Positions 1 to 64,000 of a stretch of 64,000 nt of DNA are shown here, piece after piece. The translations under genes were made by a program, and so were the position numbers. The notes below the pieces were generated by a model. The model saw nothing but the letters and a program-made list of their open reading frames with translations, was not told the origin of the DNA and ran no database searches. The DNA is taken from positions 62,001 to 126,000 of the forward strand of contig MWTC01000012.1 in assembly GCA_002066995.1 (NCBI GenBank), read 5' to 3'. Numbering within the stretch: the first letter of the stretch is position 1; each line of letters opens with the position of its first letter. The stretch is from Sphingobacteriales bacterium UTBCD1 (GTDB taxonomy: Bacteria > Bacteroidota > Bacteroidia > Chitinophagales > Chitinophagaceae).

Positions 1-27
1 GCCCCGACAGAAATGCCGGGGTTTTTT
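1..27 (+). terminator. Rho-independent terminator of an upstream gene outside the window
   Basis: A short stem (CCCCG at 2-6 with CGGGG at 17-21) is followed at once by a run of six T at 22-27. It ends a + strand transcript whose gene lies before the window. The stem may extend past the window edge. The same CCCCGG-type stem recurs near 28.4 and 28.5 kb. Confidence 0.7.
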
Positions 28-42
28 CTTGCTTATGACTCT

Positions 43-50
43 TAAATTTG
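43..50 (+). promoter_or_regulatory. Bacteroidota -7 promoter element for murF
   Basis: TAAATTTG matches the Bacteroidota sigma-A -7 consensus TAnnTTTG exactly. It follows the terminator at 1-27 and ends 3 nt before the murF ATG at 54, so the mRNA would have almost no leader. No convincing -33 TTG is seen at the usual spacing. Confidence 0.55.
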
Positions 51-53
51 TGT

Positions 54-1334
54 ATGCGGATTGAAGAACTCTATAAAATATATCTACAAAACCCCTCCAT
101 TCAAACCGACTCAAGGAAACTGAGACCCGGTGATATTTTTTTTGCATTAAAAGGAGACAATTTCAACGGAAACAAATTTGCAAAACAGGCAATAGATTCC
201 GGTGCAGCTTATGCAGTCATTGATGAAAAAGAATTTGAAATCCCGGGTAAAACTATGCTGGTCGAAAACGTTCTTACATCTTTGCAGCAACTGGCAAAAC
301 ATCACCGGCTGCAATTCTCCATTCCCTTCTTTGCGATCACCGGCAGCAATGGTAAAACAACAACCAAGGAACTCATCCATGCTGTCCTGTCAACAACATA
401 CAAAACATACACTACCGAAGGAAACCTGAACAATCATATCGGCATTCCATTGACCCTATTGAAAATAAGATCCGATGCAGAAGTGGCGATCGTGGAGATG
501 GGCGCTAATCATATCGGAGAGATTGCTTCTTATTGCAGGATCGTCCTGCCCACTCATGGACTCATTACCAATTGCGGCAAAGCACATCTTGAAGGCTTTG
601 GCAGCGAAGAGGGCGTACGAAAAGGAAAAGGAGAACTTTATGACTATCTGAAAGCAAACAGCGGAACTGCTTTTGTAATGTGGGATTATGATTATCTCCG
701 GGAAATGAGCAAGGGTATTGCTGTGATCAATACTTACGGAACTCATGATTCGGAGATTGTAGGAGACATCATCGCCAGCGATCCGTTTTTACAGGTAAAA
801 TTTAAAAAAGGGACTACAATAACTGAAATACAAACTCATCTTGTGGGCGGGTACAACTTACCGAATGTTCTGGCTGCAGTGGCTGCAGGTAAATATTTTA
901 AAGTCACGGATGAAAAAATAAAGAATACTATAGGGAACTATATTCCTTCCAATAACCGTTCTCAATGGATCAGGATAGGTACTAATGATATTATCCTGGA
1001 TGCGTATAATGCCAATCCATCCAGCATGAAGCAGGCGATCGATAACTTTTCCAAAATGCATGCCCCCAATAAAATACTGGTATTAGGTTCCATGGCTGAA
1101 TTAGGAAACGATAGTATCAAAGAACACAAATCACTTCTGGAATTAATAAAAAGAACCGGGTGGAAAAATGTGATACTTGTAGGCGCTAATTTCGAAGCGA
1201 TCAGTTCGAATTATAACTGGTTCGCAGATTCTGCAAATGCCGGCGAATGGATTAAAGAACAAAATTTTCAAAACTGTACTTTTCTGGTAAAAGGCTCCCG
1301 CAGTATGCAAATGGAAAAAGCGATCAGGAATTAA
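54..1334 (+). CDS. murF: UDP-N-acetylmuramoyl-tripeptide--D-alanyl-D-alanine ligase (stand-alone MurF)
   Basis: This cytoplasmic Mur ligase uses ATP to add D-Ala-D-Ala to the UDP-MurNAc-tripeptide, the last cytosolic step of the peptidoglycan stem peptide. The protein has 426 residues, a normal MurF length. The ATP-binding P-loop GSNGKTTTK lies near residue 97, followed by the N-H-I-G segment and the DAYNANP motif of the C-terminal domain. I chose ATG 54. The in-frame TTG at 48 overlaps the TAAATTTG promoter element and cannot begin the coding sequence if that promoter is used. A second MurF domain, fused to alanine racemase, lies at 37507-40026, so the window carries two. The gene is monocistronic: a terminator lies before it, and a hairpin follows whose T-run faces the opposite strand. 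Confidence 0.95.
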   Translation: MRIEELYKIYLQNPSIQTDSRKLRPGDIFFALKGDNFNGNKFAKQAIDSGAAYAVIDEKEFEIPGKTMLVENVLTSLQQLAKHHRLQFSIPFFAITGSNGKTTTKELIHAVLSTTYKTYTTEGNLNNHIGIPLTLLKIRSDAEVAIVEMGANHIGEIASYCRIVLPTHGLITNCGKAHLEGFGSEEGVRKGKGELYDYLKANSGTAFVMWDYDYLREMSKGIAVINTYGTHDSEIVGDIIASDPFLQVKFKKGTTITEIQTHLVGGYNLPNVLAAVAAGKYFKVTDEKIKNTIGNYIPSNNRSQWIRIGTNDIILDAYNANPSSMKQAIDNFSKMHAPNKILVLGSMAELGNDSIKEHKSLLELIKRTGWKNVILVGANFEAISSNYNWFADSANAGEWIKEQNFQNCTFLVKGSRSMQMEKAIRN

Positions 1335-1350
1335 TATAAGATCACCATAT

Positions 1351-1377
1351 TAAAAAAGTCTGCAATATGCAGACTTT
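1351..1377 (-). terminator. Terminator for tRNA-Ser (minus strand)
   Basis: A perfect 10-bp inverted repeat (1355-1364 with 1368-1377, 3-nt loop) lies right after the tRNA-Ser 3' end. Read on the minus strand, the stem is followed by six T. On the + strand only three T follow, so any effect on murF transcripts would be weaker. Confidence 0.75.
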
Positions 1378-1378
1378 G

Positions 1379-1465
1379 CGGAGAGGAAGGGATTCGAACC
1401 CTTGATACCCTTTCAGGTATACACACTTTCCAGGCGTGCCTCTTCAACCACTCGAGCACCTCTCC
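1379..1465 (-). tRNA. tRNA-Ser, anticodon GGA
   Basis: On the minus strand the sequence folds as a class II tRNA of 87 nt. The acceptor stem is GGAGAGG/CCTCTCC with discriminator G. The anticodon loop is CTGGAAA, giving anticodon GGA (reads UCC/UCU). A long variable arm precedes the GGTTCGAATCC T-loop segment. The long variable arm and G discriminator fit serine. The 3' CCA is not encoded (the genome gives GCA, where G is the discriminator). Confidence 0.95.
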
Positions 1466-1497
1466 TGATCAGGTTTGCAAAAATACTGGTTGAACTA

Positions 1498-2265
1498 TTA
1501 GAGACCGAATAATTTTACCGCATTCTGTGTGGTGATCCGGGCAATTTCTTCCAGTGGAAGTTGCTTGACCTCAGCCAATTTTTGAGCAACATACTTTATA
1601 TAGGCCGGCTCATTTCTTTTTCCCCGGTAAGGTACAGGAGCAAGATAGGGAGCATCAGTTTCCAGTACCACATTAGCCATGTTCAGTCCGGACATTACTT
1701 TATCCAATCCCGATTTTTTAAATGTCAAAACACCGCCTATTCCAAGATAAAACCCAAGATCAATGATCTGATGAGCCTGATCTGAGGTCCCCGAAAAACA
1801 ATGAAAGACTCCTTTTAATTTTCCTTTTTGATTCTTCCTTGCTATTTCAATGCATTCATCAATGGAATTCCTGGAATGGATAACAATAGGAATATCATGC
1901 TCCATTGCCCATTCGATCTGCTGTTGAAAAACTTCTATCTGCTGATCCTTGTAAGTAAGATCCCAATAGAAATCCAGCCCGGCCTCGCCAATGGCAATGA
2001 ACTTTCTTTGCTTCAAATAACCACTTACAATCTTTATTTCTTCTTTGTAATTTTCTTTCACCGAGCAGGGATGAAGTGCCATCATGCTCAGGCATTGACC
2101 GGGGAAATTTTTTTCTGTTTCTAAAACACGGACATGAGTTTCTGAATCAATGGCAGGCATCAGTATTTTCATTACTGATTCTTTCTCCGCTCTGTCTATC
2201 GCTTCTTTGCGGTCATGATCAAATTCACTCAAAAAAATATGCGAATGTGTATCAACCAGTTTCAT
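1498..2265 (-). CDS. tatD: TatD family metal-dependent DNase
   Basis: This is a TIM-barrel amidohydrolase-fold nuclease of the TatD/YcfH family, 255 residues, the usual size. Visible metal-ligand motifs are DTHSH at residues 5-9, GEAGLDFYWD near residue 93, the HSR motif, HCFSG and ETDAP. TatD proteins act as 3'-5' DNases in DNA repair and turnover; the physiological substrate here cannot be told. The gene lies head-to-tail with tRNA-Ser on the same strand. A possible 49-residue ORF ends one base before its ATG, which could mean translational coupling if that ORF is real. Confidence 0.92.
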   Translation of the reverse strand: MKLVDTHSHIFLSEFDHDRKEAIDRAEKESVMKILMPAIDSETHVRVLETEKNFPGQCLSMMALHPCSVKENYKEEIKIVSGYLKQRKFIAIGEAGLDFYWDLTYKDQQIEVFQQQIEWAMEHDIPIVIHSRNSIDECIEIARKNQKGKLKGVFHCFSGTSDQAHQIIDLGFYLGIGGVLTFKKSGLDKVMSGLNMANVVLETDAPYLAPVPYRGKRNEPAYIKYVAQKLAEVKQLPLEEIARITTQNAVKLFGL

Positions 2266-2266
2266 T

Positions 2267-2416
2267 TCATGTACTTAACCTGATGCAAATCTGAACAAAA
2301 TTGTTTACATCCGCTGTGGCCGGACTTAGATAATTGCAACCGGCAAATTTCAGAAGTTCATTAGCCAAACAGCAGTCTTCAAACCGCTCATGCCAATTGA
2401 AGTTAACCAGTTTCAT
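2267..2416 (-). CDS. possible 49-residue protein of unknown function
   Basis: ATG at 2416 to TGA at 2267-2269. The product starts MKLVNFNWHERFEDCC, contains four cysteines and has a mixed, protein-like composition and codon choice. The TGA is separated from the tatD ATG by one base, a spacing typical of operon partners. Its first residues (MKLV) resemble the tatD start (MKLVDTH), so a partial duplication of that start is possible. I do not recognise a family. A 50-codon open frame can occur by chance, so support is weak. Confidence 0.25.
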   Translation of the reverse strand: MKLVNFNWHERFEDCCLANELLKFAGCNYLSPATADVNNFVQICIRLST

Positions 2417-2497
2417 ATCTTACCCGAACTTACCCTAAACTGTACTAAATTGTGAGACAGGGTATTCGTTGAATAATTGGTAATCAAAGATAAAGGC

Positions 2498-2635
2498 TCA
2501 AATATTAGCCCCGTCACCCGATGGTAGAAGTTTCCGTATTTTATAAGAAGAACCCACTATTCTCACAGTGAAAGTATATCCAGAAACATACATCTTCGAC
2601 TTAAAAATGAGAGTACCGGCTCCCGGTTCTTTCAT
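2498..2635 (-). CDS. possible 45-residue protein of unknown function
   Basis: ATG at 2635 to TGA at 2498-2500. The product begins MKEPGAGTLIFKSKMYVSG and is basic in its second half. It lies upstream of, and in line with, the 49-residue ORF at 2267-2416, leaving an 81-bp spacer. No family is recognised. It could equally be a fragment of a decayed gene. Confidence 0.22.
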   Translation of the reverse strand: MKEPGAGTLIFKSKMYVSGYTFTVRIVGSSYKIRKLLPSGDGANI

Positions 2636-2724
2636 AATAAATTGAATAACATACTAAATAAGTTTGCGTTTTTTAAAAAATATTATACCTTTAAACCAGT
2701 TTTCATAGGGTACGGATTAAAAAC

Positions 2725-2757
2725 GGGCCAGGGTTTCTACCCAGGCCCTAACTTTTT
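2725..2757 (-). terminator. Terminator downstream of the deacetylase gene
   Basis: A stem of two 9-nt arms (2725-2733 and 2740-2748, one A-A mismatch) follows the deacetylase stop. On the minus strand it is followed by G and five T. On the + strand TAAC and six T follow, so it could work in both directions. Confidence 0.6.
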
Positions 2758-2772
2758 TATAAGGGATTCAAC

Positions 2773-3465
2773 TCACTTAAGACTTTCTTCCAGTACTTTC
2801 AAATTGACCTGATCAGTTGCAGGTTCATTGACAGAATCCTGTAATGAATGGAAACGAAACCCTTTTTCATGAAAGAATTTCAATGTCTGCGGTAAAGCAT
2901 ATTTTATTCTTGGAGAGGCTTTGCTGCTATCATGGAAAACAACAATGGAGCCCGGCTTTGCATATTGTAATACGTTCAATGCGCAATGTTCCGGTGAAAT
3001 GCCAAGGTCAAAATCTCCGCTCAGCACATCCCACATCACCACTTTTATTCTGAGTTTGTTCATGTACTCAGATAACCTTTTAAATTGAGATATCTTTATC
3101 CTTCCATAGGGCGGGCGGAACAGGGAAGAATCAATCAGGCCGGAAGCCTTTTTTACATCCTCGAGGTAAGTTTTGTTTTTGGTCTTCCATCCATTCAGAT
3201 GATGGTAGGTATGATTGCCCACTGCGTGACCTTCATCTAATATTTTTTTGTACACGTCAGGATACGCAGCCACATTTTTACCAATACAAAAAAATGTTGC
3301 CTTGGCCTGGTACTTTCTTAATTCATCGAGGACAAATGAAGTGACTGAAGGATGAGGTCCGTCATCAAAAGTGAGATATAATATTTTTTCACTGGTTTCC
3401 ACATTCCAGCAAAGTGATGAAAACAGTTTTTTAATCAGCCATGGTGTTTTAACCGGGTATCTCAT
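2773..3465 (-). CDS. NodB-type polysaccharide deacetylase family protein
   Basis: This is a carbohydrate esterase family 4 (NodB homology) protein of 230 residues. The metal-binding and catalytic motifs are clear: TFDDGPHP near residue 32 (DD motif), NHTYHH (the H-x3-H zinc ligands) and RPPYG (motif 3). These enzymes remove N- or O-acetyl groups from chitin-like polymers, peptidoglycan or exopolysaccharide; the substrate cannot be told from sequence. No classical signal peptide is evident: the N-terminus is short and basic, then goes into the domain. The gene is divergent from gltX. Confidence 0.9.
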   Translation of the reverse strand: MRYPVKTPWLIKKLFSSLCWNVETSEKILYLTFDDGPHPSVTSFVLDELRKYQAKATFFCIGKNVAAYPDVYKKILDEGHAVGNHTYHHLNGWKTKNKTYLEDVKKASGLIDSSLFRPPYGRIKISQFKRLSEYMNKLRIKVVMWDVLSGDFDLGISPEHCALNVLQYAKPGSIVVFHDSSKASPRIKYALPQTLKFFHEKGFRFHSLQDSVNEPATDQVNLKVLEESLK

Positions 3466-3562
3466 ATCCTCATAAATTGCTTAGTTCAGGAAACAGGACT
3501 AAGATACATAATTACACTTATTGTTGTTCCTTGTTCTCAGCTTTGTTCATGCGCCATCCAAC

Positions 3563-3592
3563 TTGCCTCTTATGGCTTCCATCTTATCTTTG
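3563..3592 (+). promoter_or_regulatory. Promoter of gltX
   Basis: TTG at 3563-3565 lies 19 nt before TATCTTTG at 3585-3592, matching the Bacteroidota pattern TTG-N19-TAnnTTTG. The element ends 6 nt before the ATG at 3599, so transcription would start at or very near the start codon. Confidence 0.6.
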
Positions 3593-3598
3593 CCATCT

Positions 3599-5119
3599 AT
3601 GGAAAAAAGAGTCAGGGTACGTTTTGCTCCATCGCCAACCGGCGGGCTCCATTTGGGGGGTATGAGAACTGTTTTATATAATTATCTTTTTGCCAAACAA
3701 CATAATGGAGATTTCATCCTTCGCATCGAAGACACCGACCAAAGCCGGTATGTGCCCGGAGCCGAACAATACATTTTTGACTGCCTGAAATGGGCCGGGC
3801 TGGAACCGGATGAAAGTCCTGTGCATGGCGGATATTATGGCCCCTACCGCCAGAGCGAAAGAAAAGATATTTACCGGAAATATGCCGGGCAACTGGTAAA
3901 TGACGGATATGCATATTATGCTTTTGACACTCCGGAAGAATTAGAAAAGATGCGGCATGAACTCAGAACCGAATCCAATCCTTCTCCTCAGTATGATCAT
4001 AATGTCCGCATGAAAATGCGCAATTCACTGACCTTACCGGCAGAAGAAACAAAAAAACTCCTGGCTGAAAATGTGCGCCACGTGATACGCATTAAAGTAC
4101 CGGAACATGAGACATTAATCTTAAAAGATATGATCAGGGGTGATGTGCAATTCGATACATCTGTAGTGGATGATAAAGTATTGCTGAAAGCGGATGAAAT
4201 GCCTACATATCATTTAGCGGTGATCGTAGATGACTACCTGATGAAAATATCACATTCTTTCCGGGGTGAAGAGTGGCTGTCATCAGCTCCCGTTCATATT
4301 TTATTGTGGAAATATCTGGGATGGGAAAAAGATATGCCGCAATGGGCGCATCTGCCTTTGATACTTGGCCCCAATGGCAAGCTGAGTAAAAGAGATGGCT
4401 CCAAATACGGCTTCCCTGTCTTTGCCATGAACTGGACCGATCCGCAATCGGGTGAATTGACAGAAGGATTCAAAGAAAAAGGATTTCTGCCGGAAGCATT
4501 CATCAACTTTCTCGCCATGCTCGGATGGAATGACGGTACCGAACAGGAGATTTTTACGAAAGAAGAACTGATCCAAAGATTTTCGATGGAGAAGGTTCAT
4601 AGCGGCGGAGCCAAATTTGATTACGAAAAAGCAAAATGGTTCAACCATGAATGGATGAAGAGGTCTGAGGCCGGAAGACTGAAGCAGGAAGTTAAAAACC
4701 TCCTACTTGATAAAGGCATTGATAAAATTGATGATTCTTTTTTGAAAAAAGTGATCGGCCTGGTAAAAGAAAGATGTGTTTTGATCACTGATTTTTACGA
4801 TCAATCTTATTTTTTCTTTAAAGCGCCTGAACAATATGATCTGGCTTCGGTAAAACCAAAGTGGAATGAGGAAAAGAAATTATTTTTTGCCGAGGTAATA
4901 AGGAACTACGAATTGAATAATGTATGGATCGCTGAAGACCTTGAAACCAATTTTAAAGAAATCGCTTCTGCCAATAAGATCAAACCGGGAGAAGTACTGC
5001 TTCCGTTACGGATCATGCTGGTGGGAGGGAAATTCGGGCCGGGTGTCTTTGCCATCGCTGAATTGCTGGGAAAAGAAGAAACCATTCACCGTATAAAAAA
5101 AGCATTGCCTCTTTTCTAA
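3599..5119 (+). CDS. gltX: glutamate--tRNA ligase
   Basis: This class I aminoacyl-tRNA synthetase charges tRNA-Glu. It has 506 residues from ATG 3599, the normal length. The HIGH-type signature (PSPTGGLHLGG) begins near residue 11 and the KMSKS-type loop (GKLSKRDG) lies near residue 261. The frame is open back to 3521, but the extra 26 residues are unrelated to GltX N-termini. A consensus promoter at 3563-3592 lies inside that extension, so I start at 3599. The gene overlaps the convergent aldo/keto reductase stop by 4 nt. Confidence 0.96.
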   Translation: MEKRVRVRFAPSPTGGLHLGGMRTVLYNYLFAKQHNGDFILRIEDTDQSRYVPGAEQYIFDCLKWAGLEPDESPVHGGYYGPYRQSERKDIYRKYAGQLVNDGYAYYAFDTPEELEKMRHELRTESNPSPQYDHNVRMKMRNSLTLPAEETKKLLAENVRHVIRIKVPEHETLILKDMIRGDVQFDTSVVDDKVLLKADEMPTYHLAVIVDDYLMKISHSFRGEEWLSSAPVHILLWKYLGWEKDMPQWAHLPLILGPNGKLSKRDGSKYGFPVFAMNWTDPQSGELTEGFKEKGFLPEAFINFLAMLGWNDGTEQEIFTKEELIQRFSMEKVHSGGAKFDYEKAKWFNHEWMKRSEAGRLKQEVKNLLLDKGIDKIDDSFLKKVIGLVKERCVLITDFYDQSYFFFKAPEQYDLASVKPKWNEEKKLFFAEVIRNYELNNVWIAEDLETNFKEIASANKIKPGEVLLPLRIMLVGGKFGPGVFAIAELLGKEETIHRIKKALPLF

Positions 5120-6105
5120 CCCAGGCTTTGGATCAGTTCCATCACCGGAACAAGACCTGTAAGTCCCAATTGTTCGATCATATTCAGATCTGCTTCATCC
5201 AGTCTTTTCAGGCCGGTGGTATTGGCATCTGCATGTGCAGTGGTACGGATACCCGCAATCACGGTGGACACTTCGGGGTAACTCAGCACATAGCTCAAGG
5301 ATAACTGTGTCTTATTCATTCCATATTTTTCACACAGATCCCAAACCGGTTGTAATGCTTCATTGGTAGTACGGACCACTTCCGGTGTAATCCTGTTCTT
5401 CCTGTGATCATTTTCAGAAAATGAGAATTGATGATCGAACTTACCGGTCAGCAATCCAAATTGTAATGCCATTCTTGCAATGACTCCGTAACCTTTTTCT
5501 CCTGCTATTTTCAGTAACGGTAATGATCTTTGATTCAGCAGGCTCAAAACCAACTGAAACCCATTGCCTATATTGTTCTCTAAAAAATATTCTGCTTCCG
5601 GCAACGGATCAAATGTATTCAATGATAGACCCCAGTAACGGATCTTACCCTGCTGCTGCAATTGCATCATGGCTTCAATGCATTCTTCGTTTTGCAGGTG
5701 CTGCAATCTTGCCGTGTGCAATTGATAATAGTCTATGACCTCACGCCGCAATCTTTTCAGGCTGGCATCGCAGGCTTTTAAAATATGATCTTTGGAATAA
5801 TCTACGGTGAACCTGTTATCCCTCGATACATTTCCTGCTTTGGTGGCAATGATGACCTCTTTGTTATTCCCCAGCATTGCGCCGAGCAATTCTTCCGAAT
5901 GGCCCAATCCGTAAATATCTGCCGTATCAAAAAAATTGATCCCGAGATCCAATGCACGGTGAATTGCTTTTTTAGATTCTTCATCATCGGCATCGCCCCA
6001 TCCTATCGCCGTATTTCCAATCATCGCCCCGCCTCCAACGGCCCAGGCGCCAAACCCGATCTCACTTACTGTCAGATCCGTATTCCCGAATTTTCTGTAA
6101 TGCAT
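5116..6105 (-). CDS. aldo/keto reductase
   Basis: This NADPH-dependent TIM-barrel oxidoreductase has 329 residues. The N-terminal strand GFGAWAVGG, the FFDTADIYGLG motif with the catalytic Asp and Tyr, and a central ATKAG lysine motif are all present. The family reduces aldehydes and ketones, or oxidises sugars; the sequence resembles the AKR11/AKR12-type general stress or sugar group and gives no specific substrate. It is convergent with gltX (4-nt stop overlap) and divergent from the membrane protein at 6116, with only 10 nt between starts. Confidence 0.92.
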   Translation of the reverse strand: MHYRKFGNTDLTVSEIGFGAWAVGGGAMIGNTAIGWGDADDEESKKAIHRALDLGINFFDTADIYGLGHSEELLGAMLGNNKEVIIATKAGNVSRDNRFTVDYSKDHILKACDASLKRLRREVIDYYQLHTARLQHLQNEECIEAMMQLQQQGKIRYWGLSLNTFDPLPEAEYFLENNIGNGFQLVLSLLNQRSLPLLKIAGEKGYGVIARMALQFGLLTGKFDHQFSFSENDHRKNRITPEVVRTTNEALQPVWDLCEKYGMNKTQLSLSYVLSYPEVSTVIAGIRTTAHADANTTGLKRLDEADLNMIEQLGLTGLVPVMELIQSLG

Positions 6106-6115
6106 GCCGTAATAT

Positions 6116-7696
6116 ATGAATTACCTGAAAATAACTACCTTAACCTCTATGAACGATGCAAGATCACTGAACAGATTTCTCTGGCTGCTGATCGTTATCA
6201 AACTGATCTTGCCTTTTTTCCTGCAAAACAGTTTTTACCAGCCTCACCGCGATGAATACCTGTACCTGGCCGAAGCCCATCACATGAGCTGGGGCTATAT
6301 GGAAGTGCCTCCATTGCTGAGCCTCCTTGCATGGATCACTAATTTCTTTGGCGGTAGTATGTTCTGGATAAGGATCTGGTCGGATCTTTTCGGCGCTCTT
6401 ACTTTTTTGCTGACAGGCAAGATCATCATTTCACTGGGAGGAAAAACATTTGCACTCTTAATGGGATCACTGTCTTTCATACTGGATGGTTATATGCGGC
6501 TGTTCTTTCTTTTCATGCCCAACTTCCTGGATGTTTTTTTCTGGACACTCATTGCATTCTCACTGATACGTTATGTACAAACGGAAAAGAACAAATGGCT
6601 TTATTGGTTTGGCGTTGCTGCCGGGCTGGGAATGATGAGCAAATACTCCGTGGCATTTTATATCATCAGCATTCTTGCAGGTATGCTCCTGACAAAAAAC
6701 AGGAAAGTTTTTGCCAACAAACATTTTTATTATGCTTCCCTGATAGCCTTGCTGATCTTTTTACCCAATATCCTCTGGCAATATGAGCACCGATTCCCTG
6801 TCATCAATCACATGGATGAATTGCAGCAGGAACAATTAAAATATAATTCTGCCACCGGGTTTATGGCAAGCCAGGTCATGATGAACCTGCCCTGCATTTT
6901 TATCTGGGTAACCGGATTGATCTACGTCTCATTTATCTCATCAGGGAAAAAATACCGTTTTACCGGATGGTCGTATCTGCTTGTGATCATTTTACTGATC
7001 GTACTGAGAGGAAAGGATTATTATGCGCTGGGCGCTTACCCTGCATTGTTTGCTTTCGGGGCTTATCATCTGGAAAAAGTAACATCCCTCCGCCTGCGTT
7101 GGACCCGGTATGCCATGCTCATATTTTCTTTTGGCCTTGGAATTTTCGGTATGCCATTAACCATGCCTTTGGCAAAGCCGGAAACACTGGTCAGGTATTA
7201 TGAAAAAACAGGGCTTAATAAAACGGGGAGTTTTAAATGGGAAGATCAGAAAATGCATCCCTTGCCACAGGACTTTGCCGATATGATGGGATGGAAAGAA
7301 CTGGCAATGAAAACCGGAAATGTTTATAACAGTTTGCCTCCCGGAGAGAGAACAAAAACTATGGTTTACTGCCGGGGCTATTTTACTGCCGGAGCATTGA
7401 ATTATTACAGGAAAGAAGCCGGCTTGCCCGAAGTGTACAGTGATAATGCTTCGTTTCTTTTTTGGATGCCGGATAAATATGATATTAAAAACCTGATCCT
7501 GGTGGGCCATACCATGCCCGGAAAAGATGATATCGTTTTTCAGCAATTTGAAAAAGCCGGCATTAAAGATTCCATTGACATGCCTTTATTCAGGGAAAAC
7601 GGAATGAAAATTATTTTATTCGAACATGGAAATGATTCATTGAACAGTATCATTGAGAAAGAAGTGGCCGGGCTGAAAAGTAAATTTCAGCGTTAA
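6116..7696 (+). CDS. glycosyltransferase family 39-like (ArnT/PMT-type) integral membrane protein
   Basis: A 526-residue polytopic membrane protein with roughly ten or more hydrophobic segments in its first 370 residues and a soluble C-terminal region. The first loop carries QPHRDEYLYL, the acidic RDE motif typical of the GT-C fold family that includes ArnT and protein mannosyltransferases. These transfer sugars from polyprenyl-phosphate donors to lipid A or proteins in the periplasm; the acceptor here is unknown. The listed ATG could be replaced by a second at 6149 (residue 12), which would place the first transmembrane helix closer to the N-terminus. The close divergent neighbour is an aldo/keto reductase. 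Confidence 0.88.
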   Translation: MNYLKITTLTSMNDARSLNRFLWLLIVIKLILPFFLQNSFYQPHRDEYLYLAEAHHMSWGYMEVPPLLSLLAWITNFFGGSMFWIRIWSDLFGALTFLLTGKIIISLGGKTFALLMGSLSFILDGYMRLFFLFMPNFLDVFFWTLIAFSLIRYVQTEKNKWLYWFGVAAGLGMMSKYSVAFYIISILAGMLLTKNRKVFANKHFYYASLIALLIFLPNILWQYEHRFPVINHMDELQQEQLKYNSATGFMASQVMMNLPCIFIWVTGLIYVSFISSGKKYRFTGWSYLLVIILLIVLRGKDYYALGAYPALFAFGAYHLEKVTSLRLRWTRYAMLIFSFGLGIFGMPLTMPLAKPETLVRYYEKTGLNKTGSFKWEDQKMHPLPQDFADMMGWKELAMKTGNVYNSLPPGERTKTMVYCRGYFTAGALNYYRKEAGLPEVYSDNASFLFWMPDKYDIKNLILVGHTMPGKDDIVFQQFEKAGIKDSIDMPLFRENGMKIILFEHGNDSLNSIIEKEVAGLKSKFQR

Positions 7697-7753
7697 GCGT
7701 ATTTTCGTATAGTTTTAATTGAACAGGTAACCTAATTTTTAAAAAGATCCGCA

Positions 7754-8200
7754 ATGAGCAAGACTACAAGTCCACACTCCGGGGGATTTAAGGGACAAAG
7801 GCCCATTCGTGTTTTAGTAGCAAAAGTGGGGCTCGATGGTCACGACCGGGGCGCCAAAGTAATTGCTACGGCACTGCGTGATGCGGGAATGGAAGTGATC
7901 TATACCGGGCTAAGGCAAACTCCGGAGATGGTTGCAGCAGCAGCATTACAGGAAGATGCGGATGCCATCGGCATCAGCATTCTCAGCGGGGCTCACATGA
8001 CAGTGTTTCCAAAACTGCTGCAACTCCTGAAAGAGAAAGGGATGAATGATGTGTTGCTTACCGGCGGTGGCATCATTCCCGGGGATGACATGAAAAAACT
8101 GAATGAAATGGGCGTGGGAAAATTATTTGCTCCCGGCGCTCCCACTCATGAGATAGCCGAATACATCAGGGATTGGGTAAAAAACAACCGGAGTTTTTAA
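7754..8200 (+). CDS. stand-alone cobalamin-binding domain protein (methylmalonyl-CoA mutase C-terminal domain type)
   Basis: The 148-residue protein consists only of the B12-binding Rossmann-like domain found at the C-terminus of acyl-CoA mutases. The base-off/His-on motif DGHDRG is near residue 34 (Asp-x-His-x-x-Gly), followed by the SILSG segment and the [11 protein letters not shown] loop. Split mutases use such a protein as a separate subunit; here no catalytic subunit is adjacent. A methylmalonyl-CoA epimerase lies at 44956, so the propionate route is probably present in the genome. The C-terminus ends a few residues after the domain, so it is not a truncated large gene. Confidence 0.88.
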
Positions 8201-8205
8201 ATTTG
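8198..8205 (+). promoter_or_regulatory. TAnnTTTG promoter element before the small ORF at 8210
   Basis: TAAATTTG matches the -7 consensus and overlaps the stop codon of the B12-binding gene. The small gene ATG lies 4 nt further on. A TTG at 8173-8175 sits 22 nt upstream, slightly longer than usual. The element could give the small gene its own leaderless transcript, or the match could be chance. Confidence 0.4.
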
Positions 8206-8209
8206 TAAC

Positions 8210-8404
8210 ATGAAAGGCCAATTGAAAAAATTCAACTCATTTGAAGAGCAGGAAAGATATTTCCTGGAATATTTTTTCAATCTTACACCTTCAGAACGTT
8301 TACGCTCATTGGCAGCATTACAAAAAAAGAATTACAAAGACTTCAACAAGCCCTCCCCCAAAAAATTAACCGTTCAAAAACATTATTTCGCCAATGGATA
8401 TTGA
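8210..8404 (+). CDS. small hypothetical protein, 64 residues
   Basis: A short basic protein with no transmembrane segment. It starts MKGQLKKFNSFEEQERYFLE; the phrase FNSFEEQERYFLEYF looks like an amphipathic helix. It starts 9 nt after the B12-binding gene, so it may be cotranscribed with it. The composition is protein-like and a promoter element precedes it. No function is recognised. Confidence 0.6.
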   Translation: MKGQLKKFNSFEEQERYFLEYFFNLTPSERLRSLAALQKKNYKDFNKPSPKKLTVQKHYFANGY

Positions 8405-8439
8405 ACATCCGGGTTTTATTCTTTTATAGAGATAAAAAC

Positions 8440-8646
8440 GGCCCCTTATTATTTTTAAAAGATATAAAACTGCGGGCATGCAGGCCAAAAGATTTATAGG
8501 ATGTAGCCAAATGTCTGACCAACTTTCCGAAGTGGCGGACTTTTACCGATAAAGTTCATCCTTCGAATGAATTTTCAAATTATCTAAAATGTTTAAACGA
8601 AGCCGCTATCCCGCCATTGCTACAAACTGGCCATCCTGTGCTGTAG
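8440..8646 (+). pseudogene. remnant of a GNAT acetyltransferase gene
   Basis: In the frame of codon 8461, the translation reads like the N-terminus of a RimJ/RimL-type GNAT enzyme: DIKLRACRPKDL, then an in-frame TAG (8497-8499), then DVAKCLTNFPKWRTFTDKV and a segment ending NEAAIP. This matches the usual pattern of strand 1 (LRPW), the acidic helix (a K-Y-A-N-N-like segment), and the LTDKFPHPYT-like stretch. After NEAAIP the homology seems to move to the +1 frame (IATNWPSCAVV, like the ATNFAIVV strand), where it runs into the R-M cassette. No ATG is in the right place. I see at least one stop, one probable frameshift and loss of the whole acetyl-CoA-binding half. The assignment rests on recollection of the family pattern, without a search. 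Confidence 0.5.
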
Positions 8647-8648
8647 TT

Positions 8649-9569
8649 CTATTCTCCACCATTTTTAAATGTTGTAAATTTCAGGCTTGTCTGTTCTAAA
8701 AATGGTTTTAATCTCTTTTTTGCCAAGTCAATATATTCTTGAGAAATATCGTAACCGACAAATTTTCTTTCTGATTTAATTGCTGAAACTGCTGTTGTTC
8801 CGCTACCCATAAAAGGGTCAAGAATTATGTCCCCTTTAAAGGAATAAAGTTGAATTAGTCTGTAAGGTAATTCTTCAGGAAAAGGTGCAGGGTGTCCAAT
8901 TCTTCTTGCACTTTCTGCATTCATTGTCCATATTGATTTTGTCCATTCCATAAATTGCTCTTTGGTTATGGAATTTTCTTTTTTACCTTTTTCTCTTTTA
9001 TAGTCGCCTTTTGAGAAAACCAAAATGTATTCGTGTATGTCTCTTAAAATTGGGTTTGCAGCACTCTGCCAACTTCCCCAGGCTGTTGAAGGGCTTGCAC
9101 TTGCTGCTTTATTCCAAATGATTTCACCACGCATATTATAACCAATGTCTATCATCATTTTGGAAATATGGTCAGAGAGCGGTATGTATGGTTTCCTTCC
9201 AAGATTGGCTACATTTATACAAGCCCGTCCACCATTTACTAAAACTCTAAATGTTTCTTTAAATGAGTTTTCTAAGAGTTGTAAATACTCTTTTAATGAC
9301 AAGTCTTCATCATACTCTTTTGAAACATTATAAGGCGGTGAAGTAATCATCAAGTGAACTGAGTTGTCAGGCAACTCTTTCATATTCTCAGCCGTGCCAA
9401 GAATGAATTTGTTTTCCAACTCATCTGGAAAATCATTTTCATTTTTATCAAGAATTTTTTTGTCGCCAAGCTCCGTGTAAAGTTTAGAATTATAAAACTT
9501 TGAGCTGTCGTGGTTAATTCTTCCGTTTGTTCCGAAAGCACTTGTTTCAGTTCCTTTTGGTCTTTTCAT
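8649..9569 (-). CDS. type II DNA methyltransferase (beta-class, SPPY motif)
   Basis: A 306-residue site-specific amino-methyltransferase. The catalytic motif IV TSPPYN lies near residue 77 and the SAM-binding motif I DPFMGSGTT near residue 251. This order (catalytic before SAM site) defines the beta class. SPPY is more frequent in N4-cytosine enzymes but also occurs in N6-adenine ones, so the base is uncertain. It would protect host DNA from the endonuclease encoded just upstream. Its ATG is 1 nt after the endonuclease stop, so the pair is cotranscribed and coupled. Base composition is clearly AT-richer than flanking genes, which points to horizontal transfer. Confidence 0.92.
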   Translation of the reverse strand: MKRPKGTETSAFGTNGRINHDSSKFYNSKLYTELGDKKILDKNENDFPDELENKFILGTAENMKELPDNSVHLMITSPPYNVSKEYDEDLSLKEYLQLLENSFKETFRVLVNGGRACINVANLGRKPYIPLSDHISKMMIDIGYNMRGEIIWNKAASASPSTAWGSWQSAANPILRDIHEYILVFSKGDYKREKGKKENSITKEQFMEWTKSIWTMNAESARRIGHPAPFPEELPYRLIQLYSFKGDIILDPFMGSGTTAVSAIKSERKFVGYDISQEYIDLAKKRLKPFLEQTSLKFTTFKNGGE

Positions 9570-9570
9570 A

Positions 9571-10431
9571 TTAGCTTCGGATTAAGGTTAAAAATTTTTC
9601 TGCTTTTGCAACGTCTGTATTTTCCTGACCTGCAATTCGTATAATTTCTCCAAGTTTGATTTTTGAAATCATTGAAGAAAAGTAGTTCATATCATTGGTT
9701 ACAAGTTCTTTGCAGTTATTAAAAAGTTGGTTTCTGTCTAAAATTGTTTGGAAACCTAATTTCGGTGTATTTTTTACATAATCAGAGTTTGTTGGATTAG
9801 GATTTAAAGACCAAAAACCCTGAATAACTCCTGAAGTTTTTAAGAAATCTACCTTTTTAACATAGCTATCAGTAATAGGGCTGTTACCTAAAACAACTAT
9901 CGGTACTTTTGTTGAAGCAATGCCAGAAACGCGAATGTTAATTGACTTACCAATTGCTTTAAGCATTGAATCGGAACGTAATAATGCTGGATTACCTTTG
10001 TGTTGTTTATAGTCGCCAACATAATCAATATTATTTGGGTGTGTAAATTTATAATTGGAAACAACACTCATTTTGATTTCAAAAAGTAGTTTTATATTTT
10101 CAGATTTTTGAATGGTATTGTTTGTAGTGCAAAATGCAAGGTCGGCACTTGATTGCCTTGAAAGACCAAGTTCATTACATACTACACTATTTACTGCGTA
10201 AAGCCCTAACTCTTTTGCAATTGGTTCAAATAGTGTTTTACTCCATTTTTCAGTAAACTGCCCGATAAGTGAATTTCGGCTCTGTAAGGTTTGTCCTTCT
10301 GCGTCTGAGCCTTTTGGAACGTAGGCAAAATAACCACCTTGTAGGTTATAAAAGAGTTGTTCTGGTGAAGCAAAGTTTTTTAATGCTTCTGTAAAAAATT
10401 GTATTTCAGTATCGTTATTCCAAAGTGTCAT
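9571..10431 (-). CDS. probable type II restriction endonuclease
   Basis: A 286-residue protein immediately upstream of the methyltransferase gene, with the same AT-rich composition. A plausible PD-(D/E)XK nuclease core is visible: Asp in SSADLAF near residue 96, then LLFEIK about 21 residues later (Glu 117, Lys 119), both in predicted strand contexts. I do not recognise the recognition-sequence family. The identification rests on the core motif, the size and the coupling to the methyltransferase. The order R then M, with no visible controller (C) protein gene, is noted. Confidence 0.75.
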   Translation of the reverse strand: MTLWNNDTEIQFFTEALKNFASPEQLFYNLQGGYFAYVPKGSDAEGQTLQSRNSLIGQFTEKWSKTLFEPIAKELGLYAVNSVVCNELGLSRQSSADLAFCTTNNTIQKSENIKLLFEIKMSVVSNYKFTHPNNIDYVGDYKQHKGNPALLRSDSMLKAIGKSINIRVSGIASTKVPIVVLGNSPITDSYVKKVDFLKTSGVIQGFWSLNPNPTNSDYVKNTPKLGFQTILDRNQLFNNCKELVTNDMNYFSSMISKIKLGEIIRIAGQENTDVAKAEKFLTLIRS

Positions 10432-10452
10432 CTTGTATTATTAGATATGTTC

Positions 10453-10544
10453 TTAAAAAATTCAAATTTACTCTTTTTATCAGGCTATTTTCAGTTTTGG
10501 TGTATTTTTACAATAGCACAAAACTGGAAGAGTTAAAAAATTCA
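10453..10544. repeat. 12-bp direct repeats flanking an imperfect inverted repeat at the R-M cassette edge
   Basis: TTAAAAAATTCA occurs at 10453-10464 and again at 10533-10544. Between them lies an imperfect palindrome whose inner arms are CAGTTTTG (near 10491) and CAAAACTG (near 10519), with a weaker outer pair (ACTCTT and AAGAGT). The structure sits at the promoter-side boundary of the AT-rich cassette. It could be a recombination scar or just a regulatory hairpin. Confidence 0.4.
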
Positions 10545-10559
10545 GGTGAATAATCAATA

Positions 10560-13364
10560 TTATTCTGCATCCCTCACACAGCGGAATCCCACCGTAGCAT
10601 TTCTTTCAAATCCCTGCGACACTCTCAACAACATTTGTCGGTAATGCAAAGGCTTAGGCCCACCCTGCACGTACCACCAGCTTCCGCCGGGTTTATAATA
10701 GCTTCCTCCTTTCAAAATGATGTATTGATAGGTGTCGTTATGATACCAGTCATTGGTCATCTGCCAGACGGAACCAACCAGATCATACAATCCGAAAGGA
10801 TTCACTCCTTTTTTATATTTCCCGACAGGATACAATTTTCCGTCACCGGTATTACACAAAGACGGATCAGGAGTTCCATAATCAACAAGCGTTAAAGTAG
10901 TGCTGATATTTTTTACCTGCCTGCCTTGTTGTTTTACCCGGTTACCCCAGGGCCACATTCTTTCATCTATAGTCTGTGCCGCATACTGCCATTCGGCTTC
11001 GGTTGGTAAACGCTTACCTGCCCATTTTGCATAAGCCTTTGCATCTTCATAGCTGACATTCACCACCGGAAAATTTTCTTCTCCCTTCTCAGGACTTCCA
11101 TTCACCCAATGCTTCAGAAAATTTACAGTGTCGGTAGGGTGATATTGAGTTGCATCCAGAAATTTTTTAAAATCATTATTGGTCACAGGATATTTGTCCA
11201 TGTAGAAACCCGGCAATGAGACCGTTTTAGGAAAATCCTGTTTCGGATAAGAAATGAATTCATCTCCGTTTGCCACCTGCATGGTAAATGAACCGGCAGG
11301 AATTTTAACCATTAAATCGGGAGCAGATGAAGCGGGCAAGGTCTTTTCAGGTTCTGTGATCCGCAAAGGCATTCCCGGAGGAATAAAAAGAATATATTCA
11401 TCCAGCAATTCACTTCCATCAAAAAGGCTGATCACAAATTTCCCCTGCACCCTGCCGAACTTTTCAAAAAGGTGAAAAGAAGCTGAATTTGAATGAAGCT
11501 CATAAGGTTTCTTTTCGTAGGAAGGATCGCCTGCCCATATTTTTATTATGTTACCCTCTTTTGAATCAATAAACACTTTATCTCCTTCCATTGTAACGGT
11601 CAATAACTTTGGCAATGCTGCAATGACGCTTACGGCTCCTTCATTGTTGGTTCCCAAATATTTTTTGTTGAATGACTCCAGTTCTGCCAAAGCATAGACT
11701 TCGTCATTAATCTTTTTAGTTGAAACATTTTCATGCTCCCACAGATCCACAAAATGAAAACCTTCTTTTGGTTTCACCGGGAATAACGGCCCATTGAAGC
11801 CTTCCGGCGACAGGCTGAAAATTGTATAGACCGTTTTTCTATCCGAAGGCCATTCATTCACATAGATCTTATCCTGCAGAGAAGGGATCAGTGGCGTCCA
11901 GTCATAAGAATTGAAAACATTTGAATTCTCCTTCAGTATCTTGACACATCTTCCCCAGTATTCATAATCATCATTGATCCAGTCCGGCCTGCCCTGCCTC
12001 ATGATATTGATCTCCACTCCATAACCATTGAATAAAGCCGAGCTGTATTCCCTGCGGATCCGTTCTTTGTTTACCTCCACCACCCGGAAGATCGCAAAAT
12101 CAGGTTTGATAAATTTATTAAGATTCAGGAACGGCACATAGTAAATGTCGTTATGCACTCTTCCCGAAATGATCCCCTGCATGTCTTTGGGTGTTGCCAT
12201 TCCTTCGCTGTATAAGACCACGCCGGACTTTGCATCATCCGCCGCCTGTTGCAACGCTTCACTTGCTTCGGCTCTTGTGTCCAGTATCACGCCATCGGCA
12301 TCAATTCTTTTAATGAAATCACTCATCGAATGAAGAGAGGCTTTTTCATCTTTATCATCCCAGGGATTATAACTGAGAAAATATTTTGTACCCAGGGAAT
12401 GAGAAAGCTCTGCCAGTTCCCGCTGTTTTGCAATTCCGCCGGGAAGGTCTTCCATCAGGTTCCATTGTGTTCTCTGATCCAGTCCCAGCACAGGCCAGGT
12501 GGGCCAGATGGTGAAAATATCATCACCGCCATAGAGCCGTTTTGATTCTTCAAGAAATTCCCTGAGATGATAGGCTGAATCCGGGGCATTGTAATAATTT
12601 TTCTCCCATGCCATCATCAGGTGCATGGTGTAAGAATGACGGATATAGTCAAGGTCTTTTCTTTCATACAGTGAATTATTGAACTGACTGACTTCGTACA
12701 ACATTTTGTCCCGGAAACATTTTTTTAAAGCCACATGCCAGCCGCCATTCACGATATCTGCATACAGGTAAAAACCGATCTTTTTACCTGGCTCAAGATT
12801 GTACGGCATCCTGTTCAAGAGGTAATTCTGAATGCTGTCATTATCTCTTGCCAGCAAGGCATACAATGTTTTTCCCTCTTCCAATTCTATCGCCGTAAAA
12901 TTGAGGTCATTTTTATTGTGAGGCACGACCACTCCGATCGGTTCTTTTCCGGGCTGATAAAGAAAGGAACGGCTTGTATCTGCCAGCGGTTTTCCTGAAA
13001 TGAAATAATAATGATCATTCCTTCCAAAAGGGACAATGTTGGAAACAGGGACCGGTGAAGTTCCATCGTTGAAAAATGTCAGATGTGCTTTATATCCTTC
13101 ATGAAATGTTTTATCGGGTTCAATGGATAGCCGGAGTTTTTTATCTTCTCCGAACATCGAATACATTTTATCACCGGAGTTCATTACCTGGCGATCCAGT
13201 TCAACAGAAAATAAATTCAGTGAAACGGGAATGGTTTCTTTTCCTGACTGCAAACCACTGATCATATAAGGACGGGACTGATCAAAGACCAGTTCTTTCA
13301 GTTCCTGTGCCTGAGCATTGCAGAAAACGAATGCAGCCAATAGGAAGACCGGATATTTTCTCAT
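10560..13364 (-). CDS. secreted protein with TIM-barrel glycosidase-like region and C-terminal SUMF1 (FGE-sulfatase) domain
   Basis: A 934-residue protein with a signal peptide (MRKYPVFLLAAFVFCNAQAQ). Residues about 30-200 look like a beta-rich domain. Residues about 230-520 resemble a TIM-barrel hydrolase, with DGVILDT and YSEGMATP as candidate acidic sites. Residues about 688-934 form a SUMF1/EgtB/PvdO-type domain (KIPAGSFTM, GKRLPTEAEWQYAA, NPFGLYDLVGSVWQ, VGFRC). In true formylglycine-generating enzymes two cysteines sit in the segment after GGSY; here that segment runs KPGGSWWYVQGG without cysteine, so FGE activity is unlikely. The SUMF1 part may bind carbohydrate or another ligand. It is probably monocistronic and lies 2 kb from the glycan cluster on the same strand. 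Confidence 0.82.
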   Translation of the reverse strand: MRKYPVFLLAAFVFCNAQAQELKELVFDQSRPYMISGLQSGKETIPVSLNLFSVELDRQVMNSGDKMYSMFGEDKKLRLSIEPDKTFHEGYKAHLTFFNDGTSPVPVSNIVPFGRNDHYYFISGKPLADTSRSFLYQPGKEPIGVVVPHNKNDLNFTAIELEEGKTLYALLARDNDSIQNYLLNRMPYNLEPGKKIGFYLYADIVNGGWHVALKKCFRDKMLYEVSQFNNSLYERKDLDYIRHSYTMHLMMAWEKNYYNAPDSAYHLREFLEESKRLYGGDDIFTIWPTWPVLGLDQRTQWNLMEDLPGGIAKQRELAELSHSLGTKYFLSYNPWDDKDEKASLHSMSDFIKRIDADGVILDTRAEASEALQQAADDAKSGVVLYSEGMATPKDMQGIISGRVHNDIYYVPFLNLNKFIKPDFAIFRVVEVNKERIRREYSSALFNGYGVEINIMRQGRPDWINDDYEYWGRCVKILKENSNVFNSYDWTPLIPSLQDKIYVNEWPSDRKTVYTIFSLSPEGFNGPLFPVKPKEGFHFVDLWEHENVSTKKINDEVYALAELESFNKKYLGTNNEGAVSVIAALPKLLTVTMEGDKVFIDSKEGNIIKIWAGDPSYEKKPYELHSNSASFHLFEKFGRVQGKFVISLFDGSELLDEYILFIPPGMPLRITEPEKTLPASSAPDLMVKIPAGSFTMQVANGDEFISYPKQDFPKTVSLPGFYMDKYPVTNNDFKKFLDATQYHPTDTVNFLKHWVNGSPEKGEENFPVVNVSYEDAKAYAKWAGKRLPTEAEWQYAAQTIDERMWPWGNRVKQQGRQVKNISTTLTLVDYGTPDPSLCNTGDGKLYPVGKYKKGVNPFGLYDLVGSVWQMTNDWYHNDTYQYIILKGGSYYKPGGSWWYVQGGPKPLHYRQMLLRVSQGFERNATVGFRCVRDAE

Positions 13365-13408
13365 GAGGTATTTCTAAAATTACAATTTTTAAACAACTGC
13401 CGATGGTT

Positions 13409-13416
13409 TAGATTTG
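13409..13416 (+). promoter_or_regulatory. TAnnTTTG promoter element for the enoyl-CoA hydratase gene
   Basis: TAGATTTG matches the -7 consensus and ends 19 nt before the ATG at 13436. The sequence at the -33 distance is T-rich without a clean TTG. The location between divergent genes supports it. Confidence 0.5.
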
Positions 13417-13435
13417 CCTCAGTAAATTAATTGAT

Positions 13436-14212
13436 ATGTACCAGTCATTACTGACTCAACTGGAGAACGGCATCCTGACGATCACCATCAACCGGCCCGA
13501 TAAACTCAATGCGCTGAACAAAACGGTCATGAGCGAACTCAATGAAGCGGTTGATGAGATCTACAATAATGATAACATAAGATCGGCGGTCATCACCGGC
13601 GCCGGCAATAAGGCATTTGTTGCAGGTGCAGATATCAGTGAGTTCTCAGGATTGTCGGCAGAAGAAGGAATGGCTTTGTCGGAAAAAGGGCAGATACTTT
13701 TTTTCAAAATTGAAGATTGTCCCAAGCCCATCATTGCAGCCGTAAATGGTTTTGCCCTGGGCGGCGGCTGCGAACTGGCAATGAGTTGTCATTTCAGGAT
13801 AGCAAGTGAAAACGCAAATTTCGGGCAGCCCGAAGTGAACCTTGGCCTGATACCGGGATACGGAGGCACGCAGAGGCTGACACAACTGATCGGGAAAGGA
13901 AGAGCGATCGAAATGCTGATCACCGCCAATATGATTGATGCACATACTGCATTGCAATACGGGCTGGTGAATTATGTTGTTCCTGCCGATGAGTTGCTGA
14001 ACAAAACCGTATCGGTTTTAACACTGGCCAACAGCAAGGCTCCCAAAGCTGTTGCCGGATGCATCAAAGCAGCCAATGCGGTGTTTGATGAAAGTATGGA
14101 TGGATTTGAAACCGAAGTAAAAGAATTCGGAAGATGTTTTAATACCCATGACATGAAAGAAGGCATTGCCGCTTTTAAGGAAAAAAGAAAAGCAAATTTT
14201 ACCGGAAGCTGA
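13436..14212 (+). CDS. enoyl-CoA hydratase/isomerase family protein
   Basis: A crotonase-fold protein of 258 residues. It shows the oxyanion-hole segments ([13 protein letters not shown] and [14 protein letters not shown]) and both catalytic glutamates expected for hydratases (GGGCELA and [13 protein letters not shown]). It hydrates trans-2-enoyl-CoA in beta-oxidation; short-chain (crotonyl) preference is likely by overall similarity but is not proven. It precedes the dCMP deaminase gene by 28 nt, probably in one transcript, with no obvious functional link. Confidence 0.93.
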
Positions 14213-14240
14213 GTCATGGATCATCATTAAATTTTTTCGG

Positions 14241-14738
14241 ATGAAGAAAAGAACAGATTATATTTCCTGGGATGAATACTTTATGGGAGTGGCTCTATTA
14301 TCGGCCAAAAGAAGCAAGGATCCTAATACACAGGTAGGCGCCTGCATTGTAAATGATAAAAATAAAATCGTGGGGGCAGGATATAACGGCCTGCCGATCG
14401 GATGCAGCGATGATGAATTTCCCTGGCAAAAGGAAGGTGATTTCCTCGACACCAAATATCCTTATGTATGCCATGCGGAACTGAATGCCATTCTGAATAA
14501 TATCGGGATAGACCTGAAAGGATGCAAAATCTATACGGTGTTGTTTCCCTGCAATGAATGTTCCAAGGCGATCATCCAGGCAGGGATCACGGAAGTCATC
14601 TACCTCTCCGATAAATACAAGGGCAATGATATCTTTAAAGCTTCGCGGCTGATGCTGGACAAAGCAGGAGTGAAATACAGGAAGGTGGAATCAAAGGTCA
14701 ATGAGATCAACCTTTCCTTTGATGTGGCGAAAGTGTGA
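14241..14738 (+). CDS. deoxycytidylate (dCMP) deaminase
   Basis: A 165-residue zinc-dependent deaminase converting dCMP to dUMP for thymidylate synthesis. The zinc and catalytic motifs are CHAELNAIL (His ligand plus catalytic Glu) and PCNECSK (two Cys ligands). The N-terminal [21 protein letters not shown] block is typical of the eukaryote/phage-like dCMP deaminase group (ComEB type). The open frame extends back to 14166, overlapping the hydratase gene, but the first 25 residues are unrelated. ATG 14241 begins the family N-terminus and is the chosen start. Confidence 0.93.
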
Positions 14739-14753
14739 GCAATAATAAAACTA

Positions 14754-14777
14754 ACCGGGAACATTACCGGTCCTTTT
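14754..14777 (+). terminator. weak terminator after the dCMP deaminase gene
   Basis: A 5-bp stem (ACCGG 14754-14758, CCGGT 14767-14771) is followed by CC and a T-rich stretch. The stem is short, so leakage into the next gene is possible. Confidence 0.4.
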
Positions 14778-14862
14778 CTCTTTACATACAGTTAACAACA
14801 ACTTCCGGTGAAGCAGGTAACTTCGCTTAACATTTTTTCCAATCATCAATCAATCAAACATT

Positions 14863-15195
14863 ATGTTCGACGACATTTTAAACGAAGTAAAACAGGCATT
14901 AGGCAATCATCCCGAAGTGGCTTCTCTTTCTCCCGACCAGCAGGAAGCTCTTCACAATGCCATTGCAAACCACATCAACAACACGGTACAGAATCAGCCT
15001 GCCGCTGTTTCTTCAGGAGGCGGTTTATTATCTTCCCTGGAAAATGCATTAACTTCCAACAGTCCCGTGACCGGTGCGGTGGAAGGCGGGATCGTCAGCA
15101 GCCTTGCCAGCAAATTCGGCTTATCTCCTGCATTTACCGGCGCCATTGCCGGAGCCCTGCCCGGATTGATCCAGAAATTCAAACAAAAAGTTTAG
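14863..15195 (+). CDS. small hypothetical protein, 110 residues, helical and glycine-rich
   Basis: The acidic N-terminal half (MFDDILNEVKQALGNHPEVA) leads into a helical segment. The second half is rich in Gly, Ser and Ala and ends in a Lys-rich tail after an amphipathic or weakly hydrophobic GAIAGALPGLIQKF stretch. The pattern recalls DUF937/YidB-like small proteins, but I cannot confirm that. No signal peptide. The gene is followed by a strong terminator. An overlapping frame (14808-15206) is also open, but its Arg/Cys/Ser-rich product does not look like a protein. Confidence 0.72.
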   Translation: MFDDILNEVKQALGNHPEVASLSPDQQEALHNAIANHINNTVQNQPAAVSSGGGLLSSLENALTSNSPVTGAVEGGIVSSLASKFGLSPAFTGAIAGALPGLIQKFKQKV

Positions 15196-15221
15196 TGATA
15201 TTTTAAACTGTGCTATTCTTT

Positions 15222-15252
15222 AAAACTCCGCTCTTGCGGAGTTTTTGTTTTT
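15222..15252 (+). terminator. strong Rho-independent terminator
   Basis: A perfect 10-bp stem (15222-15231 with 15236-15245, loop TCTT) is followed by a T-rich run. It ends the transcript of the 110-residue protein. Confidence 0.85.
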
Positions 15253-15417
15253 TATTTCTTCCCGGCCAAGTCTCACAGCCAAAGCCTTTGTGTGGAGTGA
15301 ATCCGGCGAATGTCTATGACAACTTTTTTCTTTCGTCAGTGTACCGTAATCTTTACTCAAATTTTTGGGCGAAGACACAATCGCTACAAAAGACTTTGAT
15401 TATTCGCTCATCTTTCT

Positions 15418-16833
15418 TTACTTCCCGGTCAATCGTTCATCAACCAGGTATGCTTCCGGCTTATAGATCACCGGATATCCTGAGGCATTTTGAAAACTGA
15501 TGGTAATTGATGCCGCTTCTTTTACCGGGAACACCAGGATCCTTTTATGACCAATGGTAGTAAAAGATTTAGTAAAGACTGTTTTTTCCCTGTTTTTCAA
15601 AACAATACGGCCAAGATTGATTTTTTGACCATCTTCAAGCCTTTCTTTCAGTACAATACAATTCACTTTTTGCGGCGAGGGAAATTCAAAAGTAATAAAA
15701 GACATGTCATCAGCATTCTTATCACCTAACCTGTAGCCGGTGCGATAATCCAGGCCTCTGCGTTCTGCAACCACATTGTCTAAACGGGCTGAAATATTTT
15801 TTAAAAGATCACCGGCAAAACTTTCTTCCCTCAGTTTTTTAAACCCCATCAGCGAAGCAGAATCTTCCGGTGAAATAAGTCCTTTCCTGTCGGGAGGAAC
15901 ATTCAGCAACAAGTTGGCTCCGCGGCCAACCGATTTCAGGTAGAGGTCAAATAATTGTTCCGGTGTCTTCACTTTTGAATTTTCATTTTCATGCCAGAAC
16001 CATCCCGGCCTGATGCTGACATCACATTCAGCCGGTATCCAGTTTTTTCCATGCACATTTCCCCGGTTTAATGTATCTGTCGGCGGTGCGCCGGCACCCG
16101 GGGTGAACCCTGCCGTGTTCAGGTAATTCCAGTTCGTTTCACCGGCAATACCCTTCTCATTTCCGCACCACCTGATATCGGGGCCCACATCACTGAAGAT
16201 GACGGTGGAGGGAGAAAGTTCCCTTACGGTATTTTCAAATCTCTTCCAGTCATAGACCTGCTTTTTGCCATTGGGACCTTCGCCATTGGCGCCATCCCAC
16301 CAGAGTTCCCAGATGGGGCCGTAGTTCTGAAATATCTCTTTCATCATATTCACGAATACATCATTGTATCCCGGTGTTCCGTACTTCGGATGATTGCGGT
16401 CCCAGGGAGAAATATAAACCCCGAATTTCAATCCGAATTTTTTACAGGCTTCAGATAATTCCTTAAGAACATCTCCTTTCCCGTTTTTCCATTTGCTTTC
16501 CCTGACAGTGTGTGCAGAATATTTGCTGGGCCAGAGGCAAAAGCCGTCATGATGTTTGGCCGTAATAATAATTCCTTTTGCCCCGGCATCCCTGGCAATG
16601 CGGCACCATTGTTCGCAATCAAGATCAGTAGGGTTAAATACATCTTCGGGTTCATCGCCAAGCCCCCATTCCTTATCAGTAAAAGTATTGGGGCCGAAAT
16701 GCATGAAGAGATAATACTCCATGTCCTGCCAGGCAAGTTGACTGCCGGTGGGTAAACCGGGGGATTGTTGCGCCTTTCCTGCAAAAGGAGTAAGCAAGGC
16801 AACGATCAATAATATTTTCAATAGATTTCGCAT
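15418..16833 (-). CDS. secreted alpha-L-fucosidase, GH29 (probably subfamily B type)
   Basis: A 471-residue exported enzyme (signal peptide ending near AGKAQQ). Family 29 marks are MHFGPNTFTD near the N-terminus, ITAKHHDGFCLWPS, and ELWWDGANG with the nucleophile Asp near residue 181. The shorter WWDGANGEGPNGK type of active-site segment is the pattern I associate with the alpha-1,3/1,4-fucosidase branch (GH29-B). A beta-sandwich C-terminal region follows the catalytic domain. The start overlaps the stop of the phosphatase-superfamily gene by one base, so it is the last gene of the seven-gene cluster. Confidence 0.9.
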   Translation of the reverse strand: MRNLLKILLIVALLTPFAGKAQQSPGLPTGSQLAWQDMEYYLFMHFGPNTFTDKEWGLGDEPEDVFNPTDLDCEQWCRIARDAGAKGIIITAKHHDGFCLWPSKYSAHTVRESKWKNGKGDVLKELSEACKKFGLKFGVYISPWDRNHPKYGTPGYNDVFVNMMKEIFQNYGPIWELWWDGANGEGPNGKKQVYDWKRFENTVRELSPSTVIFSDVGPDIRWCGNEKGIAGETNWNYLNTAGFTPGAGAPPTDTLNRGNVHGKNWIPAECDVSIRPGWFWHENENSKVKTPEQLFDLYLKSVGRGANLLLNVPPDRKGLISPEDSASLMGFKKLREESFAGDLLKNISARLDNVVAERRGLDYRTGYRLGDKNADDMSFITFEFPSPQKVNCIVLKERLEDGQKINLGRIVLKNREKTVFTKSFTTIGHKRILVFPVKEAASITISFQNASGYPVIYKPEAYLVDERLTGK

Positions 16834-17933
16834 TATTTAATGATTACTGATTTTATCTCTTCACCCACGGGGTGATCGGTTTTGAAAGTATAGCCAAGTA
16901 GCCGGGCCATAGTCTGGGCAAATTGTTTCTGATAAAGCTGCCCGCTTTGTTTCATCTCACCTGTTGCTTTTATTCCCGGGCCCATCACAGCAAACCAGAT
17001 TTCATGAGCACCCGGAATATCGCTGCCGTGATCCGTCCATTGTTTTTTATTTATGTCTCCTCTTCCATGATCCACGGTAAAGAACAGCGCAGTCTTATTC
17101 CTGTATTGCGGTGTGCTTTGAATGTAATCCCAGATATTTTTGATCCATTCATCCACCTGTCTTGCAGCATCGAGATAAGAACGGTACTTTCCGGAATGCG
17201 CCCATTCATCGGTTTCGCCGTAACCGATAAAAAGTATGCGTGGTTTATTTTTCTTCAGGTATTCCATGGCAGCATAATGAGTGAATACATCCAGGCATTC
17301 ATCATTCAGCCAGGGCCTGTATCCGTCAATGCGCATGGCATTGATCAGTTTTTCATTTGCCGTAGGGTGTTTTCCGCCAATGGTGTCAAATGCAGAATAG
17401 ACAGGGAAACCGCTGCGCTGCTCATTTAAAATCCGGTCAAAAGCTTCCCACGCTCCGAAAGCTGCTATTTTCCCTTTGAACTCCGGCTTCCTGTTCAGAA
17501 ATTCAAGCAGGTTCTCATTGGGATTGGGCTTATAATTATTGCTGTTGACGGCAGTGTCAGGATAACCTGTAAAAATCTCGCTGTAGCCGGGATATGAAAA
17601 CCAGTAAGGATTGGCATTGTCAACATAGTTGCCATAGGTCCTGTTTCCATAGATTTGTCCGTTTGCTTCAATCGTTGTCCAAAAGAAAGGCATCAGTTTT
17701 TTTCTTCTCCCGTTCATATCATCACTCCAGTAGTTTTTATAGATATAACTGCTGTCACCTTCATTATAGTTTTTATCATTCGCCAAAGCGGTATCCATTC
17801 CTTTAAAAACCTCCTGCCATCGGTAACCGTCGGTGGTGATGATGACCAGGTTCTCAATTTTATTCTGTGCCAGGATATCATTTTGAACCAGTACGATACA
17901 AAAGAAAATAAAAACGCAAGAGAACTTTTTCAT
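16833..17933 (-). CDS. secreted alkaline phosphatase superfamily protein
   Basis: A 366-residue protein with a signal peptide (hydrophobic residues 3-22). Metal-site motifs of the alkaline phosphatase/sulfatase/phosphodiesterase fold are present: TTDGYRW (Asp), a PGYSEIFTG loop carrying the likely Ser/Thr nucleophile, ETDEWAHSG (Asp, His), TVDHGRGD (Asp, His) and a C-terminal DHGSDIPGAH (His). There is no sulfatase C-x-P/A-S-x-R signature, so a phosphatase or phosphodiesterase is likelier than a sulfatase. The substrate is unknown. In this operon it may remove a phosphate or phospho-substituent from a glycan. Confidence 0.8.
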   Translation of the reverse strand: MKKFSCVFIFFCIVLVQNDILAQNKIENLVIITTDGYRWQEVFKGMDTALANDKNYNEGDSSYIYKNYWSDDMNGRRKKLMPFFWTTIEANGQIYGNRTYGNYVDNANPYWFSYPGYSEIFTGYPDTAVNSNNYKPNPNENLLEFLNRKPEFKGKIAAFGAWEAFDRILNEQRSGFPVYSAFDTIGGKHPTANEKLINAMRIDGYRPWLNDECLDVFTHYAAMEYLKKNKPRILFIGYGETDEWAHSGKYRSYLDAARQVDEWIKNIWDYIQSTPQYRNKTALFFTVDHGRGDINKKQWTDHGSDIPGAHEIWFAVMGPGIKATGEMKQSGQLYQKQFAQTMARLLGYTFKTDHPVGEEIKSVIIK

Positions 17934-17974
17934 GTATTATTAATTTTCATTAGAAAATACAGATCACAGCCCGG

Positions 17975-18682
17975 TTACAGTTTACGGATCTTAATATTCC
18001 TGAACCAGATCTCACTTCCATGATCCTGCAGGCAGATGTGCCCGGTCTTTTCCATACCATATTCGGGTGTGTCTTTCCATTTTCCTGCGGCTTTTCTTTT
18101 AAGCCAGTCGTCCGTCCATGCATCAAACTCCAGTACCTTCACTCCGTTCAGCCAGTGTTCCCGGTGAGCGCCATTGACCACGATCTTTGTAAGATTATAT
18201 TCTCCAACCGGCTTTGTTGGCCTCGACGTGGTTGTGAACATCGCATAATCAGCAGCAGTGTTTTGCCAGGCTTCCAGTTTTTCGGGAAACCCGGTATCAT
18301 CTATCAACTGGTATTCGGGACCGCTCAGGTAAGAAGCATCATAATCTTCACTGACGTGATAGAGAATGCCGCTGTTGCCTTCGGGAGAAATTTTCCATTC
18401 AATGGATAATTCGAAATTGGCATATTGCCCCATGGTAATGATGTCAGCACGTTTATCACTTTTATCAGTTGTACTTCCTTTGCAATAAAGATTTCCATCC
18501 TTAACAGACCAGGAATCTGCCGGTTTGTTTTGATACATGCGCCATCCGTTCAGGGTCTTTCCGTCAAACAACAGTTTCCATCCGGCTTTTTTTTCTGCCT
18601 TTGTCAATGTATTATCTTTTTGCTGTGCAAATACGGATGCAGTTAAAAAAAGTATTGCAATAGTAAAAACAGTTCTGTTCAT
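17975..18682 (-). CDS. DUF1080 (3-keto-disaccharide hydrolase-type) secreted protein
   Basis: A 235-residue protein: signal peptide (residues 1-19) followed by one DUF1080 jelly-roll domain with the usual opening WKLLFDGKTLNGWRMY and the later EWKISPEGNSGILYHV segment. Pfam names this family 3-keto-disaccharide hydrolase because members cleave glycosides oxidised at C3. It stands directly between an exported Gfo/Idh/MocA oxidoreductase gene (42 bp away) and a phosphatase-superfamily gene. The oxidoreductase could make the 3-keto substrate, a plausible but untested two-step glycosidase system. Confidence 0.88.
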   Translation of the reverse strand: MNRTVFTIAILFLTASVFAQQKDNTLTKAEKKAGWKLLFDGKTLNGWRMYQNKPADSWSVKDGNLYCKGSTTDKSDKRADIITMGQYANFELSIEWKISPEGNSGILYHVSEDYDASYLSGPEYQLIDDTGFPEKLEAWQNTAADYAMFTTTSRPTKPVGEYNLTKIVVNGAHREHWLNGVKVLEFDAWTDDWLKRKAAGKWKDTPEYGMEKTGHICLQDHGSEIWFRNIKIRKL

Positions 18683-18723
18683 ATTTAAGAATTTAGATTT
18701 ACTGAGAGTATTGTTTCAGTTTT

Positions 18724-20094
18724 TTATACCAGTTTTAAATTCACCGGATCCCACTTAACCGGTTTCTCATTGAAGTAACTGTCGTTGCAAAGCAATGCCG
18801 GCGCAGCGGCACGGTAGCCAAACAAAGCATCTTCGGTGACATTTCTTTTTTCACGAATGGCGGAAAAGAAATTATAGAAGTGATCAAAGTGGGCGCCTTT
18901 GTATCCGTCTTCTGCTTTGAAAACAGTGGCATCAGGCTCTATCATTGTCTTTCTTTCATACCTGCCGCTGTTTTCCTTTTTCAGTTTTGTTGCCAGCAAA
19001 GGATCATCGGCGGGAGCATAGGCTTTGTTGTGAAATAAAGTGACTTTATCCCACTCCACGTTCATGCTTCCCTCACTTCCCACCAGCCGCAGGTAAGTGT
19101 TATCGCCGGTGCCGTCCACAAAATTCACACGCAATGACAGGTTGAACGGCGGGTGTTCAGGTGTTTCGGGATAATCAAACATTCCCATTAAAATATCAGG
19201 CACTTCCCTTCCATCTTTCCAGTAACGCAATCCGCCCATTGCCATAATTTTCTGCGGCCCTTTGGAATTGGTGATAAAATGAAGGCTGGAGAATAAATGA
19301 ACAAACAGATCGCCGGAAACCCCTGTGCCATAATCACGATAGCAACGCCAGCGGAAAAAACGTTTGGCATCAAAAGGGCGGTCGGGATATTTATTCAGGA
19401 ACATTTTCCAGTCAACGGTCTTATCCGATGCATCGGCGGGAATGGGATATTGCCAGGCGCCTTCAGGAGAATTGCGTGCCCAGAATCCTTCAGCATAATT
19501 CAGTTTCCCGATAGCGCCTGCTGCCAGCAATTGTTTTGCTTTCTCATTTCCCAATGAACTCATGCCCTGGCTGCCCACCTGGAACACCACTTTATTCCTG
19601 TTTTGCGCTGCCACCACATCTGCACCTTCCGTAATGTCATGCACCATCGGCTTCTCGCAATACACGGATTTTTTATAGTTCATTGCTTCCACAGAAATGT
19701 CCTTATGCCAATGATCGGGCGTGCCGACGATCACTGCATCAATATCTTTCCGCTGCAACAGTTCCCTGTAATCCCTTGTAGTGAAAATATCATTTCCATA
19801 ATTCTTCCTCGCTTCTGCAATGCGCCCGTCATACAGGTCGCAGGCGGCAACAAGTTTTACACCCGGCACTGTGATCGCTGTATTGGCATCCGCAGTTCCC
19901 ATTCCTCCTGCGCCTATCAGCCCGATCTGAATGTTATCATTGGGGCTGTAATATTTTTTCAATCGTAAAGGCTGCTCCTCTGTTCCGGATTGTTCTGCAG
20001 CAGCAGCTTTAAGAATTCCGGGTGCAAATGCAGCGCCAGCAATACCTGCAGAGATCTTTTTCAGAAATTTTTTCCGTGAAGAATAATCAGTCAT
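18724..20094 (-). CDS. exported Gfo/Idh/MocA family oxidoreductase
   Basis: A 456-residue NAD(P)-dependent dehydrogenase. The N-terminus (SRKKFLKKISAGIAGAAFAPG) resembles a twin-arginine signal with an R-K pair in place of R-R, suggesting export of the folded, cofactor-loaded enzyme. The Rossmann motif GLIGAGGMG is near residue 60 and the family marker CEKPMVHD follows. Such exported members oxidise sugars or glycosides, often at C3, with a tightly bound cofactor. The adjacent DUF1080 gene fits that role. Spacing to the upstream GH95-like gene is 33 bp. Confidence 0.9.
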   Translation of the reverse strand: MTDYSSRKKFLKKISAGIAGAAFAPGILKAAAAEQSGTEEQPLRLKKYYSPNDNIQIGLIGAGGMGTADANTAITVPGVKLVAACDLYDGRIAEARKNYGNDIFTTRDYRELLQRKDIDAVIVGTPDHWHKDISVEAMNYKKSVYCEKPMVHDITEGADVVAAQNRNKVVFQVGSQGMSSLGNEKAKQLLAAGAIGKLNYAEGFWARNSPEGAWQYPIPADASDKTVDWKMFLNKYPDRPFDAKRFFRWRCYRDYGTGVSGDLFVHLFSSLHFITNSKGPQKIMAMGGLRYWKDGREVPDILMGMFDYPETPEHPPFNLSLRVNFVDGTGDNTYLRLVGSEGSMNVEWDKVTLFHNKAYAPADDPLLATKLKKENSGRYERKTMIEPDATVFKAEDGYKGAHFDHFYNFFSAIREKRNVTEDALFGYRAAAPALLCNDSYFNEKPVKWDPVNLKLV

Positions 20095-20127
20095 TGGCAG
20101 TGATTTAGATTTTATAATTAAAACTTT

Positions 20128-22410
20128 TCAATTCTCTTTAGCCGGCCTGAAGACAATGATATCTCCTTTTGACATATCAACAGAGGCAATTCCATTTTCA
20201 AATCTTATCTTTTTACCTTTCAATCCTTTTACCTTCCGGTTCACGAAAGGTAATTTAATTAATAATTTTCCACCGGCTTCACTTTGGATCACTATTTCTT
20301 TCACTTTCCCTTTTTCCTTTTTTGCCGATACCAGGAAAGCTCCTTCTGTTCTGAAGGTTTTAAAAGAAACATCCTGCCAGCTATCCGGAATGGCAGGAAA
20401 AACCTCAATGAATCCTCTGTCACTTTGTATCAGCATTTCCTGTATTCCTCTTGCAAAAGCAAAATTCCCTTCGAGGGTGAACGGGCGATAGGTAAAAGAT
20501 GAATATTGCCCGCCTTTCTGATCGCCATTCAGGTGGAAACTGTTGATGGAACAAAAATTGGTGGCAAAATGCCGGAGCATCTCAGCAGCTTTATTTCCTT
20601 CTTTTGCCTGTGCATAAACACATCCCATCCAGCTGAAGGAATAACCAACCCAGTTGCGTGTCCCCTTATCCTCGATCCGCTGAATAGACTTACGGATGAT
20701 CTCTTTGTCTTTTTGATCATCGCCATTTAAAATTCTCAGAGGAAAGATCGCCATATAGGGAGACAGGTGGCGGTGTGATTCATCTAGGTTCTGGCCCGGT
20801 GCAACCGTCAGGCCGGTTTCGTTAACGTCAAGGTCCGGATATTTTTGCTCTTCGGAAAAGATATTTTCTGAAACAGGATCGTGATTTTCTTTCAGTATCT
20901 CGACGTATTTCCGGTAAAAATATTTTATCAGGGAAAGATCATAATTGGTAATGCCGGTGAACCATGCTTTGATGCTGTTGTCATGATATTCGGGAGAAGA
21001 GCTTAACGGCAATTCATATTTCCCTGTCTTTGCATCGGTGATCTTTATTTCCGAAAAATATCTTTCCGCTTCTTTAAAATAGGGAACGCATTTCTCCTTC
21101 AGGAAATTTTTGTCCATGGAATATTTCCACTGCCAGTAAAAATTCTGAGACAGCCATGCCACCGTTGTCGGGCTCATGGAATACTGGATCCATCCGCCCA
21201 TCGGCTTTCCGCTGATGGTTGTGACTCCCGGCACATTCAATCCCTTCGTCCCGAAATATTGCTGTGTCCATTTTTTGTTTTCATCTTTTATATTCCACAA
21301 CCAGTTGGTAAATCCTGATGTCAGGTCCAGGTGATTGGAAATATAACCCGGCCAGTAGCTGAGTTCCGTATTCAGGTCGTGATGAAAATCCCCTTTCCAG
21401 GGCGGAAGCTTCCCGTTATCTGCTGTCCACACCGCCTGCAAAGAGATGGGCGGAGTGTTGTTTCGTGCCACACAGCCGAACTTATACATGTCCAGATAAT
21501 ATTGTCTTTGCAAAACAGGATCGGGTAATGATACGGAAGAGCGGCTCCAGAAATCTTTCCACCATAAAATATGTGCCGACAATGTGGTGTCAGCAGGTTT
21601 GTTCTTTACATTATTTTTATTAGCATCATTTTTTATTATTTGCCAGACACCCCTGATGTCATTACCAAACCGTTGCCACTGCACCGTAACCGTATAAGCC
21701 ATTCCATTGTAACAGGGCTGGTCATATTTCAGGAAATTTTTTTCTTTTATGATCTTCCCGGGTGAATAGCCCAACCGTTCAAGCTCCTGTCCTTCCACCG
21801 AGTTTCCTTCCATTCCTTCTGTTCCGGAATTATAGGCAGGAGGGATAAGCTCCACCTTCAGATCGTCTTTCAGACCTTTGAAAATAAAAATCCCGTTATC
21901 CGAGCCTGCGCATACATAAGTTTCCAGTTGCACACCGCTGTCCCATTGAATGGTGCAGACCGCTTTTTTAATATCCAGCCTGTTCAAAACAACTTTTCCG
22001 AAAGAACTCATATCGAACTCCAGCGCCGCTCCGGGTATTTTGGTTGGTGCCGGATATTTTTCATAAGGCTCATCTCCTATTCTCTGAACAGAATCATATT
22101 GATTTGATCTCACCTTCTCCTTCACCCATTTAAACTTCAATTGATCTATTTCGGGCATCGGGCGGTCATCCCAAAGATCAACGCGGTCCAATGACATGCG
22201 GAGTTTGTCATCTTTCTGCCAGATCAGGGCCCCGATCATTCCATTACCTAATGGAATCGCTTCATCCCACCGTTTTGCAAGTGAATCAAATTGCAGGTTG
22301 TATCGTGATAAATCCTGGGCAAAAAGAGATAACGGAAGTACCAGGAAACACAGATGCAGGAAAACAACTCTCAATGACCCATGAAATGATTTTTCCTTAC
22401 CTGCCATCAC
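20128..22410 (-). CDS. GH95-like secreted glycoside hydrolase with altered catalytic positions
   Basis: A 760-residue exported protein (signal peptide ending near SLFAQD). It opens with the family pattern W-E-A-I-P-L-G-N-G and the later L-W-D-D block, followed by an (alpha/alpha)6-like region and a short beta C-terminal domain. Compared from memory with GH95 1,2-alpha-L-fucosidases, the acid Glu is kept (SSSPEY near residue 471). The N-x-N motif reads D-L-N (HHDLNTELSYWP near residue 345), and the Asp of DGNFG reads Glu (LEGNFAFARG near residue 647). The enzyme may have a different specificity or mechanism. It sits 9 bp after the fucosidase-PA14 gene. Confidence 0.78.
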   Translation of the reverse strand: MMAGKEKSFHGSLRVVFLHLCFLVLPLSLFAQDLSRYNLQFDSLAKRWDEAIPLGNGMIGALIWQKDDKLRMSLDRVDLWDDRPMPEIDQLKFKWVKEKVRSNQYDSVQRIGDEPYEKYPAPTKIPGAALEFDMSSFGKVVLNRLDIKKAVCTIQWDSGVQLETYVCAGSDNGIFIFKGLKDDLKVELIPPAYNSGTEGMEGNSVEGQELERLGYSPGKIIKEKNFLKYDQPCYNGMAYTVTVQWQRFGNDIRGVWQIIKNDANKNNVKNKPADTTLSAHILWWKDFWSRSSVSLPDPVLQRQYYLDMYKFGCVARNNTPPISLQAVWTADNGKLPPWKGDFHHDLNTELSYWPGYISNHLDLTSGFTNWLWNIKDENKKWTQQYFGTKGLNVPGVTTISGKPMGGWIQYSMSPTTVAWLSQNFYWQWKYSMDKNFLKEKCVPYFKEAERYFSEIKITDAKTGKYELPLSSSPEYHDNSIKAWFTGITNYDLSLIKYFYRKYVEILKENHDPVSENIFSEEQKYPDLDVNETGLTVAPGQNLDESHRHLSPYMAIFPLRILNGDDQKDKEIIRKSIQRIEDKGTRNWVGYSFSWMGCVYAQAKEGNKAAEMLRHFATNFCSINSFHLNGDQKGGQYSSFTYRPFTLEGNFAFARGIQEMLIQSDRGFIEVFPAIPDSWQDVSFKTFRTEGAFLVSAKKEKGKVKEIVIQSEAGGKLLIKLPFVNRKVKGLKGKKIRFENGIASVDMSKGDIIVFRPAKEN

Positions 22411-22419
22411 ATGAATATT

Positions 22420-24549
22420 TCAATTAAATAAAACGGATCCGGGTATTTCCTGTTTCTTTCCTCCATCCTGCTGCATCTTCACTGACAGGCTGTTTCCTCC
22501 GCCGCTGTCAAAATAAGCAACCCGTATCTTATGAAATCCTTTTTTCAAAGCCACCCTCCCGCTTTTTTCCTGGGTGCCATGCTCGCCTCCGTTGTTGACC
22601 ACTTCCGTATCATCAATGTACAATACACTGCCGTCATCGGAACTGGTGTAGAAAGTGTATGCAGCGTCTTTTGAGATCTTGATATACCCTTCAAAAAGAA
22701 AAGCGAATTTGTCATCCCTTTCCTTCTTATCGAGTGAAATATTTTTTGCAACACCCGAGGTTTTTGCAATTCCGTTTACCGATCCGATGCTGAAATTATT
22801 TTCCGGCTCGAAATATTTGTACCTGATACCCGGTTTCAACCCGCTGACCGGAACTGCTTTCATCCATTCATAACGGATCACATTTTCTTCAGCAACTGCA
22901 CTGGAAATACTTTTGGCATCGAAAGCCTTTGCTTTCACCATACCGGTTTTATCAAGTGTAAAAGGTTTTGTATAAAGCAGGGAAGCTTCTGAAGGTTCCG
23001 ATCCGTCAACTGTGTAACGGATCATCTCGTTTTCTCCTGCTGAAAAAGAAACCAGGGGTTGCAATCCGTCATGAGGATATTCCACTTTGATCTGTGGTTT
23101 TTTTAAGAAGGCACCGTAATTACCGATCTTCAACACATAAGCATAAGGAGCTTTTATTTTATTCGGATCATAAGCGGGCAGATCAATCACAATATTTTGC
23201 CCTACCTGTTTCCAAGCCACGTTCTCTTTGGTGGAAAGAAAACTGATCAACGTGCCGGCAGGAAAAGAGATGTCCTTTAATACCAGCTTCCTGTCCGACG
23301 GGTATTTCGGAAAAATGGCATAGAGGGAATTGGTTGTGGGATTGTATGTATAAAAAACTTCTTTCACGGCATAGCCGGGATCCGGATCAATAGTTAGCTT
23401 CAGCATGAAATCAACATCTTTTGAATTGTAATCCCTTCTGCCTTCACTCCATTGTGATGGAGTTTTCCATCTTACGGTGTTATATATCGCTTCTCCGTTG
23501 ATCTTCATCCATTCTCCGATCTGCAATAAACGTTCTTCCATAATGGGAGGGATCTTGCCATGACTGTCCGGGCCGATATCCAGTAAAAAATTTCCACCAC
23601 GGCTTACTTTATCAATAAGATGAAGTATCAATGATTGGGTGGAGCTGTAATCCCATGAATCTTCTGCACGGTTATAGGCATAACTATACCCCATGCCCCT
23701 GCTTTCTTCCCAGTAATGATCTTCAAAATCCACGTTTGGCTGGTACTCCGGTGTGAAAACAGCGCCATGGTGAAAACGGATGCCGCTGCCCCAACGATCA
23801 TAAGTCACCACTCGGTCCTTCACCGGGCTGTCATTATAAAGCCAGGCCAGAAACTCAGTGCTTTTCCATGCAGTATCACTTAAATCCCAGTCTCCATCTG
23901 TCCAGAATACATCCGGCTTATAATTATTAATAAGATCTTTCATCTGGGGCCACATGTGTTCCGATATGTATTTATTTTTATCCGTTTTCCAAAGCGGGTT
24001 GAACCATTCATACAATGAAAAATACATTCCCGGGTGAACAGAAGTTTTCCGCACTGCTTTAAACAGGTCGCCTAACAAATCCCTTTTCGGGCCCACATCC
24101 ACAGAGTTCCACGGAAATCCCCAATCATGGTTTGCTTCTTTACTGGGCCAGAGGCAATAACCATCATGATGTTTAGAAGTAAGCACAATATATTTTGCGC
24201 CTGATTCTTCAAAGATCTTTGCCCACTCATTGGGGTCAAACAATTCTGCTTTGAAATCTTTGGCAAGATCATAATAGGTTCTGTTGCCAAATCTTTCCTT
24301 TTGATACCTGATCCTTGCCGAGTCGCCGTTCTCCAAACCATTCTGATACCATTCGGAATAATTACCAACTGTGCAATAAGCCGGAACAGAATACATGCCC
24401 CAGTGAATAAAGATCCCAAACTTGCCGTCGCGGAACCATTGTGGCACCGGCCTGGCATCCAGCGATTCCCATGAAGGGTGATAGTTCTGGGCATAAGAGG
24501 ATAAAGTGAAACAAATGCTCACAATAAAAATGATCTTTTTCATTTGCAT
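22420..24549 (-). CDS. secreted alpha-L-fucosidase GH29 with chitobiase-type and PA14 C-terminal domains
   Basis: A 709-residue exported enzyme (signal peptide to about residue 20). The GH29 catalytic domain covers residues about 25-370: GIFIHWGMYSVPA, TSKHHDGYCLWPS and FWTDGDWD with the nucleophile Asp near residue 215. A beta domain follows, then residues about 480-560 resembling the CHB_HEX_C_1 module (IRYTVDGSEPS, also seen in hexosaminidases). Residues about 570-709 form a PA14 domain (YTFYTSSDDGSVLYID), a carbohydrate-binding beta-barrel. The architecture is that of GH29-A fucosidases acting on terminal fucose. The gene is second in the cluster, 101 bp after the GH35 gene. Confidence 0.93.
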   Translation of the reverse strand: MQMKKIIFIVSICFTLSSYAQNYHPSWESLDARPVPQWFRDGKFGIFIHWGMYSVPAYCTVGNYSEWYQNGLENGDSARIRYQKERFGNRTYYDLAKDFKAELFDPNEWAKIFEESGAKYIVLTSKHHDGYCLWPSKEANHDWGFPWNSVDVGPKRDLLGDLFKAVRKTSVHPGMYFSLYEWFNPLWKTDKNKYISEHMWPQMKDLINNYKPDVFWTDGDWDLSDTAWKSTEFLAWLYNDSPVKDRVVTYDRWGSGIRFHHGAVFTPEYQPNVDFEDHYWEESRGMGYSYAYNRAEDSWDYSSTQSLILHLIDKVSRGGNFLLDIGPDSHGKIPPIMEERLLQIGEWMKINGEAIYNTVRWKTPSQWSEGRRDYNSKDVDFMLKLTIDPDPGYAVKEVFYTYNPTTNSLYAIFPKYPSDRKLVLKDISFPAGTLISFLSTKENVAWKQVGQNIVIDLPAYDPNKIKAPYAYVLKIGNYGAFLKKPQIKVEYPHDGLQPLVSFSAGENEMIRYTVDGSEPSEASLLYTKPFTLDKTGMVKAKAFDAKSISSAVAEENVIRYEWMKAVPVSGLKPGIRYKYFEPENNFSIGSVNGIAKTSGVAKNISLDKKERDDKFAFLFEGYIKISKDAAYTFYTSSDDGSVLYIDDTEVVNNGGEHGTQEKSGRVALKKGFHKIRVAYFDSGGGNSLSVKMQQDGGKKQEIPGSVLFN

Positions 24550-24650
24550 ATTTTTTTCTTTTCAATAGCCACAAATAATTCGTCTGAAATATCCAGGTCT
24601 GTTCCGCACAAACTTTTCTTTTATGATTTATTCCATGATCCTTAAACTAT

Positions 24651-26450
24651 TTATTCCAATGATGAAACTCCTTTGACGGTTGTTACATCTTTCTGAAACA
24701 GATCAAAGACCACGATCTCATTTTTTCCTTTCTTCAGCCAGGATGCCGGGCAATACAAATGGAACTGTGGGCCGATCTTCCAATACCTTCCGAGATTATG
24801 CCCGTTCACCCACACCACTCCTTTTGAAAAATTGCTCATGTCAAAATAGGTATCGCCTGTTGCGGTCAACTCAAATGCTGATCTGAAAAAAGTGCCATGG
24901 TCATCCCCGCCATTACCGGAAGGTTTTAATGACTGAATAAAATTCTCCGTCATGGGTAATGGATATATCTCCCAGTTCATCAGTGTCATTCCGTTCAATG
25001 TTACCCGGTCTGTTATTCCTTTTCTGTCTATCATGTATTGGGCAAAATTGATGCGTCCCATTCCTTCCATTAAAATATCAAGCTGAGGATCCTTCACATC
25101 GGTTTTAGGAAGTGATACTGTCCACTTGCCGCCATCCCTGAAAATGGTGTCAATGAATTTACCATTCAGGAAAACGAGTGCATAATCATGAGGTTCGGTG
25201 ATCGTTAGTTTTCCGCTTTTATGCCCGATCAATCTGGTGCGATATAAAACAAAGCCCTGCTTCTGACCCCATGACTCCATTGGTTTTGGTTGCGGAGAAT
25301 GTATTGGTTTGGGCAACTGCGACCAAAAAGTTGTAAAAGGCTCCAATCGAAAAGAAGGGATCAGCATCGTTGGTGCCAAATGCGGAATGTCGGGGATCTT
25401 ATAGTCCACATATTTTGAGATCAGGTTTCTCAGCATGAAATATTTGGGTGTGGGCTGACCCTGTTCATTGATCGGTGCATCGTAGTCATAGCTGGTGATA
25501 TCAGGCTGATAGCTTACCGGTGAGGATGCATTGGCGCCGGCAGTGAAACCGAAATTCGTTCCGCCATGTATCACATAAAAGTTGAAAGACTTTTTATGCT
25601 GTAATAAATATTCCACTTCTTTTTTTAATTCATTCGTATCAGGCCTTGCCCATTTTTCGCCCCAGTGTGTGAGCCAGCCGGGGTAGGTTTCGCTGCTAAA
25701 GGAAGGAACGTTCGGGTTTTTCTTTTTTGCCTGATCAAAATCCGCATCACTGCTGCCGCTGTCCAGTCCGATGGCCGCTCCTTCAATACTTCCTGCATCT
25801 AACATGTAGGGAGTGGCCCCATCTGCTGTATAAAAGGGGACATTGATGCCATTCCTGATCCAGATCTTTCTCAATGTTTCCAGATATTCTTTATCATTTC
25901 CATAGCTGCCATATTCATTTTCTATCTGCACCATCAGTATCGGACCACCGTTGGTGCAGAGCAAAGGCCTTACTTCTTTTGCCAGCCGGTCAAAATATTT
26001 TGTAACAGCGCTCATATAGCGGCTGTCCATGCAGCGCACTTTGATATCGGGGATCTTTAAGAGATAAGAAGGTAATCCGCCAAAATCCCATTCTGCACAT
26101 ACATAAGGTCCGGGCCGGAGCAATACCCACATTCCTTCCTGCTGACAGATACGGATGAATTCGGCAATATTGTGATTCCCGTTTTTAAAATCAAAAATAC
26201 CTTCTTCCGGCTCCTGGTAATTCCAGAAAATATAAACTGCGATCGTATTACATCCCATCGCTTTTGCCATCTGAATACGATGGCGCCAATATTCCGCCGG
26301 GATACGTGCCGGATGCATTTCACCACTGATGATCTGAAATGGTTTCTTATCTAATAAAAATTCGGAGTGACTTAAAGTAAATTGATGTTTTTGTTGTGCA
26401 TTGGAAAAAATGAAAAGCAGAACAAATACTGCAAGCAAAATTTTTTTCAT
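24651..26450 (-). CDS. secreted beta-galactosidase, GH35
   Basis: A 599-residue exported enzyme starting MKKILLAVFVLLF. The signal peptide sits right at that Met, so I reject the 29-residue extension to 26537. GH35 signatures are EMHPARIPAEYWRHRI, the acid/base Glu in IENEYGSYG (residue about 178), the nucleophile Glu in SSETYPGWL (about 253) and GGTNFGFTAG. It removes terminal beta-galactose from side chains. It is the first gene of the seven-gene glycan cluster (15418-26450). The upstream 100 bp is shared with the divergent fumC; no minus-strand consensus promoter is certain there. Confidence 0.94.
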   Translation of the reverse strand: MKKILLAVFVLLFIFSNAQQKHQFTLSHSEFLLDKKPFQIISGEMHPARIPAEYWRHRIQMAKAMGCNTIAVYIFWNYQEPEEGIFDFKNGNHNIAEFIRICQQEGMWVLLRPGPYVCAEWDFGGLPSYLLKIPDIKVRCMDSRYMSAVTKYFDRLAKEVRPLLCTNGGPILMVQIENEYGSYGNDKEYLETLRKIWIRNGINVPFYTADGATPYMLDAGSIEGAAIGLDSGSSDADFDQAKKKNPNVPSFSSETYPGWLTHWGEKWARPDTNELKKEVEYLLQHKKSFNFYVIHGGTNFGFTAGANASSPVSYQPDITSYDYDAPINEQGQPTPKYFMLRNLISKYVDYKIPDIPHLAPTMLIPSFRLEPFTTFWSQLPKPIHSPQPKPMESWGQKQGFVLYRTRLIGHKSGKLTITEPHDYALVFLNGKFIDTIFRDGGKWTVSLPKTDVKDPQLDILMEGMGRINFAQYMIDRKGITDRVTLNGMTLMNWEIYPLPMTENFIQSLKPSGNGGDDHGTFFRSAFELTATGDTYFDMSNFSKGVVWVNGHNLGRYWKIGPQFHLYCPASWLKKGKNEIVVFDLFQKDVTTVKGVSSLE

Positions 26451-26521
26451 ATAAAGCATTATTGCCGAAATTAAGTAAAATAAGCACTCATCTTTTACGC
26501 AAACGATTCTCTTTTTGAACG

Positions 26522-26529
26522 TACCTTTG
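26522..26529 (+). promoter_or_regulatory. TAnnTTTG promoter element for fumC
   Basis: TACCTTTG matches the -7 consensus, 17 nt before the fumC ATG at 26547. It lies in the divergent spacer between the GH35 gene and fumC. No good -33 TTG is seen at the standard spacing. Confidence 0.5.
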
Positions 26530-26546
26530 TGCCGCAAATTTTTTTT

Positions 26547-27947
26547 ATGGAATACAGGATCGAAAAAGATACATTAGGCGAAGTTCAGGTACCCGCTGAC
26601 GTTTATTATGGCGCACAAACGCAACGAAGCATTGACAACTTCAAAATCGCACAGGATATTAATAAAATGCCGAAAGAGATTATCGGTGCATTTGCCTATC
26701 TGAAAAAAGCTGCGGCAGTCACCAATTTTGAAGCAGGAGTTTTACCCAAAGAAAAATCGGATCTGATCGCACAGGTATGCGATGAAATACTGGAAGGAAA
26801 ACTGGATGCCTATTTTCCTTTGGTTGTCTGGCAAACAGGAAGCGGCACACAAAGCAACATGAATGTGAATGAAGTGGTTGCTTACCGCGGGCATGTGATC
26901 AAAGGCGGCAAGCTGACCGATAAAGAAAAGTTTCTCCATCCCAATGATGACGTGAATAAATCACAGTCGAGCAATGACACATTCCCGACTGCCATGCATA
27001 TTGCTGCCTATACCATGCTGATGCATACAACCATTCCGGGAATTGAAAAACTCAGAAACACACTTGCCGCAAAGAGCAAAGAGTTTATGAAAGTGGTGAA
27101 GATCGGGAGAACACATTTCATGGATGCCACTCCGCTTACAGTGGGCCAGGAATTCAGCGGGTATGTTTCTCAGTTGGATCATGGCCTCAAAGCGATCAGA
27201 AATTCACTGGCGCATCTTTCCGAACTGGCATTGGGAGGCACTGCGGTGGGCACAGGCATCAACACTCCGCCCAACTACGCTGAGAATGTAGCTAAACACA
27301 TTGCATCGTTGACGGGATTACCTTTTATCACTGCGGAAAATAAATTTGAATCACTGGCCGCACATGATGCTATCGTGGAAGCACACGGAGCTTTGAAAAC
27401 AGTTGCCGTTAGTTTAATGAAGATCGCCAATGACATCCGCATGCTTTCCTCAGGGCCGAGAAGCGGTATCGGTGAGATTCACATTCCCGATAATGAACCA
27501 GGATCTTCCATCATGCCGGGAAAAGTGAATCCGACACAATGCGAAGCTCTGACAATGATAGCAGCGCAGGTATTGGGAAATGATGTTGCCATTAATATTG
27601 GCGGCGCCACCGGCCATTTTGAATTGAATGTGTTCAAGCCGGTGATGATTTATAACTTCCTGCACAGCGCCCGGCTGATCGGGGATGGTTGTGTTTCATT
27701 CAATGATAAATGCGCAGTAGGATTAGCTCCCATCGAAGCCAATATCAAAAAACATGTGGACAATTCCCTGATGCTGGTAACGGCATTGAACACTCATATC
27801 GGATATTACAAATCGGCTGAGATCGCACAGAAAGCACACAAGGAAGGAACCACCCTGAAAGAAATGGCGGTGAAGTTAGGTTATGTCACACCAGAACAAT
27901 TTGATGAATGGGTGGATCCGGCTAAAATGGTGGGAAAGATCGGTTGA
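26547..27947 (+). CDS. fumC: class II fumarate hydratase
   Basis: This tricarboxylic acid cycle enzyme interconverts fumarate and L-malate without an iron-sulfur cluster. It has 466 residues, the normal class II length. Visible marks are [13 protein letters not shown] near residue 97, the [13 protein letters not shown] block (with the catalytic-site His in [10 protein letters not shown]) and the superfamily signature [11 protein letters not shown] near residue 320. The frame is open 6 codons further upstream, but the MEYRIEKD start follows the promoter element and matches family N-termini. Confidence 0.96.
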
Positions 27948-28089
27948 AAAATCAAATAGTAAAATTTCGATAGTAAAAATAGAAAAATTAATCAGCCCGG
28001 CAATTTTCTGATCCAGGAGCTTGCAAAACTATTTCTTTTCTCCTACTTTAACGTTTCAAATAAAATCCGTCCTATTAAAAGCATAAAAA

Positions 28090-28308
28090 ATGAAAATAAA
28101 ATCTCACTCAAAACTGTATTTTGCAGCGTATCCTCTCAAAGCGATCTTACAGTCTTCTGCTCCTGAAGAAAAAAAATCACCCGTTTTAAAACTGCTTCTC
28201 TCCAATAAGACAAAAACGTTTAGCCGCTTCCGGGTAACACCCATGCTTAATCCTTATAAGAATGAAGATATCAAAGCTGGCCAGGATTTAATAAGAAAAA
28301 ACGAATAA
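28090..28308 (+). CDS. possible small basic protein, 72 residues, unknown function
   Basis: ATG 28090 after an A-rich stretch. The product is strongly basic (MKIKSHSKLYFAAYPLKAIL at the N-terminus) with no signal peptide or transmembrane segment. It is followed 73 bp later by a strong terminator in the same direction, supporting transcription of this interval. No family is recognised and coding potential is uncertain. Confidence 0.4.
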   Translation: MKIKSHSKLYFAAYPLKAILQSSAPEEKKSPVLKLLLSNKTKTFSRFRVTPMLNPYKNEDIKAGQDLIRKNE

Positions 28309-28381
28309 TGCAGGTGATCCGGGTAGCAATGAAAGGCATAAAAATTATTAATAAACCTTGAGCCATAACCCTAAAACAAAT

Positions 28382-28412
28382 GCCCCGGCAAATGCCGGGG
28401 CTTTGTCTTTTT
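28382..28412 (+). terminator. Rho-independent terminator
   Basis: A perfect 9-bp stem GCCCCGGCA/TGCCGGGGC (28382-28390, 28393-28401) with a 2-nt loop is followed by TTTGTCTTTTT. It ends + strand transcripts from fumC or the small ORF. Confidence 0.85.
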
Positions 28413-28510
28413 CATCCTGTCAAGAGAAATTTTTCTTCCGGATAGAAAAAATGCTATCCCTGCCTGACAGTGCTTATTAAGAAAAATGAGTACTCAATAA
28501 ATTTTTTTCA

Positions 28511-28553
28511 AAAAAACCGAAGCCCCGGCATTCACCGGGGCTTCGGTTTTTTT
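28511..28553. terminator. bidirectional terminator between convergent units
   Basis: An 18-bp perfect inverted repeat (28511-28528 with 28535-28552, loop CATTCA) whose arms end in A6/T6. It therefore reads as a GC stem plus T-run on both strands. It would terminate the minus-strand sugar-dehydrogenase-like gene and back up the terminator at 28382. Confidence 0.88.
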
Positions 28554-28569
28554 AATGAAAGCAATTAGT

Positions 28570-31122
28570 TTATTGCTTGACCACTTTATAGACCTGCTGA
28601 TCTATATCGTATCCATTAAACATTTTCAGGATATAGACTCCTGATTTAAGAGGAGTGACATCAATTGAAAAATCATTTTTAAATACCTGTTGCCGGGTTA
28701 TCATCTTCCCGGTCAGGTCATACAACTCAACCTGTAATGGTTTGCGGAAATCATCCTTTGCCTGTATATACAATGTCTGCTTCACAGGATTGGGTCTTAC
28801 CAGGAATGTAGTGGTAGTAACTATAGTAACTGAAACCACCTGGCTGTAGGTGGATGATCCATCTATATCCACGATTTTCAAACGGTAATAAACAACAGAA
28901 GTGTTTTGATTGGCTGCTTCATAATCTATATAAGAATAACTGTTCGTGTTATCACCGCTTCCTTTAGCTGATTCCGTACCGATCTTAGCGAAATCTACGC
29001 CATTCATGCTGCGCTCAATTTCAAAATGAGATGTATTGATTTCATTAGAAGTTTTCCATTGTAACAAAGCCGTAATATTTTGTAAAGAACCGGAAAACGA
29101 CAATAAATGTACAGGCAATGTCACATTGGATCCGCTGAAATAAAATGAAGAGAAGGAATTGATGCTTGCCTGTAAAACATAACCGCTTGTCCCGTGGGCT
29201 TCGGCAACTGTCGGGTTGATCAGCGTGGTGCTGGTGCCGATAGAAGAACCGCAGGCATCTCCATTTTTAAGGATCTTCAGGCTGGCGATACCTGTAATAC
29301 CGCCTAAAGGATCAGCATATAAAGCATCATACTCTGCTTTGGAAATATATAACCTGATCTTAACGGCGCTTGACGGCTGAATTTGCGGAGTGATGGTCAT
29401 GTTCCTGTCAAGGTAATGAACTCCGCTTTTCGCTCTGATAACGCCAGAGTTGATATAAAAAGATGAAGTAACCGTACCAAGATTATTTCCGTTGGGATAA
29501 ATTTCTGCCATTATATTTCCGTCAGGTCCGGTAATGGGAACCCAGAGATTATTATTGGTATTATCAATCGTTACTGACGTTCCGGGAGAACATGTATTTG
29601 CCGTACCCGCTGTTACATCAATTGCACCGGGTATCGTACTCTTTCCCGCAGCATCTGCATAACCAAGGAAAGTATATTTTATGATACAGTTGGTACACTG
29701 AACTACTGTAGCCGTGCCAGCAGCCGGGCCGGAACTTGTAGCGCTTTCCTGGCTGACAAATACATCTTTGCCATCAGGTGAAAATGCAAGATCCCTGTAC
29801 CTGTTTTTACTCTGAAAATAAGCAATGGTATCAGCCCCGTTTGTATTCACGATGGAGTTCCCGTCAACGCCAAGTTTTAAGCGTAGTATCCTTCCCCATT
29901 TAAGCCCTGCTATCACTAAAGAATTCTTCCAGCCTGGAATATAAGTCTGCCCGTAGTAATCCATACCCGACCATGCTTCAGAAGGCCATGTGCCATTAGG
30001 GGGGCTCGTAGTCCAGATATTACTGACTGTAGCCTGATTAGGAGCATACCCGCTGAACAAGGGATCTTTATAATTAGGTATTGCTGCTGCGGCAGTAGTT
30101 TCATTTGTAATTACTGCAAGTGTTGAAGGTCCGTTATTAGGGGTACCTGCACTTGATCCGTTATAATTATTATCTGCTGCATACCCGATCACATAGGGAT
30201 GCCCGTAATTTTTTGCCCTTTCAATAACATTTATTTCATCATCACTGTATGGGCCGTGTGACGATCCATATAAAATATCAAGTGTAGAATTATAAGCAAA
30301 TCCCTGGTTATTCCTGATCCCCGTGCACCAGATCGCACTTTGCGCTGCTCCGTTATATGGATTATCATTCGGTATCCATTGATCATAAGCACCTGCGTCA
30401 GCATCAGCTTCCAGGTTAAAACGAAGGATCTTTCCTTCATAAGATGACATATTCTGAGTTTTGTTCGGTCTTAAATTATTTGATAACTGGCCTGCTCCCA
30501 TATCACCATTAGGATAGAATAAATAATTAGTACCCCCGACAGGAGCGATAATCAATCTTTGAGAATTATGGTCGCTGCTGCCGGGTAATGTATCGCAAAT
30601 CATTACAGGGTTCTTCAGTTTCCCTGATACAGCATCGTACGTAAACCTCACTAAGCTGTTTTTAAAAATATAACCCGGACCATTTGATCCTCCATTATAT
30701 TTCAGAACGTACGAAATATAAACATAGGGCTTACCTGTATTGAATTGTGGGTGTATTGCTAACCCTGCAAATCCACCTTGCGGCCAGGGGTTTTGTGAAG
30801 CATTATTAAATTGAACTTTAAAAGACGGAAAATCAGTTGATGCATTGCTTAAGTCAAGAATTGTTCTTTGAGCTCCGGTAACAGGGCTCATTTTATAAGC
30901 TTTATATCCATGTGAATCTGTGATCCATAAAGAATCATCCGGTCCGTAAGTAACTTCCCAGGGAGTATTGATGGCGCCGCTTGATAAGACAGTTCGATTC
31001 CATATTTCATTCATGCGGCTAAACGGTGTTTGAGAGAAAACCGTTACTGAAATGAAAAAGAGGCATAGCAGCAAAAGGATCTGGCTTGAGAATTTTTGCA
31101 TAAGAATGGATTTGATAGCCAA
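28570..31122 (-). CDS. secreted PQQ-type sugar dehydrogenase-like protein with T9SS sorting domain
   Basis: An 850-residue exported protein. The signal peptide suits a start at the listed ATG or at the internal Met 8 (31101). Residues about 40-470 look like the six-bladed propeller of soluble glucose/sorbosone dehydrogenases (TPWEVTYGPDDSLWITD, GGFAGLAIHPQF, GSSDHNSQRL, DDEINVIERAKNYGHPYVIG), which use PQQ and calcium. A beta-rich linker follows. Then comes the Chitinophagaceae-style module LQWKTSNEINTSHFEIERS and a C-terminal type A sorting domain (VRPNPVKQTLYI, GVYILKMF). It is thus probably secreted through the type IX system and anchored at, or released from, the surface. The substrate is unknown. 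Confidence 0.83.
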   Translation of the reverse strand: MAIKSILMQKFSSQILLLLCLFFISVTVFSQTPFSRMNEIWNRTVLSSGAINTPWEVTYGPDDSLWITDSHGYKAYKMSPVTGAQRTILDLSNASTDFPSFKVQFNNASQNPWPQGGFAGLAIHPQFNTGKPYVYISYVLKYNGGSNGPGYIFKNSLVRFTYDAVSGKLKNPVMICDTLPGSSDHNSQRLIIAPVGGTNYLFYPNGDMGAGQLSNNLRPNKTQNMSSYEGKILRFNLEADADAGAYDQWIPNDNPYNGAAQSAIWCTGIRNNQGFAYNSTLDILYGSSHGPYSDDEINVIERAKNYGHPYVIGYAADNNYNGSSAGTPNNGPSTLAVITNETTAAAAIPNYKDPLFSGYAPNQATVSNIWTTSPPNGTWPSEAWSGMDYYGQTYIPGWKNSLVIAGLKWGRILRLKLGVDGNSIVNTNGADTIAYFQSKNRYRDLAFSPDGKDVFVSQESATSSGPAAGTATVVQCTNCIIKYTFLGYADAAGKSTIPGAIDVTAGTANTCSPGTSVTIDNTNNNLWVPITGPDGNIMAEIYPNGNNLGTVTSSFYINSGVIRAKSGVHYLDRNMTITPQIQPSSAVKIRLYISKAEYDALYADPLGGITGIASLKILKNGDACGSSIGTSTTLINPTVAEAHGTSGYVLQASINSFSSFYFSGSNVTLPVHLLSFSGSLQNITALLQWKTSNEINTSHFEIERSMNGVDFAKIGTESAKGSGDNTNSYSYIDYEAANQNTSVVYYRLKIVDIDGSSTYSQVVSVTIVTTTTFLVRPNPVKQTLYIQAKDDFRKPLQVELYDLTGKMITRQQVFKNDFSIDVTPLKSGVYILKMFNGYDIDQQVYKVVKQ

Positions 31123-31269
31123 ATTACTACAAGCTTCATAATCAACAAATAGAACCTTTACTGAGTTATTATTACTTCTTTCAGGTAGATCTACTATTGC
31201 ATGAAACGTAAAATCATTGTAGGTTTATACCAGAAAAAACCCTGTGTAAACTTCGAAAATCCTGATGCT

Positions 31270-33999
31270 ATGAAACAAATTTTACCCTGGAAAACCCTGT
31301 TGCTTTGTTCAACAATTTTCACTTCCATTATATGTTGTTTTAGTGTTTCATTACATGCACAAGCACCATTCAATGATGAGTGTGTTAATGCCATTACACT
31401 CCCTGTAGGTGTGAATACCTTCTCTGCATTCCCGACTACCATTGCAGGAGCAACAGCATCTCCGAATCCTATTGCCCCCTGTACAGGACCTGTTGGTTAT
31501 GATGTGTGGTATAAGTTTACTGCTACATCCAATTCGTCCATCATTCGCATCAGCGGGCCGGGAGCAAACTTCAATAACCGTTATATACAGGTATTATCAG
31601 GAAGTTGTGGTGCACTCACTTCAGTAGCCTGTGGTGCAAAAAATTCAGACTTAACATTTACATCAACAGCCGGCACTACCTATTTTATCAGGGTATATTC
31701 TACCGATATTCCGGCACCCATTACGAATGCTGATTTCGGTATTTGCGTAAACGGGGGTGCAAATGCGCCTATCCGTTTCGGAAACAGCTACGTTAACGTT
31801 TCTAAAAAAACCAATGGCGGAGTAGTGGAACACGGCGATACACTGGAAATAAGATTCACTATCAATCACACTTCGGGTTCAGTTTCCAAACTTCGTTATG
31901 TAGATAATGTCCCTTTCAATACTGCAATGCTTACCGGTACAACAGATTCGATCAGAATTATTACCAACGAAGGATTAACTTATAAAAAATATACCCTGGC
32001 TTCCGGAGATGACGCTGCAACTTATACAGCATCACCCGGTATGGGAGAATACAACATCAGATTAAACCTGGGTTTAGGAGGCACTAACCCTGGGGTACCG
32101 GTAAATAACACATCAACAGAATCTGCATCAGCTACAGGTACAATGGCCAGTAATAATAAACCTAAAGGAGGCGGTGGTTTATTATTTGCCATTGCCTACC
32201 GGGTAGTGGTAACCGGTTTTGCAGGAGATACAATTACTCTATATCCTGCACAATTTCTTTATAATAACGGAGCATCTGATTTTACACTAACTGCCACACC
32301 TTTTAAAATTTTAATCAGCAACCCGTTAAGCCTTTGCACCAACAGTATTGGACTGAATAATGCAGTTGAAAACGGCGGGACGTTTGGTAATGGAATTTCT
32401 TTAAACAGAGGAACAGACCTGTCAATACCTATTTCCGGATACACATTCGTACCAAATGTGTCTCCCAGTTTTACTGTAAATGATGGCCGGTATGCTATTG
32501 TAAAAAACTTAAGCCCCACAAGTGGTACACAACGAAATGCTTCAAGGAAACCCAACTGTACCGGAACCGGTCAATTTGATTGTAGCAACAGGATGTTTAA
32601 CGGTTACTGGTATATTGATGGTGATCACACGGGAACGAACAATGCTATCGGCAATAACCCTCCTGATGCCGTCACTCCCGGAGGATATATGCTGATGGTA
32701 AACGCAGACTATGTGGCATCGGAAGTGTATCGCCAGACCGTTACTAATCTTTGCCCTAATACTTACTATGAATTTTCAGCATGGATAAGGAATATCTGTC
32801 CTACCTGTGGAATTGATTCCACCGGCGCACAATTCACAGGAACACCTACCGCTCCTGCCAACGGGTATCCGGGAGTATTACCCAATCTCACATTCTCACT
32901 AGACAATCTTGATTTTTACAATACAGGTGAAATTGATACTCTTGGGTGGCTGAAAAGAGGTTTTGTATTTAAAACCAAACCGGGACAAACAACAGCGACA
33001 TTTTCTATACGTAACAATGCGCAGGGAGGCGGAGGAAATGACTGGGCCATGGATGATATTGCCATTGCCACCTGCCTGCCTACCATGCAGTATTCTCCTT
33101 CCATAAATCCTTTTGTCTGCATGGGCAATGCCCTGCAGATAAACGATACCGTACGTTCCTTTTTTGATAACTATTCCAATTTTAAATGGCAACGCAGCAC
33201 TGATGCCGGCAGTAGCTGGTCCGACATTACAACCCCGGTGGACACTACTCTTAATTATAACGGATCCACTTATCAATTTATAACAAAATACACTATACCC
33301 CCGGCTAATACTAACATGTCCGACAGCGCCGATCTGTATCGTGTAGTGGTTGCCACCACATCAGGCAACCTGGCCAACCAGAATTGCCTGTACACCGATG
33401 CATCCACCATCATCACGGTTTCTGTTAATGACTGCGGAAAGCTGCTGGGATTAGATCTTCTTTCTTTCAACGGAAAACTTAACAATAACGGGAATGCTGA
33501 GCTCCAGTGGGTCACCGCTAATGAGAATGAACCGGTTTCTTTTGATGTTGAGAAAAGTTCAGATGGTACTACTTTCAGCCGAATTGCTACTGTAAACGGA
33601 TATGGCCATGGTGCTGCCAATAATTATTACCAGTTTACAGATCCTGCAAAAATATATGACCGGGTATGGTACCGGATAACTTTTTATGCCGATAAAGCCC
33701 ATAAAAAATATTCACGAACTGTTCTTTTCACTGCACAGTCGTCGGGGTTCAGTTTGAACAACCTGATAAATCCATTCAGCAATGAACTGAATTTTGAAAT
33801 TGTAACTCCTAAAAGTTCAAGATTAGATATATCGCTCATCAACATGTCAGGCATGGAGATCAGAAAAGAAAGTTATATGGTCAGCGAAGGTGCCAATAGC
33901 ATGAGTATCCGGAATACTGATAATTTACCGGCAGGGATGTACATACTGCAGGTAAGAAACCAGGACCAGGTCATTAACCGGAAAGTTATCAGAAAATAA
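31270..33999 (+). CDS. large secreted T9SS cargo protein (paralogue A), adhesin-like
   Basis: A 909-residue protein from ATG 31270 (MKQILPWKTLLLCSTIF signal peptide; the frame is open to 31201 but those residues precede the signal). An N-terminal domain of about 150 residues (FNDECVNAITLPVG, DVWYKFTAT, YFIRVYS) resembles the PPC-like domain of secreted enzymes. A long cysteine-containing region shared with the next gene follows (CPNTYYEFSAWIRNICPTCG, GGGNDWAMDDIAIATCLP). Then come Ig-like repeats, the LQWVTANENEPVSFDVEKS module and a type A sorting signal (AGMYILQVRN, KVIRK). No catalytic residues are recognised; a surface-adhesin or matrix role is inferred. Confidence 0.82.
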   Translation: MKQILPWKTLLLCSTIFTSIICCFSVSLHAQAPFNDECVNAITLPVGVNTFSAFPTTIAGATASPNPIAPCTGPVGYDVWYKFTATSNSSIIRISGPGANFNNRYIQVLSGSCGALTSVACGAKNSDLTFTSTAGTTYFIRVYSTDIPAPITNADFGICVNGGANAPIRFGNSYVNVSKKTNGGVVEHGDTLEIRFTINHTSGSVSKLRYVDNVPFNTAMLTGTTDSIRIITNEGLTYKKYTLASGDDAATYTASPGMGEYNIRLNLGLGGTNPGVPVNNTSTESASATGTMASNNKPKGGGGLLFAIAYRVVVTGFAGDTITLYPAQFLYNNGASDFTLTATPFKILISNPLSLCTNSIGLNNAVENGGTFGNGISLNRGTDLSIPISGYTFVPNVSPSFTVNDGRYAIVKNLSPTSGTQRNASRKPNCTGTGQFDCSNRMFNGYWYIDGDHTGTNNAIGNNPPDAVTPGGYMLMVNADYVASEVYRQTVTNLCPNTYYEFSAWIRNICPTCGIDSTGAQFTGTPTAPANGYPGVLPNLTFSLDNLDFYNTGEIDTLGWLKRGFVFKTKPGQTTATFSIRNNAQGGGGNDWAMDDIAIATCLPTMQYSPSINPFVCMGNALQINDTVRSFFDNYSNFKWQRSTDAGSSWSDITTPVDTTLNYNGSTYQFITKYTIPPANTNMSDSADLYRVVVATTSGNLANQNCLYTDASTIITVSVNDCGKLLGLDLLSFNGKLNNNGNAELQWVTANENEPVSFDVEKSSDGTTFSRIATVNGYGHGAANNYYQFTDPAKIYDRVWYRITFYADKAHKKYSRTVLFTAQSSGFSLNNLINPFSNELNFEIVTPKSSRLDISLINMSGMEIRKESYMVSEGANSMSIRNTDNLPAGMYILQVRNQDQVINRKVIRK

Positions 34000-34129
34000 T
34001 GCTGAGCCGGTTCTTTGTTTGAACATACTTTTGAATTGGATTTCTGTAAATACCTGTCTGATTAAAAAATTACCTATTCCCAGATAAAACCGAGATAATA
34101 AACAAGTTCCTTCCTTTCCATAAAGGAAA

Positions 34130-34181
34130 ACCCGTATTTGCAGGAAATTTCTCGAACAGTATTTTTTACAGAAATACGGGT
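34130..34181. repeat. long-range inverted repeat in the spacer between paralogues
   Basis: ACCCGTATTT at 34130-34139 is the exact complement of AAATACGGGT at 34172-34181, enclosing 32 nt. A smaller palindrome (CTTTCCATAAAGGAAA) lies just before it. It is not followed by a T-run, so it is not a standard terminator. It may regulate the second paralogue, whose ATG is 100 bp on. Confidence 0.45.
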
Positions 34182-34280
34182 ACATATTCCTGAAATTTTC
34201 CTGATATTGCTACTATTGCCTGAAGTATAGAGTTGTTTTAACTTGTTAAGTGAGAATGATACGTGTAAGATGGAAAATCA

Positions 34281-36554
34281 ATGTCTATGAAACAACTTGT
34301 ACCCGGAAGAACCAAATTACTGCATTCCTTTTTTTTCACTACAATCATCTGTTGCTGTGTGGTTTCAGCATGGGCGCAACCTGATATCGGGAGAAGCTAT
34401 ATCAATATTAGCAAGGGTAACAATGGAGGAACAGTAGAACCCGGAGATACTTTGGAAATCAGGGCGTCTTTTGTCGTCAGATCAGGAACCTACGACAGTT
34501 GCGGATACTTTGACGCAGTTCCTGCCGGCACTACTTATATCCCCGGTACAATCAGGGTATTGACGAACGAAGGAAAAATCTACAAACAATTCACTGATGC
34601 ATACGGAGATGATGCCGGATATATTTCCGGTAGTAATATCAGAATCAACTTAGGATATAAAACAGGCTCTGCACCTGCTACAGCTTTTAAAAGAGGGAAG
34701 GTTGGAAATACATATAAACCTTCCTTTTATAACAGTGCATGTATCATGATTGCATCCTTCAGGGTGAAAGTAAACGGCGCATACGGTTCTAACATCAACA
34801 TCACAGGCGGATACATGTCATATAAAAATGGGCTCAACCCGGTAGTAAACCTGGCTCTTAATTCAAAAATCATACAGGTATATCCCAATTATGGCATTTG
34901 CTCTAATACGGTTGGTACTAATGCTATCGGCACTGAAAGTAATGGTACTTTCGGCAGCGGAAAAAACAAAAACCGCGGCACTTCCGGTAATGTACCTGCA
35001 GGTTACACTTATAACATCTTTGATATTAGTTCTCCACAGGATTACTATTACGGGATTACAAATAATACTTCTACCAAATCAAATTATACTACATCCAATA
35101 CATGGTCTATTCCCGATAACAGTTCCCCTACTCACAGGGTTTTTACATTATGGGATATTATCGGCGATCATACCGGAGCAGCTTCACCTACTGCAGGAAA
35201 TCCGGCTACCGATACAGTAAACAGTACCGGAGGTTACATGCTGGTGATCAACTCTGCCTACAGAATTGACTCTGCATTTGTCCAGACCATTACAGGACTT
35301 TGTCCCAATACCTATTATGAGATATCATGCTGGATGCGCAATATCTGTTCCCGTTGCGGTTGCGACTCAAATGGTGTTGGAGCCGGCGGAGCGGGTTACA
35401 TACCTACTGCTTTAAAAGATTCATCAGGTGTGCATCCCAGTTTATCATTCCAGGTTGACGGAGTAGACTATTACACTACAGGAAACCTTTTATACACCGG
35501 TCAGTGGGTGAAAAAAGGATTTACATATCTGACAGGGCCGGCCCAAACCGGTTTTACCCTGAAGTATTTTAATAATGCCCCCGGTGGTGGTGGCAATGAC
35601 TGGGCACTGGATGACATATCTGTGGCGACCTGTTTGCCCACCATGCAGTATTCTCCCTCAATAAATCCATTTGTCTGTATGGGAAATACCTTGCAGATAT
35701 ATGATACGGTACGATCATTCTTTAATAACTATACATACTTTAAATGGCAACGCAGCACTGATCACGGAGGCAATTGGAACGATATTACAACGACAGTGGA
35801 CACTACACTTGTATTTAACGGATCATCCTACGAATTCTTAACGAAATACACTGTTCCGCCTGCTCATACCAAAATGTCTGACAGCGCAGATCTCTACCGT
35901 GTAGTAGTGGCAAGTACCGCTTCCAACCTGTCCAATGCCAATTGCCTTTATACCGATGCTACTTCCATTATTACACTTTCTGTAAGTAATTGCGGGATAC
36001 CGCTTGGTATTGATCTCCTGTCTTTCAGCGGGAAACTTAATAATGGGAATGCAGAACTTCAATGGGTAACTGCCAATGAAGATGAGCCTGTTTCTTTTGG
36101 CATTGAAAAAAGCCTGGATGGCATTAATTTCACAACTATAGCAACAGTGAAGGGATACGGGAATATTTCTGCCAATAACTTTTACCGATTTACAGATCCT
36201 GCCGGAATCAATGAGAAAGTATGGTACCGGATCGCTGTTTATGACGACAAGGATCATAAAAAATACTCCCGTACAATTCTTTTAAATGCACAGGCAACCG
36301 GTTTTAGTTTGAATAATGTGATCAGCCCTTTCAGCAATGAACTCAACTTTGAAGTTGTCATTCCACTAAGCTCAAGAATTGACGTTGCACTTATAAATCT
36401 ATCGGGCGAACGAGTGAGAATAGCAAGTTTTGCCGCCAACAGCGGCAGCAACAGCCTGAGTATCTCCGGCACGGATAATTTACCCAGGGGAATATATATT
36501 CTGCAGATAAAAAACCAGGGAGAGATGATCAACAGGAAGGTTATGAAAAAATAA
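34281..36554 (+). CDS. large secreted T9SS cargo protein (paralogue B), adhesin-like
   Basis: A 757-residue exported protein. ATG 34287 (MKQLVPGRTKLL) is an alternative start that matches the MKQ start of its neighbour. It lacks the N-terminal PPC-like domain of paralogue A and begins with the shared repeat (GRSYINISKGNNGGTVEPGD versus GNSYVNVSKKTNGGVVEHGD). The rest parallels paralogue A: CPNTYYEISCWMRNICSRCG, GGGNDWALDDISVATCLP, an identical 19-residue stretch starting CLPTMQ, the LQWVTANEDEPVSFGIEKS module and a type A sorting signal (RGIYILQIKN). The pair arose by tandem duplication, with gain or loss of the N-terminal domain. Function is unknown. Confidence 0.82.
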   Translation: MSMKQLVPGRTKLLHSFFFTTIICCCVVSAWAQPDIGRSYINISKGNNGGTVEPGDTLEIRASFVVRSGTYDSCGYFDAVPAGTTYIPGTIRVLTNEGKIYKQFTDAYGDDAGYISGSNIRINLGYKTGSAPATAFKRGKVGNTYKPSFYNSACIMIASFRVKVNGAYGSNINITGGYMSYKNGLNPVVNLALNSKIIQVYPNYGICSNTVGTNAIGTESNGTFGSGKNKNRGTSGNVPAGYTYNIFDISSPQDYYYGITNNTSTKSNYTTSNTWSIPDNSSPTHRVFTLWDIIGDHTGAASPTAGNPATDTVNSTGGYMLVINSAYRIDSAFVQTITGLCPNTYYEISCWMRNICSRCGCDSNGVGAGGAGYIPTALKDSSGVHPSLSFQVDGVDYYTTGNLLYTGQWVKKGFTYLTGPAQTGFTLKYFNNAPGGGGNDWALDDISVATCLPTMQYSPSINPFVCMGNTLQIYDTVRSFFNNYTYFKWQRSTDHGGNWNDITTTVDTTLVFNGSSYEFLTKYTVPPAHTKMSDSADLYRVVVASTASNLSNANCLYTDATSIITLSVSNCGIPLGIDLLSFSGKLNNGNAELQWVTANEDEPVSFGIEKSLDGINFTTIATVKGYGNISANNFYRFTDPAGINEKVWYRIAVYDDKDHKKYSRTILLNAQATGFSLNNVISPFSNELNFEVVIPLSSRIDVALINLSGERVRIASFAANSGSNSLSISGTDNLPRGIYILQIKNQGEMINRKVMKK

Positions 36555-36680
36555 ATTTTACCGGAGAGATCAAAACGCAGAACTGATTGTATTTAAAAGA
36601 TAACCGGCCAGAGATAAATTTATTCAGACTATCTCAATAACAAATTCTTCCTTCCTTGTCCTAAGCCCTTGCCATATACT

Positions 36681-36707
36681 GCCGCCGCAATATTCCGGCG
36701 GCTTTTT
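36681..36707 (+). terminator. Rho-independent terminator after paralogue B
   Basis: A 7-bp GC stem (GCCGCCG 36681-36687, CGGCGGC 36696-36702) is followed by five T that overlap the stop codon of the convergent lspA. It works on the + strand only. Confidence 0.8.
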
Positions 36708-37425
36708 ATGAAACCTGCACTTTATCATTAACCTCGGCGCTGGTCTCTGCAACCGGGTGCATTTCCTTTTGAGGCTTTTTAAAAAATCTTTTTTGAAAAA
36801 CAAGAAGAGTGAGAACACCTATTGATATGGAAGCATCCGCAATATTGAAGATAGGGCTGAAGAATTCAAAATCATCACCGCCTATTACCGGAAGCCATGA
36901 AGGAAAATGAGATTTTATAATCGGGAAATATAACATATCCACTACACTGCCGTGCAGAAAGCCTGCATACCCCTGTGAAGAAAAAGCAGCTACACCGGAA
37001 TACGTTACATATTCATGAATACTGGCGTCATAATGTAGTCCCTTGTCAAAGATCAATCCGTAAAACATACTGTCAATAAGATTACCCAATGCCCCCGCAT
37101 AGATCAAAGCCGCACAAATGATAAAACCACGGGTATGTTTCTGTTTTACTATTTTCGACAAATACCAGGTGCCGAATATGACGGCAGCCAGTCTGAAAAG
37201 TGTCAGTACCATCTTGCCCGTTTCATTCCCGAATTTCCAGCCCCAGGCCATTCCGGGGTTTTCAATAAAATGTAAACGGAACCAGGAAAAGCCAAATACA
37301 CGGAGTACTTCACCGGTTGGGTAACTGGTCTTGATCCAAATCTTCAATGCCTGGTCGGCCACAATGATCAATGCAATAAATAAAAAGACATTACGAAGCT
37401 TCACTTCAGTGATTTTAAGCAACAA
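36706..37425 (-). CDS. lspA: lipoprotein signal peptidase (signal peptidase II)
   Basis: This aspartic protease of the inner membrane cleaves the signal peptide of diacylated prolipoproteins. It has 239 residues, longer than the approximately 165 of E. coli because of insertions typical of Bacteroidota. The two catalytic aspartates are in GNLIDSMFYG (near residue 114) and NIADASISIG (near 194). Four hydrophobic segments are visible, and the C-terminus is a charged cytoplasmic tail. Window genes encode its likely clients: the HmuY-like and RND-adaptor lipoproteins. It is followed by a + strand terminator of the neighbouring gene. Confidence 0.93.
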   Translation of the reverse strand: MLLKITEVKLRNVFLFIALIIVADQALKIWIKTSYPTGEVLRVFGFSWFRLHFIENPGMAWGWKFGNETGKMVLTLFRLAAVIFGTWYLSKIVKQKHTRGFIICAALIYAGALGNLIDSMFYGLIFDKGLHYDASIHEYVTYSGVAAFSSQGYAGFLHGSVVDMLYFPIIKSHFPSWLPVIGGDDFEFFSPIFNIADASISIGVLTLLVFQKRFFKKPQKEMHPVAETSAEVNDKVQVS

Positions 37426-37506
37426 ATATATGAATTCAGCACAGGCAGGCGGAAAGGTTAACTGTTAAACCTGAATTACACAACCCAAAAAGATCACAGA
37501 CAAAAC

Positions 37507-40026
37507 TCATTCTTCATAATAAACCCTCTTCACCCGTTGGGAAATTCCGGTCATAATTTCATAGGGTATCGTACCCGCCCAACGGGCCAACGTTTCCACC
37601 GGCAACTCTTTTCCGAAGATTATGACCTCATCTCCTTCTTTTACATTGGGTATTCCGGTAATATCAATCATGGTCATGTCCATGCAAACCATTCCGATCA
37701 CCGGCGCTAAAGCTCCCTGCCCAACTGTGTCATTCCCGTCCGTACCGGCATGGGTGGGCATCCATATCTTTCCCATCCCGTTACTTAACCGCCTTGAAAA
37801 ACCATCTGCGTAACCTATGCGTACGGTGGCAATGACAGAATCCCTGCTGACCTTACCTATCCTGCTGTAACTGACCGTTTCGCCCGACTTCAGTTCTTTT
37901 ATCTGGGCAATGGTGGAACGGAGTGTTGCTACAGTCTGTAAAATAAGTTTGTTTCCAGCCGTGGTATCAACACCATACAAACCAATTCCCGGCCGCACCA
38001 TATCTAATTGCATTTCCGGATGACGAATAATAGCGGCCGAATTGGATATGTGTTTTAAAAAAGAATATCCGAGTTTCTTTTCTAATCTTCCTGCACAATC
38101 CAGAAACAAGGAATACTGATACCGGGTAAAATCATCCTGAGCAGGATCTTCAGATGCGGCCAGGTGTGAAAACACACTCTGTACCCGGAAAGATGGCGTG
38201 GAAGAAATCATGGCTGCCAGTTTCTCTATTTCATCATCACGGAAACCAAGGCGGTTCATTCCTGTTTCAATTTCTATATGAACAGGAAACTGCTGTAAAT
38301 TTTCTTTCTTAAGATAATGATCCAGCGCCTGCAATATGCCAAAAGAATATACTTCAGGCTCCAGGTTATTCTCCACCATTGTTTCAAAGCTGCTTTCTTC
38401 AGTATTTACCACCATGACCGGTAAAGTGATCCCTGCTTTGCGTAATTCAACACCTTCATCAGCATAGGCCACCCCGAGATAATCCACTTTGTGATATTGC
38501 AAAACGCCTGCAATTTCTGCTCCGCCGCTTCCATAAGCAAATGCCTTCACCATGGCCATTATTTTTACCGATGGGTTTAAAAGTTGCCGGTATTGTTTCA
38601 GATTTTCTGCCAGTGCGGTCAGGTTAATTTCCAACACGGTCTGATGAACTTTCTGCTCCAGCAATGAAACGATCCGCTCGAATTCAAATATCCTTGCACC
38701 TTTTATTAAAATTGCTTCTTCTTTGAATAGTGATGTACGGAATTGTTTTAAAAATGATTCCGTACGTAAGAAATAGTCCTGCTGAATGGAAGAGTGCTGA
38801 AGCAACACCGGCAAATGATGAGTTATCCGGTCGCCGATGCCAATGATTCTTCCGATATCATGCTGTTGTATTGTTTGTGCAATATGGCTGTACAATTCCT
38901 CATCACTGATCCCTGCCTGGAGAAAATCAGAAAGGATCAGTGTTTTTCTAATACCGGCGCTCTGCTGATCCAGAAAATTCAATGCGATCTCCAGAGAACT
39001 CAGATCGGCGCTGTAACTGTCATTGATGATCGCACAATGATTCGATCCTTTTTTTAATTCCAGCCGCATATTTACCGGCTGAAGTCTTTTCATTCTTTCT
39101 CTGATCTTTTCCCTGTCAATTCCTAAGTACAAAATCAAACAACAGCAGGTGATCGCATTTTCAACAGATGCATCATCCGTAAACGGAATGGTTATTCTGC
39201 ATTCATCGGCATCACACAAAAGAGATATCTTCGTTTCATCAACACCTTTTTTGATCTCCCGAACTTTGAAATGATTTTTTTCTGAGGTTCCCCAGGTCAA
39301 CACTTCCAGGTCGCTGCTCATATATTCAAAAATTGCTTCCTGCCCTTCAAAATCTATCTCTCTCCCGATCAGGCTCTTGCAATTCCGGAATAAGGTCAGT
39401 TTTTCCCTGAACTTATGTGCACTGTCAATAAATCCCTCATTGTGTGCTTCACCTATATTCGTCAGGATGCCGATACCGGGGCGGATGATCCGTTCCAAAC
39501 GATTCATTTCACCCTGCTTTGAAATTCCCGCTTCAAATATTCCCAATGTATGATTTTCATTCATCTGCCATACACTCAGCGGCACCCCGACCTGAGAATT
39601 ATAACTTTTGGGGCTGCGGACAATATTGTAATCTTCCTGCAACAACTGGAACAACCATTCCTTCACAATTGTCTTGCCGTTACTACCGGTGATACCTACC
39701 ACGGGAAAATGAAATTGCTGCCTGTGATAAGCTGCCAGATCCTGTAAAGCAATCAAGGTATCATCAACAAGAATGAAATTTGCTTCAGGAAACAGTGAGG
39801 AATCGATCTTTTCACTGATCACAAAATTTCTTACTCCTTTACGATACAACTCTGCAATGAATTGATGCCCGTCTCTGCGTGGCCCTTTTAATGCAAAGAA
39901 AAGTGAAGTACCTGGTGAAAATATTTTCCGGCTGTCCAGCAAGATCTGATCCACATCCGGATTCTGATGCATTTGCAATAAATCACCATTAATGATTGAA
40001 GAGATTTCATGTACCGGATAGTTCAT
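37507..40026 (-). CDS. bifunctional MurF ligase / alanine racemase fusion
   Basis: An 839-residue fusion. Residues 1-455 form a MurF-like ligase (P-loop ITGSNGKT near residue 114, NDSYSAD motif). Residues about 465-839 form a PLP-dependent alanine racemase (PLP lysine in MVKAFAYGSG near 492, MVRPGIGLYGV, and the catalytic Tyr region RIGYADGFSR). Alanine racemase supplies D-Ala, which after ligation becomes the MurF substrate, so the fusion links two ends of one pathway. The fusion is known in Bacteroidota; the racemase half is likely essential, while the ligase half may be redundant with murF at 54. It overlaps the upstream terC gene by 4 nt. Confidence 0.94.
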   Translation of the reverse strand: MNYPVHEISSIINGDLLQMHQNPDVDQILLDSRKIFSPGTSLFFALKGPRRDGHQFIAELYRKGVRNFVISEKIDSSLFPEANFILVDDTLIALQDLAAYHRQQFHFPVVGITGSNGKTIVKEWLFQLLQEDYNIVRSPKSYNSQVGVPLSVWQMNENHTLGIFEAGISKQGEMNRLERIIRPGIGILTNIGEAHNEGFIDSAHKFREKLTLFRNCKSLIGREIDFEGQEAIFEYMSSDLEVLTWGTSEKNHFKVREIKKGVDETKISLLCDADECRITIPFTDDASVENAITCCCLILYLGIDREKIRERMKRLQPVNMRLELKKGSNHCAIINDSYSADLSSLEIALNFLDQQSAGIRKTLILSDFLQAGISDEELYSHIAQTIQQHDIGRIIGIGDRITHHLPVLLQHSSIQQDYFLRTESFLKQFRTSLFKEEAILIKGARIFEFERIVSLLEQKVHQTVLEINLTALAENLKQYRQLLNPSVKIMAMVKAFAYGSGGAEIAGVLQYHKVDYLGVAYADEGVELRKAGITLPVMVVNTEESSFETMVENNLEPEVYSFGILQALDHYLKKENLQQFPVHIEIETGMNRLGFRDDEIEKLAAMISSTPSFRVQSVFSHLAASEDPAQDDFTRYQYSLFLDCAGRLEKKLGYSFLKHISNSAAIIRHPEMQLDMVRPGIGLYGVDTTAGNKLILQTVATLRSTIAQIKELKSGETVSYSRIGKVSRDSVIATVRIGYADGFSRRLSNGMGKIWMPTHAGTDGNDTVGQGALAPVIGMVCMDMTMIDITGIPNVKEGDEVIIFGKELPVETLARWAGTIPYEIMTGISQRVKRVYYEE

Positions 40027-40955
40027 TCTTTTTTAGCTTTTTTTGCAGCTTCATGAATTGAATAGGCAATAGAGCCTCCTATACAAACCACAATGACCAT
40101 CATGGAAGCATAGATCGGAACCGTAAAATGGAAAATCTCAGCCAGCATTTTAAGGCCTATGAATACAAGCACGATGGCAATACCCTGCTGAAGATGGCCG
40201 AATTTATTTACTGCGCCTTTGAGTAAAAAAAACATAGACCTCAGGCCCAATACAGCAAAAATATTAGAAGTGTAGATAACCATTTTATCCCTGGATATTC
40301 CCATCACTGCAGGAATAGAATCAAACGCAAATATAAGATCGGTCACCGCCAGCATGATGACTACCACAAATAATGTGGTGTATGCCGGCTTATTGTGTTC
40401 CCGAATAATATACCTGCCGTTACCGTCATGCGGAACCAAAGGGAGAAACCTGTTCAAAAATTTATAAACCCTGCTTTGCTGGGGGTCAAATTCGGCGTCT
40501 TCTTTTTCTGAAAACATTTTAATACCGGTATATACAAGAAAAGCCCCGAAAATATAAAGCACCCATTCAAATCTTTCAACCAGTGCAACACCCAATGTTA
40601 TAAAAATAACCCGGAAAATCACGGCCATCAGAATGCCGATCATCAGTACCTGCCCGCTGTATTTTTCTTTAATAGAAAATGACGAGAAGATCAGGATGAA
40701 AACAAAAATATTATCAATACTTAAACTCCACTCCATCAGGTATCCGCTGAGATACTGAAATGCAAGCACTTCACCATCTTCCATCCAGATAAAAACAAAA
40801 AAAGCCATGGCAAGAATAACCCAGAAAAGAGTTTGATACAGGGCATTCCTGATGCTGATGATCTTATTCTTTCTGCTGAGAAGGCCGAGATCAAATACAA
40901 GAGCAATTAGTAATACGATTCCAAAAACAAGATAGGTGATCTGCTGTGCTGTCAT
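40023..40955 (-). CDS. TerC/Alx family integral membrane protein
   Basis: A 310-residue protein with about nine transmembrane helices. The family acidic residues lie within helices (WSLSIDNIFVF and TDLIFAFDSIPAVMG). Members handle manganese or other metal ions, support metal loading of exported enzymes, or contribute to tellurite and pH responses. Which applies here cannot be told. The ATG overlaps the MurF-Alr gene (4-nt overlap on the same strand), so the two are translationally coupled. Confidence 0.92.
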   Translation of the reverse strand: MTAQQITYLVFGIVLLIALVFDLGLLSRKNKIISIRNALYQTLFWVILAMAFFVFIWMEDGEVLAFQYLSGYLMEWSLSIDNIFVFILIFSSFSIKEKYSGQVLMIGILMAVIFRVIFITLGVALVERFEWVLYIFGAFLVYTGIKMFSEKEDAEFDPQQSRVYKFLNRFLPLVPHDGNGRYIIREHNKPAYTTLFVVVIMLAVTDLIFAFDSIPAVMGISRDKMVIYTSNIFAVLGLRSMFFLLKGAVNKFGHLQQGIAIVLVFIGLKMLAEIFHFTVPIYASMMVIVVCIGGSIAYSIHEAAKKAKKE

Positions 40956-41024
40956 TAATAGTGATTATAAATCCGTTGTAAAGTTACTGAAACCGCAGGT
41001 GGAAAATTTCAATTGCAGCCCTGT

Positions 41025-42758
41025 TTACTCGTACTGCTTCCTCCGGATCTGCCGGTAAATCAATCCGAGGATAATAACCAGTAAAACAGGGAGTACGATG
41101 TTGATCAGTTGCCATTGTGATTCTTTTTCTTTTACCTTTTTAGAATCCAATAAACGAAGAACAATATTTTTATTCCTCGTCGCAATAATCTCAGGATTGG
41201 CGACCAGGTATTCCAGGCAGTTTTCAAAAAACTCCCTGTTGGCAACAGGAATAAAATATTTTCCGTCATCCGATTGCTGCTGGTATGCGAGATAAGTGAA
41301 TTTATTCCATCCCATCGGCAGAGGCCCGTATTGAGGCAAAGCTTCATTCAGCGCCATATCCCCATCTGCAACAATAATCATTTTGTTTTCACCGGATTTT
41401 GAGATAAAAGGAGTATTAAATTTATTCAGGCTGTCATTTTGCTGTTGCGATATCCTGTTTTTATAAAAAGAAGAAAAATCTCCCTCCAACAACACTGCTA
41501 CAGGGATTCCTGATTTGTTGAATTTTTGATCCTGAGGCGCATTCCTGTTTTCGTCCAGGCTGATGAGTGCCGGCGTAGAGATCGTTCTCGAATTATCCGA
41601 GGAAGCTAACAGGATCGTTTTCTTTATTCCTGCAGCATCAATGGTATCAATCGAATTGACAAATCTACCTCCTACCAATCCTATATTTTTTGTGATGGGA
41701 TTATTATTAGCAGGATCAAACAAAGGGTAATAATTCCAGTGCAAAAATTCCTGCTGCGGATTATTTGCAGCGCCTCCCACAACAAATGGTATCGCTTCGC
41801 ATTGCAGGTCCATCACCAGGTCGGTATTGATCCGGGCGCCATAATGAAAAAACAAGTCAGTAAGATTCAGATTCCTGTCAAATGCAATAGTCTGGGATTT
41901 AAAAGCCAGGCTGTCTGATTCGGCATAAAGATTATCAATGTAGCACAACAGTTTACCTCCACGCATCACATACTGATCCAATTTCAGTTTTTCATCTTCT
42001 GAAAATTGAAGTGATGGTTTCACAATGATCAATGCCTTTATCTCATCCGGAATAACCGGTTGTTTGCTGAGGTCGAACACAAAAAGTTTATACTCTTTTG
42101 TAAGCACCTGCTGCAGATCATAAGTGCGGTAATCATTGGGTTCCCCGTTACCCTGAGCATAAGCAACTACAGTCTTGTCGTTTTTTCTGAGTTTGTCCAA
42201 CGCACTGAGGAATTGATACTCCAATAAAGCTTCAGCGCCGTTAATTTCATTTTGAGAAATGATCCGGTTGCTACCTGAATAAAGATTTACCAATTGTTGC
42301 TTACCCCTATAATGTATTAATGCAACAGGGAATACAAAATTCTGTTGCTGCCCTTCTTTCAGTTGGACCGTAAGATTTATGGGAGTAGCTCCAAGTCCCA
42401 CGAGTGAATCCCCGTAACTGACATTTGTTCCCGGCATTACTTCTTTGGGAGATATAAAACGATAATTCACTTTTGAGCTGTTGTAATCTTTCAATAACCT
42501 GAGAAACTCATCAGTACTGTTTGCAAGTTTTCTGAAGCCAGCCGGAAAATTTCCTTTCAGGAAAATATCTATCGTCACTTCATCATCCAGGTTTTTGATC
42601 AGGTGTATCGTCGCCGGACTTAGTGTATATCTTTTTTCTTTGGTAAGATCGAAGCGGGTGTGAAAAGATGATCCCAGAAAATTGATGGCAAGCAGGATCA
42701 GCAGCAGGTAGAGCCACCAGATTTTTGCAGAAAATATTTTATCGGAAATATTTTTCAT
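41025..42758 (-). CDS. gldG: gliding-motility ABC transporter auxiliary/substrate-binding-like protein GldG
   Basis: A 577-residue membrane-anchored protein with one N-terminal transmembrane helix (residues about 12-31), a large periplasmic domain with the GldG/ABC-2 auxiliary fold (FHTRFDLTKEKRYTLSP, RGGKLLCYIDNL) and one C-terminal helix (about 550-568). With GldF and the ATPase GldA (not in the window) it forms an ABC transporter required for gliding in Flavobacterium. It starts 1 nt after gldF, and the two are cotranscribed. Confidence 0.93.
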   Translation of the reverse strand: MKNISDKIFSAKIWWLYLLLILLAINFLGSSFHTRFDLTKEKRYTLSPATIHLIKNLDDEVTIDIFLKGNFPAGFRKLANSTDEFLRLLKDYNSSKVNYRFISPKEVMPGTNVSYGDSLVGLGATPINLTVQLKEGQQQNFVFPVALIHYRGKQQLVNLYSGSNRIISQNEINGAEALLEYQFLSALDKLRKNDKTVVAYAQGNGEPNDYRTYDLQQVLTKEYKLFVFDLSKQPVIPDEIKALIIVKPSLQFSEDEKLKLDQYVMRGGKLLCYIDNLYAESDSLAFKSQTIAFDRNLNLTDLFFHYGARINTDLVMDLQCEAIPFVVGGAANNPQQEFLHWNYYPLFDPANNNPITKNIGLVGGRFVNSIDTIDAAGIKKTILLASSDNSRTISTPALISLDENRNAPQDQKFNKSGIPVAVLLEGDFSSFYKNRISQQQNDSLNKFNTPFISKSGENKMIIVADGDMALNEALPQYGPLPMGWNKFTYLAYQQQSDDGKYFIPVANREFFENCLEYLVANPEIIATRNKNIVLRLLDSKKVKEKESQWQLINIVLPVLLVIILGLIYRQIRRKQYE

Positions 42759-42759
42759 T

Positions 42760-43479
42760 TTATCGTTTCACAAGGTTTCGGTTGGTAATGGCAAGAAAAA
42801 GAAAGATCACGGTCAGGAAATAAATGATGTCTCTTGTGTCCACCAATCCGCGGCTTATACTCTGGTAGTGAAAATCAATCCCGATCATCCCGATATAATA
42901 ATCCAATCCGTTTGGCAGCCCGGGAAGTTTGCTGATGGCGCTAAAACCGTAATACAACAATACACAACCGATCAGGCTCGTGATAAATGCCACCACAGAA
43001 TTATTGGTAAAACTGCTGGCGCAAATTCCAATTGCCGTAAAGACTGATGCTAAAAAAAACAAGCCGATATAAGAACCGATTGTTGCGCCACTATCTATTC
43101 CTTCGGACGAAGAAAGGCTTTGTATTGAAAATATATATACCACCGTCGGCAGCAAAGCAATCAATACTACAATAAGGCTCCCGGAATATTTTCCCGTAAT
43201 GATCTGCCAGCGTGTCAATGGCCGGGTTTGAAGGATCTCATAAGTGCCCCCCTTAAACTCATCGGCAAAACTGCGCATGGTGATAGCCGGGATCAGTAAT
43301 AAAAATATCCACGGCGCCAGCAGGAAAAACCGGTCCAGGCTGGCATAGCCAAAATCAAAAATATTGTCCTGGAATACAAACAGGGCAAGGCCGTTTACCA
43401 ATAAAAAAACAATAATAGCAATATAGCCGGTAAGGCTGCTGAAGAATTGACGAAGTTCTTTTTTGCAAATAGCCCACAT
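42760..43479 (-). CDS. gldF: gliding-motility ABC transporter permease GldF
   Basis: A 239-residue ABC-2 type permease with six hydrophobic segments. It shows the family start MWAICKKELRQFFSSLTGYIAI-type helix, then TMRSFADEFKGGTYE and LLQTRPLTRWQ-type loops. ATG 43479 gives the normal GldF length. The frame extends 33 residues further to 43578, but that part has no family likeness. It is the partner of GldG, encoded 1 nt downstream. Confidence 0.92.
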   Translation of the reverse strand: MWAICKKELRQFFSSLTGYIAIIVFLLVNGLALFVFQDNIFDFGYASLDRFFLLAPWIFLLLIPAITMRSFADEFKGGTYEILQTRPLTRWQIITGKYSGSLIVVLIALLPTVVYIFSIQSLSSSEGIDSGATIGSYIGLFFLASVFTAIGICASSFTNNSVVAFITSLIGCVLLYYGFSAISKLPGLPNGLDYYIGMIGIDFHYQSISRGLVDTRDIIYFLTVIFLFLAITNRNLVKR

Positions 43480-43646
43480 AAAGGTGCAAAATACATTATT
43501 GATCCCAGATTTCAGGTCAGGGGCTGCTTCAAACCATTCATTTAATTTCTGTATAACATTTTTATACAACGAAATCAATAATAATGAACTTAATAAAATA
43601 ATAAGCGCAGGTGCTATTTTTTATCTCTCTGGTCTGCAATCCGGGA

Positions 43647-44819
43647 TTATGTTTTCCAGTAAGGATTTAATGTTCTCAATTGATTGATTGTTTCTATAAA
43701 CTTTACAATGGCAAAGTCAATTTGTTCTTCTGTGGTAAAACGTCCCAGGCTAAAACGTATCGAGCCGCGTGCCAGCTCATCTGCAACACCTAAAGCCTTT
43801 AAAACATAAGAAGGTTCTCTGGAAGCTGAAGAACAGGCAGAACCGGAGGAAACAGCAATATCTTTTTGGATGCCGGAAATCAATCCTTCACTCTCCACAA
43901 AATTGAATGAAATATTGGTAACATGCGGCAGCCGGAACCGGGTGCTTCCATTCACAAATGTGTCTTTCAATTTCAGCAAAGAAGTTTCCAGCTTATCCCT
44001 CCAAGCACTTAAACGTTTTGCTTCCTGCTTCATTTCCTGCTTACATAATTCACAGGCTTTTCCGAAACCGGCAATACCCGGAACATTCAGGGTACCGCTG
44101 CGTATTCCCCGTTCATGGCCACCGCCATCAATTTGTGCAGTCAATTTTACCCTTGGGTCTTTTCTCCGGAGAAACAAAGCTCCCGCTCCTTTCGGCCCAT
44201 ACATTTTATGAGATGAAAATGCTAACAGGTCAATCCCGTCATTGTTCACATCAATAGGTATTTTTCCAACTGCCTGCGTAGCATCACTGAAAAAGAAAAC
44301 ACCTTTCTTTCTTGTAACGGCACTGATCTTTTTGACCGGCATGACAGTGCCTGTTTCGTTATTGGCATACATTATTGCAACAAGAATAGTCGTTGGTTTG
44401 AATGCCGCCTCCAGTTCTTCGGGATCAACAAGCCCTTCTGAATTCACTTTGAGATAGGTCACATCAGCTCCCAGTTTTTCCAGGTGCCTGCAGGTATCTA
44501 AAACCGCTTTATGCTCCACTACACTGGTGATAATATGATTTCCCTTGCTGCGAAACATTTCAAAAACACCTTTCAAAGCCAGGTTATCTGCTTCGGTTGC
44601 TCCTGAGGTAAAAATTATTTCTGTAGAAACAGCTCCTATCAAACCGGCCACCTGTTCCCTTGCATACTGCACTGCTTCTGATGCATGCCATCCGAATGAA
44701 TGATCACGGCTTGCGGCGTTTCCAAAATTTTCTGTGAAATAGGGAGTCATAACTTCCATAACCCTCGGATCACAGGGTGTGGTAGCATTGTAATCAAGGT
44801 AAAGAGGTAATTTCAGCAT
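43647..44819 (-). CDS. cysteine desulfurase (IscS/NifS family)
   Basis: A 390-residue PLP enzyme that takes sulfur from cysteine for iron-sulfur clusters, thiamine or tRNA thiolation. Motifs: LDYNATTPCDP start, SGATEADNLALKG, SVVEHKAV, PLP lysine in SSHKMYGPKG (near residue 203) and the persulfide Cys in SSGSACSSAS (near 327) on the flexible loop of group I enzymes. No scaffold or cysteine partner gene lies next to it. The closest gene is gldF, on the same strand 167 bp away. Confidence 0.94.
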   Translation of the reverse strand: MLKLPLYLDYNATTPCDPRVMEVMTPYFTENFGNAASRDHSFGWHASEAVQYAREQVAGLIGAVSTEIIFTSGATEADNLALKGVFEMFRSKGNHIITSVVEHKAVLDTCRHLEKLGADVTYLKVNSEGLVDPEELEAAFKPTTILVAIMYANNETGTVMPVKKISAVTRKKGVFFFSDATQAVGKIPIDVNNDGIDLLAFSSHKMYGPKGAGALFLRRKDPRVKLTAQIDGGGHERGIRSGTLNVPGIAGFGKACELCKQEMKQEAKRLSAWRDKLETSLLKLKDTFVNGSTRFRLPHVTNISFNFVESEGLISGIQKDIAVSSGSACSSASREPSYVLKALGVADELARGSIRFSLGRFTTEEQIDFAIVKFIETINQLRTLNPYWKT

Positions 44820-44955
44820 ACATCCAGGTTTACCGGTAACTTCAGTGGTACCATAAAATTAGCGGAAATGATCCCGATCAGAAACATTAATTAAGCCCAA
44901 ACAATTAATTTTACCACGATCGCAGGAATAAAAATATTCAACCAACAATTTTACT

Positions 44956-45357
44956 ATGAAAAAAATTGAACATATAGGAATTGCTGTTAAAAGCTTGTCT
45001 GCTTCCGTGCCTTTGTTTGAAAAACTGCTCCATTGCCGTCCTTATAAAACAGAGCAAGTCGAATCCGAAAAAGTAAATACGGCTTTTTTCATCACCGGCA
45101 ACAGCAAGATCGAACTTCTCGAAAGCACGGAAACAAACGGAGTGATCGCCCGCTTCATACAAAAAAAAGGAGAAGGCATTCACCACATTGCCTTTGAGGT
45201 TGATGATATTGAAGCTGAAATGAACCGGTTAAAAAATGAAGGATTCAGATTACTGAATGAAACTCCCAGACCGGGTGCAGACAATAAGCTTATTTGTTTC
45301 TTGCATCCGAAAGACACAAATGGCATACTGATAGAAATATGTATGGAAAAAAAATAA
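44956..45357 (+). CDS. mce: methylmalonyl-CoA epimerase
   Basis: A 133-residue vicinal-oxygen-chelate fold enzyme interconverting (R)- and (S)-methylmalonyl-CoA. The metal ligands are His in IEHIGIAVKS, His in HHIAFEVDDI and Glu in LIEICMEK. The IELLE and GEGIHHIAF patterns are typical of Mce rather than of other glyoxalase relatives. It links propionyl-CoA to succinyl-CoA together with B12-dependent mutase. A stand-alone B12-binding mutase subunit is at 7754. Confidence 0.93.
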   Translation: MKKIEHIGIAVKSLSASVPLFEKLLHCRPYKTEQVESEKVNTAFFITGNSKIELLESTETNGVIARFIQKKGEGIHHIAFEVDDIEAEMNRLKNEGFRLLNETPRPGADNKLICFLHPKDTNGILIEICMEKK

Positions 45358-45362
45358 CCGGC

Positions 45363-46130
45363 TTATTCCAAATGTTCTTCAACGATGGAGTCGGTGCCGG
45401 TGATTCCTAATTTTTCAACAGCGGCCTGTGCCGCTATCTGTGAGGCGTCTTTTTTATTAAAAGCCTTTCCCTCTGCAATATTTACTCCGTCAATAACTGC
45501 TGCTACCGTAAACAATCTTCTCCCGTTTTCGAGATGTTCATCTACTGTTTCAAATTCCAGCTGTTTCCCGTTCTTATTGGCCCAGCCGTATAATTTATTC
45601 TTCAGATTAATCTCGAGACTTTCCAGGTCATCCATGAACATATAAGGTAAAATGACACATTCTTTCACCCATTTGCTGGTCTTTTTATAACCCTGGTCAA
45701 GATAAATAGCGCCAACCAATGCTTCGAGTGTATTGCCGAATATCTGGCTTATTTTTAAAGACCCGTCCATTTTATTGTAAAGAGTGATCTTTTTCAGCCC
45801 CATGCGGATGGCGATGTCATTGAGTTGCTGGCGATTTACCATTTTACTTCTCATCTCTGTTAAAAAACCTTCTTCTTTATATGGGTATTTCTTAAAAAGA
45901 TAATCAGCTATCAATGCGCTGAGTACTGCATCTCCCAGGTATTCCAGCCGCTCGTTGTTCTCATCAGCTCCTTCCCGTACAGAACGGTGAGTCAATGCAG
46001 TTTTATATAATGAGAGATCAGAGGGCCTGAATCCCAGTATATTTTTCAGTTCTTTTTTAAGAGATGCGTCTTCGTGTGTTTTAAAAAAAGTTTTCAAAAG
46101 ATCCTCAGACTTTAAAATGCAAAGAAACAA
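45363..46130 (-). CDS. rnc: ribonuclease III
   Basis: A 255-residue double-strand-specific endoribonuclease for rRNA and mRNA processing. The catalytic signature NERLEYLGDAVLSALIA lies near residue 58, followed by the second acidic site in the ALVGAIYLDQGY segment. A C-terminal double-stranded RNA-binding domain covers residues about 180-250 (KKDASQIAAQAAVEKL). The gene is 23 bp after fabF, completing the common acpP-fabF-rnc order. It is convergent with mce, with a 5-bp gap. Confidence 0.95.
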   Translation of the reverse strand: MFLCILKSEDLLKTFFKTHEDASLKKELKNILGFRPSDLSLYKTALTHRSVREGADENNERLEYLGDAVLSALIADYLFKKYPYKEEGFLTEMRSKMVNRQQLNDIAIRMGLKKITLYNKMDGSLKISQIFGNTLEALVGAIYLDQGYKKTSKWVKECVILPYMFMDDLESLEINLKNKLYGWANKNGKQLEFETVDEHLENGRRLFTVAAVIDGVNIAEGKAFNKKDASQIAAQAAVEKLGITGTDSIVEEHLE

Positions 46131-46153
46131 AAACTGAAAGGATAAAAAAACAG

Positions 46154-47407
46154 TTATTGCCTGTACTTCTTTACAATGACGCAGGCATTATGCCCCCCGA
46201 AGCCAAAAGTATTACTAATAGCGGCCCTGACAGTGCGATGCTGCGCTTTTCCAAATGTGAAGTTGATACGGGGATCTAAATCGGGATCATCCGTGAAGTG
46301 GTTGATGGTAGGTGGCACAATATCATGCTGTACACTGTTGATGCAGGCAATAGATTCTATCACGCCTGCAGCGCCCAGGCAGTGGCCCGTCATGGATTTT
46401 GTGGAGCTTATGTTCAGGTCATATACATGTTCACCAAAAACAGAAACGATGGCTTTTACTTCTGCGGTATCGCCTAAAGGCGTAGCAGTGCCATGAGTAT
46501 TTATGTAATCGATATCTCCCGGTTTCATCCCCGCATCTTCCAATGCTGATGCCATTACATTTTTAGCGCCTAATCCTTCAGGATGTGGTGCTGTGATATG
46601 GTATGCATCCGCTGTAGCGCCTGCCCCGGCAAGTTCACAATAAATTTTTGCTCCTCTTTTTATTGCATGCTCCAGCTCTTCTAAAATGATCACACCGGCG
46701 GCTTCTCCAATTACAAATCCATCCCGGTCCTTGTCATAAGGGCGGCTTGCTGTTTTGGGATCATCATTACGCTCACTTAATGCTTTCATCGCATTAAAAC
46801 CGCCTACCCCGGCTTCACTGATCACACTTTCTGATCCTCCTGTCAAAATAATATCAGCCTTACCCATGCGTATCAGATTAAAAGAGGACATCATTGCATT
46901 GGTAGAGGATGCACAGGCACTGACCACAGCATAGTTTGGTCCCCGGAACCCATGTCGCATGGAGATCTGGCCTGCTGCAATATCAAGAATCATTTTAGGA
47001 ATAAAGAAAGGATTGAAACGGGGAGTTCCATCTCCTTTTGCAAAATTTATAACTTCCTCCTGGAAGGTGATCAGGCCGCCAATGCCACTGGCAAAAATAA
47101 CTCCTACCCTATCCACATTTACATTATCCCTGCTTATACCTGCATCTTTCACAGCCTGGTCACTGGTGACCAATGCTGTCTGTGTAAAGCGATCAATCTT
47201 TCTTGCTTCTTTCTTTTCCAGGAAATTAGTAGGCTCGAAATTTTTTATTTCGCAGGCAAATCTTGTTTTGAATTTGGAAGCGTCAAAGAGTGTGATGTAA
47301 TCTGCACCGGAAATTCCATTGATCAGACCGTTCCAGTAATCATTTACGGAATTGCCCAAAGGAGTCAATGCACCCATTCCCGTTACAACAACTCTTTTTA
47401 GTTCCAT
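46154..47407 (-). CDS. fabF: beta-ketoacyl-ACP synthase II
   Basis: A 417-residue condensing enzyme elongating acyl-ACP with malonyl-ACP. The catalytic triad is visible: Cys in VSACASSTNAM (near residue 165), His in NTHGTATPLGD and His in SMTGHCLGAAG. The length and VVVTGMGALTPLG start are typical. It is downstream of acpP, with a hairpin terminator in between, and upstream of rnc. Confidence 0.95.
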   Translation of the reverse strand: MELKRVVVTGMGALTPLGNSVNDYWNGLINGISGADYITLFDASKFKTRFACEIKNFEPTNFLEKKEARKIDRFTQTALVTSDQAVKDAGISRDNVNVDRVGVIFASGIGGLITFQEEVINFAKGDGTPRFNPFFIPKMILDIAAGQISMRHGFRGPNYAVVSACASSTNAMMSSFNLIRMGKADIILTGGSESVISEAGVGGFNAMKALSERNDDPKTASRPYDKDRDGFVIGEAAGVIILEELEHAIKRGAKIYCELAGAGATADAYHITAPHPEGLGAKNVMASALEDAGMKPGDIDYINTHGTATPLGDTAEVKAIVSVFGEHVYDLNISSTKSMTGHCLGAAGVIESIACINSVQHDIVPPTINHFTDDPDLDPRINFTFGKAQHRTVRAAISNTFGFGGHNACVIVKKYRQ

Positions 47408-47439
47408 ACAGCAAGCAAATATTAATTTATTTTAAAGCT

Positions 47440-47475
47440 AAAAACCGCCTTCACAGTCTGTGAACCAGAAGGCGG
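47440..47475 (-). terminator. hairpin terminator/attenuator between acpP and fabF
   Basis: An 8-bp outer stem (47445-47452 with 47468-47475) with an inner TCACAG/CTGTGA stem is followed on the minus strand by five T. It probably lets acpP be made in excess of fabF and rnc. Confidence 0.65.
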
Positions 47476-47523
47476 AATCAATTGATCTTTTTCAGTATTC
47501 TCTTTTAAAAGAGAAAAGCTGAA

Positions 47524-47760
47524 TTATTTGGCATGTTCTTCCAGGTAAGCAACAGCCTGACCAACAGTAGTGATGGTTTCAGCCTGCTCATCCGGAATGG
47601 AAATATTAAATTCCTTTTCAAATTCCATAATCAATTCAACAGTGTCCAGGGAATCGGCGCCCAGATCATTAGTAAAAGAGGCTTCGTTAGTCACTTCGGC
47701 TTCGTCAACGCCCAATTTGTCAACGATAATTTTTTTTACTCTAGATGCAATGTCTGACAT
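47524..47760 (-). CDS. acpP: acyl carrier protein
   Basis: A 78-residue acidic four-helix carrier. The Ser that takes 4'-phosphopantetheine is in [12 protein letters not shown] (near residue 38). It shuttles acyl intermediates in fatty acid synthesis. It is first in the acpP-fabF-rnc group and has a promoter element directly upstream. Confidence 0.97.
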
Positions 47761-47786
47761 GACGTTTAAGTTTAGTTTTATGGGTG

Positions 47787-47794
47787 CAAAAATA
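47787..47794 (-). promoter_or_regulatory. TAnnTTTG promoter element for acpP
   Basis: On the minus strand TATTTTTG matches the -7 consensus, 26 nt before the acpP ATG. A T-rich stretch lies upstream with no clear TTG at -33. Confidence 0.5.
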
Positions 47795-47973
47795 TACTTT
47801 TTGATTAAATCAGCATCGGAAACTGTATTTTTTCATTTTAATACCAATTCCCTGTAAACGAGACCTTAATAACACATTTATAATATCCTGTCCCTCAAAA
47901 TAAAGAAAAGAAACGGTTGGCAGTATTATAAGTTCTTTGTAATTTGAAAACCTGTGGACTCAACTGCTTTTTA

Positions 47974-48402
47974 ATGGCCCTGAAGATTATAGACTACGGT
48001 ACTCCTGAATACCAGCAAATGGTAAAACTCAGAGATGATATTTTGCGCAAGCCGCTGGGGCTTTCTTTTGCCATGCATGAATTGAATGAAGAAAAGGACA
48101 ATATGTTCATCGGGGCTTTTGATGATGATCATATGTTAGGTTGTTGCATGCTGGTGGAGGAGGATCCGGGTATTGTCCGGCTGAGGCAAATGGCTGTTTT
48201 AAATGACCTGCAGGGAAAAGGAATCGGAAGGGCTTTAATGAATTTTGCCGAAAACCTTGCAAGAGACCGTGGTTTTAGGGTCATCACCATGCATGCAAGG
48301 AAAAATGCAGTAGGGTTTTATGAGAAAATGGGGTATAGGGTTACCAGTCCTGAATTCATCGAAGTGACCATTCCACATTATGTAATGGAAAAGAAATTAT
48401 AA
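47974..48402 (+). CDS. GNAT family N-acetyltransferase
   Basis: A 142-residue single-domain acetyltransferase. The acetyl-CoA motif A is visible as RLRQMAVLNDLQGKGIGRAL (near residue 76), followed by the ARKNAVGFYEKMGY motif B. Close to the ElaA/YjcF-like small GNATs. The listed start is ATG 47974; the frame also opens from TTG 47944, but those ten residues do not look like a family N-terminus. Acceptor substrate unknown. Confidence 0.88.
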   Translation: MALKIIDYGTPEYQQMVKLRDDILRKPLGLSFAMHELNEEKDNMFIGAFDDDHMLGCCMLVEEDPGIVRLRQMAVLNDLQGKGIGRALMNFAENLARDRGFRVITMHARKNAVGFYEKMGYRVTSPEFIEVTIPHYVMEKKL

Positions 48403-48424
48403 AGCCTTAACCCTGCCTTCCTGC

Positions 48425-48907
48425 CTATTTCTTTTTCTTCACCTTATCTTTAAGTAAATGTCTCAGTTCATAGACCTCGTTCTCATCTTTACACCCATCT
48501 TTAGGTACCAGAAAAAATGAGCGGCTGTCGAAATAAAGATGAAAAAAATTCGGGCTTTCAATAAAACTGCTTAACGATACCCATTGCCAGGAGCGGGAGC
48601 CTCTTTCATGACCCAGTGTGAAACCATCTTCATTAAAATTCATACTGAAACTGTCTTTAAACGTAGCAGCCCTTCTATATACAACGGAAGGCATTACAAA
48701 CCAAAAGCTGATCATCAGTATGATCCACAATGTGGCGCCGATTACAAAAGCGAGTGGCGTGATTTTATGCATCAGATAAAGTATCAAAGAAGCAAGGGCA
48801 AAAACATTTACCAATATAATCATGATCCGTATTTCGGGCCTGCTGATAAAATGATAACGCAACGCCTGCATCACCTGCCCTTTTTCATATTTGAAATGAA
48901 TAGTCAT
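48425..48907 (-). CDS. YcxB-like membrane protein
   Basis: A 160-residue protein with two transmembrane helices (residues about 28-75) and a C-terminal cytosolic domain with the pattern FNEDGFTLGHERGSRSWQWV, then FHLYFDSRSFFLVPKD, like the YcxB-type PH-related domain. No enzymatic motif. Function unknown. It is convergent with the GNAT gene and followed on the other side by an intergenic stretch of 241 bp. Confidence 0.7.
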   Translation of the reverse strand: MTIHFKYEKGQVMQALRYHFISRPEIRIMIILVNVFALASLILYLMHKITPLAFVIGATLWIILMISFWFVMPSVVYRRAATFKDSFSMNFNEDGFTLGHERGSRSWQWVSLSSFIESPNFFHLYFDSRSFFLVPKDGCKDENEVYELRHLLKDKVKKKK

Positions 48908-49098
48908 ATTAAATTGAGAATTGATATCTTTTGAAGGTCTAACAATGTTAAGAAGAAATATATTGTCAAAGCAGTTTTCGCTAAAAAAAACGATATGCTC
49001 TGATAATGACCTCAGGTCGCTGGATACCCCCTGAACTTTTCAGGATATACAATCATTTTACGTTTGTATAACCACTTACCGTTAAGAATATCTGCTAA

Positions 49099-49126
49099 TA
49101 AAAGAGCCCTCCTAGTGAAAAGGCTC
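49099..49126 (-). terminator. terminator of the ileS-dksA-like operon
   Basis: A 5-bp stem (GAGCC 49104-49108 with GGCTC 49122-49126) with a 13-nt loop is followed on the minus strand by four T. It lies about 20 bp after the DksA-like gene stop. Confidence 0.5.
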
Positions 49127-49148
49127 ACGATCATGAATGCATGACAGG

Positions 49149-49976
49149 CTATTTACTCATCATCTGCTTTGCTTCTATACTAAGCGTAGCATGAGGTACT
49201 GCACGAAGGCGTGCTTTATCAATTAATTTTCCGGTGACCCGGCAAATACCATAGGTCTTATTTTCGATCCTCATCAGCGCTTTCTCCAGGTGATCAATAA
49301 AAGTGATCTGGCGGCTGGCCATTTGACTTAATTGCTCTCTTTCCATACTGACGCTTCCGTCTTCCATAGTCATATAACGTGCCTCATCCATATCGCCTCC
49401 TTCATCTTTACGGGTGATCAGTCCCTGCAAATATGCAAGTTCTTTTTTTGCAGATTCAAGTTTTTTAAGAATTATCTCTTTGAATTCTGCAAGATCAGTA
49501 TCAGAATATCGCTGGGTAGGAGTACTCAACTCCAATCTCGATGGAGTATCCAAAATAGATTTTGTGAACTCCGGCTCATACTTAACAGAACTTGTGGTAG
49601 AAGTCTTGGGTATTACAACCTTGACAGGCTTAGGTGGTTCTTTTTTTATAATAGGCTTCACTTTGGGCTTTATCGACACCAGCGATTTGGGATCAACCCC
49701 TGATGTTTTCTTTACCGGTTGGGCAACGGCGGGTTTGGCGGCATGAACAGGTTTGGGCGCTGCTTTTACCGGCGCAGGTTTATGTGCAGGTTTTTGGGCT
49801 GCTGCTTTCTTTAATGCAGGTTTTACAACTTTTTTTGGAGTTGCTTTTTTAGGTGCGGCTTTTTTCATGGGTTTTTTTGCAGCTGGCTTTTTTGAAGCTG
49901 CTTTTTTGGCGGACTTAGCAGTTTTTTTTGCTGCGGGTTTCCCACCGGAATGGCGGGTTTGCTTTTTAGTTGCCAT
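49149..49976 (-). CDS. TraR/DksA family protein with histone H1-like lysine/alanine tail
   Basis: A 275-residue protein. Residues about 1-105 are Lys/Ala/Pro-rich repeats (AKKPA, PKKA-type) like eukaryotic histone H1 or bacterial HU-tail proteins. Residues about 155-275 match the coiled coil plus C-terminal region of DksA (DLAEFKEIILKKLESAKKEL). The zinc-finger region reads YGICRVTGKLIDKARLRAVP: one Cys remains of four, and the second pair is replaced (PHATLSIEA). The tail should bind DNA or RNA by charge. The DksA part may act on RNA polymerase without zinc. It starts 3 nt after ileS. Confidence 0.88.
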   Translation of the reverse strand: MATKKQTRHSGGKPAAKKTAKSAKKAASKKPAAKKPMKKAAPKKATPKKVVKPALKKAAAQKPAHKPAPVKAAPKPVHAAKPAVAQPVKKTSGVDPKSLVSIKPKVKPIIKKEPPKPVKVVIPKTSTTSSVKYEPEFTKSILDTPSRLELSTPTQRYSDTDLAEFKEIILKKLESAKKELAYLQGLITRKDEGGDMDEARYMTMEDGSVSMEREQLSQMASRQITFIDHLEKALMRIENKTYGICRVTGKLIDKARLRAVPHATLSIEAKQMMSK

Positions 49977-49979
49977 TTC

Positions 49980-52900
49980 TTAGCCTTTTTTTGAAACAAT
50001 TACTTTTAGTGAAACATCGTTGACTTCAATCTCTGTACCACCCTCAATTTCGGGCAATAATTCCAGATTATCTGCCAGAATTTCGGCGCAAATATAGGCT
50101 TTAAACTGTGCTAAAGATGCTTTGAGGCCATTATTTGCTGCCACTTTCACGACTATTCGATCGGTAAGGGCAAAACCACTGTCTTTACGTATGTTTTGGA
50201 TACGATTTACAAATTCCCGGGCATCGCCTTCCATTTTCAGATCCTGTGTAAGCGTAATATCCAAAGCTACCGTCAGGGTTCCTTTATTTGCCACCATCCA
50301 GCCGGGAATATCATCGCTGCTGATCTCCACTTCTGATAACTCAAGTGCCAAAGGTTCTCCATCAATGTCCAGGTTATAATGACCCTGTCTTTCTAATGTG
50401 AAAATATCTTCCTGGGTAAACCGGCCGAGAGCAGAAGTTACTGCTTTCATTTTCGGTCCTAATTTTTTTCCAAGGGCTATGAAATTAGGTTTAATCTTCT
50501 TTTGAATGAATGTATTATCAGATTCAAGATATTCGACCTCTTTTACATTCACTTCCGCTTTGATGAGATCTTCCACTTCATGCAATTGTTCTTTCATAGC
50601 CGGATTCAGCACCGGAATTAAAACTTTTTGTAATGGCTGACGAACTTTGATATTTACTTTTTTGCGGAGCGACAGAATTAATGAAGAAGCATCCTGTGCC
50701 AACTGCATTCTTTCTTCCAATAATTCATCAATGACCGATTTAGCGGCAACGGGAAAATCAACGTGATGAACTGAAGCGGCATGATATCTTCCCGTGATCC
50801 TGTTCAGGTTTTGGAAAATTGCGTCACTGAAAAACGGCGAAACCGGCGCCATCAGGCGAACTATTGTCTCCATGCATTCATACAAGGTCTGATAAGCACA
50901 AATTTTATCCTGCTCATATTCGCCTTTCCAGAACCTTCTTCGGCACAAGCGGACATACCAGTTGCTCAGGTGCTCATCTACAAAGTCCTCAATGGCACGG
51001 CCGGCCTGGGTCGGTTCATAATCATCCATATATTCATTTACTTTTTTCACCAATGAATTCAGTGAAGAAAGTATCCACCTGTCTATCTCAGGACGATCCC
51101 TGACCGGAATATATTTTTCTTTAAATGAAAACCCGTCCACGTTTGCATATAATGCAAAAAACTGGTAGGTATTATAAAGAGTTCCGAAAAATTTCCGTTG
51201 TACTTCTTTAATGCCATCGAGGTCAAACTTCATATTCTCCCAGGGGGAAGCATTGGTGATAAGATACCAGCGAGTAGCATCGGCACCATAAGTTTCAATT
51301 GTCTTAAAAGGATCAACCACATTACCCAGCCTCTTACTCATCTTGTTGCCTTTCTTATCCAGCACCAGGCCATTGGAAACACAGGTTTTATAAGCAACTG
51401 AATCAAAGACCAGGGCAGCAATGGCATGAAGCGTATAGAACCAGCCTCTTGTCTGGTCCACACCTTCTGCTATGAAATCAGCAGGGAAAGCTCCATCCCA
51501 GCCTTCTCTGAAGGGAAAAGGTGAACCTTCTTTAAGTTTAGCTTGATCCAGACCCCATTGTGCATAGGGCATCGCTCCGCTGTCAAACCATACATCGATC
51601 AGATCGGGGATCCGTGTCATGGGTTTCCCGGAATCACTTACCAAAATAATTTCATCAACAAAAGGTTTATGCAGATCAAGAATACCTTCATGCAAATAAT
51701 TTTCATTTACATCGCCTCCCAATTTTTGATTAGCCTTCCTGATCTCCGTATTTAATTCTTCAATAGAACTGATACATTTTTCTTCCTGATCATCTTCTGT
51801 TCTCCAGATTGGCAATGGAGTTCCCCAAAACCTGCTGCGGCTCAGGTTCCAGTCCACCATATTCTCCAGCCAGTTTCCAAATCTTCCCTCGCCGGTTGAT
51901 TTCGGTTTCCAGTTGATCGTTTTATTCAACTCCACCATACGGTCTTTCAGTGCAGTGGTTTTGATAAACCATGCATCCAACGGATAATACAAAACCGGTT
52001 TATCTGTTCTCCAGCAATGCGGATAGCTGTGTTCGTATTTCTCCACTTTGAAAGCACGGTTCTCTTTCTTCAGTTTTACGGCTATATCCACATTCACATC
52101 CACATAGTCCGGATCGTCTTTATAATTTTTCACATAGCGGTTGCTGAATTCACCCAGACCATCAATGAATTTTCCCTGTTTATCTACCATCGTCAATATG
52201 CCGATGTCATATTTCTTCCCGGCTTTATAGTCATCGGCGCCAAATGCCGGGGCGGTATGAACAATACCGGTACCGTCTTCCGTAGTTACAAAATCACCCA
52301 GCATTACTTTAAAGGCATTCGGATTATCGGTTTTATTAGCTTCATAAGGCAGTAGCTGTTCATAAGAGATTCCTTCAAGATCTTTCCCTTTGAATTCAGC
52401 AAGGACCTTCCAGGGAACGCCGCTGCCCGAAGCAAATGTTTTCGGATCTTTTGAAACAAGAACTACATAGTCTTCAAAATTCCCATTCTCATTTTCGGGT
52501 TTAAAATATTTTCCGGTCAAAGCTTTTGCGAGAATGACATTTACGGGGAGATGGGTGTAAGGATTAAACGTTTTTACCAGTACATAATCAATATTTGCTC
52601 CGACGGTCAATCCAAGATTGGAAGGAAGCGTCCAGGGTGTGGTAGTCCATGCCAGAAAGAAAACTTCGCCGTTATTTTTTTGAACTTCATAGATCCGGCT
52701 TTTTGCGATTGATAATGTTCCTCCTTCGGAGTGATCCGGGGAGGGCACTTTAAACATTGCCACGCAGCTCGTATCCTTCACATCCTTGTATGTTCCCGGC
52801 TGGTTCAGTTCATGTGAACTTAATCCGGTTCCTGCCGCAGGCGAATAGGGCTGAATGCTTACACTCTGGTACAACAGGCCTCTCTGGTACAACTGCTTCA

Positions 52901-53393
52901 GCAGCCACCAAAGTGTTTCAATGTATTCATTTTTAAAAGTGATGTACGGATCATCCAGGTCCACCCAATAACCCATTTTACGGGTCAGGTCATCCCACTT
53001 GTCTTTGTAACGAAGAACCGCCTCACGGCATTTTTGATTGTACTCTTCAACAGTGATCTTTTTCCCGATATCTTCTTTAGTGATTCCTAATTCTTTTTCC
53101 ACTCCCAATTCCACCGGCAGTCCATGAGTGTCCCATCCGCCTTTTCTTTTTACCTGAAAACCTTTCATGGTCTTGTAGCGACACACCAGGTCTTTCAGGG
53201 TTCTGGAAATAACGTGATGAATGCCGGGCATTCCGTTGGCGCTGGGCGGGCCTTCATAAAAAACAAAAGGCGTGGCCCCTTCTCTCAGGGAAACGCTTTT
53301 TTCAAAAGCATTGGTAGCCTGCCAGCGGGCAAGCATATCCTGCTCTATAGCCGGTAAATTCAACTGTGAAAATTCTTTGTATTTATTACCCAT
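49980..53393 (-). CDS. ileS: isoleucine--tRNA ligase
   Basis: An 1137-residue class I synthetase with an editing domain. The HIGH-like motif is PSANGMPGIHHVISRTL near residue 60 and the KMSKR loop (GNKMSKRLGNV) is near residue 683. Length and C-terminal extension are normal for the long Bacteroidota form. The frame opens at 53432, but MGNKYKEFSQ (ATG 53393) matches family starts. A hairpin lies just before this ATG. It is cotranscribed with the downstream DksA-like gene (3 nt spacing). Confidence 0.96.
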   Translation of the reverse strand: MGNKYKEFSQLNLPAIEQDMLARWQATNAFEKSVSLREGATPFVFYEGPPSANGMPGIHHVISRTLKDLVCRYKTMKGFQVKRKGGWDTHGLPVELGVEKELGITKEDIGKKITVEEYNQKCREAVLRYKDKWDDLTRKMGYWVDLDDPYITFKNEYIETLWWLLKQLYQRGLLYQSVSIQPYSPAAGTGLSSHELNQPGTYKDVKDTSCVAMFKVPSPDHSEGGTLSIAKSRIYEVQKNNGEVFFLAWTTTPWTLPSNLGLTVGANIDYVLVKTFNPYTHLPVNVILAKALTGKYFKPENENGNFEDYVVLVSKDPKTFASGSGVPWKVLAEFKGKDLEGISYEQLLPYEANKTDNPNAFKVMLGDFVTTEDGTGIVHTAPAFGADDYKAGKKYDIGILTMVDKQGKFIDGLGEFSNRYVKNYKDDPDYVDVNVDIAVKLKKENRAFKVEKYEHSYPHCWRTDKPVLYYPLDAWFIKTTALKDRMVELNKTINWKPKSTGEGRFGNWLENMVDWNLSRSRFWGTPLPIWRTEDDQEEKCISSIEELNTEIRKANQKLGGDVNENYLHEGILDLHKPFVDEIILVSDSGKPMTRIPDLIDVWFDSGAMPYAQWGLDQAKLKEGSPFPFREGWDGAFPADFIAEGVDQTRGWFYTLHAIAALVFDSVAYKTCVSNGLVLDKKGNKMSKRLGNVVDPFKTIETYGADATRWYLITNASPWENMKFDLDGIKEVQRKFFGTLYNTYQFFALYANVDGFSFKEKYIPVRDRPEIDRWILSSLNSLVKKVNEYMDDYEPTQAGRAIEDFVDEHLSNWYVRLCRRRFWKGEYEQDKICAYQTLYECMETIVRLMAPVSPFFSDAIFQNLNRITGRYHAASVHHVDFPVAAKSVIDELLEERMQLAQDASSLILSLRKKVNIKVRQPLQKVLIPVLNPAMKEQLHEVEDLIKAEVNVKEVEYLESDNTFIQKKIKPNFIALGKKLGPKMKAVTSALGRFTQEDIFTLERQGHYNLDIDGEPLALELSEVEISSDDIPGWMVANKGTLTVALDITLTQDLKMEGDAREFVNRIQNIRKDSGFALTDRIVVKVAANNGLKASLAQFKAYICAEILADNLELLPEIEGGTEIEVNDVSLKVIVSKKG

Positions 53394-53396
53394 TTC

Positions 53397-53413
53397 CAGA
53401 CTTAAAAAGTCTG
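53397..53413 (-). promoter_or_regulatory. hairpin immediately upstream of the ileS start codon
   Basis: CAGACTT at 53397-53403 and AAGTCTG at 53407-53413 form a perfect 7-bp stem with an AAA loop, ending 3 nt before the ileS ATG (53391-53393). On the minus strand it follows a near-match to the -7 element (TAACTTCG, complement at 53414-53421). It may be at the very 5' end of the mRNA and affect translation initiation. It is not a T-box. Confidence 0.4.
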
Positions 53414-53569
53414 CGAAGTTAAGAAAATTCACGGGCTAATTTGAGGAGAAAATGCTATTTATTCCTTAAGGAATGTGCCATTCATAGCAGATTCTTTCTA
53501 TGGTAACTGACCGGGATTGAAAAAAATCGTGTCATGCCCGTCACACCATTCATACTTACCTGAATGTAT

Positions 53570-54154
53570 TTAAAAGTTGAGGGTGCCATTCGGCTGATAA
53601 ACAAACCGCAGTTTATAATTAATGATTTTGGGAACAGGCCCCGTAAAAGGTTCATAAACGGCTTCAAGTATTTCCATCTTGGCATAATGATTATCTGCAG
53701 TGCGGAAAATAAAAACTTTGCCCGGGTTTGGTAAAAAAGAATGCGTATTCATATTATAACTATACCAGGTTCCGTCAGTGATAGCCAAATGCCCGGCAGC
53801 CGTATCATAAGCATAGCCCGAAGCCGGTGCAGAGGTAATATTATCAAATATCCCATTTTGTAAAATAACTCCCGCATTGCCCGGGCCGCTTGCATTACTA
53901 TTCACTAAAAAAGTGGTCAGGCGCAAACCGAAATCCCATTTGCCGGTGGCAGAGTCCGAGTTGTTTACTACAGTCTTATTTTTAAAACTGAAAAAAGCAA
54001 ATGGGCTGTTTGATGAAAAATTTACTGCCAGTACCGCTGTATCAACATTCGTTGTCTTGACTGCCGAACTGTTATCTTTTTTACAGGAAGAAAAAAACAG
54101 GAGTCCGCTTGCTGCCGTAAAGATCATTAACAGAGGAATGAATTTTGTTTTCAT
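53570..54154 (-). CDS. HmuY-family heme-binding lipoprotein
   Basis: A 194-residue lipoprotein (lipobox GLLFFSSC, Cys 24). The mature part has the HmuY pattern: VNFSSNSPFAFFSFKN, SDSATGKWDFGLRLTTF, the GYAYDTAAGHLAITDGTWYSYN block and FIFRTADNHYAKMEI. HmuY proteins take heme from host or environmental hemoproteins and pass it to the cognate TonB-dependent receptor. Here the gene lies downstream of the receptor gene, with a 4-nt overlap, which is the reverse of the hmuY-hmuR order in Porphyromonas. Confidence 0.85.
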   Translation of the reverse strand: MKTKFIPLLMIFTAASGLLFFSSCKKDNSSAVKTTNVDTAVLAVNFSSNSPFAFFSFKNKTVVNNSDSATGKWDFGLRLTTFLVNSNASGPGNAGVILQNGIFDNITSAPASGYAYDTAAGHLAITDGTWYSYNMNTHSFLPNPGKVFIFRTADNHYAKMEILEAVYEPFTGPVPKIINYKLRFVYQPNGTLNF

Positions 54155-56286
54155 AACTGGTTTTGTTTGTGTTTTTTTATTAATGAATAAGAAATGGAAA
54201 TGTAAGGCTGAATGCCCGGCTGATCGGGCAGGTTCACGGTATCCCGGTAATTAAGCAGGTTATCAATGCCTGCCTGTATTCTCAGCGTTTTTATTTTTTT
54301 AATTACAGAAATATTCAGCTGCAGGTACCCGGGTGCAAACTCATCACTCCGGTTGATGATGCCGTTACCATCTTTATCCGTGGTTCCCCAGCGGCTGCGA
54401 TAAACCGCACGGAAAGATCCGGACCAGCCTGATGGTTCATCATCATAAAACAATTTCAGGTTTGCCATGTGTGCAGAGCGATTGGGCAATCCTGCATAAT
54501 CGCTTCTCTTTATCTTATAAACCTGGTTTGAATTCAGTTTTCTTGCATAAAGAATACCTTCTTTAATTTCTTTCAGCACTTCTTTATCTGCAGTGATCAA
54601 ATACTGATACCCGCCCTGTATTAATATCTTTTTATTTACTAAAAACTGAAATTGCGGCGCTATACCTTCTGTAAAAGCCCTGTCGATATTGAAATAACTA
54701 TATACCGGTGCATTGTTACTCCGATAAGCAATGATCTCATACTGGATCAGGTTATTAATATCATTACGGAAAATATTTGCAGAAATATTCAGTCTTTTGT
54801 TTACATCAAAATGAAATTCCACATTCAATCCTTTTGAAATTTCCGGTTTCAGCCTTGTTACATGATAGGCAACGGGTAAGATGGCAGTTATCAATCCCTG
54901 TTGCTGTTGCTGCAGCAATTGTTGTATCGTAATCTCGCTGGCGCCATAGATCAGGTAGCCGCCGGCAGCATCATTGGTAAAATTCAAATACTGCTGCCTG
55001 AAATCAGGCGCTTTAAATCCTGATCCGTACGAGGCATTTATCCTGAGTTTACCGGTTGCCTTATAACTTAATGCAATTTTAGGGCTGAGTCTTGCCTGGT
55101 AGGCTGAGTTATTATCATACCGGGCTCCGCCGATTACTGTAAGTTGCTCATTTGCCCTCCATTCATTTTGTAAAAAAAGATAACGGATCACATCACTTTT
55201 CTTTCCTTTATAACGGGTCGTATTCAGAATATCGGCAGCAATGCCTCCGCCGGCATTCAAACTGTTTTTACGCTGCCATTTCCAATCAGTCTGGTCTTCT
55301 GCCCTGAGATAATCCTGTTGAAAAAGATCATAATAATAAAAACTGCGATCTGTTTCCCTGTGTAATCCCTGCTCATAATGATACCTGCTGAAATAAAGCC
55401 TGAGGGTTGAGCGGATGTCCTGATTAAATTGTTGTACGAAAACAGGATTCAGATTTATTTCCCTGATCCTTGAATGTCCGGCAACATGAAAAGCGGGAGA
55501 CGCTATACTATCAGTAACCGGGTAAAAATTATCCTGCGTACTGCCATAGTAACGGCCCGATACAATAAGTTTTGTTTTATTTGTTGGCTGAAAAATCAGC
55601 TTGGATTGCATTGTATAATTCACAAACGGATCTACCGCATAGCCAGAAATGCTTTTATCAGGATCAAAACCATTTGAGCTGTTCCGGTTGCCAAAAACCT
55701 GCAGCCCCCATTTCTTTTTTTTAACTGAAGCAGCCAGGTTGGCATCAGCCATACTGAATCTTCCGTAACGAAAGCAGGTGCTGATCCGGTCTGATTGCGG
55801 CTGCTGGGTTATTATATTGACTACTCCGCCCATCGCTTCGCTCCCATACAAACTGGATGATGGACCTTTGACAATTTCAATTCCTTTTATATCACCAACT
55901 GCTATACGGGCAAGGTCAATTACACCGCCTTCACGGCCGATGACCGGTTCTCCATCAATTAAGATCATTGTATAGTCTGGAGAAAGTCCCTGTATCTGAA
56001 CCCCGTTGCCAAAAGCTCCGCCACCCGGAGAATTCGAAGAACTTCCGCTCGTTATAAACAAACCGGTCTGTTCCTGAAGGATATCATTCAACCTTACAGA
56101 ACCGCTTTGCTGAATAATTTTATCACTGATCAGCTGAGCCGGAACGGCAACATTACTCAGCTTTCTTTCTGATCTTGTGGCCGTCACAATTACGGCATCC
56201 AGTTGTTTTACAAACACCGTATCCATCTGTGAAAAAACAGAACTGCAGAAAAAATATACAGTCAGTAAAGCAATGCAGTATTTCAT
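54151..56286 (-). CDS. TonB-dependent heme receptor, HmuR-like
   Basis: A 711-residue outer membrane receptor starting MKYCIALLTVYFFC with signal peptide. The plug domain contains the TonB-box-like VIVTATRSERKLSNV, DILQEQTGLFI, ILIDGEPVIGREGG and EIVKGPSSSLYGSEAMGGVVNII. The 22-strand barrel follows and the C-terminus ends in ISISYSLIKKH. It imports heme into the periplasm, with HmuY as the surface partner. ATG 56286 is preferred over 56304 because the signal peptide begins there. It is divergent from the ChaN gene. Confidence 0.88.
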   Translation of the reverse strand: MKYCIALLTVYFFCSSVFSQMDTVFVKQLDAVIVTATRSERKLSNVAVPAQLISDKIIQQSGSVRLNDILQEQTGLFITSGSSSNSPGGGAFGNGVQIQGLSPDYTMILIDGEPVIGREGGVIDLARIAVGDIKGIEIVKGPSSSLYGSEAMGGVVNIITQQPQSDRISTCFRYGRFSMADANLAASVKKKKWGLQVFGNRNSSNGFDPDKSISGYAVDPFVNYTMQSKLIFQPTNKTKLIVSGRYYGSTQDNFYPVTDSIASPAFHVAGHSRIREINLNPVFVQQFNQDIRSTLRLYFSRYHYEQGLHRETDRSFYYYDLFQQDYLRAEDQTDWKWQRKNSLNAGGGIAADILNTTRYKGKKSDVIRYLFLQNEWRANEQLTVIGGARYDNNSAYQARLSPKIALSYKATGKLRINASYGSGFKAPDFRQQYLNFTNDAAGGYLIYGASEITIQQLLQQQQQGLITAILPVAYHVTRLKPEISKGLNVEFHFDVNKRLNISANIFRNDINNLIQYEIIAYRSNNAPVYSYFNIDRAFTEGIAPQFQFLVNKKILIQGGYQYLITADKEVLKEIKEGILYARKLNSNQVYKIKRSDYAGLPNRSAHMANLKLFYDDEPSGWSGSFRAVYRSRWGTTDKDGNGIINRSDEFAPGYLQLNISVIKKIKTLRIQAGIDNLLNYRDTVNLPDQPGIQPYISISYSLIKKHKQNQL

Positions 56287-56497
56287 ATTTAAAACCGGCT
56301 GCAAAGATTCTATTCCCGGGTTTTTTCACATTCATACTTATGTCATAAATCAGGCATGCCGGGTATTTTTACAGAAAGATGACTCCGGATTTTTTATTAC
56401 GATAATATTCAATTTGTAAAAACCCGCACTGGTATCAAATCAAAATATTTATACCTCTTCTTCATGTAATCTGTCCGATATTTGTCATAATATAAAA

Positions 56498-57391
56498 ATG
56501 AGTATGAGGTATATCTTTTCATTCCTGCTGTTGTTGTCCTATGGTATGGCATTTTCCCAATCATCCATACAATCCGAATTTAAGATTTACGATACCAGGC
56601 TAAAGCAGGTCATTACGATTGACAAAATCATTTCCGGCTGTAACGATGCTGATGTTTTATTTTTCGGAGAAGAACACAATGATAGCGTTTGCCATTATCT
56701 TGAGGCGGAAATTTTTAAAGCACTGTATAGAAAATACGGTGATAAAATTGCTCTCAGTCTAGAAATGTTTGAAACAGACAACCAACTTCCCCTCAATGAA
56801 TATCTGGAAGGATTCATACCTGAAGATCGCTTTGCAAAAGATGTAAGGCTCTGGAGCAATTATAAAGATTACCGCCCAATGATCGAATTTGCCAAAGAAA
56901 ATCATATCACGGTTATTGCAGCAGATCCTCCCCGCCGTTATGTAAGTATGGTCAGCCGACTGGGTATGGCATCATTAAACAATTTATCGAAAGAAGCAAA
57001 AAAATTGTTGCCGCCCCTCCCATTTGATACGCTGAGCGGCCGCTATCGTGAAAAGTTTGAAGAAATTATGCAGGGAAGTCCCGGAGGTACCAACCCAAAC
57101 GTTTATTACAGCCAGAATCTTTGGGACGCCGGCATGAGTTACAGCATTTATAAGTACTGGAAGAAACATAAAGGCAATAAAATATTTCATTGCGTGGGTG
57201 GATTTCATACTGCAGAAAAGTTAGGTACCGCTGCTCAATTGAAAATGAGAAATAAAAAAATCAGAATACTGAATATTGCCAGTGTCAGCGATGCATCTTA
57301 CAACAGTCCTGATCCGAAGGCTTTTGAAAAATTCAGTAACCTGGGCGATTATATACTCATTACCAACCCGGATTTGAAGAAAACTTTCTGA
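56498..57391 (+). CDS. ChaN-family exported heme/iron-associated protein
   Basis: A 297-residue exported protein (hydrophobic residues 4-20). The DUF399/ChaN pattern is clear: VLFFGEEHNDSVCHYLEAE, LSLEMFETDNQLPLNEYL, ADPPRRYVSMV and VGGFHTAEKLGT at the C-terminus. ChaN proteins bind heme in dimers and are iron-regulated in other bacteria. No lipobox is visible (a Ser/Gln-rich cleavage region). Divergence from the heme receptor supports joint iron/heme regulation, but I find no clear Fur box in the 211-bp spacer. Confidence 0.87.
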   Translation: MSMRYIFSFLLLLSYGMAFSQSSIQSEFKIYDTRLKQVITIDKIISGCNDADVLFFGEEHNDSVCHYLEAEIFKALYRKYGDKIALSLEMFETDNQLPLNEYLEGFIPEDRFAKDVRLWSNYKDYRPMIEFAKENHITVIAADPPRRYVSMVSRLGMASLNNLSKEAKKLLPPLPFDTLSGRYREKFEEIMQGSPGGTNPNVYYSQNLWDAGMSYSIYKYWKKHKGNKIFHCVGGFHTAEKLGTAAQLKMRNKKIRILNIASVSDASYNSPDPKAFEKFSNLGDYILITNPDLKKTF

Positions 57392-57393
57392 TC

Positions 57394-59880
57394 TTAATAG
57401 GCAAGCAATCTTAATGCATTGAACACGACAATTATTGTAGATCCCTCATGACCGATTACGGCGGGGCCGATATGAGCGATGCCTAAAATAGTGAGCGGGA
57501 TCAATATCACAACCATTCCAAGACTGATAATTAGATTCTGTTTTATGATCCTGTTTGCTTTCCTGCTTAACCCGATTGCAAAAGGAAGATGGCTTAATTG
57601 ATCTGACATGAGGGCTATGTCTGCAGTTTCGAGGGCAACATCGCTGCCTGCGGCTCCCATTGCAATACCAACAGTGCTCTTTGCCATTGCAGGAGCATCA
57701 TTTACCCCGTCACCAATCATTGCCACTTTCTTTTCACTTGCTTTGAGTTTTTCTATTGCTTCCACCTTTTGCTCGGGCATCAGGTTTCCCCATACATCGG
57801 TAATGCCGGTTTCTTTTGCTATCGCATCCGCCACTTTCTGGTCATCACCGGTCAGCATGATCATTTTGCGGATTCCCAATTCCCCCAGTTTTGATAAAGA
57901 TTCCCTGGCATCCTTCCTGGCAACATCCATCAGTGTGATGATGCCGATAATCTTATTTTCCTGCCCAACAATCATGGTGGTATTACCCTGCTTTTCAAGA
58001 TCCGCAATTTTTGCTTTTAGCCCGTCAGAAAATTCAATACTCTTCTCAGCAAATAATTCTTTGTTGCCGATAAAAATCATACTGCCATTGTTTTGTGCTT
58101 TTATCCCCCTACCCTGTATAGACTGAATATTTGTTCCTGCAGGTACATCCCTGTTCAATTTTTCCAAACCTCCTCTTACAATGGCTGCTGCCAGGGGATG
58201 ATCGCTCAGTTTCTCCACAGCAATTACAATTTCCAATAATTTTTCTTCCGATATCCCGTTGAGCGGATAAATTCCTGTAAGTTTTGGTTTCCCTTCCGTA
58301 AGAGTTCCTGTTTTATCAAAGGCAATTGCCGTAAGCGAACCCAATTCCTCCAACGGCCTGCCTCCTTTCACCAATACACCTCCTCTTGCTGCTCTTGCCA
58401 CTCCGCTCAATACAGCACTTGGGGTTGCAATAGCCAACGCACATGGGCTTGCTGCAACAAGGACTGCCATTGCCCTGTAAAAACTTACACTGAAAGATTC
58501 ATTGATCACTAAGAAAGCGAACAGTAAAATGACAACAAGGATCAAAACTGCGGGTACATAATACTTCTCCAGCTTGTCTGTAAAGTTTTGCGTTGGTGAT
58601 TTTTGTGTCTGCGCTTCATTTACCAGTTTTACCAGGCGGGCAATAGTGCTGTCTGCAGAGATCTTTGTCACTTTTATTTCCAGGTTCTCTGATCCATTAA
58701 CAGAGCCTGCAAAGACTTTATACTTTGCCTCTAACTGATCAGCTTTTTCAACAGCCATATTTTTATCTTCTACAGGAAATTTATCTGCCGGAATACTTTC
58801 TCCCGTGATCGGCGCCTGGTTCACACTGCTACTACCGCTCAGTACAATTCCATCCGCAGCAATCTTGCTGTTAGGTCTTACAATAATGATGTCGCCGGAT
58901 TTCAGATCTTCTATCTTCACTTCTCTAATATCATTTCCGGTTTTCAGAAAAGCTGTTTTGGGTGCCAGGTCTGCCAATGCCGCTATGGACTTCCGGGCTT
59001 TTTCCATTGCATAATGCTCCAGCGAATGACCGAGGCTGAAAAGAAAGAGCAGTAATGCACCTTCTGCCCAGTGTCCCAGTATCGCCGCTCCTACTGCAGC
59101 CACCAGCATTAAGAAATCTATTTCAAAATCTCCTTTACTTATTCCTTCAATAGCTTCTTTGGTTGTATAAAATCCGCCGAAAAAATATGCTGCAACATAC
59201 AATCCGGCAGGAACCACCGCAGAGATACCACTTATAAAAGATATTCCGAAACCTATTGCCAGCAGGATCCCGGAAATAATCGCAAAGATCATTTCTGTCT
59301 TTTCTCCGAATATCCCTCCATGTTCATGATCATGGCCGGCATGACTGTGTTCAGCCGCATGATCATGTCCTTTGTGTTCATGCGTTTCTCTTTCTTTATA
59401 AACGTGTTTGTGTTCCGGTATTGATTTTAAGTCAGGTGAAATCACAGTGAGTCCGATCTTATTCAGATACCTGTAAATTTTTGAAGGAGATGTTTCATGA
59501 TGATCAAACTCAATACTGATCCACCCGGTGGCCGAAACGGAAACAGATAAAATACCTTTGAGATCTTTCAATCCCAATTCGACAACACGGGCATGCCGCA
59601 CATACCTGATTCCCTTTACTTCCAGTAACAGGTGTCCATATTTTTGCGTGATCTCTGCACCTGAATTTTCTGCTAATTTCTGCACTTCATCTATGGAGAT
59701 ATCTTCGGGATTATAATGAAAACAGAGTTTGGCCTTTGACGTTTCCGTTTCAGAAACAACATGTACTCTGCCGATTCCCTTTCTTTCTTTGATCGTATCA
59801 ATGATGCGCTGTACACAGGCATCTTTCTCATCAGGGATATCCGGTAATATTATATCCAGATCAAGTTTTATCTTTTCCAT
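57394..59880 (-). CDS. heavy-metal P1B-type ATPase, P1B-4-like, with His-rich linker
   Basis: An 828-residue efflux ATPase. Residues 1-150 hold two HMA-like ferredoxin folds without CxxC. Residues about 157-190 are His-rich (HEHKGHDHAAEHSHAGHDHE). The core has the SPCALA motif near residue 476 (P1B-4 type, linked to Co/Zn/Fe), DKTGT near 520, TGES, and HEGST near residue 811. It exports divalent metals; cobalt or zinc is likelier than copper. It follows the adaptor gene by 19 nt. The stop codon is 2 nt from the convergent ChaN gene. Confidence 0.92.
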   Translation of the reverse strand: MEKIKLDLDIILPDIPDEKDACVQRIIDTIKERKGIGRVHVVSETETSKAKLCFHYNPEDISIDEVQKLAENSGAEITQKYGHLLLEVKGIRYVRHARVVELGLKDLKGILSVSVSATGWISIEFDHHETSPSKIYRYLNKIGLTVISPDLKSIPEHKHVYKERETHEHKGHDHAAEHSHAGHDHEHGGIFGEKTEMIFAIISGILLAIGFGISFISGISAVVPAGLYVAAYFFGGFYTTKEAIEGISKGDFEIDFLMLVAAVGAAILGHWAEGALLLFLFSLGHSLEHYAMEKARKSIAALADLAPKTAFLKTGNDIREVKIEDLKSGDIIIVRPNSKIAADGIVLSGSSSVNQAPITGESIPADKFPVEDKNMAVEKADQLEAKYKVFAGSVNGSENLEIKVTKISADSTIARLVKLVNEAQTQKSPTQNFTDKLEKYYVPAVLILVVILLFAFLVINESFSVSFYRAMAVLVAASPCALAIATPSAVLSGVARAARGGVLVKGGRPLEELGSLTAIAFDKTGTLTEGKPKLTGIYPLNGISEEKLLEIVIAVEKLSDHPLAAAIVRGGLEKLNRDVPAGTNIQSIQGRGIKAQNNGSMIFIGNKELFAEKSIEFSDGLKAKIADLEKQGNTTMIVGQENKIIGIITLMDVARKDARESLSKLGELGIRKMIMLTGDDQKVADAIAKETGITDVWGNLMPEQKVEAIEKLKASEKKVAMIGDGVNDAPAMAKSTVGIAMGAAGSDVALETADIALMSDQLSHLPFAIGLSRKANRIIKQNLIISLGMVVILIPLTILGIAHIGPAVIGHEGSTIIVVFNALRLLAY

Positions 59881-59899
59881 CCGGGAATTTTAATCAAAA

Positions 59900-61066
59900 T
59901 TATTCTTCTTCGCCGGTATTGATCATTTTAGCCAGTAAAAAATAAGCTCCTTTTACCACCACTTTCGTCTCTGCAGGTATCTTTTCAAGGGATTTAACTT
60001 CTGTATAACCAAGATCACTTGGCCCTTTTATCACTCCGATCCTTTTAAAGGAAATCTCATCTCCCTTTTCTCCTGCATAAACAAAAATATAATCCTTTCC
60101 CATATTACTTACGATTGCTTCATCGGGAATGGCGTCCGCAAGGTTTGTCCCGATGCTGATCACCGCTGTAACATTCATCCCATCGATCAATCCTGACTTA
60201 TCTCCTTTTACCATCGCATGTGCTACAATAGCTTTGGACTCATCTTCAAAAGAAGTGCCGATTGAGTAGATCGTGGCATCATACTCCTTTCCCGGGTTGT
60301 TGGTCAATGTAAAATGTATCGTCTGTCCTTCTTTGACTTCAGGCAGATCTTTTTCATAGACAAAAAGATCCAGATGAAGTCTTGAATTATTCACTACCTC
60401 AGCAATGGAAGTGCCGGCATCTACAAAAGTTCCGATTTGTGCCACCACTTTGCTTACGGTACCATCAATGGGAGATCTTACCGGCAAGGATGAAATGATA
60501 TTCCCGGTGTTAATGTTATCAGGAGAGATGCCCAGCGTAGTCAGTTGTTTCTGCAATCCGGCTTTTTCGGCCTGAAGGTTCTTTAACTCGGTTTCGGCAA
60601 GTTGTAAGTTTTTTCTTGCACCGGCATTTCCTTCCACCAGAATTTTTTGCCTGTTGAATTCGATCTCAGCCAGGTTTATTTTGGTATTGACTGATAAATA
60701 TTGTTGCTGCAACTGTACTAATTCTGGATTGACAATAACAGCCAGTACTTCATCCTTACGCACCGTATTCCCCGGCTGTATATTCAAACTACGGATCGTT
60801 CCCCGGAACAAAGAGGTGATGGTTGCTTTGTTCTGGTTGGGCACGTTGAGAATTCCGTTCACTTTTACAGTGGTACTCAGGTCTTTCTTTTCAATGGATC
60901 CGTATTCCAAACCGATGGTTTTGATCTGCTCATTGTTCAGAGAAACAGCGGTTGTACTTTGACTTGCTTCCTGTTTTACTGTCTCTTTTTCGTCTGAAGT
61001 TTTTTTGTCACCGCAGGATGATAAAAATATTAGGGAAGCTACTAATTGAAACAATGTTTTTTTCAT
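59900..61066 (-). CDS. RND efflux periplasmic adaptor lipoprotein (CusB/CzcB type)
   Basis: A 388-residue membrane-fusion protein, lipobox FLSSCGDKK (Cys 18). The lipoyl/barrel-sandwich regions (GTIRSLNIQPGNTVRKDEVL, GTVSKVVAQIGTFVDAG) flank an alpha-hairpin with coiled-coil heptads (LQQQYLSVNTKINLAEIEFNRQ). It joins the RND pump to the outer membrane channel. It is 128 bp from the fused RND-TolC gene and 19 bp from the P-type ATPase gene, all on the minus strand. Confidence 0.92.
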   Translation of the reverse strand: MKKTLFQLVASLIFLSSCGDKKTSDEKETVKQEASQSTTAVSLNNEQIKTIGLEYGSIEKKDLSTTVKVNGILNVPNQNKATITSLFRGTIRSLNIQPGNTVRKDEVLAVIVNPELVQLQQQYLSVNTKINLAEIEFNRQKILVEGNAGARKNLQLAETELKNLQAEKAGLQKQLTTLGISPDNINTGNIISSLPVRSPIDGTVSKVVAQIGTFVDAGTSIAEVVNNSRLHLDLFVYEKDLPEVKEGQTIHFTLTNNPGKEYDATIYSIGTSFEDESKAIVAHAMVKGDKSGLIDGMNVTAVISIGTNLADAIPDEAIVSNMGKDYIFVYAGEKGDEISFKRIGVIKGPSDLGYTEVKSLEKIPAETKVVVKGAYFLLAKMINTGEEE

Positions 61067-61194
61067 GTGCTTTTTTGGTTTTTATGTTTTTTCAGCATGG
61101 TAATCGCCAAAAAAATATTTAATCTCCGAAGGATATCTTAATCCCGGCCGTTCGTCCAGCCGAGGAATATGTTATGGCTCATTTCTTAATTTTT

Positions 61195-64000
61195 TTACCG
61201 GTTGATGAAATAATAATATTGAATAACTGATTGATTATACTGGTTCAGGATGTCTAAATAATTTTTTTGAATATCTATTGCCTGGGTGAGGAACTGGCTT
61301 AGTTCCGCAAAACCGATCTCCCCGCTGCTGTAGGCAATGGAAGCTGCTTTAATGATCTGGTCCGCCTGCCGCAACCCGGTTGATTCATAAAAATCAAGCA
61401 TGGTTTGATTTTTGTGAATTTCGCTCAACGCCTGCATCCGCCGGGAACTGAGAACCTGTGATTCATACTCCAGTTCTCTTTGTTGCACTGAGACCTCTGC
61501 CATTGCCGACCTGACTTTACCCCGGTAAGCTGAACCGCCAAACAAAGGAAATGCCGCTGACACTGAAAATCCTGAATACGGGTTTTTCATCCCATATAAA
61601 TGCTGGGAAAAAAATCGTCCTGAGAATTCAGGTTTATTCGTGTTTCTCTGAACAAGCACATTTGCCCCGGCAATATTTACGTTTTGTTGCTGCAATGCAA
61701 GGACAGGATGAATCGAGTCTGACCATTCAGCAAGGAAAAGTTTTTCCAGCCTTGCCTCTTCGGGTAAAATAATTTCTTCAGTATTGAGTAACTGCATTAA
61801 TGATTGCTGCTGTACCAGCAATTCATTGCTCAATTGGTTTTTCATTACCCGTATTTCCTTCATTCTCGCCTCCGCTGCTATACTGTCCAGTCCTGCTACA
61901 TCTCCTGTTCTTACCCGCAGCGAGGCTACTCCATACAATGAGCTGTAAATACTGTCAAGGCGGCCAAATAATTTTTGTTTTTCTTCCAGGTACCAAAGCT
62001 GATAATAAGCGGACCTGACCTCTCTTTTTAAACCTGCATCTATTACTTTTATACTGGCTTCAAAATATTTTATCTGTTCACCGAAATAGTTTTTTCTTGC
62101 CTTGTATAATCCCGGCCAGTCAATCCCCTGAGACAGACCAATTTTTAAAACTCCTTGCCGGTTGGTAGGCTGAAAATCTTCATTTTCCACGAACACACCT
62201 GTCTTTGGAATTTCTGAAGCAGCTTGTTTCTCAAATACCGCCCGTTTATGTTGCTCTTTATTAACCCGGTACTGAAGGTTATTCTTTAATGCAGAATCAA
62301 TCGTTGCATTTATGGAAACTCTTCTTACAGCTTGTGCTCCGGCAGTGAATGCCGGCATGATAAAAAGAAAAAATATAGCTATGGCAGATACAGCAGGATT
62401 CATTTTAAACCTTTCTTTTTTTAAAAACATGGAATAAAGTACCGGCAGCACTACCAGGGTAAGTACCGTAGCGGTAACCAGCCCTCCGATTACAACGGTT
62501 GCCAATGGTTTTTGCACCTCAGCTCCTGCTCCTTTCGAGATCACCATTGGCAAAAAACCAAGAGCAGGAACAGCCCCCGTCATGATCACTGACCGGAAAC
62601 GATTCTTTGTTCCTTCCAATATTCTTTGTGTAATATCTGTAATCCCCTGTTTCTCCAGCCGGTTGAAATAATCAATCAATACAATGCCATTTAATACTGA
62701 AACACCAAACAATGCAATAAAACCAATACCTGCAGAAATACTGAAGGGCATGCCGGCGATCCATAATGCCAATACTCCCCCGATAGCAGAAAAGGGAATG
62801 GCAGAAAAAACAAGAAGGCATTGTTTTATATTTCCAAAAGCAAAAAATAAAAGAACAAAGATCAGGGCCAATGATACGGGAACAGCTACACTTAATCTCT
62901 GGCTCGCTTCTTCCAGGTTTTGAAACTGACCACCGTAAGTAAAATAATAACCGGGGGGCAGTTTCATTTTTTTATTCAACTTATCCTGCAATTCAGCCAC
63001 TACAGATTTTACATCCCGTTCGGGAACATTGAAACCTACGCTGATCCTCCTTTTAGCATCTTCACGGGTTATCTGTGCAGGCCCCAGTTCATAATCAATA
63101 TCTGCCAGCTGTTGCAAAGGAACCTGGGTACCCGATGCAATAGGTACAAAAAGATCTTTAATATCATCAATATCCCGGCGATTTTGATTTTGAAGCCTTA
63201 GCACCAGATCAAATCTTCTCTCATTCTCAAATACAAGCCCGGCTTTTTCTCCGGCAAAAGCTGTTCTTACAATGCGGTTCAGATCGTCCACATTCACACC
63301 ATAACGGGCCATTTTGTCCCGGTCATAACGGATAGTTATCTGCGGCAAACCTGATATAGCCTCTACCAGGATGGCAGTTGTTCCTTTGATATCGCCAATC
63401 AGAGCTGCCATTTCTTTTGCGTATGACAAAAGAGTGTCCATATTTTCCCCGAATATTTTTACGGCCACATCCTGCCGGATACCTGTCATCAATTCATTGA
63501 ACCGCATCTGGATGGGCTGTTGAAATCCAAATGTCACTCCCGGGATCACAGCTAATGCATCACCCATTTTCCGGGCAAGATCATTACGGTTGTGCGCCGA
63601 TTTCCATTCTGCTTTATTCTTCAGGATAACCATCATGTCGCCGGTATTTATCGGCATGGGATCGGTGGGAATTTCTGCCGACCCTATCTTTCCGACCACT
63701 TCTTTTACTTCCGGAAACTTTTCTTTCAGGATAGCTGAAGCCTTTTCAAATACTTCCACTGTCTGCAAAAGTGAAGAACCTTGCGGCAAAATTGTTTCAA
63801 CTGCAAAATCCCCTTCCTCCAAAGTCGGAATAAATTCTCCTCCAAGATTTTTAAAAACAAAGACCGAAGCAACAAATACCGCCAATGAAACAACAATGAC
63901 TTTCCATTTGTTTTTTAGTGCGAAACGGATAACAGGCATATAGAATCTGTGAAGTCTTTCTATCATCTTATCGGAGAGGTTTTTTGCATGTTTTGTTTTT
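61195..64000 (-). CDS. heavy-metal RND efflux pump fused to TolC-like outer membrane factor (5' end beyond the window)
   Basis: The frame runs on to the window edge (KTKHAKNLSDKMIERL upstream of the first visible Met at 63966), so the N-terminal half is missing. The visible part contains the periplasmic porter domain, the GFQQPIQMRFNELMTGIRQD segment, several transmembrane helices (LIFVLLFFAFGN, GIGFIALFGVSVLNGIV) and then, after LPVLYSMFLKK, a Met plus hydrophobic segment (MNPAVSAIAIFFLFIMPAF, ATG at 62401-62403) and about 400 residues of TolC/CusC-like coiled-coil protein (YYQLWYLEEKQKLF). CusA-TolC fusions of this form are known in Bacteroidota. It exports divalent metals such as Cu, Co, Zn or Ni; the metal is not determined. 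Confidence 0.9.
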   Translation of the reverse strand, partial: KTKHAKNLSDKMIERLHRFYMPVIRFALKNKWKVIVVSLAVFVASVFVFKNLGGEFIPTLEEGDFAVETILPQGSSLLQTVEVFEKASAILKEKFPEVKEVVGKIGSAEIPTDPMPINTGDMMVILKNKAEWKSAHNRNDLARKMGDALAVIPGVTFGFQQPIQMRFNELMTGIRQDVAVKIFGENMDTLLSYAKEMAALIGDIKGTTAILVEAISGLPQITIRYDRDKMARYGVNVDDLNRIVRTAFAGEKAGLVFENERRFDLVLRLQNQNRRDIDDIKDLFVPIASGTQVPLQQLADIDYELGPAQITREDAKRRISVGFNVPERDVKSVVAELQDKLNKKMKLPPGYYFTYGGQFQNLEEASQRLSVAVPVSLALIFVLLFFAFGNIKQCLLVFSAIPFSAIGGVLALWIAGMPFSISAGIGFIALFGVSVLNGIVLIDYFNRLEKQGITDITQRILEGTKNRFRSVIMTGAVPALGFLPMVISKGAGAEVQKPLATVVIGGLVTATVLTLVVLPVLYSMFLKKERFKMNPAVSAIAIFFLFIMPAFTAGAQAVRRVSINATIDSALKNNLQYRVNKEQHKRAVFEKQAASEIPKTGVFVENEDFQPTNRQGVLKIGLSQGIDWPGLYKARKNYFGEQIKYFEASIKVIDAGLKREVRSAYYQLWYLEEKQKLFGRLDSIYSSLYGVASLRVRTGDVAGLDSIAAEARMKEIRVMKNQLSNELLVQQQSLMQLLNTEEIILPEEARLEKLFLAEWSDSIHPVLALQQQNVNIAGANVLVQRNTNKPEFSGRFFSQHLYGMKNPYSGFSVSAAFPLFGGSAYRGKVRSAMAEVSVQQRELEYESQVLSSRRMQALSEIHKNQTMLDFYESTGLRQADQIIKAASIAYSSGEIGFAELSQFLTQAIDIQKNYLDILNQYNQSVIQYYYFINR

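Follow-up and report, generated by a model that had tools for sequence, protein, structure and literature searches.

The 64,000-nucleotide stretch of DNA that was analyzed here (the window) carries on its minus strand, directly behind ileS, a DksA-like gene encoding 275 residues (49149-49976(-)). The first-pass annotation had read it as a DksA homologue with a degenerate zinc finger and a histone H1-like N-terminal tail and had suggested that the neighbouring ileS could tie it to charging or stringent signals. The question raised by this locus is what a protein of such an architecture does. The translation can be divided into a Lys/Ala/Pro-rich tail (residues 1-90; 49707..49976, minus strand, as all the features of this locus), a linker rich in K, P, S and T (residues 91-156; 49509..49706) and the DksA core (residues 157-275; 49152..49508), which is followed by the stop codon (49149..49151). 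Upstream, ileS (49980..53432; Pfam tRNA-synt_1, Anticodon_1 and DUF5915) was indeed found as the neighbour and ends 3 nt before the ATG, and the two genes are probably co-transcribed and translationally coupled. An intrinsic-terminator-like hairpin lies 3′ of the dksA-like gene (49104..49126); it is a pattern match, and this pattern occurs at three sites in the window compared with 1.6 expected from shuffling.

The assignment to the DksA family was confirmed by profile and by fold. The protein matches PF01258 with 33.5 bits (cut-off 24.9), a family which all 46 aligned relatives match too, and stays below the thresholds of the NCBIfam DksA equivalogs NF033459 (47.6 of 105 bits) and TIGR02420 (42.6 of 115.5 bits). 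In the profile search of the genome no other protein exceeds the PF01258 cut-off. A second DksA with four cysteines was considered and rejected, since nothing of this kind lies above the cut-off and the single weak match reaches 12.9 bits (E 0.62). The protein is the only member of the DksA family detected in this genome.

The full-length AlphaFold2 model has a mean pLDDT of 65 with a disordered tail (block means of 46-55), and its best Foldseek match is DksA2 with an E-value of 2.1e-3, there being none at E up to 0.001. The VIA-align rows for this model are mostly unrelated coiled coils and were set aside. Of five models made for the core alone, the best has a mean pLDDT of 80 and the others have 71-74. 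The first eight Foldseek matches of the core model are all chains of the DksA family, with DksA2 at the top (E 6.8e-6; TM-scores of 0.75/0.79 against 4ijj_A), followed by E. coli DksA, free and bound to RNA polymerase, and the Chlamydia homologue. Helix 1 (residues 159-192; 49401..49502) and helix 2 (residues 207-241, with E205-D206 directly before it; 49254..49358), as delimited by AlphaFold2 and DSSP, belong to the antiparallel coiled coil, which the core model combines with the globular domain as in DksA. As far as the models go, the core thus folds as DksA and is nearest to the zinc-free DksA2.

The zinc-finger remnant (residues 242-270; 49167..49253) is predicted with block pLDDT values of 88-90 in the core model without a metal. 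The alignment to E. coli DksA places C245, T248, S266 and A269 opposite the ligands C114, C117, C135 and C138, so the protein has one cysteine of the four-cysteine site, as had been stated, and C245 is the sole ligand left. Three of the ligands are absent from the sequence itself, hence no structural model could restore them. We also considered whether the ligands are replaced from elsewhere in the protein. This was rejected: there is no second cysteine, and H262 is common to one-cysteine and four-cysteine members alike.

The phylum was sampled with 296 genomes, and 293 of them yielded a DksA relative. Distinct cores numbered 217 after those of less than 60 bits or 100 residues had been dropped, and relatives of the window protein are over-represented in this set. 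Of the 217, 191 have the ligand combination C-T-S-A, 13 have C-C-C-C and 13 have some other one. Ten loci had no core match, among them short second copies, several of which have four cysteines. The first cysteine, equivalent to C245, is invariant in all 217 cores though its partners are mostly gone. Some relatives have intermediate sites (C-C-S-Y, C-S-R-F) and Prevotella nigrescens has no ligand cysteine at all; in the latter (L250, outside the 217-core set) an Asp occupies the first position. In 48 of 55 coded families the main DksA copy has two or fewer zinc-site cysteines. Between three or more and two or fewer cysteines there were at least three changes on a tree of 138 rows, for which the ligand columns were dropped, the window's own family was thinned and further families were added; on a tree of 168 rows that retained the ligand columns there was one change between three or four cysteines and one. 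Both trees rest on 116-120 columns and have many open forks. These comparisons indicate that the loss of the zinc site is old and widespread; in the sampled phylum it is more common than retention, and this genome is no special case. Public records of the phylum label one-cysteine DksA proteins as C4-type zinc finger despite the loss of the site. Two such records, described as plasmids of Parabacteroides and Bacteroides (L248, L249), look like chromosomal pieces with ileS-dksA-lspA.

The survey also turned up several unusual copies. Family f23 has short extra copies of 110-132 amino acids with four cysteines beside other DksA-type copies (L145, L148, L152, L154, L155, L158, L159). In family f2 two DksA copies (L084, L094) carry a long acidic C-terminal extension, its charge opposite to that of the tail. 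At L261 and L270 a DksA-type zinc finger stands at the N-terminal end of a protein about 325 residues long, the remainder of which looks by motif like a PP2C/SpoIIE phosphatase. A contig labelled Phycisphaerales (L231) carries a Chitinophagaceae-like DksA and is probably a binning error.

Could such a core still work on RNA polymerase, and does it answer to ppGpp? In the β′ subunit of the same genome the rim helices are conserved, N680 and D684 are kept and K681 is replaced by Gln. For the DxxDxA tip of the coiled coil the alignment is uncertain: MAFFT sets D74 and A76 of E. coli DksA opposite E198 and V209, while a count back from R91 would assign these places to E205 and G207. Position 205 is E or D in 214 of the 217 cores. 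At the ppGpp binding site 2, R91, K98 and K139 of E. coli DksA coordinate the phosphates and R129 also contacts the nucleotide; when K98 or R129 is changed to alanine, ppGpp is no longer bound at this site, whereas the binding to the polymerase is kept (PMC7676912). The window protein does not have this complete residue set: R91 and K139 are kept as R222 and K270, as is R125, and K98 is replaced by H229 and R129 by V260. Because of these two replacements the sequence comparison does not support a classical stringent partnership. As to site 1, R362 and R417 of β′ are Lys in this genome.

That the protein is nevertheless a classical stringent factor, a ppGpp-dependent DksA tied to charging through ileS, we regard as improbable. 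This reading is consistent with the invariance of the R91 and K139 equivalents (217/217), with the retained N680 of β′, with the single RelA/SpoT protein of the genome, by which ppGpp can be made, and with ileS only 3 nt upstream. However, the K98 position is occupied by K in just seven of the 217 cores and the R129 position by R in none. The gene neighbourhood speaks against this reading as well. The ileS-dksA arrangement was seen in 120 of 144 loci examined and extends to Parabacteroides, Bacteroides and Prevotella, where the order is ileS-dksA-lspA. It is an old operon which says little about function, and since it is old and phylum-wide, the adjacency to ileS is by itself no charging or stringent signal.

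We now turn to the tail. Its first 90 residues contain 28 K, 24 A, 13 P and 1 R and neither D nor E, giving a net charge of +29; this composition agrees with the earlier description as H1-like. Within the window it is an outlier: among 92 stop-to-stop open reading frames of at least 100 amino acids, the best 90-residue stretch of this one reaches a K+A+P fraction of 0.72 and a net charge of +29, the next best ones 0.33 and +18, respectively. The estimate of about 105 residues for the Lys/Ala/Pro stretch has to be revised, in that the tail is real and ends at about residue 90, after which come the 66 residues of the linker with their milder composition and a net charge of +7. Tail and linker together place 156 residues ahead of the core, whose net charge is 0. 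Known histone-like families are not recognized: PF07432 (Hc1) is absent from the Pfam matches of the protein and has no match in the genome, both at E up to 1, and the histone H1-like profile NF038053 gives 11.6 of 80 bits, below its cut-off. A search of the genome for further tails of this type found none even with E-values of up to 10 admitted, a weak negative since the bias correction of HMMER may hide low-complexity matches.

Translation of the tail had been named as a point on which this description depends. A start downstream of the tail was rejected: ahead of the core there is just one further ATG, codon 37, which is itself inside the tail, and the frame is conserved throughout the family. 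GTG or TTG codons before the core are found at positions 100, 106, 142, 148 and 150. In three pairs within the genus the tail has a dN of 0.20-0.22 and a dS of 0.64-0.86 (dN/dS about 0.26-0.31), and in three same-genus genomes about half of the changes in the tail fall on third codon positions. These rates indicate purifying selection on the tail within the genus, although the signal may in part reflect mere upkeep of composition. Those relatives that carry a name (80 of 591 loci were kept) belong to the Chitinophagaceae, for example Terrimonas, Niastella, Segetibacter and Chitinophaga. The gene stands behind ileS in all 40 sampled genomes of the family, with a spacer of 2-10 nt in 36 of them, and the tail is intact in 39; in the fortieth (L054) a tail-like sequence sits in another frame. 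Comparison of the homologues gives a pre-core length of 131-369 residues with a median of 25% K among the tailed family sequences, which are net positive throughout, with a median of +0.21 per residue. In the linker a family motif surrounds Y133-x-P135 (YEPEFTKS(I/V)LD); in a set of 40 sequences from the family, Y133 and P135 are each conserved to at least 90%. In orthologues without a tail the start lies no more than about 25 residues from the core, and this linker motif is missing.

One might argue that the tail is low-complexity sequence which expanded nearly neutrally and has no function in itself, in view of its variable length, its absence from most of the sampled relatives outside the family and a dN about seven times that of the core within the genus. 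We consider this very improbable. The tail is intact in nearly all family genomes and keeps its positive charge; moreover, tails of similar composition originated repeatedly, and a distant family (f24, see below) keeps a fixed run of ten A at the junction of the tail and core frames.

The explanation which we favour, with moderate confidence, is that a zinc-independent DksA core sits in the secondary channel of RNA polymerase while the tail acts as an electrostatic tether to DNA, RNA or another polyanion. Since DksA2 works without zinc, a zinc-independent function is plausible. The core would dock in the secondary channel and modulate initiation or elongation, and, its K98 and R129 positions being His and Val, it would act largely without an E. 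coli-type ppGpp site 2. Judged from the composition, binding of the tail to nucleic acid is plausible; the disordered polycation would bind DNA, or RNA or another polyanion, electrostatically. In this way it could enrich the factor locally, on the nucleoid and close to polymerase engaged in transcription, akin to what has been reviewed for DdbA of Streptomyces. Possibly the tail acts on RNA, the ribosome or polyphosphate instead of DNA. As a full alternative, namely that the tail is a region binding RNA, ribosomes or polyphosphate, or a driver of condensation, and not a nucleoid anchor, this seems to us rather unlikely, though less so than the other alternatives considered so far. AlgP of P. 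aeruginosa, a DNA-binding protein with a KPAA-repeat tail alike in composition, associates with polyphosphate granules (PMC9239181), and composition alone cannot distinguish between the polyanions that a tail binds. On the other hand DdbA, which is the closest in architecture, is described as DNA-binding in reviews, and nothing in the analysis of the window favours RNA over DNA. Tethering to the nucleoid is directly testable, given that the tail recurs on a factor of the secondary channel.

This recurrence became visible on the 168-row tree, where 166 rows were scored and at least ten changes of the tail state were counted. Seven loci of tail-less or truncated appearance were left unscored for the tail. 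Three of them (L054, L225, L228) have it in other frames, by assembly error or real frameshift; of the others, L210 and L226 start where their contigs end, L212 contains a stretch of N and L232 is without an in-frame ATG. On these comparisons, tails arose or vanished repeatedly. As the tail changes its state at least ten times and the cysteines one to three times, loss of zinc and presence of a tail vary independently, and since most sampled relatives outside the family are tail-less, the tail is not needed for the function of the core.

Outside the window the tail is also found detached from the core frame. In family f24 (L273-L295; 23 genomes, seven genera) the reading frame of a K/A-rich tail follows ileS and differs from that of the DksA core. 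Where the two meet there is a run of 10 A in 22 genomes and of 11 A in one, that is, in all 23. One of these loci (L277) is truncated 18 nt ahead of the run, which leaves its tail unseen, L287 has part of the tail, and the tail of L286 contains one more break of the frame. As measured in 22 loci, the last base of the tail-frame stop codon lies 3-12 nt beyond the run, ahead of which the core frame is already open; joining the two frames needs a -1 shift. Lys codons of the tail outside the run are 563 AAG versus 82 AAA in 22 loci (148 AAA less 66 inside the runs). With such a preference for AAG, three consecutive AAA codons at one place in every genome of the family are unexpected. The AAA codons within the run follow from the run itself and carry no weight here; the codon use outside it does. 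Among 126 K-rich tails elsewhere (some loci counted twice) there is no run of 10 A and one of 9. Family f47 has the A10 junction in two of nine genomes (L307, L318) and continuous tails in seven; eight loci (f22, f48, f70, f71) without a core by motif were left out of this survey. Runs of A9-A10 are known for programmed slippage from dnaX (PMC3711429, in passages without mention of DksA).

The f24 junction is thus likely to represent programmed slippage, yielding both free and DksA-fused tails. Alternatively the DksA of this family could be made as a separate protein from starts in the linker, for which GTG or TTG codons are available there; yet in all 20 loci scored of the 23 the core frame stays open across the 85-185 codons of the linker, and in nine of these 20 no ATG of this frame occurs there. 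The substitution pattern of the linker also counts against slippage: in 11 of 11 pairs from f24, pN of the linker is below its pS, the two being close in several pairs, and the linker pS is below that of the core. On balance we give somewhat better than even chances to the wider reading that the DksA of the phylum is a modular histone-DksA whose tail was gained or lost at least ten times and whose tail frame is joined, in one distant family and in part of a second, by programmed transcriptional slippage or -1 frameshifting. The A10 junction would then be a natural case in which tail and factor may be made apart or joined from one gene. If this is true, a single gene yields a free histone-like peptide and a polymerase-bound DksA that carries the tail, in a ratio set by slippage of the very polymerase being regulated.

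How does the window protein compare with known systems? Myxococcus CarD is a regulator which joins an RNA polymerase-binding part to a basic HMGA/H1-like tail, with a different polymerase-binding domain. Among the papers on Bacteroidota DksA that were screened by title and opening of the abstract, with subscription journals largely outside the scope, none seemed to deal with the window protein, with its tail or with slippage in a gene for DksA; the DksA passage of PMC12596196 is an entry of the reference list. The closest PDB chain by sequence is Chlamydia trachomatis DksA (6ptg), which likewise has one cysteine (C, S, T, S); its solved chain of 132 residues, however, aligns over the core and contains no long tail. 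E. coli DksA (1tjl, 5vsw, 7khi) shares the coiled coil, the globular domain and R91, R125 and K139, whereas the window protein is without three of the four zinc cysteines, K98 and R129 and adds the long N-terminal tail.

Pseudomonas aeruginosa DksA2 (PDB 4ijj), the top Foldseek match of both models, has in common the zinc-independent fold. It functions like DksA with zinc being dispensable (PMC9239242) and can replace DksA1 (PMC9213440). It has two cysteines, however, and is expressed under zinc starvation beside the zinc-bearing DksA1 (PMC9213440), whereas the one-cysteine form of the window is the sole copy found and has a long tail. AlgP of Pseudomonas shares the H1-like disordered KPAA tail, which is needed for the even spacing of polyphosphate granules (PMC9239181), but there the tail is C-terminal and a DksA core is missing. 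In composition and domain order the window protein has the layout of DdbA (SCO2075) of Streptomyces, described in two reviews (PMC9043899, PMC11942623) as an N-terminal histone-H1-like DNA-binding part followed by a C-terminal DksA part. The comparison is one of architecture as reviewed; DdbA belongs to another phylum, and the window gene is without a zinc site and lies in an ileS operon. Thus an H1-like tail on DksA (DdbA) and a zinc-free DksA (DksA2) were each known already, and in the window protein both are combined in the only DksA detected in the genome.
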